A DNA stretch of 37,780 nt from contig CAJCBL010000363.1 in NCBI GenBank assembly GCA_903960515.1, forward strand, positions 1 to 37,780, read 5' to 3'. This DNA comes from an uncultured Verrucomicrobiota bacterium (GTDB lineage: Bacteria > Verrucomicrobiota > Verrucomicrobiia > Opitutales > Opitutaceae). Below, piece by piece: positions 1-37,780 of the stretch (position 1 is the first letter of the stretch; each line of letters begins with the position of its first letter). Under the pieces are notes generated by a model, which saw nothing but the letters and a program-made list of their open reading frames with translations, had not been told where the DNA came from and made no database searches. A program made the translations under genes and the position numbers.

Positions 1-12
1 ACACGGCTCTGA

Positions 13-45
13 ACACTCTTTCCCTACACGACGCTCTTCCGATCT
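13..45 (+). other. Illumina adapter remnant at contig end
   Basis: These 33 bases match the standard Illumina read-1 sequencing primer/adapter exactly, ending in GCTCTTCCGATCT. They are not genomic. The twelve bases before them (1-12) cannot be trusted as genomic either. Real sequence seems to begin at 46, where an open reading frame on the minus strand is cut off. Confidence 0.97.
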
Positions 46-232
46 CCAGTCCTCGCAGCGTAGCCCCGTAGGAGGGAGCCGGAGCCGGGAAAAGGATACC
101 TGGCGAGATCCAGCGCGCCCCTACGCAAACCAGCGCGTAGAGCACGGCCAATACCGCGAGCACTCGCAGCAGCGAGCCGGCGCCCCGGCGCAAAGCGCCG
201 GGCTTGGGTACGGGCGTTTCGATAGGGGCCAT
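46..232 (-). CDS. Partial membrane-anchored protein, possibly alpha/beta hydrolase (C-terminus missing)
   Basis: Reading the minus strand from the ATG at 232 gives 62 residues with no stop before the adapter junction. The start is MAPIETPVPKP, followed by a basic stretch and one hydrophobic segment (about residues 20-40, SLLRVLAVLAVLYALVCVGA), then RWISPGILFPAPAPSYGATL. A single N-terminal anchor followed by a short 'LFPAPAPSY' stretch is typical of membrane-anchored alpha/beta hydrolases of the S33 type. That assignment is inference, because the catalytic part lies outside the window. It follows hisS on the same strand by 90 bp, and an inverted repeat sits between them. The frame is too short and truncated to be certain, but the composition is convincingly that of a membrane anchor. 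Confidence 0.5.
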
Positions 233-263
233 CAATCTTTCGTGTTCCGTTTTCTCCGCCAAG

Positions 264-310
264 TAGGGCCGGTCTTCGACCGGCCACGGCCCAGTCGAAG
301 ACTGGACCTA
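264..310. repeat. Long imperfect palindrome made of two small hairpins
   Basis: Two perfect hairpins lie side by side: GGCCGGTC-TTC-GACCGGCC (267-285) and CCAGTC-GAA-GACTGG (291-305). The right half (288-310) is also close to the reverse complement of the left half (264-285), so the whole block is one larger imperfect palindrome. It sits between the hisS stop and the next gene on the minus strand. It may be a terminator/attenuator without a T-tract or a dispersed palindromic repeat. Confidence 0.6.
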
Positions 311-322
311 CCCCGGCCGGGC

Positions 323-1654
323 TCAGGTGTTGCCCAGAAACTCGCCCACCGCCTGTAGCAGATGGTCGTGGCGTATCTCCCGTTCGGTGGCGTCGGCGAG
401 CAGCTTCATCTTCACTGCGCCGCGAGCGAGCTCGTCGCCGCCATAGATGATAGCCAGGCGCGCCTTGTGCTGGTCGGCCTGCTTGAACTGTTTGCCAAAG
501 CCGGCGTCCTTGAGCGGATACTCCACCCGGTAGCCGGCGGCGCGCAGCGCGCGGATGTCGGCCAGCGCGGTCTTGCGCTCGGCCGGGCCACCGATGATGC
601 AGAAGATGTCGGGCGCCTGCACCAGAGTGGGCAGGAGATTCTTCGACTTGAGCATCTCGCTGATGACGACGTCGCCGATGGCGAAACCGGCCGCGGGCAG
701 GTCGGGACCGCCGAGTTTCTTGACGAGGTTGTTGTAGCGCCCGCCTCCGGCGATCGCGCGGAATTCCCCGCTGCGGTCGAAGGCTTCGAATACAAACCCG
801 GTGTAGTAGGCCAGCCCGCGCACGACGCCGAGGTCCACCTCAATGAAAGCGCCCAGCCCCATCGCGGCGAGGCCGTCGAGCAGAGTGCGCCAATCGGCCA
901 GACGGGCGGAGAGGGCTTCGGCAGCCGGGCCACCGGCGCCGGTCACGGGCGCGAGGCGCTGCTCAAGGGCGGCCAGGGAGTTGATCTTGGTGAAGGATAC
1001 GATCTCGGCGCGCTTCTCGGCGGAGAGCGGCCCGTGTTTCTCCTCGAAGAACTTGAAGGCGTCGTCGCCCTGTTTCTCGAGCCGGTCGATCGTGCCCAGA
1101 ACGTCGGGCACCTGCGCCTCGGTGTATCCGATGGCCTGCAGATAGAAGAACCAGAGGTTGCGATCGCTCAGGCGTATGAAGAAGTCGCGCTCAGTGAGCC
1201 CGGTGGCGGACACGCAGGCGATGAGCAGGGCGATGAGCTCCACCTCGGCCTCGGGGCCGGTCTCGCCCAGCAGATCGGCATTGAACTGGAAGAAGGCGCG
1301 CAGGCGGCCCTTCTGGGCCCGCTCGTAGCGGTAGTGCTCGCCGATGTTGAACCACTTGATCGGGCGCCTCAGCGCGCCGGCTCGCTCGCCCACCATGCGG
1401 CACAGCGTAGGAGTCATCTCCGGACGCAGGGAGACCTCGCGCCCTCCCTTGTCGGTGAAGCAGAATAGCTGTTGCTCGATCTCCTCGCCCGACTTCGCCT
1501 TGTAGAGTTCGAGCGGCTCGAGCACGGGCCCGTCGAACTCCTGGAAGTTGGAGGCCACGGCAGCCTGCCGCCAAAGCCTGAACAAGTGGTTACGCCGGGC
1601 GGTTTCCTCGGGATAGAACTCCCGGAACCCCGGCAGGGTCTGGAACTGGGCCAT
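323..1654 (-). CDS. hisS: Histidine--tRNA ligase
   Basis: Class II aminoacyl-tRNA synthetase that charges tRNA-His with histidine in the cytoplasm. The 443 residues match the usual bacterial length. The N-terminus (LPGFREFYPEE) starts the catalytic domain. Motif 2 is seen as RYERAQKGRLRAFFQFNAD. The two histidine-specific boxes are LVRGLAYYTGFVFE and GGRYNNL. Motif 3 reads GFAIGDVVISEML rather than the common GF-x-x-G-ER form. Similar GDVV forms occur in HisRS of several other phyla and in plastids, so this is a lineage variant rather than a dead site. A C-terminal anticodon-binding domain (PDIFCIIGG onward) is intact. It lies 18 bp downstream of the HU-like gene on the same strand, which suggests co-transcription from the promoter near 2080-2107. 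No Shine-Dalgarno is evident. Confidence 0.97.
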   Translation of the reverse strand: MAQFQTLPGFREFYPEETARRNHLFRLWRQAAVASNFQEFDGPVLEPLELYKAKSGEEIEQQLFCFTDKGGREVSLRPEMTPTLCRMVGERAGALRRPIKWFNIGEHYRYERAQKGRLRAFFQFNADLLGETGPEAEVELIALLIACVSATGLTERDFFIRLSDRNLWFFYLQAIGYTEAQVPDVLGTIDRLEKQGDDAFKFFEEKHGPLSAEKRAEIVSFTKINSLAALEQRLAPVTGAGGPAAEALSARLADWRTLLDGLAAMGLGAFIEVDLGVVRGLAYYTGFVFEAFDRSGEFRAIAGGGRYNNLVKKLGGPDLPAAGFAIGDVVISEMLKSKNLLPTLVQAPDIFCIIGGPAERKTALADIRALRAAGYRVEYPLKDAGFGKQFKQADQHKARLAIIYGGDELARGAVKMKLLADATEREIRHDHLLQAVGEFLGNT

Positions 1655-1672
1655 GTAGAGGCGAAGCGGGGC

Positions 1673-2032
1673 TCAGGCGACGGGCGGGGTAAGCGGGGCG
1701 GCCGGGGGCACGATGCCGCGCTTGTCCACCTTGCTCAGCTCGATCTTCTTGAGCTTGGCCTTCAAAATCTTGCCCGACTTGAACTTCACCACCGCGCGGG
1801 TGGGGATGATGACCTCGGTCTCGGGCTTGTTCGGGTTGCGGCCGATACGCGCCTTGCGTACCTGCACCTCCAGCACGCCGAAGTTGCGCAGCTCTACATT
1901 GCGGCCCGAGGCGAGCGCATCCTGGATGATATCCAGGGCCATCTGCACAGACTGCTGCACTTCCTTCTGGGGGAAGCCGGTCTTCTCGTAAATTTCCAGA
2001 ACGATATCGCGCTTGGTGAGGTTGTTGGACAT
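1673..2032 (-). CDS. HU/IHF-family DNA-bending protein
   Basis: A small basic nucleoid protein that binds and bends DNA as a dimer. The 119 residues begin with SNNLTKRDIVLEIYEKTG, the helical dimerisation part. They continue into the family signature GRNVELRNFGVLEVQ and the DNA-binding arm RKARIGRNPNKP, which holds the conserved RNP that intercalates into DNA. After the core (about residue 92) there is a lysine-rich tail (KLKKIELSKVDKRG) ending in a proline/alanine stretch, making it longer than the roughly 90-residue standard. It cannot be assigned to HU or IHF from sequence alone. A weak Shine-Dalgarno (AGGAAA) lies upstream of the ATG. It is transcribed divergently from the ClpX-like gene and is probably followed by hisS in one transcript. 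Confidence 0.93.
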   Translation of the reverse strand: MSNNLTKRDIVLEIYEKTGFPQKEVQQSVQMALDIIQDALASGRNVELRNFGVLEVQVRKARIGRNPNKPETEVIIPTRAVVKFKSGKILKAKLKKIELSKVDKRGIVPPAAPLTPPVA

Positions 2033-2077
2033 GGTGTGTTTCCTGTAAGGGAAAATTGGTCGGTTAGAAGCTGAGTT

Positions 2078-2107
2078 AAGCTATTGCTGGACGTCATTTT
2101 GCGTCAA
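2078..2107 (-). promoter_or_regulatory. Candidate sigma-70 promoter for the HU-hisS transcript
   Basis: On the minus strand, TTGACG (2102-2107) is followed 18 bp later by TAGCTT (2078-2083), about 45 bp before the HU-like ATG. The -35 element matches the consensus well; the -10 is weak. The 100-bp gap between the divergent HU and ClpX-like genes must hold promoters for both. Confidence 0.4.
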
Positions 2108-2131
2108 CCCGAAAGCCGGCCCCATCATCCC

Positions 2132-3745
2132 ATGAGCGATCAAGGCCCCAAGAATCCGTTCGAGGAACTCGAACACAAGGTGCAGGAACTCCTCAACGAC
2201 CCGCAGGTGCAGGCCTCCATGCGCTCCATGATGGCCGGCTCCCGCCCCCCGCCCCAGCCCTCCGCCGGCCCCCCGAAAGGCCCACCCTCCCCCGGCGCGG
2301 AATCCGCCGAAGCCCTTCGCCGTATCCGCGCCTTCAACCTGCGGCCGCGGGAGGTCCGCGACCACCTCGACCGCTTCGTCATCCGCCAGGACGAGGCCAA
2401 GAAGATCCTCTCGGTGGCCATCTGCGACCACTACAACCATGTGCGCCAGTGCCTGGACTCCCCCGACCTGCGCGAACGCGAGTACGCCAAGCAGAACATC
2501 GTAATCCTCGGGCCCACCGGCGTGGGCAAGACCTACCTGATGCGCTGCATCGCCAAGCTCATCGGCGTGCCCTTCGTGAAGGCCGACGCCACCAAGTTCT
2601 CCGAGACCGGCTACGTGGGTGGCGATGTGGACGATCTGGTGCGCGATCTCGTGAAAGCCGCCGAGGGCGACGTAGAGCTGGCCCAATACGGCATCATCTA
2701 TCTCGACGAGGTCGACAAGATCGCCGCCGCCCAAAATTTCCTCGGCGGGCGCGATGTCTCCGGCCGCGGGGTACAGGTAAACCTGCTCAAGCTCATGGAG
2801 GAAACCGACGTGAGCCTGCACAGCCAGACCGACCTCCTCGGCCAGATGCAGGCGATGATGGAGATGCAGCGCGGAGGCAAACCCCGACCCGCCACAATCA
2901 ATACCCGCCATATCCTCTTCATCGTGAGCGGCGCCTTCGACAAACTCTCCGACCAGGTGAAACGCCGCGTGCAAAGCACCTCCATCGGCTTCGGCGCCGC
3001 CCAAGCCTCGGGGCGCACCGAGAGCGACTACCTCGCCTTGGTCACCAGCCAGGATTTCATCGCCTACGGCTTCGAGCCCGAGTTTGTCGGGCGCCTGCCC
3101 GTGCGCATCGCCTGCCAACCCCTCACGGCCGACGACCTCGAGCAGATCCTGCTCACCTCAGAAGGCAGCATCCTGCAACAATACCGCGCCGACTTCGCCG
3201 GCTACGGCATCGACTTTGAAATCGGCCGCGCCGCCATCCGCGAGATCGCCCTGCGTGCCCAGGCAGAAAATACCGGTGCCCGCGGACTTATGACAGTGCT
3301 CGAGCGCATCTTCCGGGGCTTCAAGTTCGAGCTGCCCTCCACCGCCATCAAGACCTTCGCCATAGACCCGGCCGCGGTGGCCGATCCGGCCGCCTCGCTC
3401 CACCACCTGCTGCGCGAAAACGCCGAACGCCAACACGATGTACTGAGGGCGGAGATCACCGCCTTCGCCACCCGCTTCCGCCAGGAACACGGCTTCGACC
3501 TGCTCTTTGCCGACGACGCCGTGAGCGCGCTCATCGACGCCAGCCTGGCCGCCGACAAGACAATCCGCGCCCTGTGCGAGGAGAGGTTCCGGGATTTCCA
3601 CCACGGCTTGAAACTGGTCGCCCGCAACACCGGCCGCACCCAGTTCCCCATCACCCGCGATGTAGTGGCGGCACCCGACAAGGTCCTCAGCGTCTGGGTG
3701 GTGGAGAGCTTCCGACTCGCCCGCGCCGCCGAGGGCCTTGCGTAG
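2132..3745 (+). CDS. ClpX-like AAA+ unfoldase lacking the zinc-binding domain
   Basis: The 537-residue protein (ATG at 2132; an in-frame TTG at 2084 is possible but less likely) is an AAA+ ATPase of the ClpX group. Walker A is GPTGVGKT (127-134), the pore loop GYVG is at 160-163, Walker B has LDEVDK with D192/E193, and sensor 2 reads GARGL. The loop IGFGA (IGF at 285-287) matches the element by which ClpX docks onto ClpP. The N-terminal Cys4 zinc finger of canonical ClpX is absent; residues 1-75 are a proline-rich segment after a short helix (FEELEHKVQELL). A C-terminal extension of about 120 residues follows the AAA+ small domain. It probably unfolds substrates for ClpP with different adaptor specificity. 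No clpP is nearby. No Shine-Dalgarno; the leader ends CCCATG. Confidence 0.88.
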   Translation: MSDQGPKNPFEELEHKVQELLNDPQVQASMRSMMAGSRPPPQPSAGPPKGPPSPGAESAEALRRIRAFNLRPREVRDHLDRFVIRQDEAKKILSVAICDHYNHVRQCLDSPDLREREYAKQNIVILGPTGVGKTYLMRCIAKLIGVPFVKADATKFSETGYVGGDVDDLVRDLVKAAEGDVELAQYGIIYLDEVDKIAAAQNFLGGRDVSGRGVQVNLLKLMEETDVSLHSQTDLLGQMQAMMEMQRGGKPRPATINTRHILFIVSGAFDKLSDQVKRRVQSTSIGFGAAQASGRTESDYLALVTSQDFIAYGFEPEFVGRLPVRIACQPLTADDLEQILLTSEGSILQQYRADFAGYGIDFEIGRAAIREIALRAQAENTGARGLMTVLERIFRGFKFELPSTAIKTFAIDPAAVADPAASLHHLLRENAERQHDVLRAEITAFATRFRQEHGFDLLFADDAVSALIDASLAADKTIRALCEERFRDFHHGLKLVARNTGRTQFPITRDVVAAPDKVLSVWVVESFRLARAAEGLA

Positions 3746-3945
3746 GGGTGGGAAAAATATCCGGGCGAAAGGGCATCACGTAAGCCCTTGCCACACCGTT
3801 GCATAGCGGGGCACCGGGCTGCGACTGCAGCCCCTCCCCAACTGCCACTGGAAAAAATACCCGTTCCGACTAGCCTAGGCGCCCCATCGCAGAATCGCCC
3901 CCGCCCGGTGAGCAAACTCGGCCGGCCCAGAGAGAAAGTTACGCC

Positions 3946-5655
3946 ATGCCAAAGATGGACCACGCTACGCTAACCGCCAAAGAACTACACAGCCGCGCCG
4001 AAGCCTGCTGGCTGCAACGCCAGGTGCCAGACGCCCCCACTCGCTCCAACGCCGACAACCTCCAACTCATCCATGACCTGGAGGTCCACCAAATCGAACT
4101 GGAGTTGCAGGGTGCCGAACTGGAGCGCACCCGGGCCGAGATGGAAGTGGCTCTGGCAAAGATCACCGACCTCTTTGATTTCGCCCCGGTGGGCTACATG
4201 ACCCTCGATCCCAACGCCGGTATCAGCGAAGCCAACTTGGCCGCTGCCAGCCTGCTGGGTTTTGAGCGGCCCCAGTTGGCCAATCGCTCTTTCCGCTCGT
4301 TCGTGGCCGCCAAGGATCTCCCGGTCTTCGCGGGGTTCCTCCAGCGGGTATTCACGGGCAATGGCCGGGAGCATTGCGAGGTGGCGCTGGTGGTGGACGG
4401 AAGAGCAGAATGCGAGGTGGAGATGGAGGCCGTAGCCTCCGAATCGGGACGCAACTGCAAGCTCGCCCTTAGCGACGTCACCGAGCGCAAACGCGCCGCC
4501 GAGGACCGGCTGATACTCAGCAAACTGGAATCCACCGGCATTCTGGCCGGCGGCATCGCCCACGATTTCAACAACCTGCTCACCTCCCTCGTGCTCAACC
4601 TCGATCTGGCCCAGACTCTGGGCCCGCCCGACGGGGAGATCGCTCGCTGCCTTGAGGAGGTGAAGAAGACCGCCTTCATGGCGCGCAGCCTCACCCAGCA
4701 ACTGCTGACGTTTTCAAAGGGCGGCGCCCCCATCCTGAAAATCACACCACTCAAAGAGGTGATCCGGGAATCGGTGCGGCCGGCCTTAAGCGGATCGTCG
4801 GTGGGCTGCGATTTCGCCCTGGCCGAGGATCTGTGGCCGGTGAAGGCCGACCCCGGGCAGATCAGCCAGGTTTTGCGTAACCTGGTGATGAATGCCCGAG
4901 AGGCCCTGCCGGAGGGCGGAGTAGTCGGTATCCGCGCCGAAAACGTGGTGCGCCGCTCCCCCGGTATGCCCGCCCTGCCCCCCGGCGGCTACGTGCGGGT
5001 AAGCGTTATCGACCACGGCGTGGGTATCCCCCCCGAGAATCTCCCGCTGGTCTTCGACCCCTATTTCTCGACCAAGCAGCGGGGCACCTGCAAGGGCATG
5101 GGGCTCGGGCTCACGATCTGCCACACCATCATCAAAAAGCACGGGGGCGCGATGGCCGTGAGGTCCACCCCCGGCCAAGGGAGCACCTTCGAGATCTACC
5201 TGCCCGCCGCCACGGCAGCAGTCGCAGTGGATCCAGCCGCCCCGCCTACGGCCAGCCTCACTCGTCGCAGAATTCTGGTGATGGACGACGAGGAGAAGCT
5301 GCTGACGGTATTCGCAAAGACCCTCCGCAAGCTGGGCCACGAGGTGGAGATGGTGGAGAACGGGCAATCGGCCATAGCCGCCTTCACGGCTGCCGGAGCG
5401 GCGCAGCGGCCCTTCGACCTGGTGTTCCTGGACTTGACGATCCGCAACGGCCTAGGCGGCCGGGAGGTCATCCAGGCCCTGCGCCAGATCAATCCCGCCG
5501 TAAAGGCCATCGTGATGAGCGGCTATGCCGACGATCCCGCAGTGGAGAACCACCGCCGCTACGGTTTCGACGCCGCCATGGTGAAGCCCTTCGACCTAGG
5601 GCGTATTCAGGAGGTGCTCAAGGCGATGACGGGGCCGGTGTCAGGGCCGGCCTAG
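3946..5655 (+). CDS. Hybrid histidine kinase: PAS, HisKA, HATPase, receiver
   Basis: A soluble two-component hybrid kinase of 569 residues with no signal peptide or membrane segment. A helical N-terminus (about 40-72) leads into a PAS domain (about 73-180, FDFAPVGYMTLDPN onward). The phosphoacceptor is H206 in GGIAHDFNNLL. The ATPase domain has the N box (NLVMNAREALPEGG), G1 (DHGVGIPPE) and G2 (GMGLGLTICHTI). A receiver domain follows a short linker, with DDE near its start, phospho-acceptor D496 in LVFLDLT and the conserved lysine in VKPFD. An AGAGAGAAAG purine run lies just upstream as a likely ribosome site. The next gene is a larger paralogue, and both share unusual receiver details (LDLTI-x-GLGG and HRRYGF). 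No cognate DNA-binding regulator is adjacent, so output may pass through an unlinked phosphotransfer protein. Confidence 0.93.
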   Translation: MPKMDHATLTAKELHSRAEACWLQRQVPDAPTRSNADNLQLIHDLEVHQIELELQGAELERTRAEMEVALAKITDLFDFAPVGYMTLDPNAGISEANLAAASLLGFERPQLANRSFRSFVAAKDLPVFAGFLQRVFTGNGREHCEVALVVDGRAECEVEMEAVASESGRNCKLALSDVTERKRAAEDRLILSKLESTGILAGGIAHDFNNLLTSLVLNLDLAQTLGPPDGEIARCLEEVKKTAFMARSLTQQLLTFSKGGAPILKITPLKEVIRESVRPALSGSSVGCDFALAEDLWPVKADPGQISQVLRNLVMNAREALPEGGVVGIRAENVVRRSPGMPALPPGGYVRVSVIDHGVGIPPENLPLVFDPYFSTKQRGTCKGMGLGLTICHTIIKKHGGAMAVRSTPGQGSTFEIYLPAATAAVAVDPAAPPTASLTRRRILVMDDEEKLLTVFAKTLRKLGHEVEMVENGQSAIAAFTAAGAAQRPFDLVFLDLTIRNGLGGREVIQALRQINPAVKAIVMSGYADDPAVENHRRYGFDAAMVKPFDLGRIQEVLKAMTGPVSGPA

Positions 5656-5767
5656 CGGCGTTGTGGTTTCGTGGCGCGAAATCCTCAAAACTAGCCAACA
5701 AGTCCTCGCCACCCCGGAGGGAAACCGCATCGTGGAGCCGCCCCGCCCCTTAGTGCGAGGGTTCTCC

Positions 5768-8700
5768 ATGCCTGCCCTCCACCCGCTCATCCACCTGCTC
5801 GCTCGCGCACTTCCACTCGCGGCCTTGATCGTGATCGGATCGCCCGCACCGGCTCGGGCCGTGCCCGCTGCGGCGGCGCCCGGGGCGGCGGCAATCACCT
5901 CGATCATTCAGTATCAGGAACTCCCCACCGAGGCCAAGCAGCGACCCGCCACCTTCCGCTTCGAGTGCGATGTCACCTACTACGACTCCGAGTTGAACCT
6001 GCTCTGGGTGCAGGATGGCGAGTCGGCAGCCCAAATCGTCCCCGGGCCCCGGCCACTGCCCATCCAGCCCGGCCAGCGTATTCTCGTCACCGGCACCCAT
6101 CCGCCCGGCAGCGACCTCTCTTTCGCCAACGCCTCCTTCCAGGTTGTCGCATTGGCCTCGCCGGCCCCGCTGGCCACCGAGAACCGCCTCGAGCAAACCA
6201 GCCTCCTCAACAACCGCCTGGTCACCGTCGAAGCCATCGTCGACCGCCTCGCACCGCCCAGCAACGGCCGCCAGCAGTACCTGCTTTCGGTGGAGGGGCG
6301 CCCCGCCTCTGCTTGGCTGCGCCTGGCCCCCGGCCAGAAGGCACCGGACCTCACCAACACCCGCGTGCGTTTCACCGGAGTGTACAACTCCAGCCGCGAG
6401 CCCAACGGCGGCCCCGCCAGCCTCTCGCTCATGGTCTCTTCCGCCGAGCGCCTGCTGGTGCTCAGCCCGCTCAAGACAGACCCCCGCTTCGAACTGCCGC
6501 GCACCCCGATCGACCGGCTCAACGACTGCCCCCCCAACACCTTGGTCCACCTCATGGGCGTCTCCAGCGGAGGCACCCCCGGACATTCGATACAGTTGCG
6601 CGACAGCTCCGGCCAGATCGAGCTCCTCACCGCCCAGACTCTCGCCGGAGCTGTAGGCACACCAGTAGAAGCCATCGGTTATCCGCGCGTCTCGGGTTCC
6701 AGTTGGCAACTGGCCAACGCCGTCTATCGCCCCATCGCACGCCCCGACAACCAGCTTGTCGCTCCGACCTCCATCCCACCACTACTCCTCGCCGCCCAGG
6801 TGAGCGCACTCCCCGCCTCCGACGCCACCGCAGCACATCCGGTGCGTCTCACTGGCGTGGTAACATGGTCCCACCCCGAGTCCCCCCTCCTCTATATCCA
6901 GGACTCCACCGGCGGCCTCTGCGTGCGCCGGCCCCCCAACGAGGCCATCCCCAGCCAACCGGGCCAGCGTATCGAGATACACGGCAGCACCGCGATGGGC
7001 CAGTTTGCCCCGACTGTGGAAGCCTCCGGAATCGTAGGCCTTGGAGCGGCACCACTGCCTTCGCCCAAAGCGGTCTCGCTCGACCACGCGCTGACGGGGG
7101 CGGAGGAAGCCGAAAGGCTGGAATTGAGCGGCTATGTGCGAGCGATTCGCCGCGAGGGCCAATGGGCCACCTTGGAACTCGCCACCGCCGCTGGCGACTT
7201 CACCGCAAAGGTCGCCACCAGCGAAGACCTCACCAGGGTCGCCGATTCTGTGGTACGCCTCACCGGAGTTTGCAGCGCCAGCGCCAACGAGCAGCGCCAG
7301 CTCCAATCCGTCACCCTCTGGCTGGCCGACCCCGCCGCGATCGAAATCACCGAAGCGGCCCCGGCGGACAATTTTGACCGCCCCCTGCGCGACATCGCCA
7401 GCCTCGGCCGCTACGGCTCGATCCAGACCTACGAACACCGCATCAAGGTCCGGGGCACCGTCACCCACCACACCCCTGGAGTGTCCATCCAGATTATCGA
7501 GGCAGGGGCGCCGCTGCTCGTGCTCAGCCGCGATCCCGCCCCGCTCAAACAGGGCGACCAGATCGAAGCGGTCGGTTTCCTCGGGCGCCATGGCCGGCGC
7601 CTGGCGTTGCGCGAGGCGTATGTCCGAAAGTCAGGTACAGCACCACTACCCTCACCGCTCACCATGGTCTCGGCCGACCAGCTCCGCCCCGCTTTCGTGG
7701 GCCGGCTCGTGCAGCTCGACGGCCAGCTCATCGCCACAGCCGCCGCCGGCCGCAAGCTGCGCCTCACCATCCAGTCTGAAAGCGGCCTCTTCGAGGCCTA
7801 CCTGCGCACCGCTGCCCCCAACAACTCCGCCGCCCCCCCCTGGCCCACGGGAAGCACACTCTCGCTCACTGGGGTATACGATCTCCAATACGACGCCTAC
7901 GGCCAACCCAACCTGGTACAGCTCCACCTCCAAGATGCTGCAAACGTAACGCTGCTGCAGCGCCCCCCGTGGCTGGACCGCGGGCGCATCCTCACCCTCG
8001 CCTCCGTGCTCGCCCTTGGCATTCTGCTGGTCTCCCTCTGGGGGGCTACACTGCGCCAGCGCGTGCGCCGCCAGACCGACCAGATCCGCCGCCAACTCGA
8101 GCGCGAGTCGCTCATGGAAGCCGAGCTGCAGCGCACCTCCAAGCTGGAATCCCTCGGCCTGCTGGCCGGCGGCATAGCACACGATTTCAACAACCTCCTC
8201 ACTGTAGTGAAGGGCAACCTCTCGCTCGTAGGCCTCGACCCCGGGCTGCAGCCCGACTCTGCGGCATGCCTGCGCGATGCCGACAAGGCGATCAGCCGCT
8301 CGCGCGACCTCACGATGCAGCTGCTCACCTTTGCCAAGGGCGGCGATCCCGTCCGTACCGCCGTGGCCTTGGCCGACATTGTGCAGGAGACCACCCGCTT
8401 CGCTCTGCACGGATCCCCCGTGCGGGCCGAATTCGCCCTCGCCCCGGATCTCTGGCCAGCCCAGGTCGACAAGGGCCAGATCGGCCAGGTGGTGCAAAAC
8501 ATCGTGATCAACGCTGCCCAGGCACTACCCCAGGGCGGCCGCATCCATATCGCTCTCACCAACGAAACCGTGCCCGCTGGCGACCTCCTCCTGGCCGCCG
8601 GCCGCTACCTGCGGCTCACACTCTCCGACAACGGCCCCGGCATCGCCCCGGAGGCTCTGCCCCACATCTTCGACCCCTATTTCACAACCAAGAAAACCGG

Positions 8701-9412
8701 ACACGGCATCGGTCTCGCCACGGTCCACTCCATTGTGAAAAAGCACCAGGGGCACATCACCGTAGCATCAACACTGGGCCAGGGCACCATCTTCAAAATC
8801 TGGTTGCCCGCCGCCGCCGCTGTAGCCGCTGTAGCCGCCCCGTCCACCGCTCAGCTTCCCACTGCCGGTCCCGCCGCAGCTCGGCCCCCGGCCACAACCC
8901 CAGCCCCCGCTGCGGCCCCAGCAGCTACTGCTGTCCCAGTTGCTGCTGCTGCCCCCGTAGCTTCCGCCGCCCTACCGCCCTCCAGCGCCGCTGCGCCTGC
9001 GGCGGTGCCTGCCCCGGCCATCCGGCAGCGCGGCCGCGCCCTGGTGCTCGACGACGAGGAATGCATCCGCCGTATGTCCAGCGCCATGCTCCAACGCCTC
9101 GGGCTCGAACCGGTGGCCGTGGCCGACGGCCACGACGCGCTGCGAGCCTACACTCAGGCGCGCCAAGAGGGTCGCCCCTTCGCCCTGGTGATCCTCGACC
9201 TCACCATCCCCGGAGGCCTCGGCGGCGAGGAGACCATGCGCGAACTGCTCAAGACCGACCCCGAGGTGCGCGCCATTGTCTCCAGCGGATACTCCAACAA
9301 CCCGGTGCTCTCCGACCACCGCCGCTACGGCTTCAAGGGCAAGGTATCCAAACCCTACCAGTTCGCCGACCTCGGCCTTGTGGTGGACCAACTCCTGCCA
9401 AAGTCGAATTAG
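5768..9412 (+). CDS. Membrane hybrid histidine kinase with about seven OB-like periplasmic repeats
   Basis: The ATG at 5768 is preceded by GAGG at 7-bp spacing and opens a clear signal peptide (MPALHPLIHLLARALPLAALI, cleavage near PARA-VPA), so I prefer it to the GTG at 5663. The product has 1214 residues. About residues 35-735 hold roughly seven repeats of about 95-105 residues. Each has a 'V-x-V-x-G-x-V' strand, a 'L-x-I-Q-D' strand and a 'PGQRI-x-V-x-G' turn, resembling OB-fold sensor modules. One transmembrane helix (about 740-760) precedes a coiled linker, the kinase core with phosphoacceptor H805 (GGIAHDFNN), an ATPase domain, a low-complexity Ala/Pro linker and a receiver domain with D1144. 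The kinase-receiver half is paralogous to the preceding gene. The ligand is unknown; tandem OB folds suggest binding of carbohydrate or another polymer outside the cytoplasm. Confidence 0.9.
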   Translation: MPALHPLIHLLARALPLAALIVIGSPAPARAVPAAAAPGAAAITSIIQYQELPTEAKQRPATFRFECDVTYYDSELNLLWVQDGESAAQIVPGPRPLPIQPGQRILVTGTHPPGSDLSFANASFQVVALASPAPLATENRLEQTSLLNNRLVTVEAIVDRLAPPSNGRQQYLLSVEGRPASAWLRLAPGQKAPDLTNTRVRFTGVYNSSREPNGGPASLSLMVSSAERLLVLSPLKTDPRFELPRTPIDRLNDCPPNTLVHLMGVSSGGTPGHSIQLRDSSGQIELLTAQTLAGAVGTPVEAIGYPRVSGSSWQLANAVYRPIARPDNQLVAPTSIPPLLLAAQVSALPASDATAAHPVRLTGVVTWSHPESPLLYIQDSTGGLCVRRPPNEAIPSQPGQRIEIHGSTAMGQFAPTVEASGIVGLGAAPLPSPKAVSLDHALTGAEEAERLELSGYVRAIRREGQWATLELATAAGDFTAKVATSEDLTRVADSVVRLTGVCSASANEQRQLQSVTLWLADPAAIEITEAAPADNFDRPLRDIASLGRYGSIQTYEHRIKVRGTVTHHTPGVSIQIIEAGAPLLVLSRDPAPLKQGDQIEAVGFLGRHGRRLALREAYVRKSGTAPLPSPLTMVSADQLRPAFVGRLVQLDGQLIATAAAGRKLRLTIQSESGLFEAYLRTAAPNNSAAPPWPTGSTLSLTGVYDLQYDAYGQPNLVQLHLQDAANVTLLQRPPWLDRGRILTLASVLALGILLVSLWGATLRQRVRRQTDQIRRQLERESLMEAELQRTSKLESLGLLAGGIAHDFNNLLTVVKGNLSLVGLDPGLQPDSAACLRDADKAISRSRDLTMQLLTFAKGGDPVRTAVALADIVQETTRFALHGSPVRAEFALAPDLWPAQVDKGQIGQVVQNIVINAAQALPQGGRIHIALTNETVPAGDLLLAAGRYLRLTLSDNGPGIAPEALPHIFDPYFTTKKTGHGIGLATVHSIVKKHQGHITVASTLGQGTIFKIWLPAAAAVAAVAAPSTAQLPTAGPAAARPPATTPAPAAAPAATAVPVAAAAPVASAALPPSSAAAPAAVPAPAIRQRGRALVLDDEECIRRMSSAMLQRLGLEPVAVADGHDALRAYTQARQEGRPFALVILDLTIPGGLGGEETMRELLKTDPEVRAIVSSGYSNNPVLSDHRRYGFKGKVSKPYQFADLGLVVDQLLPKSN

Positions 9413-9536
9413 ACCAACCGGGGCGTTCGTCGCGCCCCCGGCCTTGCCGCCTCCTGCTGCCGCCCCAGCCTTCCGCCCTCCTCGTTCCGCCCTCCTCCGT
9501 CCGCGTTCAGCCTCCAGCCCACGCCAGCCCCAGTCC

Positions 9537-10385
9537 ATGAGCACGCAGCACGCGGCCCCCCGTTTCGACGTCTTCCTCTCCCACAACAGCAAGGACAAGG
9601 CGGGCGTGCGGGAACTTCGCGACCAACTCACCGCCCACGGCCTCTGCGTCTGGCACGATGAGGACGAACTGCGCACCGGCATCCCCTTGCAACAGTTTCT
9701 GGAGGCCGGTATCCACGCCTCGTACAGCGTGGTGGTCGTCGTCGGCCGCGATGGACTTGGACCTTGGGTCGACGAGGAGATGCGCGCCGCCCTCACCTTG
9801 GCGGCAAAAGACAGGCGCGCGATCATCCCCGTGCTGTTGCCCGGCTCCGCCCAACCCGAACTGCCATTGTTCCTGAGGAACCGCACTTGGGTGGACCTCG
9901 GCGCCGGCGTGGCCGACGAAGCCAACATCAGCCGGTTGATCTGGAGCATCACCGGCAGGAAAACCGGCTGCAGGCCGCGCGCCAAGCACTCGTGCGCCTC
10001 TCTGGCCTCGCCCGAATCCCCGCCCCTGCAACGCGAAGCCCCGGCGCCCTTCCCTCCCCTCGCCCTTGAGACCATCCTCCCCGGCAACTGGCAGATCCGT
10101 ATCCAGACTCCTTTCGCCCAGGGCAACATGCAACTGGTGCTCACCACCGAGGGCAGTTTCCACGGCGAGTTGATCGGCCCGAGGGGCGCCAGTGTCGTGG
10201 AAGGCCAATGGCAGGCCATCAACCCCGCCCGGAAGATCGAGTTGCAGGGCCGCCAGTCGGCCGGCTTCCGTATCCTGCCCTACTACGCGTTGGTGGAGGT
10301 CACTTTCTTCGATGCCCAGCAAATCGTGGGCATCACAGCGGCCGGCGAACAGGTGACCTGGCACAAGCTCACCCCGGCTGCATAA
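9537..10385 (+). CDS. TIR-domain protein with beta-rich C-terminal domain
   Basis: A 282-residue protein. Residues 9-145 form a TIR domain of the TIR_2 type: RFDVFLSHNSKDK at the first strand, LRTGIPLQQFLEAGI in the BB-loop region, and SYSVVVVVGRDGLGPWVDEE, where W77 and E81 match the W-x-x-x-E catalytic pattern of NAD-cleaving TIR enzymes. After a linker rich in Pro and Ser, residues about 185-280 form a beta-rich module (GNWQIRIQTP, GNMQLVLTTEGSFHGEL, VTWHKL) that I do not recognise by name. The start at 9537 is chosen because the homologous region begins right after it; the leader is pyrimidine-rich with no Shine-Dalgarno. Bacterial TIR proteins commonly act in anti-phage defence by depleting NAD+, but no partner defence gene is adjacent, so that role is inference. 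Confidence 0.85.
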   Translation: MSTQHAAPRFDVFLSHNSKDKAGVRELRDQLTAHGLCVWHDEDELRTGIPLQQFLEAGIHASYSVVVVVGRDGLGPWVDEEMRAALTLAAKDRRAIIPVLLPGSAQPELPLFLRNRTWVDLGAGVADEANISRLIWSITGRKTGCRPRAKHSCASLASPESPPLQREAPAPFPPLALETILPGNWQIRIQTPFAQGNMQLVLTTEGSFHGELIGPRGASVVEGQWQAINPARKIELQGRQSAGFRILPYYALVEVTFFDAQQIVGITAAGEQVTWHKLTPAA

Positions 10386-10528
10386 ACCGTAGCCTCCAGG
10401 TCGGGCACCCAAAGGAGCGCGACGTGAACCGATCACCGAGACTGCCAGGCTACGCAATCTCGCCGGGGGGCAGCGCCTGTAGTTTGGCTCTGGCCACGCC
10501 CCCCCCCCTCCGCCCGCCGCATCACGGC

Positions 10529-11173
10529 TCAGCCTTGGGGAGCCGCCGAATCCGTCTGCGCCTTCACCGCCGCTGGCGACTTCGGGGCAGCTGGCAATTT
10601 CGCTGCCGGTGGCGATGCCTTCGCCTTCGTCGCCGCTCGGGCGCCAGGCTGGGCGGGCGCCGCTTCGACCTTCTTCTTGGGTACGCCCACAAGCACGCCG
10701 AGCTGCTCCTGCACCTTCATGAAAAACTCCGGGGTGAGCTCGCCCACCGGCACCTCATAGAGCTGCTTGGTCTTGGTGTGCTCATAGATGCGACGGGCGC
10801 GGTCGGCAGTGAGCCCCTTGAGTCGCAGCAGCTTCTTGCGCTCCAGCATCAGCGTCAGGAACTGGATCAAAGGCGTATTGGCCTCAATGATTTCGGCGGA
10901 CGGGTCGCACAGCGTGGTGAACAGGCTCTCGGCCCCGAGCTTTAGGGTGCGCTCGGGATTGTCGTCCCTCGAACGCGGCTTGAACACGTGCACCCAGCGG
11001 CAAATGGTGCGGTCGGGCAGCGCAAACTCCGCCTCGGCCGAGGCCAGCAGGTCCCAGCGGCCCACCTGCCCGTCCGCCCCGTACCCAAGGAAGCAGACCA
11101 CCCGGTCGCCATCCTGGAAGGGTGCGGCGGTGACCGCGCACTGAGTGGCGCTGGGTTGCAGAATCAGATCCAT
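10529..11173 (-). CDS. Conserved unknown protein with Lys/Ala/Pro-rich tail
   Basis: A 214-residue protein with no signal peptide. Residues 1-80 hold short beta-type segments with regularly placed cysteines (TQCAVTAAPFQDGDRVVCFLGY ends at C27; ICRWVHVFKP further on), a pattern that could form a small metal-binding or beta-barrel unit. Residues about 85-150 are helical (TPLIQFLTLMLERKKLLRLKGL). The tail from about 160 is low-complexity Lys/Ala/Pro and resembles disordered nucleic-acid-binding tails. I do not recognise a family. It is divergent from the phosphatase gene with only 50 bp between start codons, so their promoters overlap and they may be co-regulated. Confidence 0.75.
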   Translation of the reverse strand: MDLILQPSATQCAVTAAPFQDGDRVVCFLGYGADGQVGRWDLLASAEAEFALPDRTICRWVHVFKPRSRDDNPERTLKLGAESLFTTLCDPSAEIIEANTPLIQFLTLMLERKKLLRLKGLTADRARRIYEHTKTKQLYEVPVGELTPEFFMKVQEQLGVLVGVPKKKVEAAPAQPGARAATKAKASPPAAKLPAAPKSPAAVKAQTDSAAPQG

Positions 11174-11223
11174 GGAAAGTTGTTTACTTCGCCCCGGGTG
11201 CGAAGCTAGCTCAAATCCCTGTT

Positions 11224-11892
11224 TTGAGCACCGGACGCCTCATCGCCATCGGGGATATTCACGGTTGCGCCGTCGAATTCGCCGAACTCCTCGCCAAGCT
11301 GCAACTGCAGCCCGCCGACCGCTTGGTCCTGCTGGGCGACCTCATCAACCGAGGCCCTGCCCCCTGCCTGGTCCTCGACCTCGCCCGGGCCAACCGAGCC
11401 CTGTGCCTGCTGGGCAACCACGAGCTGCGACTGCTACGTTTCCACCGCAGCGGCGACGCCAGCCTGCTGCGCGACGACGACCGCGCCACCGCCGCCGCCC
11501 TACGCCCGGCCGACTGGGCGCTGCTCGCCGCGATGCCGCTCACCCATTTCGACGAAGCGCTCAACACCGTATTCGTTCACGGCGGCTTTCAGCCCGGCAC
11601 GCCCTGGCAGCGCCAGCCCGCAGAGGTCGTCACCCGCATCCAAGTCATCGATCCACAAGGGCGGCCCTGCAAACGCACCGAGAGCCCCGGATCCCCCATC
11701 TGGGCCGACTTCTGGAGCGGCCCGCCCTTCGTGGTCTACGGGCACACCTCGCGCCCCACCGTGCACAAACTCAAGTGGTCGCTCTGCCTCGACACCGCCT
11801 GCGTCGCTGGCGGCCACCTCTCCGCCTACATCCTCCCCGAGCGCCGCCTGGTGCAGGTGAAGGCCCGCCGCCGCTATTGGCCTCAGCCGTGA
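11224..11892 (+). CDS. PPP-family metallophosphoesterase (serine/threonine phosphatase-like)
   Basis: 222 residues with the full set of PPP-family metal motifs in order: GDIHG near the N-terminus, GDLINRG, GNHE, a histidine in VFVHGGF and a later YGHTS. These ligands hold two metal ions that hydrolyse phosphoesters. Bacterial members include protein serine/threonine phosphatases and symmetrical diadenosine tetraphosphatases; sequence alone does not separate them. The start codon is TTG at 11224: the domain begins at residue 5, and no ATG occurs in frame before residue 100. The gene is cytoplasmic and divergent from the unknown gene at 10529-11173. Confidence 0.88.
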   Translation: MSTGRLIAIGDIHGCAVEFAELLAKLQLQPADRLVLLGDLINRGPAPCLVLDLARANRALCLLGNHELRLLRFHRSGDASLLRDDDRATAAALRPADWALLAAMPLTHFDEALNTVFVHGGFQPGTPWQRQPAEVVTRIQVIDPQGRPCKRTESPGSPIWADFWSGPPFVVYGHTSRPTVHKLKWSLCLDTACVAGGHLSAYILPERRLVQVKARRRYWPQP

Positions 11893-12081
11893 CCGCCAAG
11901 ATGCAGGCCGCAGCGAGCACGAAGGGCGGAATACGAAAACAAGGGACAGGTTTGTACAGTCTCACCTGCCGGTCCGCCGTCGATCGGATGCGCGCGTCGA
12001 TTGGAGGTGGGAAATACCTTTCCCTCCTCGCGGCACTCGGTGTCCTCTTGCAGTCCGCCGTGACCAACTTTCGAATCTAGC

Positions 12082-12648
12082 ATGACCTCCGACTCCTCCT
12101 CCCCTCTCGCCCGCGCACTGCTGCTCGTGGTCGACCTACAGCAACCCTTCCTCGCCGCCGTGCCCGGCGCCGACGCCCTTCTGCGCCGCACCTCGCTGGC
12201 CATCGCCGCCGCCCGCGGCCTGGGCCTGCCGGTAGTGTTCACCGAACAAGTACCGGCAAAGCTCGGCTCCACCCGCCCCGAACTGCTCGCCCTCGCCGAC
12301 CAGCCGCCAACCGTCTTCGCCAAGGACGGCTTCTCCGCCCTCGACTCCGAATCACTGTCGGCCCTGCTCGCCGAGGGCGAGATCGAGCACGTGCTCATCG
12401 CCGGCATCGAGACCCCCATCTGCATCTACCAGACCGCTCTGGACGCGCTCGGCTCGGAGCGCCAGGTCACGCTGCTCAGCGACTGTCTCGGCGGCCGCCG
12501 CCCCGACGACTGCGCCACCGCGCTGCGCTACCTTGAGCGCCTGGGTTGCCACACCTTGCCCACCGAGACTGTCTTCTACAGTATCCTCAAGACCACCAAG
12601 CATCCGTTCTTCCGTGACTTCACCAAGCTGGTGAAACAGTACGCCTGA
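12082..12648 (+). CDS. Isochorismatase-like cysteine hydrolase
   Basis: A 188-residue single-domain hydrolase. The catalytic triad of the isochorismatase-like fold is present: D18 in LLVVDLQQPF, K81 in VFAKDGFSAL, and C114 in GIETPICIYQTALDAL. The family includes nicotinamidases, isochorismatases and YcaC-like enzymes. The lack of the nicotinamidase metal-site pattern (D-x-H-x-x-H) argues against nicotinamidase, so the substrate stays open. Probably cytoplasmic. A 189-bp spacer separates it from the phosphatase; a YhaM-like nuclease follows 73 bp later. Confidence 0.9.
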   Translation: MTSDSSSPLARALLLVVDLQQPFLAAVPGADALLRRTSLAIAAARGLGLPVVFTEQVPAKLGSTRPELLALADQPPTVFAKDGFSALDSESLSALLAEGEIEHVLIAGIETPICIYQTALDALGSERQVTLLSDCLGGRRPDDCATALRYLERLGCHTLPTETVFYSILKTTKHPFFRDFTKLVKQYA

Positions 12649-12680
12649 GCGCCCGCCGGGCACAGTGCCGCCGCAGCCGA

Positions 12681-12715
12681 CCTTCAGCCTTCAGCATTCC
12701 GCCTTCAGCCTTCCC
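12681..12715 (+). repeat. Pyrimidine-rich CAGCCTTC-type repeat in leader
   Basis: The leader of the next gene is built from near-identical units of the form TTCAGCC/TTCCGCC. A similar block lies on the opposite strand at 30637-30671, and a looser one at about 9467-9520. It is immediately followed by the ATG at 12722, leaving no room for a Shine-Dalgarno. Confidence 0.55.
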
Positions 12716-12721
12716 TTTCCC

Positions 12722-13711
12722 ATGCCCGACCTGCCCCTGCTCACCGTACAAGCCCTCCGCAGCCTCACCCGCGCCGGCAATCCCCCCTTCGGCGGCATCT
12801 ACGTGCTGCGCAAGATCTCCCAGCGCACCGCCAAGAACGAAAACGTCTTTCTCGTCGTCGAGTTCGGCGACCGTACCGGTTCCTTCGGCACCACGATCTT
12901 TGGCGACAGCGCCGCCTTCGCCGCCGTGAAGTCCTTGGCTGAGGGCTCAGTGGTGCGCGTCGAGGGCAAGCTCGACTATTTCCAGGAACGCCTCTCCCCC
13001 AAGCTCCAGCGTATCGAGCCCGTAAATCCCGAGGAGATCGCCGCCAACCCCGCCCTTCTCGACTCCTTGGTCGAGTCCGCCCCCGAGGAAAGCAACGCCC
13101 TGTGGGCCGACTTCCAGTCCCACATCGCCGCACTCCAGCAGCCCGAACTGCGCGCCACCGTGCAGGCTGTATTCGAGGAGATCGGCGAAGTTTTCCGCAC
13201 CTCCGCCGCAGCCGTGGCCATGCACCACGCCTACCGCAACGGCCTGCTCGAGCACACCACCCACATGGCCCGCGCCTGCCGCGCCCTGCTCCCGCTGTAT
13301 CCCGAGGTCCACGCCGACCTCGCCCTCGCCGGCATCCTGCTGCACGACATCGGCAAGACCATCGAGTACGAATCCGGCCTTACCGTACGCAAGAGCCGCC
13401 GCGGCCTGCTCCAGGGCCATGTGGTGCTCGGCTACCAACTCGCCCGCAAACACGGCCTCAAGAACAAGCTGCCCGCCGACCTGCTGGAGCGCCTCGAGCA
13501 CATCATCCTCAGCCACCAAGGCGAACTTGAGTGGGGTGCCGCCGTGATGGCCGCCACCCCCGAAGCCGTCTTCGTGTCGATGGTGGACAACCTCGACGCC
13601 AAGATGGGCATGGTCCAGCGAGCGCTGCGCAATGCCGGCGAGACCGACGAATTTTCCGAATACCTACCCGGACTGAAGGCGCCCGTGCTCGTTCGCCCGC
13701 CCCTCGCCTAG
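12722..13711 (+). CDS. YhaM-like 3'-5' exoribonuclease (OB + HD domains)
   Basis: 329 residues. The N-terminal part (about 1-100) is an OB fold seen in FGGIYVLRKISQRTAKNENVF and VVRVEGKLDYFQERL. The C-terminal part (about 150-315) is an HD-domain nuclease with MHHAYRNGLLEHTTHM, the HD signature ILLHDIGKTIEY and a later HIILSHQGELEWG. This OB+HD order is that of the YhaM/CBF1 family, which degrades RNA and single-stranded DNA from the 3' end. The start at 12722 gives the expected N-terminus; the upstream in-frame codons translate the pyrimidine repeat and are not plausible protein. Confidence 0.88.
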   Translation: MPDLPLLTVQALRSLTRAGNPPFGGIYVLRKISQRTAKNENVFLVVEFGDRTGSFGTTIFGDSAAFAAVKSLAEGSVVRVEGKLDYFQERLSPKLQRIEPVNPEEIAANPALLDSLVESAPEESNALWADFQSHIAALQQPELRATVQAVFEEIGEVFRTSAAAVAMHHAYRNGLLEHTTHMARACRALLPLYPEVHADLALAGILLHDIGKTIEYESGLTVRKSRRGLLQGHVVLGYQLARKHGLKNKLPADLLERLEHIILSHQGELEWGAAVMAATPEAVFVSMVDNLDAKMGMVQRALRNAGETDEFSEYLPGLKAPVLVRPPLA

Positions 13712-13889
13712 CCGCCAAAGGAGCCGCGTGGCGCCGAGCGGCTTCTACTCCTGCTCGCTGGCGGCGTCCTGCTCGTTCGCGTATCGCTAGTGCACTTTCG
13801 GGGTTGCCCGATGCGAGGAATTTTCGGATATCCTCCATCGGCAACTTCCAGCGTTCGTCGCTCCCGCCTGCGTACTCTCGCCAACTCGC

Positions 13890-15032
13890 ATGCTCCCGAT
13901 CTCATTCCATCCCGCCCTCAGCAGCCCTGCGTCTGCCCAAAGCGTGTCGGAGCGCATCGCCGCCGTGCGCTTCCCGCTGATCTGCGGGGTTGTGCTGCTC
14001 CACGGAACCTTCGAGAACGCGACGCTGAACGCCGCACACCCCGCCTCCGGCCACTGGTTGAACTGGTTGCTCCTCTGGGCCGGCGACCTGGTTCCGCGAG
14101 GGGCGGTCCCCCTGCTGACAGCGATTTCCGGATATCTCTTCTTCCACGATTTCGACGGACGCCGAAGCAGCCACCTGAGAAAACTGCGTGAGCGCACCCG
14201 CACCCTTGCCCTGCCCTATCTGCTCTGGAACCTCAGCACCCTCACGTTCTTCCTCGTAGGCCTCGCCCTGCCGGCAACCGCCGCATTCTTCGGCGGGCAT
14301 GGTGCCGCCATCGCGCAGGACAGCGCAGGGGACCACATAGCCTGGCTTTTCGGAGCACACGGAAACCCGCCCGCCTTCCAGTTCTGGTTCATCCGCAACC
14401 TGATTGTCGCCGCTGTCCTGGCACCGCTGATCCACCGGGCGTTGGAAACTGCGGGGCTCGCCTTGTGCGTGGGGCTAACACTGCTGTGGCTGACCGGCTG
14501 GGATCCCATCGCCAACTGGCACATGCTCTACACTCTGGTCTTCTTCACCTGGGGGGCCTGGTTGCAACTCCGCCGCTTCGACCTCACCGCCGGGGATCGC
14601 TACTTGGGCCCGGTCCTGGCGCTTTTCATCCCCCTGACCATCGCGACCCTCTACATCTACGGAGGCAAGCCAGTAGAGCCCCACGGTGGCATTGTGAGTG
14701 TCGTGCGCCTGGTAGGCTGTGTCGCGATCTGGCTGCTGTGCGGCTGGTTCCAACACCGTGCGCCCACCTGCGTGCGCAAACTGGTGTCTTTTGCGCCCTA
14801 CGCGTTCTTCCTTTTCGCCGCCCATGAGCCTCTCCTGCGTATCCTCGTGCGGGTGGCAAACTCGACAGTGCGTTCGGACTGGCTGCTGCGCTCCGGGGCA
14901 CTCGGCCTGCTCGCCTCGGCGGCTGTGATCGGCGCCCTCACCCTTGCCGCCGCGCTGCTCCAGCGGCACGCCCGCCCAGTCTACTCACTGTTCGCAGGCC
15001 AGTCCCCGAACGCACGCCGCCCGCACGCTTGA
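13890..15032 (+). CDS. Acyltransferase-3 family integral membrane protein
   Basis: 380 residues with about ten hydrophobic segments. Family landmarks are the early arginine and histidine (ERIAAVRFPLICGVVLLHG), the segment PLLTAISGYLFF, and FWFIRNLIVAAVL, matching the acyltransferase 3 (PF01757) pattern of membrane enzymes that O-acetylate or O-acylate surface polysaccharides, lipids or peptidoglycan. The acceptor cannot be told from sequence, and no polysaccharide genes adjoin it. It stands alone, preceded by 178 bp with no evident gene. Confidence 0.87.
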   Translation: MLPISFHPALSSPASAQSVSERIAAVRFPLICGVVLLHGTFENATLNAAHPASGHWLNWLLLWAGDLVPRGAVPLLTAISGYLFFHDFDGRRSSHLRKLRERTRTLALPYLLWNLSTLTFFLVGLALPATAAFFGGHGAAIAQDSAGDHIAWLFGAHGNPPAFQFWFIRNLIVAAVLAPLIHRALETAGLALCVGLTLLWLTGWDPIANWHMLYTLVFFTWGAWLQLRRFDLTAGDRYLGPVLALFIPLTIATLYIYGGKPVEPHGGIVSVVRLVGCVAIWLLCGWFQHRAPTCVRKLVSFAPYAFFLFAAHEPLLRILVRVANSTVRSDWLLRSGALGLLASAAVIGALTLAAALLQRHARPVYSLFAGQSPNARRPHA

Positions 15033-15309
15033 GGCTTCGCGCCTCACGCCGGCGCCGTCGCCGCATGGAGAGGTCCCCAGCGAACAGCCTGCGCACGCGC
15101 GGCGAAGTCTGCCTGCCATAAGCAGTCCCCGCAGCGCGAAGGCGCACGGGGTTGCCGGGTAAACCCGGCCTCGGTTTGAGTAACGGATGATTTGGGACAC
15201 GCTTGCGTAGAAATGCCCCGGGCCAAACAGAGCAATCCGCTCGGCCGGGGATCAAGCAAACCAAGACATCCGAGAACGTGGGGCTGGCACCCCAAACAGA
15301 AGGACACCT

Positions 15310-15513
15310 ATGAATACCATCGACCAGGAACTGGAAGTCTATGTGAGCCCATCAGGATACGTTTGCATCGCCCGGCGCGACATGAACGAGGATTGCTCCG
15401 TGGCAATTCCCCCGGAGGAGGTCGGCCGGCTCATCGACTGGCTGAAAGAGAAGCAAACCGAGGCCCTCGCTCGCCGGAGTGTGGCACCCGTAAGCACCTA
15501 CGGCGCCGATTAG
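15310..15513 (+). CDS. Small hypothetical protein (67 aa)
   Basis: An acidic 67-residue ORF with a good AGAAGGA ribosome site (15298-15304) five bases before its ATG. It has strands (LEVYVSPSGYVCIARRD) followed by a short helix (EEVGRLIDWLKEKQTEAL), a compact alpha/beta make-up. No family recognised. A small inverted repeat (GGGGCTGGCACCCC, 15280-15293) lies immediately upstream of the ribosome site and could affect initiation. The ribosome site and the normal amino acid mix make a real gene likely. Confidence 0.65.
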   Translation: MNTIDQELEVYVSPSGYVCIARRDMNEDCSVAIPPEEVGRLIDWLKEKQTEALARRSVAPVSTYGAD

Positions 15514-15650
15514 GGCTCTATCCTTGGCTGGCCAATACCACGGCGGCTGGCCCCCCGTCACCTGCATCCGGCGTTGGGCTTCGTGGAATTCCCCCAAAAT
15601 ACCCCGGCGTCACCGCCGCTTGGCGCCATGAGGCCCCAGAAGCCTAGTCT

Positions 15651-15678
15651 TTCCGCCCCCTCTTTCGAGGGGGCGGAA
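15651..15678. terminator. Perfect 12-bp GC-rich hairpin between convergent genes
   Basis: TTCCGCCCCCTC pairs perfectly with GAGGGGGCGGAA across a TTTC loop. It lies between the small ORF (plus strand) and ridA (minus strand), where a bidirectional terminator would be expected. There is no clear T-run on either side, so it may work as an RNA-end stabiliser instead. Confidence 0.6.
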
Positions 15679-15748
15679 CTGTAATAGCGGAGGCCCAATC
15701 CCTCCCCTCGCCCTGCCCTGGTCCGGCCGCCCCGGATCACATCCCGGC

Positions 15749-16210
15749 CTACCCCTTCAGCTCCACGACCACCTGGATTTCCACGGTGCAGTTGCGCGGC
15801 AGGCCGGCCACCGCCACGGCGGCTCGGGCATGCTTGCCGGCCTCCCCAAAAAGCTTCACGAAGAGATCGGAGGCGCCGTTGACCACAGCCGGGCTATCCG
15901 GAAAACCGGACACGGCGTTCACATAGCCGCCTACATAAACAAAACGCGCCACCGCATCCAGACTACCGGCAGCCGCCTTGATGTTGGCCAGCGTGTTGAG
16001 CGCGCAGACTTTCGCCGCCTCATACCCGCTGGCCACCGTCTGCTCGCCGCCCACCTGGCCTACGTGGGTGAGTTGGCCGTCGATCGCGCAGATCGTGCCG
16101 GCCAGGTACAAAAGATTGCCTGTGCGCACGGAGGGCAGGTAGTTGCCGGCCGCTACAGGCGCGGCGGGCAGCTTGAGGCCGAGGTCGGAGAGAGTGGTTT
16201 CGATGCTCAT
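15749..16210 (-). CDS. RidA/YjgF-family protein
   Basis: 153 residues from the ATG at 16210 (an in-frame extension to 16390 exists but lacks family similarity). RidA proteins are small trimeric enzymes that deaminate reactive enamine/imine intermediates made by PLP enzymes. Matching parts are GNYLPSVRTGNLLYLAGTI near the N-terminus, ALNTLANIKAAAGSLD in the central helix, and GLPRNCTVEIQVVVELKG at the end, where the arginine before the final strand corresponds to the ligand-binding arginine. The length fits the longer (about 150-residue) subgroup. It stands alone, facing the small ORF. Confidence 0.92.
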   Translation of the reverse strand: MSIETTLSDLGLKLPAAPVAAGNYLPSVRTGNLLYLAGTICAIDGQLTHVGQVGGEQTVASGYEAAKVCALNTLANIKAAAGSLDAVARFVYVGGYVNAVSGFPDSPAVVNGASDLFVKLFGEAGKHARAAVAVAGLPRNCTVEIQVVVELKG

Positions 16211-16430
16211 AAGAGTATTGCACGGCGCAGCGCACCCCCGTCGGCCGGCGACCACGTGGGCCGGCACCAACGAGACCGCGGGCGACATAAGTATGCGCAA
16301 ATGTCTGCCCGCCCCAGCCCGCTTTGCCCAGCCGCAAGTGCAGCGGCCGCTGCCGGCCGGCTCAACTGAAAGCGAAGTTTCCTCGCGCACCCCGCGCTAC
16401 CGTGTTCGGACTCCGTGACGGCTTGATGCA

Positions 16431-16488
16431 TGCCCGCGTCCAACCGTTTGCCTTCACGGTCGTGAGGGCAAACGGTCGGGCGCGGGCA
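16431..16488. repeat. 28-bp-arm inverted repeat with 2-base loop
   Basis: The arms 16431-16458 and 16461-16488 are complementary over 28 positions with one mismatch (16442/16477) and two G-T pairs (16453/16466 and 16439/16480). The loop is GT. Inner arm ACCGTTTGCC pairs with GGCAAACGGT. As DNA this could extrude a cruciform; as RNA it would be an exceptionally stable hairpin. No T-run follows. Confidence 0.8.
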
Positions 16489-16654
16489 ACAGGAGTATCT
16501 CAAACCTTGCGACAATCCCGCTCACATGCGTAGTGAGGAAACCCGGTCAAAACCGCTGAAAGCAGGTCCATCGCCATCTAGCTTCGCTTCCAGCCGCAGC
16601 CGTAGCCACAGCCGCACCCGCTCCCCGCCCCCCGGCCCCGCCGCACAACACAGA

Positions 16655-16684
16655 ACGGGCGCAGGTGTTGCCACCTGCGCCCGT
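16655..16684 (-). terminator. Terminator-like hairpin after the secreted FN3 protein gene
   Basis: ACGGGCGCAGGTG pairs perfectly with CACCTGCGCCCGT across a four-base loop, 20 bp past the stop codon of the minus-strand gene. On the minus strand it is followed by TTCTGTGTTG, a weak T-rich tract. Confidence 0.7.
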
Positions 16685-16704
16685 GCAATACCGCCGAGGT
16701 CCGT

Positions 16705-19428
16705 CTACTGCGCGGTCAACCGCAACCGATAGAAGGCGCGCGCTTGGCCAGCGGGGAGTTGCACCCGCCAGACAACATCCTCCATCCCTCCACCGGCGGC
16801 CACCACAACCTCAGTACGGTCGCCCACCGGCACTACAGCCCAGCCGACCAGATCAAGCGAGCGCTCCAGTACGTAGCCCACCCCGGTAGCGCCGGTGCTG
16901 CGGCGGAACGTCAGGTCGAGCGCTCCACCGGAGGCCGGCTCGCAGCACAGGGCACACTGCACTCCCTCGCCGGCGGCACTCGGATCCGAGCCGAGAGCCC
17001 GCTCGAAGAGATTTATCGTGCCGTCCCCGTCAGGATCGGCGTTCCTGCCCCAAACCGTGGCCTCAAGCGCCGGATCGGCCAACTGCGCATCGGTGAAACG
17101 CGAATGCACCCACTGCTCGTAGGTGCTCGGAGCAGGTTCGTCGGTGTAGGTGATCACCAACCGAGGGCCAGGGCTGTACTCGGAGGCCTTGAGCCCGATC
17201 TGCGTGGCAGAGGCGTTGACCAGCAGGAGGCCGTTGTTCGGCACCGTGCCGGCCACCCATTCCTGCACGAGAGCAGTCACATTGACGGCCGGATAGTAGA
17301 CATGGTCCCAATTCGCCGCGCCCTGCCCGTGCAGTATCCGCCCCACCAGCTCGGCTCGGTCACCGGCAACATTGGCCGCACCGGGCGTGGCCCAAGGCGT
17401 CCCCGTTGCCGCGAGGTTCCAAGTCGCCTGGGCCTCCGACCACGGCCGGGTCACCCGATAGAGATCCATGTACTGGTCGGCCTGATAGTTGGCCTGCGCC
17501 CATACATAGAACGCAACCTGCGCGCTCACGATGCGCCGACCCGCCATCGCAGCCGGAAGAGTGAAACGGATGAGGAAGCGGTCGGTGGTGCCGAGGTACG
17601 AGGTCGCGCCGTAGTTGGTGCTCGGTGCATTGGCGAAGAGGAAGGTGTCCTCAATGACCGCCGGGCCGGTGAGTGTAACCGTGTACTCCTGCGCGCTCGG
17701 ATCTGAGGTGCGCGGTGCGATCGCGCTTGAGAGGTCCGAGATGTTGCCTGCGGCATCGCGCGCGGCGACCCGGTACGAATAGGTCGTGGAGGCGCTGAGC
17801 CCGGAGTCGGTGTAGCTCGCCTCCGTAGGTGTGCCAACGGGTGTGGCACCTCCGTTGCGATACACAAGGTAGCCGGTGACTCCAACATTGTCCCCGCTCA
17901 CGTTCCACGAGAGCGCCACAGTCGCGGTGCTGACTGCACCCGAGGTAAGCCCGGTAGGCACGGACGGTTTCTCCAAATCGACGAACGGAGTGGGCACATT
18001 GATGGCGGTGCACTGGGCGGAGGCTATGCCCGCAGTGTCGACAGCGGCCACGCGATAGGCGTAGGTCGTGTCGGCGGCGAGCCCGGTGTCAGTGAAGCCG
18101 GTTCCGGCGGGCGAGCCCACGAGCGCGCCGTTGCGATACACTCGGTAACTGGCGACCGCGACGTTGTCGGTACTTGCCGTCCACGTCAGCGAGATGGAAG
18201 AGGACGAGGCGGCACTGCCGGCGAGAGCGGTCGGCACGGAGGGGGCGGTGGTGTCGGCCGGCGTGGTGACCGGGAGCGGCGACGAGGCGGCCGAGACGAG
18301 GCTAACACCGTTGACTGCGGCTACGGTGTAGCTGTACGTCGCGCCTGGGACAACGTTGGTGTCGGCATAGGTGAGCGTGGTCACCTGCCCGAGCAGAGTG
18401 GCACCACGATAAACACGGTATCCAGCGATTCCGGATTCGGCATCGGTGGCGGCATTCCATGCAAGATCGACCCGGCCGCTGGCCAGCGCAGTGGTGCGGA
18501 GACTGGCAGGCACCGAGGGCGCGGTGGTATCGGGATTGGGGCCGGCCCAACCGGCCAGACGCGCCCAAAGGTACCAGGCGGCGTAGGCTTTGCGGTTGGC
18601 GCTGAGCGGCAGGGAGTGCGCGGCGCCGCAGGCGTACCAGTCGACATTCACGGTATGTCTGGCCTGCCACTCGCTTGCCCAATTGTGGCCAACGCCGCCG
18701 CTGGTGTAGTTGCATCCGTCATCACAGTTGAGCGCCATGTAGTTGACGAGCCCGTCCGGGTCGTAGCTCTCGATGTCGGCGAAGTCGAAGAGCGTCTTGT
18801 TGTTCGTGCGGCAGTAGTCGCGAATCTGGTTGTTGCGCACGTTCACATTGCCCGCAGCCCCGCCGCCATTGAGGTGCCCGGTCATGTAGACAAAGCGCAC
18901 GCCGGGGAAATCAGTCTCCAACTGGGTCATCAGGCTCAGGTAGGACTGGATGTCGGCCTGCGAGCCGTCGACCTGCCCGCACCAGCTCCACATGATCACG
19001 TTCACCTCCGGGTGAGCGGCGAGGTAGGTGCGGGTGGCCGTAGCCCAGGCAGTGCGATTGGGCGCACCGAGGTCGTCGGCTATTCCCACCCCGCCGAAAT
19101 TGCCATAGTAGTCCCGGTAGTCCAGCGCTCCGGACGTGCCTCCATTGTTGAAAGTAAACAGATTATCCGGGAAGGCATCGCCCTGGTTCCGGTTCATGAA
19201 CGCCACCAACCCGCCCATACCATCGGTGACCTGGCTGCCGTGGGAGGTGTGGCCGTAGGCGATGCGCAGGGTCTGTTTAGCCTGCACTATGGCCGCAGCC
19301 GGAATCTGGGTGATGGTGGTCTTGGTATGGTCGATTATCAGGCCCTGGCCGAAGGCCGAGACCGCGAGCAAACACAGCGCCGCCGCACCGTGCAGCGACC
19401 GCCTGAAGATACTCAACGAATGATGCAT
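16705..19428 (-). CDS. Secreted multidomain protein: unknown N-terminal domain, 3 FN3, CBM96
   Basis: 907 residues with a signal peptide (about 1-28, ending SAFGQG). Residues 30-300 form a globular domain with spaced conserved-looking motifs: YGHTSHGSQ (H60, H63), MWSWCGQ, YMTGHLNGG (H185) and NWASEWQARH. I cannot name it; the layout suggests a hydrolase. Three fibronectin type III domains follow (about 301-394, 395-486, 487-582), each with a typical Y-R-V-Y-R strand. About 590-760 is a CBM96/DNRLRE-type beta-sandwich (EDTFLFANAPSTNYGAT, VTALVQEWVAG). The end has a calcium-loop-like DPDGDGTINLFE and a final ERSLDLVGW...FYRL module often seen at the ends of verrucomicrobial secreted proteins. 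Probably exported and polysaccharide- or surface-associated. No PEP-CTERM tail. Confidence 0.88.
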   Translation of the reverse strand: MHHSLSIFRRSLHGAAALCLLAVSAFGQGLIIDHTKTTITQIPAAAIVQAKQTLRIAYGHTSHGSQVTDGMGGLVAFMNRNQGDAFPDNLFTFNNGGTSGALDYRDYYGNFGGVGIADDLGAPNRTAWATATRTYLAAHPEVNVIMWSWCGQVDGSQADIQSYLSLMTQLETDFPGVRFVYMTGHLNGGGAAGNVNVRNNQIRDYCRTNNKTLFDFADIESYDPDGLVNYMALNCDDGCNYTSGGVGHNWASEWQARHTVNVDWYACGAAHSLPLSANRKAYAAWYLWARLAGWAGPNPDTTAPSVPASLRTTALASGRVDLAWNAATDAESGIAGYRVYRGATLLGQVTTLTYADTNVVPGATYSYTVAAVNGVSLVSAASSPLPVTTPADTTAPSVPTALAGSAASSSSISLTWTASTDNVAVASYRVYRNGALVGSPAGTGFTDTGLAADTTYAYRVAAVDTAGIASAQCTAINVPTPFVDLEKPSVPTGLTSGAVSTATVALSWNVSGDNVGVTGYLVYRNGGATPVGTPTEASYTDSGLSASTTYSYRVAARDAAGNISDLSSAIAPRTSDPSAQEYTVTLTGPAVIEDTFLFANAPSTNYGATSYLGTTDRFLIRFTLPAAMAGRRIVSAQVAFYVWAQANYQADQYMDLYRVTRPWSEAQATWNLAATGTPWATPGAANVAGDRAELVGRILHGQGAANWDHVYYPAVNVTALVQEWVAGTVPNNGLLLVNASATQIGLKASEYSPGPRLVITYTDEPAPSTYEQWVHSRFTDAQLADPALEATVWGRNADPDGDGTINLFERALGSDPSAAGEGVQCALCCEPASGGALDLTFRRSTGATGVGYVLERSLDLVGWAVVPVGDRTEVVVAAGGGMEDVVWRVQLPAGQARAFYRLRLTAQ

Positions 19429-19580
19429 AATACGTATTTAGGGGGTTTCCGTGGGGCCGGAGTCGCCGCCGTATCTGGCCATTGGGACCAGATTCGGCGG
19501 GATTGGATCGTGGTGTATCCTCCACTTCAACTCCGCGCAAACCGCGTTTGCATCGATCCCGCGTTATCACGGGGTTTTGA

Positions 19581-21533
19581 TCACATCGCTTTCGCGCCAC
19601 TGCGCAGCGCCCGCACTGCCACAAATGCGCTCGAGCCGAGCATCAGCAGCGCCGCTCCCACCGGATGCAGCAGCCCTGCCGCGGCGAAGGCCATGCCTAG
19701 GGCGTTGTAGGCCGCGGCGAAACGCAGATTGCCGGCCACTCCCCTGCGTATCTGACGGGCAGTACGTATCGCGGCGGGCAAAAACCGCAGATCATCTCCA
19801 AGGAACACCGCCGGTGCGCTGGCCTGCGCCAGCCCCGAGCCCCCGTGCATCGCTATCGCTCCGTCGGCCGCGCTCATCGCAGCGGAGTCATTGATGCCGT
19901 CGCCAACAAACACCACCACCCGGCCGCTGCGGCGAAGCTCCTCCACCCGGGCGGTCTTCTCCGCCGGCATCAACCCGGCAAACACCGGCACCCCGTGCAA
20001 CTCCGCCGCCGTCCACGAGGCATCGCCGGTAAGCACCTCGCCCGCCACTCCTAACACCCTCAACTCGGCCAGCGCCTCCGCCACTCCCGCCCGCCAGTCC
20101 TCACCGAACTCGATCCGGGCCGCACGCCGCCCGCCCACCTGAACGAGGATACAACCGTCTCCGATTTCCGAATCACTCCCCAGCCACCGCGCGGAGCCCA
20201 CCCGCACCTCCCGCCCGTCCACGCGCCCCTCCACGCCGCAGCCGGGCACGATCCGGCGTCCCTCGGCGGGACCACTCGCGCTGGGTGTTGCCGCCGCCAG
20301 AGCACGGGCCACCGGATGATCCAGCCCGCGCTCGACCGCCGCCACAGCCTCCCTCAGCCAGGCCGCCTCGCCGGCGAACTCCGGCTCGATCATCCAGCCC
20401 GTCACCACAATCCGGGCCTCGGTGAGCGTACCCGTCTTATCGAAGCACACATGGTCGGCCCGCGCCAAGATATCGAGTACGTCGCCGGTGCGCGCCACCA
20501 GCCCCAGCCCGGCCAGCCGCACCAACCCCTGCCATACCGCCAGCGGCGTTGCCAGCCCCAGCGCACAGGGGCAGGCCACCAACAGCACCGCCATGCTGTT
20601 GAACAACCCCGCCACCCATCCCGATCGCCAGCACCAGAAGGCGAAGGTGCCCGCGCTCACCAGCACCACCAACGGCAAGAACGCAGCCGAGAGCCGGTCC
20701 GCCTGGCGCTGCAGCCCCGAGGGGGCGAGCCGCGCCGCAGCCACCGTCTCCAACACAGCATCAAGCCGGCGCCGCCCCGCCGGGGCGCGCACCTCAATCT
20801 CCAGCTCGCCGTCGATCACGTGGGTGCCAGCCCATACCGCCGCCCCGGGCTCGCAGAGCCGCGGGCGCCATTCCCCGGTCATCGCCGTCTCCTGCACAAA
20901 ACTGCTACCCGAGCGCACCAGGCCGTCCACGCCTATGGCCCCGCCGGGGGCCGCACGCACGACATCGCCAACACTCAACTCCGCCACCGTGCACCTCGAG
21001 CCGTCGCGCCGTGTAGCCTGGTCGAAGCGCTCCCGGGTGTCGTCCACCGCCCTCAAGGCCTTCGCGCGAGACCGCGCCCCGAGAGTCTTTCCCGCCGAAT
21101 ACACCGCCAGCAGGATGGCCACCACCTCATAGTAGACCGCTCCGGAGTGGGTAAGCGTCGCCGTGAGCGAAGCGCCCAGAGCGCCCACCAAGGTGATCAG
21201 AAAGAGCATCTCGACAGAGACCCGGCGCGCACGCACCGCCCTCCACGCCTCCCCCACCATCGGAGGCAGCAGCAGCGCGCACACCGCCAACGCCGCAGCC
21301 AGCAACACCCCGTGCACCAGCCAATACGCCGCTCCCTCGGGCGGGGTAAGATTCACCGCAAGGCCGAACACCATGCTCTGGCCCGCCACCACCGCAGCCA
21401 CCCCGATGCGCCACCACGCCCCAACCACGGCTGCCCAGTCCAGCTCCACTCCCGGCGCCGCCAACGTAGCAGTAACCGCCGCAGCCGCACGGCTTTTGCC
21501 CACGGTGGGGGATGCAGGCCGCGCGTTGTTCAT
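19581..21533 (-). CDS. Copper-type (P1B) heavy-metal-transporting P-type ATPase
   Basis: 650 residues from the ATG at 21533. It has the full P-type ATPase set in order: actuator TGE (ETAMTGEWRP), membrane metal site CPC (VACPCALGLATP), phosphorylation site DKTGT, the P1B-specific HP (GLDHPVARAL) and GDGINDSAAM. The CPC motif points to Cu(I)/Ag(I) export. No N-terminal CxxC metal-binding domain is present; residues 1-45 are low complexity. About eight transmembrane segments. It is on the same strand as the exosortase gene, 103 bp downstream, so the two could be co-transcribed. No copper chaperone or CueR-like regulator is visible. The P1B class is certain; metal specificity is inferred. Confidence 0.93.
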   Translation of the reverse strand: MNNARPASPTVGKSRAAAAVTATLAAPGVELDWAAVVGAWWRIGVAAVVAGQSMVFGLAVNLTPPEGAAYWLVHGVLLAAALAVCALLLPPMVGEAWRAVRARRVSVEMLFLITLVGALGASLTATLTHSGAVYYEVVAILLAVYSAGKTLGARSRAKALRAVDDTRERFDQATRRDGSRCTVAELSVGDVVRAAPGGAIGVDGLVRSGSSFVQETAMTGEWRPRLCEPGAAVWAGTHVIDGELEIEVRAPAGRRRLDAVLETVAAARLAPSGLQRQADRLSAAFLPLVVLVSAGTFAFWCWRSGWVAGLFNSMAVLLVACPCALGLATPLAVWQGLVRLAGLGLVARTGDVLDILARADHVCFDKTGTLTEARIVVTGWMIEPEFAGEAAWLREAVAAVERGLDHPVARALAAATPSASGPAEGRRIVPGCGVEGRVDGREVRVGSARWLGSDSEIGDGCILVQVGGRRAARIEFGEDWRAGVAEALAELRVLGVAGEVLTGDASWTAAELHGVPVFAGLMPAEKTARVEELRRSGRVVVFVGDGINDSAAMSAADGAIAMHGGSGLAQASAPAVFLGDDLRFLPAAIRTARQIRRGVAGNLRFAAAYNALGMAFAAAGLLHPVGAALLMLGSSAFVAVRALRSGAKAM

Positions 21534-21636
21534 GGCGTCGATGGGCGGCAGAGTTCCGCCAAGTTGCCACCGCAGCAAGCCCGTCGTTTCCTCGACGGCC
21601 CTCCGGCTGGCCCAAGCGCTCCGCTGGGGTATCCGC

Positions 21637-22644
21637 TCAAGCCTCGTGCGACACCCCGGCCGGCGCGAGCCAGCGCAACCAGTTCTCGGGATTGAAAAGC
21701 GGCAGCAGGCACATCAGCCCCACGCAGGTCAGGCCAAGCACGGCGTAACCAGTGGCATCATGCACAGTGCCCTCGATCGAATCGCTGCCATTGCGGTACG
21801 CCCAGGCGGTGAGAAAGAGGCTGCGCATAAGATTGGTGGCAAAGGCGAGCGCCAGCGCCGCCGAAACCAGCGCGACGCGCTTCCAGAGCTTGTCGAGAAA
21901 CACCGCCGCCAGGAAGGACCCGGCGAACAGACACGCCGTCAGCGAGCGGATACCCGAGCAGGCGTCGGCCACGCCCACCTGGCCCACCGGCAGCACCAGC
22001 ACGTTGCCCTCCTGCACCAGCGGGTAGCCGATGAGGTTGAAAACAAACGACACCACGGTGACGACCTTGCGCAGCAAAAAGAGGCTGAGCTGGTTCTCCA
22101 CGGCGTCCACCAGCGGGGCCGACAGCATCCAGATCAAGGCGGGGAACAGAAATTGCGCAGCGGTCTGCAGCCGCGAATCCACCAACAGGGCACGCCAGCC
22201 GGCCGGCACCGGCCCCTCTCCCAGGCGGCCGTCGGGGAGGTTGAAGTAGACCAACCCGAGCAGCAGCCCGGCAAAGCCCGCCGCCAGCGCGAACGAGCCC
22301 GGTTGCGAGACTCCCGAGCCTGCTCGATACAGCGCCCCGAGCATGAAGAACAACATCCCCAGCGCCATGACCGCCCCGAACGCCACCGCCAGCGCCCGCC
22401 GCCACAGCGGCGAGATCGGCCGCTCCCCGACCCCGCGCAGCCCTGCGGCGATCAAGGGCCAGCGCTCGAAGATCACGTATGCAACAAACACGGGCACTAG
22501 CCAGCCGAAGGCGTAGTCGGGCTTCAGTTGCCACCAGTGCATCTGGTCGAATACGAGCACGGCCGCCAGCACGGCGGCCACGGCCATGGCGGCCAGGAAC
22601 TCGGGCGGGGCTACGGCCCGCAGTCGGCGCAAAATGGGGGGCAT
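21637..22644 (-). CDS. Exosortase family membrane protease/transpeptidase
   Basis: 335 residues, mostly membrane. The exosortase catalytic triad is visible: C229 in DACSGIRSLTACLF, R274 in NLMRSLFLT and H295 in VHDATGYAVLG. Exosortases process proteins with PEP-CTERM-type C-terminal tags during export to the surface. The early FGWLVPVFVAYVIF segment matches the family's N-terminal region. No EpsI partner, PEP-CTERM substrate or exopolysaccharide gene is within the window, so its substrates are unlinked. The gene is divergent from the HIT gene across a 280-bp gap that contains a short CTG repeat (22801-22815). Confidence 0.9.
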   Translation of the reverse strand: MPPILRRLRAVAPPEFLAAMAVAAVLAAVLVFDQMHWWQLKPDYAFGWLVPVFVAYVIFERWPLIAAGLRGVGERPISPLWRRALAVAFGAVMALGMLFFMLGALYRAGSGVSQPGSFALAAGFAGLLLGLVYFNLPDGRLGEGPVPAGWRALLVDSRLQTAAQFLFPALIWMLSAPLVDAVENQLSLFLLRKVVTVVSFVFNLIGYPLVQEGNVLVLPVGQVGVADACSGIRSLTACLFAGSFLAAVFLDKLWKRVALVSAALALAFATNLMRSLFLTAWAYRNGSDSIEGTVHDATGYAVLGLTCVGLMCLLPLFNPENWLRWLAPAGVSHEA

Positions 22645-22924
22645 GGCCGGCCAGCAGAATAGGCCGACCGCCGCCCGGCAAGGCCGAAGCGGAGGCCGAT
22701 GCCGCGCGCCGCCGGAATGTCACCAGAGCGTAGCGGGTAATGAATCGTGGGAAGCGAGTGTCGAACCATCCCGAAATCCCCTGGAAGCGGCGAGAGGCCG
22801 CTGCTGCTGCTGCTGCATTTTCAGCCCTCCGGCTTAACCCTCCCGCCGTCTCCCTGCTCCCAGCCCCACCCAAAGCCGGGTTTTGACATGGCGGCCCCGC
22901 CGCCCGTACCCTGCCCTCCCCGAA

Positions 22925-23428
22925 ATGCAGCACCTCCACGCATACTGGCGAATGGATTACATCGAAACGCCGAAGAATCCCGCCGGCCCCGATCCCTTCA
23001 CCGCCCTCCCAGCCATGGCCGACGATGCCGCCGCCCGCATCATCCACCGCGGCCAGCTCCACTACATCGTACTCAACCGCTTTCCGTACAACGCCGGCCA
23101 TCTGCTCGTAGTGCCATTCCGCGAGGTCTCCGATCTGCCCTCACTCACCCCGCCCGAGCGCGACGAACTGATGGCCTTGATCGTCTTCGCCCAGGAGGTG
23201 CTTCAGGCCGCCCTCAAGCCCGACGGCTTCAACATCGGCTTCAATCTCGGCGCCGCCGCCGGCGCTGGCATCCCCAAGCACCTGCACGCCCACATCGTCC
23301 CCCGCTGGACCGGCGACACCAACTTCATGCCCGTACTCGGCCAGACCCGCGTGCTCCCCCAGTCTCTGGACATCATGTACCAGCGCCTCCACTCCGTCGT
23401 CTCCGAGCTCCTCGCCCGCCGCGCCTGA
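22925..23428 (+). CDS. HIT-domain nucleotide-binding protein
   Basis: 167 residues from the ATG at 22925 (MQHLHAYWRMDYIE). The in-frame ATG at 22883 adds an unlikely Pro/Arg stretch. The histidine-triad motif HLHAHIVPRW supplies the catalytic histidine that attacks the alpha-phosphate of nucleotide substrates. RGQLHYIVLNRFPYNAGHLLVVP is the typical first half. The N-terminal YWRM-YIE segment resembles the AP4A-phosphorylase-like branch of HIT proteins. It is 17 bp upstream of phoH and probably the first gene of the phoH-ybeY operon. Confidence 0.93.
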   Translation: MQHLHAYWRMDYIETPKNPAGPDPFTALPAMADDAAARIIHRGQLHYIVLNRFPYNAGHLLVVPFREVSDLPSLTPPERDELMALIVFAQEVLQAALKPDGFNIGFNLGAAAGAGIPKHLHAHIVPRWTGDTNFMPVLGQTRVLPQSLDIMYQRLHSVVSELLARRA

Positions 23429-23445
23429 CCGGTCCCCGCCCGCCG

Positions 23446-24411
23446 ATGATCACCCAGACCCTGCACTTCCCCACCGCCCGCCATCTCAACCAACTCTACT
23501 GCGGCCGGCCGGAGAACCTCGCCTTGGTCGAGAAACTGCTCGGTGCCAGCGTCACCACCCGCGAGGAATGGCTCAAGATCGAGGGCGAGGCGGCTGCCGT
23601 GGCCCGCACCGAGTCGTTTTTCAAGTTCATCGACGAGGGCCGCATCCAAGGCCTCTCCCTACGCCAGCCCGAGTTCCTCCGCCTGCTCGAAGGCTTCGCC
23701 AACGGCGACGAGGCCACCCTGCGCAAGCTCTTCGCCGAGCCGCTGGTGATCGCCACCAACCGCCGCAGCATCGTCCCTAAGACCATCGGCCAGAAACTCT
23801 ACCTCCAGGCGATCCAGGCCAACCCCATCGTCTTCGGTATCGGACCTGCCGGCACAGGAAAAACCTACCTGGCGATGGCCTGCGCCATCTCGGCTCTGCT
23901 CAAAAACCAGGTCCAAAAGATCATCCTGGCGCGCCCCGCCGTCGAGGCCGGCGAGTCGCTGGGCTTCCTGCCCGGCGACCTGCGCGAGAAGATCCTGCCC
24001 TACCTGCGCCCCCTCTACGACGCCATGCACGACATGCTCGACCGCGAAGATGTAGCCAAACTCATGGAACGCGGCGCCATCGAGATCGCTCCCCTCGCCT
24101 ACATGCGCGGCCGCACCCTCTCCAACTGCTTCGCCATCCTCGACGAGGCCCAGAACACCACTCCCGAGCAGATGATGATGTTCCTCACCCGCCTGGGCGA
24201 CGAGTCGCGCATGGTCATCAATGGCGACATCACCCAGACCGACCTCCCCCGCTCCAAACAGTCCGGCCTTGCCCAGGCCCCGCGCGTGCTCGCCGGTATC
24301 CGCGGAATCGAGTTCCACCACTTCACCTCGGCCGACGTCGTGCGCCACCCCCTCGTGCAGCGCATCATCGAGGCCTACGAACGCCAGCAGGCCGGCGGGC
24401 CGGGCGCATGA
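23446..24411 (+). CDS. PhoH-family ATPase
   Basis: 321 residues. Walker A is GPAGTGKT (133-140) and Walker B ILDEAQN; LARPAVEAGESLGFLPGDL is the family hallmark, and INGDITQTDLP follows. The N-terminal 100 residues match the extra domain of PhoH proteins (the PhoL type in E. coli), which resemble the ATPase half of SF1 RNA helicases and work alongside YbeY in RNA metabolism. It lies in the conserved order phoH, 7TM-HD gene, ybeY. No Shine-Dalgarno (leader CCGCCCGCCG). Confidence 0.94.
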   Translation: MITQTLHFPTARHLNQLYCGRPENLALVEKLLGASVTTREEWLKIEGEAAAVARTESFFKFIDEGRIQGLSLRQPEFLRLLEGFANGDEATLRKLFAEPLVIATNRRSIVPKTIGQKLYLQAIQANPIVFGIGPAGTGKTYLAMACAISALLKNQVQKIILARPAVEAGESLGFLPGDLREKILPYLRPLYDAMHDMLDREDVAKLMERGAIEIAPLAYMRGRTLSNCFAILDEAQNTTPEQMMMFLTRLGDESRMVINGDITQTDLPRSKQSGLAQAPRVLAGIRGIEFHHFTSADVVRHPLVQRIIEAYERQQAGGPGA

Positions 24412-24586
24412 ACTCGGGTATCCACCCTGTGGCGGCCGTTGCGGTGCAGCCCCGCCACGCCCGCCCGCCCGCCTGCATCCCGCCCCCGCCCGCCGCACCA
24501 CTCTCTACTCTAGGCTTCCTGCGCCAGCCTCCGGCCACCCCCGCCGCCCCCCGGCACCAGCCCCACCTGCTTTCCCTCCGTCTCCC

Positions 24587-27034
24587 ATGAACTGGCTTGC
24601 CCGCTTCTCCCGCCCACCCACCGCCGCCGCCTCGCCGGCCTCGGGGGAGCCGTCCCCCCTACTAGTCTTTCTGGAGACCAACCGCCTGGTGGCCGCCTCC
24701 ATCCTCGCAGCCACCGTGCTCGCCATCGTGGCCATCAGCTACCTGGGCGTATCCCCCGTGGCGTTGCCCCTGCAGGAGAACCAACTGGCGAGCGTGCGTA
24801 TCGTGGCCGCAGGTACCTTCAGCTACACCAGCGTCCGCCACACCCAGCAGGCCCGCGAGCAGGCCAGCAACCGCACCCCTCCAGTCTTCCGCCTGGAGCT
24901 CTCGCCCTTCGAGCAGTTCGCCACCCACCTGCGCGAGTTTGCCGCCGAGCTCGACCGCTTCGAGCAGCAGTATCTGGTCGCCGAGCCCATCGCCCGCGCC
25001 GAGGCCCTGCGCGAACACACCTCGGCGCTCACCGTGCTTGTCGACGCCTTCAACGTCCGCGGTCCCTACCATGTGGCTACCGACGACATCGCCGCCATCC
25101 TGCGCCTCGGTCCGGCCCGCCTGCGTTTCTCCGCTCTGGAAAACGGCCTGGTCACCCTCCTGGAGCTCTACCGCGAAGGCATCTACGACAGCGACCGCGA
25201 CCTCGTGGTCGCCGCCAACGGCTCGATGACCGCCTTCCAGATACGCACCGAGGATGGCGCCATCGTGCCGGCCCGCGTGCAATCGCGCGAGGAGGCCCTC
25301 ACCTTCCTGCGCATCAACCTCGCCGCCGAAGGCCTGGGCCGCGAGGCCGCCAACGCCCTCTTCCACCTCTTCCGCAACGGCCTCACCGCCAACCTCGTAT
25401 TCGACTCCACCGCCACCGGCCTGCAGCGCGACAGGGCCGCGGAGGCCCAGCGCGACGTCATCGTCACCGTGCAAAAGGGACAGGTCCTGGCCGAGCCGGG
25501 CATGCGCATCAGCTCCGAGCAGTACGAGTTGCTGGCCGCCCACCGCAGATTCCTCCTCGAACAGGGCGGCGTGCAGGTGAGCGGCCAACTCCAGCTCTTC
25601 GGCCGCATGCTGCTGGTGCTGGCCATGGTGCTCGCCTCCGTGCTCTTCATACGGCTGGAGGACCGCGCCTCGCTCACCAGCAACTCCCGCCTGGGCCTGC
25701 TCGCCCTCGTGGTGAGCATCAACCTCGGGCTGGTGCGCCTCATCTTCCAGTTGGGCGAACTCGAATTCTTCGTACACCACCCCGAGGTCGCCGCCGCCCT
25801 GCCCTACCTGGCCCCCACCGCCCTGGCACCGCTCATCGTGGCCGTGCTCCTGGGCACCGGCCCGGCGATCATGATGGCGCTGGTCGTCTCGCTGTTCACC
25901 GGAGTGATCTACGGCAACCGCCTCGACGTGCTCGTGGTCACCTTCTTCGCCTCCATGGTGGGCATCTTCGCCTGCCGCCGCGTGCGCCAACGCGGCCGGG
26001 TGATCCGCGCCGGCCTGCTCACCGGCCTCTGCGTGGCCATCTTCGCGCTGCTCCTGGGCGCAGCCGACAACATCGGCACCGACAACCGCAACGCAGTGCT
26101 CATCGTGCTGCGACAGATGGGCGTTGGCCTGGGCACCGGCGTGCTCACCGGCATGGCCGTAGTGGGTTTCCTGCCCGTGCTGGAGATGCTCTTCCGTCGC
26201 ACCACCGACATCACCCTGCTCGAGCTCACCGACTACAACCACCCCCTGCTCAGCCGCCTCCAACTCGAAGCCCCCGGCACCTACCATCACAGCCTGATGG
26301 TCGCCAATCTCTCCGAGAACGCCGCCCAGGCCATCGGCGCCAACCCCCTGGTCTGCCGGGTGAGCGCGCTTTTCCACGACGTAGGCAAGATCGTCAACCC
26401 CGAGTACTTCACCGAGAACCAGCGCGACCGCACCAACCCCCACGACGACCTCAGCCCCGTGGCCAGCGCGAAGGTGATCCGCGAACACGTTGCCGAAGGC
26501 GTCGAGCTCGCCCTGCAGCACCGCCTGCCCCGCCTCGTGGTCGACGCCATCCGTCAGCACCACGGCACCACGCTCATCCAGTTTTTCTACCAGCGCGCCC
26601 GCAAGGAATCCCGAGCCCCCCTGCCCAACCAGACCGAGTCCACGCTTGAGATACCCGAGGCGCCCTTCCGCTACGAGGGGCCCAAGCCCCAAACCCGCGA
26701 GTGCGCGATCCTCTTCTTCGCCGATTGCATCGAGGCCGCCTCTCGCTCCCTGCGCACCGTCACCCCGCAGTCGCTGGCCGAGCTCATCAACCGCCTCTTC
26801 CAGGAGCGCATCGACGACGGGCAACTCGACGAATGCCCCATCACCCTCGCCGAGATCGCCAAGATCAAGACCAGCTTCGAATTCACGCAGCTCAACATGA
26901 TGCATGCCCGCATCGCCTATCCCACCCCAGAGCCCGCGCCCACTCCCTCCGATTCTGCCGAACGCAGGAACTCTCCCAGCAGCCCCCCCACCTCCGATGC
27001 CCGCGACAAACAGACGCCCGGTAAAAATCTATAG
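24587..27034 (+). CDS. 7TM-HD transmembrane phosphodiesterase (PgpH-type)
   Basis: 815 residues. One N-terminal transmembrane helix (about 31-54) is followed by an extracytoplasmic 7TMR-HDED domain (about 65-330), a block of about seven transmembrane helices (about 337-530) and a cytoplasmic HD domain with YHHSLMVANL and the metal motif ALFHDVGKI (H597, D598). This is the architecture of PgpH, which hydrolyses c-di-AMP in Firmicutes. The same substrate is likely here, but no c-di-AMP synthase is in the window. The tail past about 780 is proline/serine-rich. It overlaps ybeY by 38 bp, implying translational coupling. A pyrimidine-rich leader without Shine-Dalgarno precedes the ATG. Confidence 0.92.
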   Translation: MNWLARFSRPPTAAASPASGEPSPLLVFLETNRLVAASILAATVLAIVAISYLGVSPVALPLQENQLASVRIVAAGTFSYTSVRHTQQAREQASNRTPPVFRLELSPFEQFATHLREFAAELDRFEQQYLVAEPIARAEALREHTSALTVLVDAFNVRGPYHVATDDIAAILRLGPARLRFSALENGLVTLLELYREGIYDSDRDLVVAANGSMTAFQIRTEDGAIVPARVQSREEALTFLRINLAAEGLGREAANALFHLFRNGLTANLVFDSTATGLQRDRAAEAQRDVIVTVQKGQVLAEPGMRISSEQYELLAAHRRFLLEQGGVQVSGQLQLFGRMLLVLAMVLASVLFIRLEDRASLTSNSRLGLLALVVSINLGLVRLIFQLGELEFFVHHPEVAAALPYLAPTALAPLIVAVLLGTGPAIMMALVVSLFTGVIYGNRLDVLVVTFFASMVGIFACRRVRQRGRVIRAGLLTGLCVAIFALLLGAADNIGTDNRNAVLIVLRQMGVGLGTGVLTGMAVVGFLPVLEMLFRRTTDITLLELTDYNHPLLSRLQLEAPGTYHHSLMVANLSENAAQAIGANPLVCRVSALFHDVGKIVNPEYFTENQRDRTNPHDDLSPVASAKVIREHVAEGVELALQHRLPRLVVDAIRQHHGTTLIQFFYQRARKESRAPLPNQTESTLEIPEAPFRYEGPKPQTRECAILFFADCIEAASRSLRTVTPQSLAELINRLFQERIDDGQLDECPITLAEIAKIKTSFEFTQLNMMHARIAYPTPEPAPTPSDSAERRNSPSSPPTSDARDKQTPGKNL

Positions 27035-27497
27035 CGGCCACGCCAAGTTGCGCTTCACCCGCCCTGCGGTCGCCGCCGTCATCCACGCGCTCGACGCCGC
27101 TGCCGCTCCCGCCACCGACTGCAATCGCGGCACTTGGCGCATGCCCGCCGGCGAGCTCTCCATCGCCTTCCTCACCGACGCCGCCCTGGCGCGCCTCCAC
27201 GCCGATTTTCTCAACGACCCCACTCCCACCGATGTGATCACCTTCCCGGGCAACCCCGACCACGAAGTTGCCGGTGAAGTCTGCATCTCTGTAGATACCG
27301 CGCAGTCCTACGCTGCGAGTCACGAGCACAAGTTTGCCGAGGAACTCACGCTATATCTTGTCCACGGTTATCTTCATCTCGCCGGCTACGACGATCGCAC
27401 GCCAGTCACCCGCAAGCAGATGAGAGGTGCCGAGCGCCAGGCCTTGGCCGCAGTGCGCGCCGCGCAGAAGATGCCCGCTCTCACCTTTGAGGGGTAG
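26997..27497 (+). CDS. ybeY: Endoribonuclease YbeY (rRNA maturation factor)
   Basis: 166 residues from the ATG at 26997, overlapping the upstream gene by 38 bp. The start lies just before RRPVKIYSGHAKLRF, the family's beginning. YbeY is a metal-dependent endoribonuclease for 16S rRNA 3'-end processing and ribosome quality control. The core motif PTDVITFP and the metal site LVHGYLHLAGYDD are present. The usual H-x3-H-x5-H triad has aspartate in the third position (GYDD rather than GYDH). Comparable aspartate forms occur in some other phyla, so it is probably active. It is the last gene of the HIT-phoH-7TMHD-ybeY run. Confidence 0.93.
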   Translation: MPATNRRPVKIYSGHAKLRFTRPAVAAVIHALDAAAAPATDCNRGTWRMPAGELSIAFLTDAALARLHADFLNDPTPTDVITFPGNPDHEVAGEVCISVDTAQSYAASHEHKFAEELTLYLVHGYLHLAGYDDRTPVTRKQMRGAERQALAAVRAAQKMPALTFEG

Positions 27498-28326
27498 ATA
27501 TAGTCCGATTGCAACGCGGCCCTCGCGCCCGCACCGCTTTGCCTGCGGTAAGATCTTCGCTTGTCGACGTACCGTGTCGGTTACCGTTGGTGCGTCGCCC
27601 TTGCATTCTTCGCAGCGAAAAACGCTGGCACGTCGCAACGCCTCTGGTTCCCGTAGTGTCGGCCCTCGTGGCCGTACCGCTCCGATTTCGAGCAACCCAC
27701 CGTCGCTACCCGCTACTCGCTACTTTCGGCCACGGAGCGCCGGAGGAGCGGTTGAAGTTGAGGGTTAAACTTAGAGTGCAGAAGGCGACCCCGGAGCGCC
27801 ACTTACCAAGTGGCATGCCTACGATAGGGCAACCATTCAGTTCTCCGTTCCCTCCGTGACCTCTGAGGTAAATAACTAGTGTGTAGCGAGCATAGGCGGA
27901 GTCTCGCACTACCCGAACTCTGCGATTGTTGCGGTTAACAATGCCCGCCTTCAGCCCAAAATAGGGCTCTTCGCGATATGTTGTGGGTGGATTCCGTTGA
28001 AGAGACCGCAAAAGCATCTACCAGAGCAGCAACGGATGAAACGACCCCCTTTGGCACTAGGTTGGCGCAACGAGTACCCGGGGTGCTCAACGGCTTCACC
28101 GGCGAGCTACAAGCTCAAAGCTCCTACGCGCTTTCGCTAGGACAGATGGCTCGCCCCACACCGCCGAAACTGAGGTGCGGCCCCGAGCCGTGCTCTGGTA
28201 TTCTATCTTTGACCACTCGCCCCTCGGCTCTCGTCGGCATGCAAGCGGCCCGGGCCGGAAGGCCACGAGGCGAAACATTGCCTTCGCCGCATCGCCAATC
28301 CCCGAATTCACCAAGTCGTTGGGCGC
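27498..28326. other. Long spacer without a convincing gene
   Basis: 829 bp after ybeY. Base composition is lower in GC than the flanks and short repetitive pieces occur (CTACCCGCTACTCGCTAC near 27705-27722). The longest open frames are shadow-like, overlap each other on both strands and have no recognisable domains. It may contain decayed genes or an undetected RNA. Confidence 0.5.
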
Positions 28327-28353
28327 AAAAAAGGCCGGTCCAGGACCGGCCTT
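28327..28353 (-). terminator. Rho-independent terminator for the lipoprotein gene
   Basis: AAGGCCGGTCC pairs with GGACCGGCCTT (28331-28353). On the minus strand, downstream of the lipoprotein stop, the stem runs straight into a six-T tract followed by GCGC. This is the cleanest classical terminator in the window. Confidence 0.9.
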
Positions 28354-28376
28354 GCAACAAACCCTCGGCCCGCCGC

Positions 28377-28940
28377 TCAAGGTGCCGCAGGTGCCGGAAC
28401 GGCCTCAGGACCAGGTGCCGGGGCGGAGGCCGAGGGCGGAGCAGCCTCAAGCGAGGCCGCCGGTACGGGGGCCGCCACTGGGGTTGGCGCAGGGGCGGCT
28501 TCCGGGCCGGCCTCGGCGGCAGTATCCACCAACGACTCCACATCCACCTTGCCCGCCTTCAAATCGTAGACGAACCGCTTGCCGCGGGGCGGATTGGGCA
28601 GCTTGTCGAGGTAGCGGCTGGCCACCAGTTCGTCCAAGGAGCGGGGAAGGCGCCCCTCAATCACCTCGAACTGCTTCACCGACTGGTTGAGGGTCATCAG
28701 ACCGGTGGTCTGAGCCGCCGTCTTCTCGGCGTTCGAGAGATTCTTCCCGTATTCGGCAAGCGGACCGGTGGCGGTGGATTTCCCGTCCCCAGGGGGCGTC
28801 TTGGCTGGCGCGGGGGTGCCGGGTTTCTGCACCGCCGGGCTGCCGGCCGGGTGCCTCTTTTCGGGGTAGCCCTGCTCAGGGCAACCAGTCAAAAGCAACG
28901 CGGCCGCCACCGTCCCCAGAATCCAGCAACTCGTTTTCAT
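28377..28940 (-). CDS. Putative lipoprotein of unknown function
   Basis: 187 residues with a lipoprotein signal peptide whose lipobox is LLTGC (Cys20), so it is probably anchored to the outer or inner membrane. A Pro/Lys-rich linker (about 25-55) leads to a helical segment (LMTLNQSVKQFEVIEGRLPRS) and SLDELVASRYLDKLPNPPRG-KRFVYD, which resembles the small globular end of type II secretion pseudopilins. The last 45 residues are a low-complexity Ala/Pro tail. No secretion operon is nearby, so only the localisation is firm. It ends at a strong terminator. Confidence 0.82.
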   Translation of the reverse strand: MKTSCWILGTVAAALLLTGCPEQGYPEKRHPAGSPAVQKPGTPAPAKTPPGDGKSTATGPLAEYGKNLSNAEKTAAQTTGLMTLNQSVKQFEVIEGRLPRSLDELVASRYLDKLPNPPRGKRFVYDLKAGKVDVESLVDTAAEAGPEAAPAPTPVAAPVPAASLEAAPPSASAPAPGPEAVPAPAAP

Positions 28941-29022
28941 GTCACGTCATGGTGCAAAGCCGCCGGCGCGGCGCAAGCCCGCGAAAACGCTGCCCGGGAT
29001 TGTCATGCATTTCTAACCAGCA

Positions 29023-29577
29023 ATGATGCCTCCGATGCCCTCATCCCCCACCTCCCGGCGACTGCAACGAGTCCTGGGCCTCGCCCGGCTCGATGCGCTC
29101 TCGATGATTGTCGTGGCCGCACCGGCGGCCCTCATTGCGCTCGGCGCCCGGGATACTATCGGCTTTGCGGTGGGCAGCGGTGTCGCGCTCTGCGGCGCGG
29201 CCGAATGGCATGGCCGGGCTCGCCTCTTGCGGAGACAGATTTCGGGCATCGCCTGGCTGTGCTCCGCGCAACTGCTCTGCCTGCTGTTGATTCTCTACTA
29301 CGCGTGGAACCTCGGGCAACTCGCCGGGGCCGATCACATCCTCGCGCTGCTGCCCTCCTTCACCCGCGAACAGTTGGCGGATTCTTTCCCCGATCCGGAG
29401 TCGCTCACGGGGCTGCTTCTCGGTATCCAGCGCCTGATGGCCGGTGCGCTCGCCCTCGCCTCCCTGATCTACCAAGGGGCAATGGCCCTCTACTACCTGC
29501 GCTCTGCTCCGGCGGCGCGCGCGGTTTTCGCCGAACCCCCGGTTCTGGCCTCCGTGACCGAGCCCCACGGTGGCTAA
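29023..29577 (+). CDS. Hypothetical integral membrane protein
   Basis: 184 residues with about four hydrophobic segments (MIVVAAPAALIALGA, TIGFAVGSGVALCGA, LLCLLLILYYAWNLG, LMAGALALASLIYQGAMALYY) separated by short basic or acidic loops. No family recognised. The start could be any of three clustered in-frame ATGs (29023, 29026, 29035). It is divergent from the lipoprotein gene with an 82-bp gap, and lies 209 bp upstream of rph on the same strand. Confidence 0.75.
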   Translation: MMPPMPSSPTSRRLQRVLGLARLDALSMIVVAAPAALIALGARDTIGFAVGSGVALCGAAEWHGRARLLRRQISGIAWLCSAQLLCLLLILYYAWNLGQLAGADHILALLPSFTREQLADSFPDPESLTGLLLGIQRLMAGALALASLIYQGAMALYYLRSAPAARAVFAEPPVLASVTEPHGG

Positions 29578-29786
29578 GCCGCAGGTGAACTGAAAAAGCA
29601 CGCCCTCCGCTGAATTTCCCGGGGCTCAGGGAGGCATCGCACACCAGCGGCAAAGATGGCAGCGGCCCAGGTGTACGCGGCTACGCCGGAAACGCGGCTC
29701 GGGCTTGTGCCGTTACGTGGGAGCAACCGCACTTCGCGGCCATCTTCGCTTGCCCACGGAAGAGCCGCAGCGTTGAGTGCCGCCCC

Positions 29787-30566
29787 ATGCCCGAATTCGC
29801 ACGCCCGGACGGCCGCCGCCACGATCAACTGCGCCCGATCACCTTCCAACCCGATATCGCTCCAAACGCCCACGGCTCTGTCCTGGTGTCGTTCGGCAAC
29901 ACCCGGGTGATTTGCGCCGCCATGATCGAGCCCAAGGTCCCCGCATGGATGCGCCAGCAGGGCGTCCCCGGCGGCTGGCTCTCCGCCGAATATTCGATGT
30001 TGCCCTACAGCACGCTGGACCGGAAACCCCGCGACATCGCCAAGGGCAAGCTCGACGGCCGCACTGTCGAAATCCAGCGCCTCATCGGCCGCTCGCTGCG
30101 CGCGGTCATCGACCTCAAAAAACTTCCCGACAAAACCCTCTGGGTCGACTGCGACGTGCTCCAGGCCGACGGCGGCACCCGCACCGCCTCGATCACTGGA
30201 GCCTATCTCGCTGCTCGCCTGGCCGTGGAGAAGATGGTCACCGAAAAGAAGATCGCCGAAAACCCCTTCACCGATTCGGTGGCGGCGGTGAGCGTGGGCC
30301 TCTTCGAGAACCGTGAGATCCTCGACCTGGCATATCTTGAAGACAAGGACGCCGAGGTGGACTTCAACATCGTCATGACCGGCCGTGGGAACTTCGTGGA
30401 GGTGCAGGGCACCGGCGAGGAGGCCACATTCACCCAGGAGCAACTCTCCAGCCTGCTCGAGCTCGCCAAGCGCGGGATGAAGGATGTTGCCGCCAAACAG
30501 ACCGAGTTTCTCGTGAAACGCCTCCTCTCCAACGGCCTCGCCGGGCTCACCATCGGCACCCGCTGA
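29787..30566 (+). CDS. rph: Ribonuclease PH
   Basis: 259 residues. RNase PH is a hexameric phosphorolytic 3'-5' exoribonuclease that trims the 3' end of tRNA precursors. The N-terminus (ARPDGRRHDQLRPITFQPD) is the family start. Phosphate- and RNA-binding landmarks are visible: GNTRVICAAMIE, RGVPGGWLSAEYSMLP-like GGWLSAEYSM, RTVEIQRLIGRSLRAVIDL, DVLQADGGTRTASITGAY and GTGEEATFTQEQL. The length matches the family. Lone gene with no Shine-Dalgarno evident. Confidence 0.96.
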   Translation: MPEFARPDGRRHDQLRPITFQPDIAPNAHGSVLVSFGNTRVICAAMIEPKVPAWMRQQGVPGGWLSAEYSMLPYSTLDRKPRDIAKGKLDGRTVEIQRLIGRSLRAVIDLKKLPDKTLWVDCDVLQADGGTRTASITGAYLAARLAVEKMVTEKKIAENPFTDSVAAVSVGLFENREILDLAYLEDKDAEVDFNIVMTGRGNFVEVQGTGEEATFTQEQLSSLLELAKRGMKDVAAKQTEFLVKRLLSNGLAGLTIGTR

Positions 30567-30868
30567 GCAGTGCCCGGACGATTGCCCACGCTGGCGGCTC
30601 TGCATCCTTCTCCTCCGGCCGGGTGTAGTGCCGCCTGCAGAAAGGCGGAAGGTTGAAGCCGGAAGGCTGAGCCGCTCACGTCTCCCAGCTACGACCACAA
30701 GGTCCGCCACTACAGTCGGACTGTAATGTTACGGCCGAGCCAACAGATCGACCTCGGAGGGCTGGCACGCGATCGCGTACGAAGATCGCGTGCGGGAGGT
30801 GTCCCCGTCGGAGCCCGAACCGACGGCGAATCGAGAGAGCAATCACGCCCCAAGACCGGGCGTGCGTA
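30567..30868. other. Structured intergenic region with several hairpins
   Basis: 302 bp between the converging rph and CII-like genes. It contains a CAGCCTTC-type repeat on the minus strand (30637-30671) and, at 30712-30866, a series of inverted repeats: ACAGT/ACTGT, CACGCGATC/GATCGCGTG (30767-30775 with 30784-30792), CCGTCGG/CCGACGG, and CACGCCC/GGGCGTG (30844-30850 with 30858-30864). The last one sits 5 bp past the CII-like stop codon and may terminate that gene. No open frame looks real. Confidence 0.55.
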
Positions 30869-31366
30869 TCAGCCCTTGGGCTCCGACTTGGCACCGGACT
30901 TGCCTATCGCACCCGCAGCGGACACCGGGGGCAGCTTGCCCTCCTCGGCGGCCCGTACGAAACCCTCGGTCACAGACTTGAGCTGTTCCCAGCGAGCCCG
31001 GATACGCTCGGCCTCATCCGGGGTGATCTTGGAGTCAGCCACAGAAGTGGAGATCACGCCTAGCAGATCGGCGAACTCCTGCACAATGTTGTTGGTCGCC
31101 GGAATGAGTTCGTAGGGATGCGACGTGGGCTCCGGATTGCGGATAAAGAAACCGCCCGCCCGCTCGCACACCCACTGGGCCAGACTGACGTCTCCGGTCA
31201 GCTCGATGATGGAGTCGATGCGATCCAAGGGGTTGGCCGCCCCGCTGCCCTCCGCCGGCGGCTCGGCCCATTTGTACACGAGCGAAAGCGACAGGCCCAA
31301 CTCGCCGGCGATCTGCTTCGCGCTGACGCGTTTCAGAAGCTGTTTGAATACTTCGTGCGAGTGCAT
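30869..31366 (-). CDS. Phage-CII-like regulatory protein
   Basis: 165 residues. The N-terminus (VFKQLLKRVSAKQIAGELGLSL-SLVYKWAEPP) is a helix-turn-helix of the type in phage regulatory CII/CP76 proteins. The middle (TGDVSLAQWVCERAGGFFI) matches the conserved second part, and a helical C-terminus (about 110-150) could mediate oligomerisation. It probably binds DNA as a regulator. No other phage genes are adjacent, so it may be a domesticated regulator or a small prophage remnant. The assignment rests on motif pattern only. Confidence 0.7.
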   Translation of the reverse strand: MHSHEVFKQLLKRVSAKQIAGELGLSLSLVYKWAEPPAEGSGAANPLDRIDSIIELTGDVSLAQWVCERAGGFFIRNPEPTSHPYELIPATNNIVQEFADLLGVISTSVADSKITPDEAERIRARWEQLKSVTEGFVRAAEEGKLPPVSAAGAIGKSGAKSEPKG

Positions 31367-32153
31367 CGCCGGCAGAATACAATGCCCACCGTATTTGGCA
31401 AGAACCGCGTCCCCTCCGCCCGGGGCCGAGGCGAAAGTGAAATGCTTGGGGCTACCGATCGGTATCCGTGAACATAAAACGGAGCCCCGCTACGCCCGCC
31501 ATCAGGTTGGGGGGGATACCAACGGGCCCTTTGGCCCGAGCCCGACCGCTTGCCCCCACGGGCCGGCAGGGCAAGCGCTTGGGCTGGTACATGCCTGCCC
31601 CGCCGCCAACCGCCGAACAGCGCTCCCCGGTGTGGGCGAAATTCGCTCCCCGTGGCGCGCGCTCGCCGCAGGGCACCGCCGCGGCCGCGGGAGGCGCGGC
31701 CTTCGCACCTCCGCATCACTCTTGCGGCGACAAGCCCTGCTACGGCTTGCCAAGCCAGCCCAGGGATGGCGCCAGCCCCGGCGCGCGGCGCGTCTTCGCT
31801 TCCCCCAAACAGCTATTCCGCCGCCCTCGCTGCCCGCCGGAGCAACTCAGTTTCCGCCGCCCCCCCCCGGAAGCGCTTCTCTGGCAGCGCAGCGGAACCG
31901 CTTCAATACAGCTCGCCAGCGATCCTGCGCGAGTAGGCCCACTCCGCATTCCCGGCTCCGCGCTGGACTGCGCCCTCTGTGATCGAGCAGTATTCCGCCG
32001 GCAGTCTCCGCTCTTCCGCCTTCCGTCCCGCTCGCTACCGCTAGAACGGCTTCGCGAGGCGCGGCCCCTGACCACATCTGAGGTGCCCGCCCATGCAGCC
32101 GCGCCGAATATTTGTGCTGATTAGCGCCGCGCAACCGTTTCACTCGCCAAGCG
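31367..32153. other. Spacer between CII-like gene and ffh with no convincing gene
   Basis: 787 bp. It must hold the promoters of the CII-like gene (minus) and ffh (plus). Overlapping open frames run through it on both strands, including a 218-codon one at 31468-32124, but they are Pro/Arg/Ala-rich, lack domains and have no ribosome sites. No structured RNA was recognised. Confidence 0.55.
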
Positions 32154-33509
32154 ATGTTCGAATCTCTCACCGAAAAACTGGGTACCGCGCTGCGCAACCT
32201 CCGCGGCGTGGGCAAACTCTCCGAGGAAAACATGGCCGAGGCGCTCAAGGAAGTGCGCACCGCCCTGCTCTCGGCCGACGTGCATTTCAAGGTCGCCCGC
32301 GAATTCGTCGAGCGCGTACAGACGCAGTGCGTGGGCCAGGATGTGCTCAAGACCGTGAGCCCCGGCCAGTTGGTGGTGAAGATCATCAACGACGAGCTCG
32401 TGAAGCTCCTGGGCGAAGGTTCTACCGCCCTCTCCGGCCAGCGCCCGCTCAAGATCATGCTGGTGGGCCTCCACGGCTCGGGCAAAACCACCACCACCGC
32501 CAAACTTGGCCGCTTGCTCGCCAAACAGGGCTACCGCCCGGCGGTCGTCGCCTGCGACGTCTACCGCCCCGCCGCCATCGACCAGCTCGAGATGTTGGCC
32601 AAGACCAACTCGCTGGGCTTCTTCAGCGACCGCGTATCCAAGGACGTGCCCGCCCTCGGTGCCGCCGGCCTGTCCGCGGCCCTCGCGGCCAACCACGACG
32701 CCATCCTTTTCGATACCGCCGGCCGCCTCCAGATCGACCACGACCTGGTCGAGGAGGTCAAGAAACTCCACGCCCGTATCCAGCCCGACGAGGTGCTGCT
32801 GGTGGCCGACGGCGCTCTCGGCCAGGAGGCGGTGAACGTGGCCCGCACCTTCCACGAGGCGCTCTCGCTCACCGGCCTGGTGCTGACCAAGCTCGATGGC
32901 GACGCCCGCGGCGGCGCCGCCCTCTCGATGAAGAGCATCACCGGCGTGCCGATCAAGTTCGTGGGTACCGGCGAGAAGAGCGAGGACTTCGAGATCTTCC
33001 ACCCCGACCGCATGGCCTCGCGCATTCTCGGTATGGGCGACGTGGTGTCGCTCGTCGAGAAGGCCCAGGAGGTTATGGACCACAAGCAGGCCGAGCAGAT
33101 GGCCGAGAAGCTGCGCAAGGCCGACTTCACCTTCGAGGACTTCCTGGCGCAGATGCAGCAGGTCAAGAAGCTCGGCTCGATGGACAAGGTGCTCTCCATG
33201 CTCCCCGGCATGAGCGGAGTGAAACTCGACGACGGCGCCGAGAAGCAGATGGCGCGCACCGAGGCGATCATACTTTCCATGACATTGCAGGAGCGCCGCA
33301 ACCCCACCGTGCTCAACGGCAGCCGCCGCCTGCGCATCGCCAACGGCTCCGGCACCAAGGTGCTGGAGGTCAACCAGCTGGTGAAGCAGTTCCAACAGAT
33401 GCAGAAAATGATGAAGATGATGCGCGGCGCCAAAGGGCAGAAGCTGATGCGCCAGATGGAAGCCTCGCAGGGCGCGGGCGGCCCCGGCGCTCTCCCCGGC
33501 CGGCGGTAA
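32154..33509 (+). CDS. ffh: Signal recognition particle protein Ffh (SRP54)
   Basis: 451 residues. Ffh binds 4.5S RNA and signal sequences on ribosomes and delivers them to FtsY at the membrane. The N domain ([15 protein letters not shown]) precedes the G domain with P-loop GLHGSGKT (105-112), [21 protein letters not shown], and [14 protein letters not shown]. The methionine-rich M domain (about 320-435) is present: [12 protein letters not shown] and [12 protein letters not shown]. Full length. No Shine-Dalgarno (CGCCAAGCG before ATG). FtsY and the 4.5S RNA gene are not visible nearby. Confidence 0.97.
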
Positions 33510-33992
33510 CCGGGCTACCGATGCACAGCGGGCCGCCCGTTACCGGTCCGCTTTCAAGTTGGGGCCCCTTGCGTGCAAGCACGCACCGGCGACGCCGCCC
33601 GCGCTCGGCCGCGCCATCCATCCCCGGTAACCCACCGGAAAGCGCGCAACGCTCCAGCGCCGGCCATCGCCCCCAGCACCTCTTGCACCCGGACCCGATT
33701 CCCGGCGACCGCGCAGGCGGGGTGGAGGCCGCAGCGAGTGAATTTCGCTCCCGCCCCACCACGGTATTCACCGGTTGGGGCGGGCTTGAGTGGGCTAGCC
33801 ACAGAGGCAGGCCGCCCCGGGTTTGCCACCAACCGGCCGAAGGCGCCGGTTCCTCCCCCGCCCTCCACCTACAGCACAGCGCGAATACCAAGCCATCGCC
33901 AGAACCCGTGCTTCGCGGTTACCTCCGGAGACCGGCGGCCGCGCGAAAAGGTTGCATGCCCGCAGGCCATCGGGGTTGAGTGACCGCCCGCC
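33510..33992. other. Spacer between ffh and the SET gene
   Basis: 483 bp with no convincing gene. A perfect short hairpin (TGCGTGC-AA-GCACGCA, 33570-33585) lies 60 bp after ffh, possibly at the transcript end, but has no T-run. Open frames in the remainder are Pro/Ala-rich and unlike real proteins. Confidence 0.55.
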
Positions 33993-34535
33993 ATGAGGCC
34001 CCCTCCCTCCAAATCCAGCAAGATCAGGTCCGCCAACTACGACCTGCCCGTTCCCCCATCCTTGCTGATCCGGCGCGGCAACTCCGGTATCCATGGGTCC
34101 GGGGTATATGCGCGCATTGCGATCCCCTCCACCCATGTGATCATCGAATACCGGGGCGAACGAATCACGAAGGCCGAGAGTGATCGCCGGGAAGAAGCGC
34201 GCCTCCAGCGCATCCGCCGGGGTCACGATTCCTGCACCTACATTTTCCATCTCAACGCGCGCCACGATCTCGATGCCCGGCGCGGCGGCAACATCAGCCG
34301 GTTCATCAACCATTCCTGCCAGCCCAACTGCCACTCCGAACTCAAGCGCGGACGCATCTGGATCGTAGCCATCAAGGACATCGAGCCCGGAGAGGAGATC
34401 ACGTTTGACTACGGCTTTGCGTTTCGGGACCGGGCCGACAACCCCTGCCGCTGCGGCAGCGCGCAATGTGTAGGCTACATCGTGGCCGAGAACCAGCGCT
34501 GGAGACTGCGTCGCTTGAAGCGCGCCAGCACCTGA
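33993..34535 (+). CDS. Bacterial SET-domain protein methyltransferase
   Basis: 180 residues forming one SET domain plus post-SET. Landmarks: GIHGSGVYARIAI (first strand pair, cofactor loop), ISRFINHSCQPNC (NHS at 106-108), GEEITFDYGF with catalytic Tyr140, and a post-SET zinc site from C109 and the C-x-C-x4-C cluster (152, 154, 159). SET enzymes transfer methyl groups to protein lysines. They are widespread on eukaryotic histones and also occur in chlamydiae and other bacteria. The target here is unknown; a basic-tailed HU-like protein elsewhere in the window is one conceivable substrate, but that is only inference. It is the last ordinary chromosomal gene before the cassette array. Confidence 0.9.
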   Translation: MRPPPSKSSKIRSANYDLPVPPSLLIRRGNSGIHGSGVYARIAIPSTHVIIEYRGERITKAESDRREEARLQRIRRGHDSCTYIFHLNARHDLDARRGGNISRFINHSCQPNCHSELKRGRIWIVAIKDIEPGEEITFDYGFAFRDRADNPCRCGSAQCVGYIVAENQRWRLRRLKRAST

Positions 34536-34966
34536 TCGCCACCAGGCCGGGAGACAACACCCTATAGTGCAGATTAGACGATTGGTATTTGGGAAAACAT
34601 GCAGACAAAAAGTCCCCACCCCCTCCCCCAAACCCGCTGCTGAAATAGCGGCATCCAAGTGAAGCCGCTTGCACTGTACGGCAAAGTATACCGCACGATA
34701 AAGCCCGACATAACCCCAACGCTTTATAGAGCACGTCCGGTGTCGTTGGAGTCGGCGAGCAGCGCGAAAGGACAGCAACGGACGGCCGCTTCGAGGCGGT
34801 TGAAAAGATCTATGGCTGGTGTGCCCACCACTTTTTCGCTCGCATCTGCGGTGAAGAGCAGCAGCATCGGCCGCATGCCCGCCAGCCACGGAAGGAGACT
34901 TTTTCAGATTACATCCCTGCCCTGCCCCACACCCGCCGTGCCCTCGACAGTTTCAAAAAACCCGGC
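34536..34966. other. Lower-GC boundary region before the first attC; possible gene remnant
   Basis: 431 bp with a composition shift. One plus-strand frame stays open from 34738 into the first attC (ending about 35058) and has a protein-like mix (FEAVEKIYGWCAHHFFARIC, then FSDYIPALPHTRRALDSF), yet has no ATG, GTG or TTG start in frame. It may be the 3' part of a cassette gene whose 5' end was lost. The alternative ATG frame at 34659-35042 is less protein-like. No attI site or integrase was recognised. Confidence 0.4.
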
Positions 34967-35058
34967 GCCGAACCAGGCGCTACAGGGAACGCCGGGAAGA
35001 GCATCATTTCCTTCGGCCGAGTCCGCTCCCCGACGTCTCTGAGCTTATGTCGTTCGCC
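34967..35058 (+). other. attC site A
   Basis: R'' GCCGAAC (34967-34973), L'' CAGGGAACGCCGGG (34983-34996), L' CCCCGACGTCTCTG (35028-35041) and R' GTTCGCC (35052-35058). L'' and L' pair except for two mismatches and one extra base in one arm, as expected of attC hairpins; R''/R' have one mismatch. Total 92 bp. Confidence 0.85.
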
Positions 35059-35063
35059 AAAAG

Positions 35064-35519
35064 ATGCGCGTATTCTTCCTAGTTTTTGCCTTGGCTAGCT
35101 CCGTCGTTGCGGGGTCTCCTAAGGTTGCTGATTGGGAGGCGGTCGGTAAGTACTTCGCTCTAGGTTATGAGTCTCACCGGAGTCTGGAGCTACGCGAAGA
35201 CAATACATTCCTGATGGTTCTATGTGCCCGAGGGAGCGATCTGTCCCAAATAAAGATAGAAGAGCGAGGCACTTGGAAGATCGAAGGAGATGTGATCACG
35301 CTCACACCCGAAGACGGAAAGCCGTACGGCCCAGATATCTGGTACGCTCGGCTCCTGCTGCGAAAGCGCGATGCCAAACGCGAGTTGCGTGTAGGTGTTA
35401 CCGGGGCATGGGGTTATGACAAAATTGGCCTCGAAGAAGGAGATGGCGAACAAGTCACTACAGGGAACGCCGGGGAAGCATCGCTTCCTGCGGCGGAGTC
35501 GGAGCCCCGGCGCCCCTGA
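35064..35519 (+). CDS. Cassette-borne secreted protein, unknown function
   Basis: 151 residues, start codon 5 bp after the R' box of attC A as in typical cassettes. The signal peptide (MRVFFLVFALASSVVAG) is followed by a beta-rich domain with 'LELREDNTFLMVLC' and 'GTWKIEGDVITLTPEDG', a pattern seen in small lipocalin-like or META-like exported proteins; I cannot name it. The last 25 residues (EQVTTGNAGEASLPAAESEPRRP) are encoded by attC B, so the functional protein probably ends at about 125. No Shine-Dalgarno. Lower GC than the chromosomal genes. Confidence 0.75.
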   Translation: MRVFFLVFALASSVVAGSPKVADWEAVGKYFALGYESHRSLELREDNTFLMVLCARGSDLSQIKIEERGTWKIEGDVITLTPEDGKPYGPDIWYARLLLRKRDAKRELRVGVTGAWGYDKIGLEEGDGEQVTTGNAGEASLPAAESEPRRP

Positions 35520-35534
35520 CCTGCGGCGTTGGCC
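35445..35534 (+). other. attC site B
   Basis: R'' GGCGAAC (35445-35451), L'' CAGGGAACGCCGGGG (35461-35475), L' CCCCGGCGCCCCTG (35505-35518) and R' GTTGGCC (35528-35534). The L boxes pair with one unpaired base. Total 90 bp. Confidence 0.85.
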
Positions 35535-35566
35535 TAAGAAAAGTGCGTTTAGCCCGTCCCCAGCAT

Positions 35567-36190
35567 ATGAAAGCCCCGATCACACTGCTCGCTTTCCTGT
35601 TACCTGCGCTTGCTAGCGCCGCAGTAGTCGAGGGAGCCCACTTCCGCATGTCAGCTGATGCACTTGTTATCGACCGCATTGCCGTTCTTGGCAGCGATCA
35701 CCTCAACAAGCGGTCTGATGCCTTGCGGACCTCATCCTTAGATTACTGGATTAGGCTTGGGACATGCCGGGTGTTTATCCGCGAGGGCAGCATCAGTCTC
35801 CTCGATCCAGAATCATTGGATGCCACGGTCGATTTTTTCGGAATGGTAGAAGAGAAGGGTGGCTATAAGATCTTCACGATGGTGTCCCACGACAAGACCG
35901 AGGCGGCGGCCTCGATCATGATCAGGCCAGTCCGTGGGACAGAGCACTCAAGCGAAGATCCTGGGGTATATTTTTCAGTCCGTGCCACCGAAGTCCGACT
36001 TTTGAGAGAGGGCTTCGAGAAGCTCGTATTGAAGGCTGAGCTCAAGATCGGAAATTCAGATTATAAGAAGATAGAAGAGTGCGATTTCGCTGCCGCACTC
36101 CTGCCGCTTGCAGCGTTTCTAAAAGAAAGGGCCAACCAGTCACCAGAGGCAACGGCGATAAAGAGTCCGCCTTCCAAGCAGAGTCCGTGA
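35567..36190 (+). CDS. Cassette-borne exported protein, unknown function
   Basis: 207 residues from the ATG at 35567, chosen over the GTG at 35543 because it opens a signal peptide (MKAPITLLAFLLPALASA). The mature part is beta-rich, with VVEGAHFRMSADALVIDRI early and YFSVRATEVRLLREGFEKLV later, and no recognised family. The gene runs through most of attC site E (from 36130), so its last 20 residues (NQSPEATAIKSPPSKQSP) are attC-encoded. Confidence 0.75.
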   Translation: MKAPITLLAFLLPALASAAVVEGAHFRMSADALVIDRIAVLGSDHLNKRSDALRTSSLDYWIRLGTCRVFIREGSISLLDPESLDATVDFFGMVEEKGGYKIFTMVSHDKTEAAASIMIRPVRGTEHSSEDPGVYFSVRATEVRLLREGFEKLVLKAELKIGNSDYKKIEECDFAAALLPLAAFLKERANQSPEATAIKSPPSKQSP

Positions 36191-36220
36191 CTCGCCGTGC
36201 CTCACCTATAGAGTCTCGGC
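36130..36220 (+). other. attC site E, with altered core box
   Basis: R'' GGCCAAC (36130-36136), L'' CAGAGGCAACGGCG (36144-36157), L' CGCCGTGCCTC (36193-36203) and a core reading GTCTCGGC (36213-36220). The L boxes pair well with one extra base. The core would be GTTCGGC if one inserted C were removed, so this R' is damaged or divergent. Total 91 bp. Confidence 0.7.
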
Positions 36221-36228
36221 AAAAGACA

Positions 36229-36666
36229 ATGAAGCGTACCCTCCTTTGGATGACTCTCATCGCACTCGTCGGTTGCTCGACGATGCCCACGGGGGACGAC
36301 TTTACGCTTTGGCCGCAAAAAGAAGAAGTCGCTGGAAGATATCGATTCCATCCATTCGGCTGGGATGACCTTGTGCTTCGCCCGGATGGTAGATTCATCG
36401 AGGAGCACTCGACCGACACTCTGGAGTCTTGGACAGTCAGTGGCGTTTGGAGATCGGACCGCAGTGGACTCATTCATCTTGAATACGAAGGTTCAGAACG
36501 AAGTGAAAGCTTCCGTTTCATAAGGTTGAATGCCGCGTTCGGACTGGTTCTTGACTCTCGGCTTGAGCAGTGGCTCAGACTTCCTGATCGCAAAGCCGAG
36601 AACCTTCCATTCGGAAAGAAAACAGAAGCGGCCGAACAAGTCACTACAGAGAACGCCGGGAGGTGA
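36229..36666 (+). CDS. Cassette-borne lipoprotein, unknown function
   Basis: 145 residues. A lipoprotein signal (MKRTLLWMTLIALVGC, lipobox ALVGC) predicts lipidation at Cys16. A single beta-rich domain follows: GRYRFHPFGWDDLVLRPDGRF and SWTVSGVWRSDRSGLIHLEY are strands of a small barrel-like fold similar in layout to the 35064 product, hinting they are relatives. The start lies 8 bp after attC E and the frame ends inside attC C, so the tail (EQVTTENAGR) is attC-encoded. The longer in-frame start at 36079 would read through attC E and is rejected. Confidence 0.78.
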   Translation: MKRTLLWMTLIALVGCSTMPTGDDFTLWPQKEEVAGRYRFHPFGWDDLVLRPDGRFIEEHSTDTLESWTVSGVWRSDRSGLIHLEYEGSERSESFRFIRLNAAFGLVLDSRLEQWLRLPDRKAENLPFGKKTEAAEQVTTENAGR

Positions 36667-36723
36667 ATCCTCTACTTCGGCCGAGTCCGATCCCCGGCGT
36701 CTCTGAACTATAAATCGTTCGGC
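36631..36723 (+). other. attC site C (best conserved)
   Basis: R'' GCCGAAC (36631-36637) pairs perfectly with R' GTTCGGC (36717-36723). L'' CAGAGAACGCCGGG (36647-36660) pairs with L' CCCCGGCGTCTCTG (36692-36705) fully except for one extra base in the L'' arm, matching the extrahelical base of attC sites. Between each L and R box is an unpaired AAGTCACTA/AACTATAAATC spacer. Total 93 bp. Confidence 0.9.
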
Positions 36724-36741
36724 GAAAACAGAATTCTCCCC

Positions 36742-37044
36742 ATGAATAAATCCAATGAAATATCCCCGGCAATAGTACGACTGACCCTATACCTTTCTAT
36801 AGGCGGAGCGTTGGGGCTAACATACGATAATCTATCCGTCGGATTCTCTGCCGGGATTATCTTCGGCCTATTTACCCCGGCGAAGTATTTCGACGCCTAT
36901 TTGCTGGGTCCCGACCGCTCGTTTTTAGTTAGCCGTGTTGCAATAGCTGCCGGGGCTATCGGTTTCGTGAACTGCATATCGATATTCACGGTGACCTGCG
37001 TGACCGGATTCACAGCCGGGTTTTTACATGGCCTGTTTAGCTAA
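36742..37044 (+). CDS. Cassette-borne small membrane protein
   Basis: 100 residues with about three hydrophobic segments (IVRLTLYLSIGGALGLTY, VGFSAGIIFGLF, VAIAAGAIGFVNCISIF and FTAGFLHGLF at the end). The ATG lies 18 bp after attC C. No family recognised and no ribosome site evident. It is among the lower-GC genes of the window. Confidence 0.72.
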   Translation: MNKSNEISPAIVRLTLYLSIGGALGLTYDNLSVGFSAGIIFGLFTPAKYFDAYLLGPDRSFLVSRVAIAAGAIGFVNCISIFTVTCVTGFTAGFLHGLFS

Positions 37045-37086
37045 GGTCGCCCCTCTAATTTCCGTAAAACATTTCGGGTAATGTAT

Positions 37087-37177
37087 GCCGAACCAGACCC
37101 TAGAGGGAACGCCGGGAAAGCGTCCCTTCCTCCGGAATTGTCTGGTGCCCGGCGTCCATCATCCGTATTCGTTCGGC
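37087..37177 (+). other. attC site D
   Basis: R'' GCCGAAC (37087-37093) pairs perfectly with R' GTTCGGC (37171-37177). L'' GAGGGAACGCCGGG (37103-37116) and L' CCCGGCGTCC (37148-37157) pair over most of their length. Total 91 bp. Confidence 0.88.
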
Positions 37178-37184
37178 ATAAGCC

Positions 37185-37661
37185 ATGCAAGACGACACGA
37201 CCAGAATCCCGCCAGTCTTATCTCCGCCCGTTATCGCCGTTCGCAGAAGGCGCCGACGGAATATGTTGGGGCGCGGGATTGCCGCCGGCATTCTTTCCGC
37301 AGCCGGGGGTGCAGTGTTGTGGGCGGCGCTCGTGGGTGTTTTCCAGTTACGGCTTGGTTTCCTTGCAATCGGAGTCGGTTCTTTAGTTGGCATGTCCGTC
37401 CGAAAGTACGGCCGAGGACGAGATGAGCGCTTTGGCGTTGCTGCGATGTTTTGCGCGGCTTTCGGTTGTCTGTTGGGCGATATTTGGGGTGGGGCCATAT
37501 CGCTTTCCATCGCCTACAATATCTCGGTGTTTCGTGTTCTAAGCCACCTTAATCTGGAGCTCGTTAGAGAAACACTATTCACCAATTGGACATTTATGGA
37601 CCTTATCTTTTACATGATCGCGATGTGTTTCGCGTATAAGCTTTCAGTGATCGACGAATAG
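37185..37661 (+). CDS. Cassette-borne membrane protein
   Basis: 158 residues; ATG 7 bp after attC D. A cytoplasmic basic stretch (VRRRRRRNMLGRG) precedes hydrophobic segments (IAAGILSAAGGAVLWAALVG, LGFLAIGVGSLVGMSV, VAAMFCAAFGCLLGDIWG, and DLIFYMIAMCFAY near the end). About four membrane helices, none recognised. The KYGRG-x-x-ER-x-G pattern between helices 2 and 3 resembles that of other small cassette membrane proteins. The gene ends 119 bp before the right window edge. Confidence 0.78.
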   Translation: MQDDTTRIPPVLSPPVIAVRRRRRRNMLGRGIAAGILSAAGGAVLWAALVGVFQLRLGFLAIGVGSLVGMSVRKYGRGRDERFGVAAMFCAAFGCLLGDIWGGAISLSIAYNISVFRVLSHLNLELVRETLFTNWTFMDLIFYMIAMCFAYKLSVIDE

Positions 37662-37672
37662 CCAGATAGAGT

Positions 37673-37733
37673 ACCAAACCACACACTGCAGCGCAACGCC
37701 AACGGTGTCCGGGCGCGTGGGCTGCTATAGATT
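37673..37733 (+). other. Possible degenerate or truncated sixth attC
   Basis: ACCAAAC (37673-37679) resembles an R'' box and CAGCGCAACGCC (37689-37700) an L'' box; a GGCGCG...GGGCTGC stretch near 37712-37727 could be a poor L'. No R' box follows. It may be a broken site ending the array. Confidence 0.3.
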
Positions 37734-37780
37734 TTCAATGAGAGCGCCGTGGGGTAGTGATAGACGCAGCGCCACTAGTC

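Follow-up and report, generated by a model that had tools for sequence, protein, structure and literature searches.

An integron-type gene-cassette array without an adjoining integrase gene at a contig end of an uncultured Opitutaceae bacterium

Integrase-less arrays and the layout of the locus

Integron gene-cassette arrays without an adjoining integrase gene (intI) are known as CALINs, a term of Cury et al. as recounted in PMC8618304, and by definition they include a minimum of two attC sites spaced less than 4 kb from each other (PMC9668308). According to the passages of these papers that treat them, such arrays occur widely among bacteria and are the usual finding in archaeal MAGs that are fragmented (PMC8618304; PMC9668308), with up to 107 attC sites in a single MAG (PMC9668308). 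Dispersed CALINs of Xanthomonas, as portrayed in the relevant part of PMC12444791, resemble the situation described here in that arrays occupy several chromosomal loci with intI not adjoining; in that genus any retained intI occupies a single conserved locus, and different species have their CALINs in fairly conserved positions, whereas no array locus common to the three members of the present genus was recognised in the stretches compared.

The window, i.e. the whole stretch of 37,780 nucleotides analysed, ends in a genuine cassette train of the integron type, a solid but fairly ordinary finding since such arrays are already well known, and positions 34676-37780 very probably constitute the left part of a CALIN. 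Five attC sites lie within 2.2 kb, the left flank consists of a SET-domain gene followed outwards by ffh and, further left, rph, and the right flank lies beyond the contig. Compared with the CALIN features given in the sources cited above, namely two attC sites or more, cassettes in one orientation and no nearby intI, the window shows no essential difference. Where a complete integron carries intI and attI beside its first cassette, the SET-domain gene adjoins the left edge at about 34676. The features are listed with scores of two models, R1 and R2, the latter a covariance model built from 23 sites of intI-bearing arrays in three genomes of two other genera and containing no site from the window's own genome; boxes are given as R'' / R'.

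33993..34535, + strand: SET-domain protein gene (PF00856, E 3.8e-26), left flank outside the array, in the place expected for intI
34676..34973, + strand: opening cassette, array start; ORF-poor; ends in R'' of attC 1; left edge GTACGGC read as a degenerate R'
34967..35058 (92 bp), + strand: attC 1, GCCGAAC / GTTCGCC; R1 100.9 bits (site part of R1), R2 E 1.9e-8
35064..35519, + strand: cassette 1 ORF, 151 aa; start resembles a signal peptide (by eye); NlpE/lipocalin similarity below threshold; extends into attC 2
35445..35534 (90 bp), + strand: attC 2, GGCGAAC / GTTGGCC; R1 88.2 bits (site part of R1), R2 E 1.8e-7
35567..36190, + strand: cassette 2 ORF, 207 aa; no family match over cut-off
36130..36220 (91 bp), + strand: attC 3, GGCCAAC / TCTCGGC (R' degenerate); R1 55.8 bits (site outside R1), R2 E 2.2e-4 at 36131-36220
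36229..36666, + strand: cassette 3 ORF, 145 aa; start resembles that of a lipoprotein (by eye); matches no family
36631..36723 (93 bp), + strand: attC 4, GCCGAAC / GTTCGGC; R1 99.8 bits (site part of R1), R2 E 3.8e-11; bottom-strand fold z -4.88
36742..37044, + strand: cassette 4 ORF, 100 aa; hydrophobic as judged by eye; matches no family
37087..37177 (91 bp), + strand: attC 5, GCCGAAC / GTTCGGC; R1 85.9 bits (site part of R1), R2 E 8.8e-6
37185..37661, + strand: cassette 5 ORF, 158 aa; hydrophobic as judged by eye; matches no family; contig end reached before any clear attC

After the cassette 5 ORF a model match at 37673-37739 reaches only 6.6 bits. The sequence-only reading of this DNA had reported five repeats, all of which are found where it placed them, and the co-oriented ORFs between them are indeed of lower GC content (0.49-0.56 vs 0.66 for 28000-34535); the array start has to be moved leftwards to the ORF-poor cassette. 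Its designation as an integron-type cassette array is strongly supported by the independent model, by a recombination scar and by relatives that carry intI beside matching sites.

Box structure, recombination scar and folding of the attC sites

The end boxes of attC sites follow the consensus RYYYAAC ... GTTRRRY, and the extra-helical base of textbook sites is a G on the bottom strand. The window repeats carry the boxes in the order R''-L''-L'-R', and the inner arms pair except for one extra base, both as the sequence-only reading had it, the extra base being a top-strand A in L'', thus T rather than G on the bottom strand. AAC is kept in R'' of all five sites and GTT in R' of four, attC 3 being the exception. 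The core GTTCGGC, singled out earlier as non-standard and as something that might escape routine motif searches, is present at attC 4 and 5 but is just one variant among the R' boxes; C often stands at the fourth core position, contrary to strict RRR, and the same departure is found in intI-linked arrays of the family. As similar core variants occur beside intI in relatives, GTTCGGC is one of several cores that are normal in this family.

R2 recovers five of five window sites (rounded E-values 4e-11 to 2e-4 in a 134-kb search), and the E-values of 3.8e-11 to 2.2e-4 rule out a chance origin of the sites. When 19 sites were aligned, 90.3% of cells were paired, compared with 38-51% in slid controls, and covariation amounted to 0.166 versus 0.074 in shuffles (0/500); the L''/L' helix (columns 19-31/66-79) is paired in 93.1% of cells and has one unpaired column.

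The strongest evidence for the integron reading is a recombination scar, the pairing of boxes within a cassette. Throughout the genome R'' pairs perfectly with the left-hand box of its own cassette in 16 of 23 cases, against 6 of 23 for the R' of the linear site (0/20,000 shuffles; 12 of 35 adjacent site pairs left out for a degenerate box), as is expected because excision and insertion at G^TT require pairing within the cassette rather than within the linear site. In the window, R'' of attC 2, attC 3 and attC 5 each match by perfect pairing the R' of the preceding site. The same scar is seen in IntI-bearing relatives (G163, 21/22; G004, 17/18; G041, 12/12; G112, 5/7) and in G003, a genome without detected intI (15/17; 4 of 21 adjacent pairs left out for a degenerate box); in the congener G056 it was not significant (2/5; 2929/20,000 shuffles). 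Within-cassette box pairing thereby offers a simple sequence test which recognises recombined cassettes in the absence of an integrase.

Folding of the isolated linear bottom strands, proposed as a check by the sequence-only reading, gave a clear result for 36631, which alone folds much better than its shuffles (z -4.88), but not for the other four sites (34967, -0.24; 35445, -0.43; 36130, -1.21; 37087, -1.06). The top strand had a lower z than the bottom strand at 35445 (-1.25), 36130 (-1.87) and 37087 (-2.37), and the bottom strand was the more stable one in 13 of 23 sites; these folds of linear strands count against the integron reading, as does the extra-helical T in place of G. Replacing R' by the left end of the cassette itself stabilised the bottom strand in 16 of the 18 cases that differ; mean bottom-strand energy was -18.8 kcal/mol in the circular-cassette form versus -16.9 in the linear form and -17.1 with random R' boxes, and the seven outer pairs form in 15/23 circular-cassette folds versus 5/23 linear ones.

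Integrase search, relatives and alternative explanations

According to a mechanism consistent with this scar, IntI would recognise attC by its folded bottom strand and cut the R' box between G and TT. The resulting cassette, in most units one gene plus one attC site, would begin with TTNNNN on the left and finish with the matching R'' on the right, with a perfect attC in the circular form only. IntI acting in trans would be the probable agent of cassette insertion and exchange; the enzyme would be, or have been, encoded elsewhere, whether since lost, unassembled or supplied from another cell, and the window sites may still be active.

The search of the genome for further sites returned 49 model matches, spread over 12 contigs and with E <= 2.1e-5 in 45 cases, several of them adjoining housekeeping genes, which is many for a draft, yet below the 107 attC sites per MAG stated in the relevant passage of PMC9668308. 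With the integron integrase profile TIGR02249 (cut-off 265 bits), nothing over cut-off was found in the assembled genome; the highest-scoring protein matched in two pieces, of 77 and 46 bits, and the sequences concerned look XerC/D-like by eye. An intact tyrosine recombinase of 321 aa near one weak attC match on contig C191 has XerD as its best NCBIfam match (TIGR02249, 29 bits). The earlier description of the array as lacking an integrase thus holds for the assembled genome, but absence from the organism is unproven, because the assembly comprises 379 contigs (96.8% complete) and 10 of the 12 site-bearing contigs have a site no more than 1.1 kb from an end.

Chromosomal integrons of the family (G163, G004, G041 and G105) have the same attC layout as the window (GCCNAAC-CAG...CTACAG), similar core variants and the same extra T, and the first three also have the pairing scar in common with it. 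Their arrays run divergently from intI, which lies near the first cassette, where the window has the SET-domain gene. In G105, which belongs to another genus, the first gene next to the divergent intI is distantly related to cassette 1, and the end of this gene overlaps an attC.

That the window array is a fragment of an ordinary complete integron with its intI-attI head on a contig absent from the draft, or a satellite array served by the integrase of that integron, is a real possibility, if somewhat short of an even chance. The fragmentation of the draft and the position of sites near contig ends speak for it, as do an intI over cut-off in 68 of 200 sampled family genomes and the one-contig genome G020, in which sites at 1.42-1.44 Mb, far from intI at 3.09 and 6.10 Mb, indicate that satellite sites occur. 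On the other hand, the left edge of the window array is visible and joined to SET/ffh rather than intI, none of the three genus genomes (this one and two congeners) has an intI over cut-off, and the one-contig relative G003 holds two arrays and no intI that was found. A more far-reaching proposal, which we regard as unlikely, is that the lineage lost its own integrase yet keeps many arrays near housekeeping genes, which would have been seeded via attG-like genomic sites and fed only by integrases of other cells; several of the arrays would have a repeated gene-less cassette in common.

Movement of the arrays round the genome by transposons, with cassettes as passengers, seems very improbable: an IS110-family transposase gene adjoins an attC-bearing cassette on contig C216, and in G056 attC sites lie on both sides of an IS91-type element that carries a tyrosine recombinase, but the window cassette ORFs match no transposase family. 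The G056 recombinase has TIGR02249 as its best NCBIfam match, at 170.6 bits for the whole protein and hence below cut-off, and profile positions 182-214 are absent from the matched pieces. A dispersed REP- or MITE-like repeat family flanking small genes by chance is scarcely credible; numerous copies over contigs, a repeated ORF-poor unit and the often incomplete end-to-end pairing of linear sites would suit it, but the copies are co-oriented within each array with mostly one gene per interval, similar sites adjoin intI in relatives, and a generic repeat family was rejected as box pairing tracks cassettes and not repeat copies.

The SET locus offered no empty-site comparison, as ffh and attC were each found in 0 of 10 stretches (nine belonging to relatives, the tenth to a paralogue within this genome). 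The one flank match of note joins C84 to contig C47 of G010 (48.7% over 228 aa) and concerns a chemotaxis-receptor gene, a multi-copy family. The integron-type array adds a well-supported cassette reservoir to a bacterial family in which integrons are common, and G003, being on one contig, would allow the question of how long integrase-less arrays persist and by which route they reach more than one locus.

Cassette contents and occurrence elsewhere

The cassette 1 ORF matches the Pfam NlpE/lipocalin families at E 0.005-0.008, below cut-offs, and profile searches returned no family over cut-off for the ORFs of cassettes 2-5. In the promoter scan of 34400-37780 no sigma-70 match was obtained (1.6 expected), and an Rfam scan of 30000-37780 gave one sub-threshold match. 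The ORF-poor cassette recurs at C270:3099-3389 (88%) and C84:28869-29133 (89%), both copies beginning at GTTCGGC, and in part on C114, C270:1-87 and C130. It shows neither a coding signal (substitutions by codon position 39/33/31, no bias) nor a fold signal (z 0.83 and -1.49, and no base pair preserved through a double change). Plasmid and phage collections yielded no match and a pattern scan of IMG/VR 0 matches; the sole named record found with the site of the window is a contig of a Flavobacteriales MAG.

Cassette array and its attC sites

The window is all of C363, one of the 379 contigs of a draft genome of 5.52 Mb (96.8% complete). Five repeats of 90-93 bp lie in the final 3 kb of the window, at 34967, 35445, 36130 (degenerate), 36631 and 37087, separated by ORFs that are all co-oriented. 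As an independent test, a covariance model (R2) was built from 23 sites taken only from the intI-bearing arrays of three relatives in two other genera (G004, G163 and G041). R2 recovers all five repeats (E 3.8e-11 to 2.2e-4), which bears out the attC-type repeats between co-oriented ORFs proposed by the sequence-only reading; its source sites had originally been located by a first model, R1, and the adjoining intI genes were identified separately. R1 derives from the bottom strands of 19 sites of the window's genome, and in its alignment 90.3% of cells are paired (slid partners pair in 38-51%), with a covariation score of 0.166 versus 0.074 in shuffles, none of 500 of which reached 0.166. The proposed search of the rest of the genome did yield more sites: at E <= 1, R1 matches 49 places spread over 12 contigs, 45 of them at E <= 2.1e-5, and the 19 source sites are among these matches by construction. 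It yielded no intI above the profile cut-off. The core, described as non-standard, is indeed unusual, yet is ordinary in this bacterial family. The extra-helical base of the sites in this genome is T on the bottom strand; in textbook attC it is G.

The array in truth starts near 34676. Its first cassette is ORF-poor; neither codon-position bias nor a fold signal was detected in it, and further copies of it were found in the genome.

ORF-poor cassette and its copies
Window 34676-34966: the cassette, about 290 bp
C270:3099-3389 and C84:28869-29133: copies, 88-89% identity
C114, C270:1-87 and C130:1-144: partial copies
L107:1976-2060 (a stretch of C191): partial likeness

A GTTCGGC box begins the copies at C270:3099 and on C84, and the C270 copy sits within an array, not at its head. 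None of the five cassette ORFs of the window scores above cut-off for any Pfam or NCBIfam family, cassette 1 showing a sub-threshold NlpE/lipocalin similarity in that search, and no DNA-level match to the array was found in plasmid and phage collections. In G105, and in no other of the 199 further genomes of the family, a relative of cassette 1 was found (E 4.4e-5; 33% pairwise identity). It is the first gene next to an intI in divergent orientation (376 bits, TIGR02249), and its end overlaps an attC. The contig end itself, 37673-37780, looks by eye like the beginning of another attC (AACCACACACTGCAGCGCAACGCC), to which the model gives only 6.6 bits; it is either truncated, decayed or misassembled.

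Box pairing within cassettes and folding

The integron integrase IntI cleaves between G and TT of the R' box; in a linear array the remaining six bases of the box are those of the following cassette, and R'' is therefore expected to match the R' of the previous site and not its own. From the window's genome 48 sites entered the test, giving 35 adjacent pairs within one stretch, of which 12 were left out for a degenerate box and 23 cassettes kept. All four variable bases matched perfectly in 16/23 within the cassette versus 6/23 within the linear site, with a mean match of 3.48 versus 2.74 of 4 (shuffles 2.83; none of 20,000 as high).

Box pairing (R' of one site/R'' of the next) in the window, sites numbered in order
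Site 1 to site 2: GTTCGCC/GGCGAAC, counted
Site 4 to site 5: GTTCGGC/GCCGAAC, counted
Site 2 to site 3: GTTGGCC/GGCCAAC, matching, uncounted since the R' of site 3 is degenerate

The same scar is found in the intI-bearing relatives G163 (21/22), G004 (17/18), G041 (12/12) and G112 (5/7), and in the congener G010 (5/5; 335/20,000 shuffles); in the congener G056 it was not significant (2/5; 2929/20,000 shuffles). With R2 finding all five sites and the cassette pairing exceeding shuffles, the assignment as an integron-type array is upheld.

Folding of the linear bottom strands, proposed as a check, supports only 36631 (z -4.88), the others giving -0.24, -0.43, -1.21 and -1.06 (34967, 35445, 36130 and 37087); z is lower for the top strand in three of the five, and among 23 sites of the genome 13 fold more stably as bottom strand. 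Rebuilding the circular-cassette site in silico stabilised the fold in 16 of the 18 cases where the two forms differed; the outer seven pairs formed in 15/23 folds versus 5/23 for linear sites, and mean fold energy was -18.8 kcal/mol with the cassette's own R' versus -17.1 with random R' boxes of the genome. This accounts in part for the poor folding of the linear sites.

Integrase in the genome and the family

The absence of an integrase stands for the assembled genome, which has seven PF00589 matches and in which TIGR02249 (cut-off 265 bits) finds at best a piece of 77 bits and a second of 46 in the same protein; beyond the assembled sequence it is unproven. All three genomes of the genus score below the cut-off, the closest being G056 with an IS91-linked recombinase (170.6 bits, whole protein). 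Among 200 family genomes, 68 lie above the cut-off and 80 have a match at E <= 1e-40, and R1 matches occur in 88, the window's genome included; by hand tally, intI (E <= 1e-40) is present in 51 of the 88 site-bearing genomes versus 29 of the 112 that lack sites. G003, a relative in one contig (completeness 100), carries 24 R1 matches (14 near 3.33 Mb, nine near 3.91 Mb, one alone) and shows the scar in 15/17 cassettes (4/21 adjacent pairs left out), with no TIGR02249 match at E <= 1e-40 and only weak pieces when queried with the G004 IntI (best 62.7 bits). True cassettes without an integrase therefore appear to be a state that occurs in this family and does not have to result from incomplete assembly.

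Integrons have been reported in Verrucomicrobiota, among other phyla, and off-target insertion by IntI elsewhere, intI loss and rearrangement are among the proposed origins of cassette arrays without a neighbouring intI (CALINs) (PMC8618304). In archaeal MAGs the integrons found were mostly CALINs, as fragmentation would predict, with cassettes usable in trans (PMC9668308), and Xanthomonas has CALINs at seven loci, and attG sites (PMC12444791); integron distribution and bottom-strand recombination are treated in PMC9024848 and PMC11023631. Verrucomicrobia is not among the eleven taxon-specific attC models named in PMC8352920, and none of the titles and abstract openings listed in literature searches on integrons in Verrucomicrobia, Verrucomicrobiota or Opitutaceae is devoted to such arrays, which is not proof of absence. 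The window array adds one more case to a known class.

Genomic surroundings and neighbouring elements

Different genes lie on the contigs with array ends, and therefore at least six right ends join different chromosomal regions, those of C82 and C84 not being among the six.

Genes on the same contig as an array end (names inferred from Pfam domains)
C114: leuS
C270: metG and lytB/ispH
C189: scpA, some 7 kb from the array end
C350: lipid A acyltransferase gene
C288: aconitase and LysR genes
C318: histidine kinase gene
C363 (window): rph, ffh and SET

Across the compared stretches, no array locus could be recognised as common to all three members of the genus. Of 57 genomes searched, 29 (own included) have a homologue of the small bacterial SET-domain protein at 33993-34535, and neither ffh nor attC lay near SET in any of ten fetched loci (nine relatives and one paralogue of the own genome), within the stretch taken.

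Several further elements were observed. In G056, an IS91-type transposase and a tyrosine recombinase lie between attC sites of an array (L110, C176, 1241-3258), and a second such transposase, accompanied by a recombinase resembling IntI along most of the protein (TIGR02249, 170.6 bits), adjoins a SET-domain gene (L111, C194, 304-3643). In the window's genome, an attC-bearing cassette adjoins an IS110-family transposase gene (L108, C216, 3-1521), and a 321-aa XerD-like tyrosine recombinase (L107, C191, 2173-3138) lies near a weak attC match; by eye, the short repeat gcaggctcaacgcccgcgaacagctac recurs several times there at about 3850-4390, near the contig end. A Flavobacteriales MAG contig (L102, QIJL01000027.1, 1795-5309) has four consecutive R1 matches, the fourth of them where an FRG-domain gene ends, which reflects either mis-binning or cassettes shared between phyla. 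On C189 of the window's genome, a YefM/YoeB-type toxin-antitoxin pair (L036, 16232-16743) stands just before an attC match (16018-16108) and is therefore probably a cassette.
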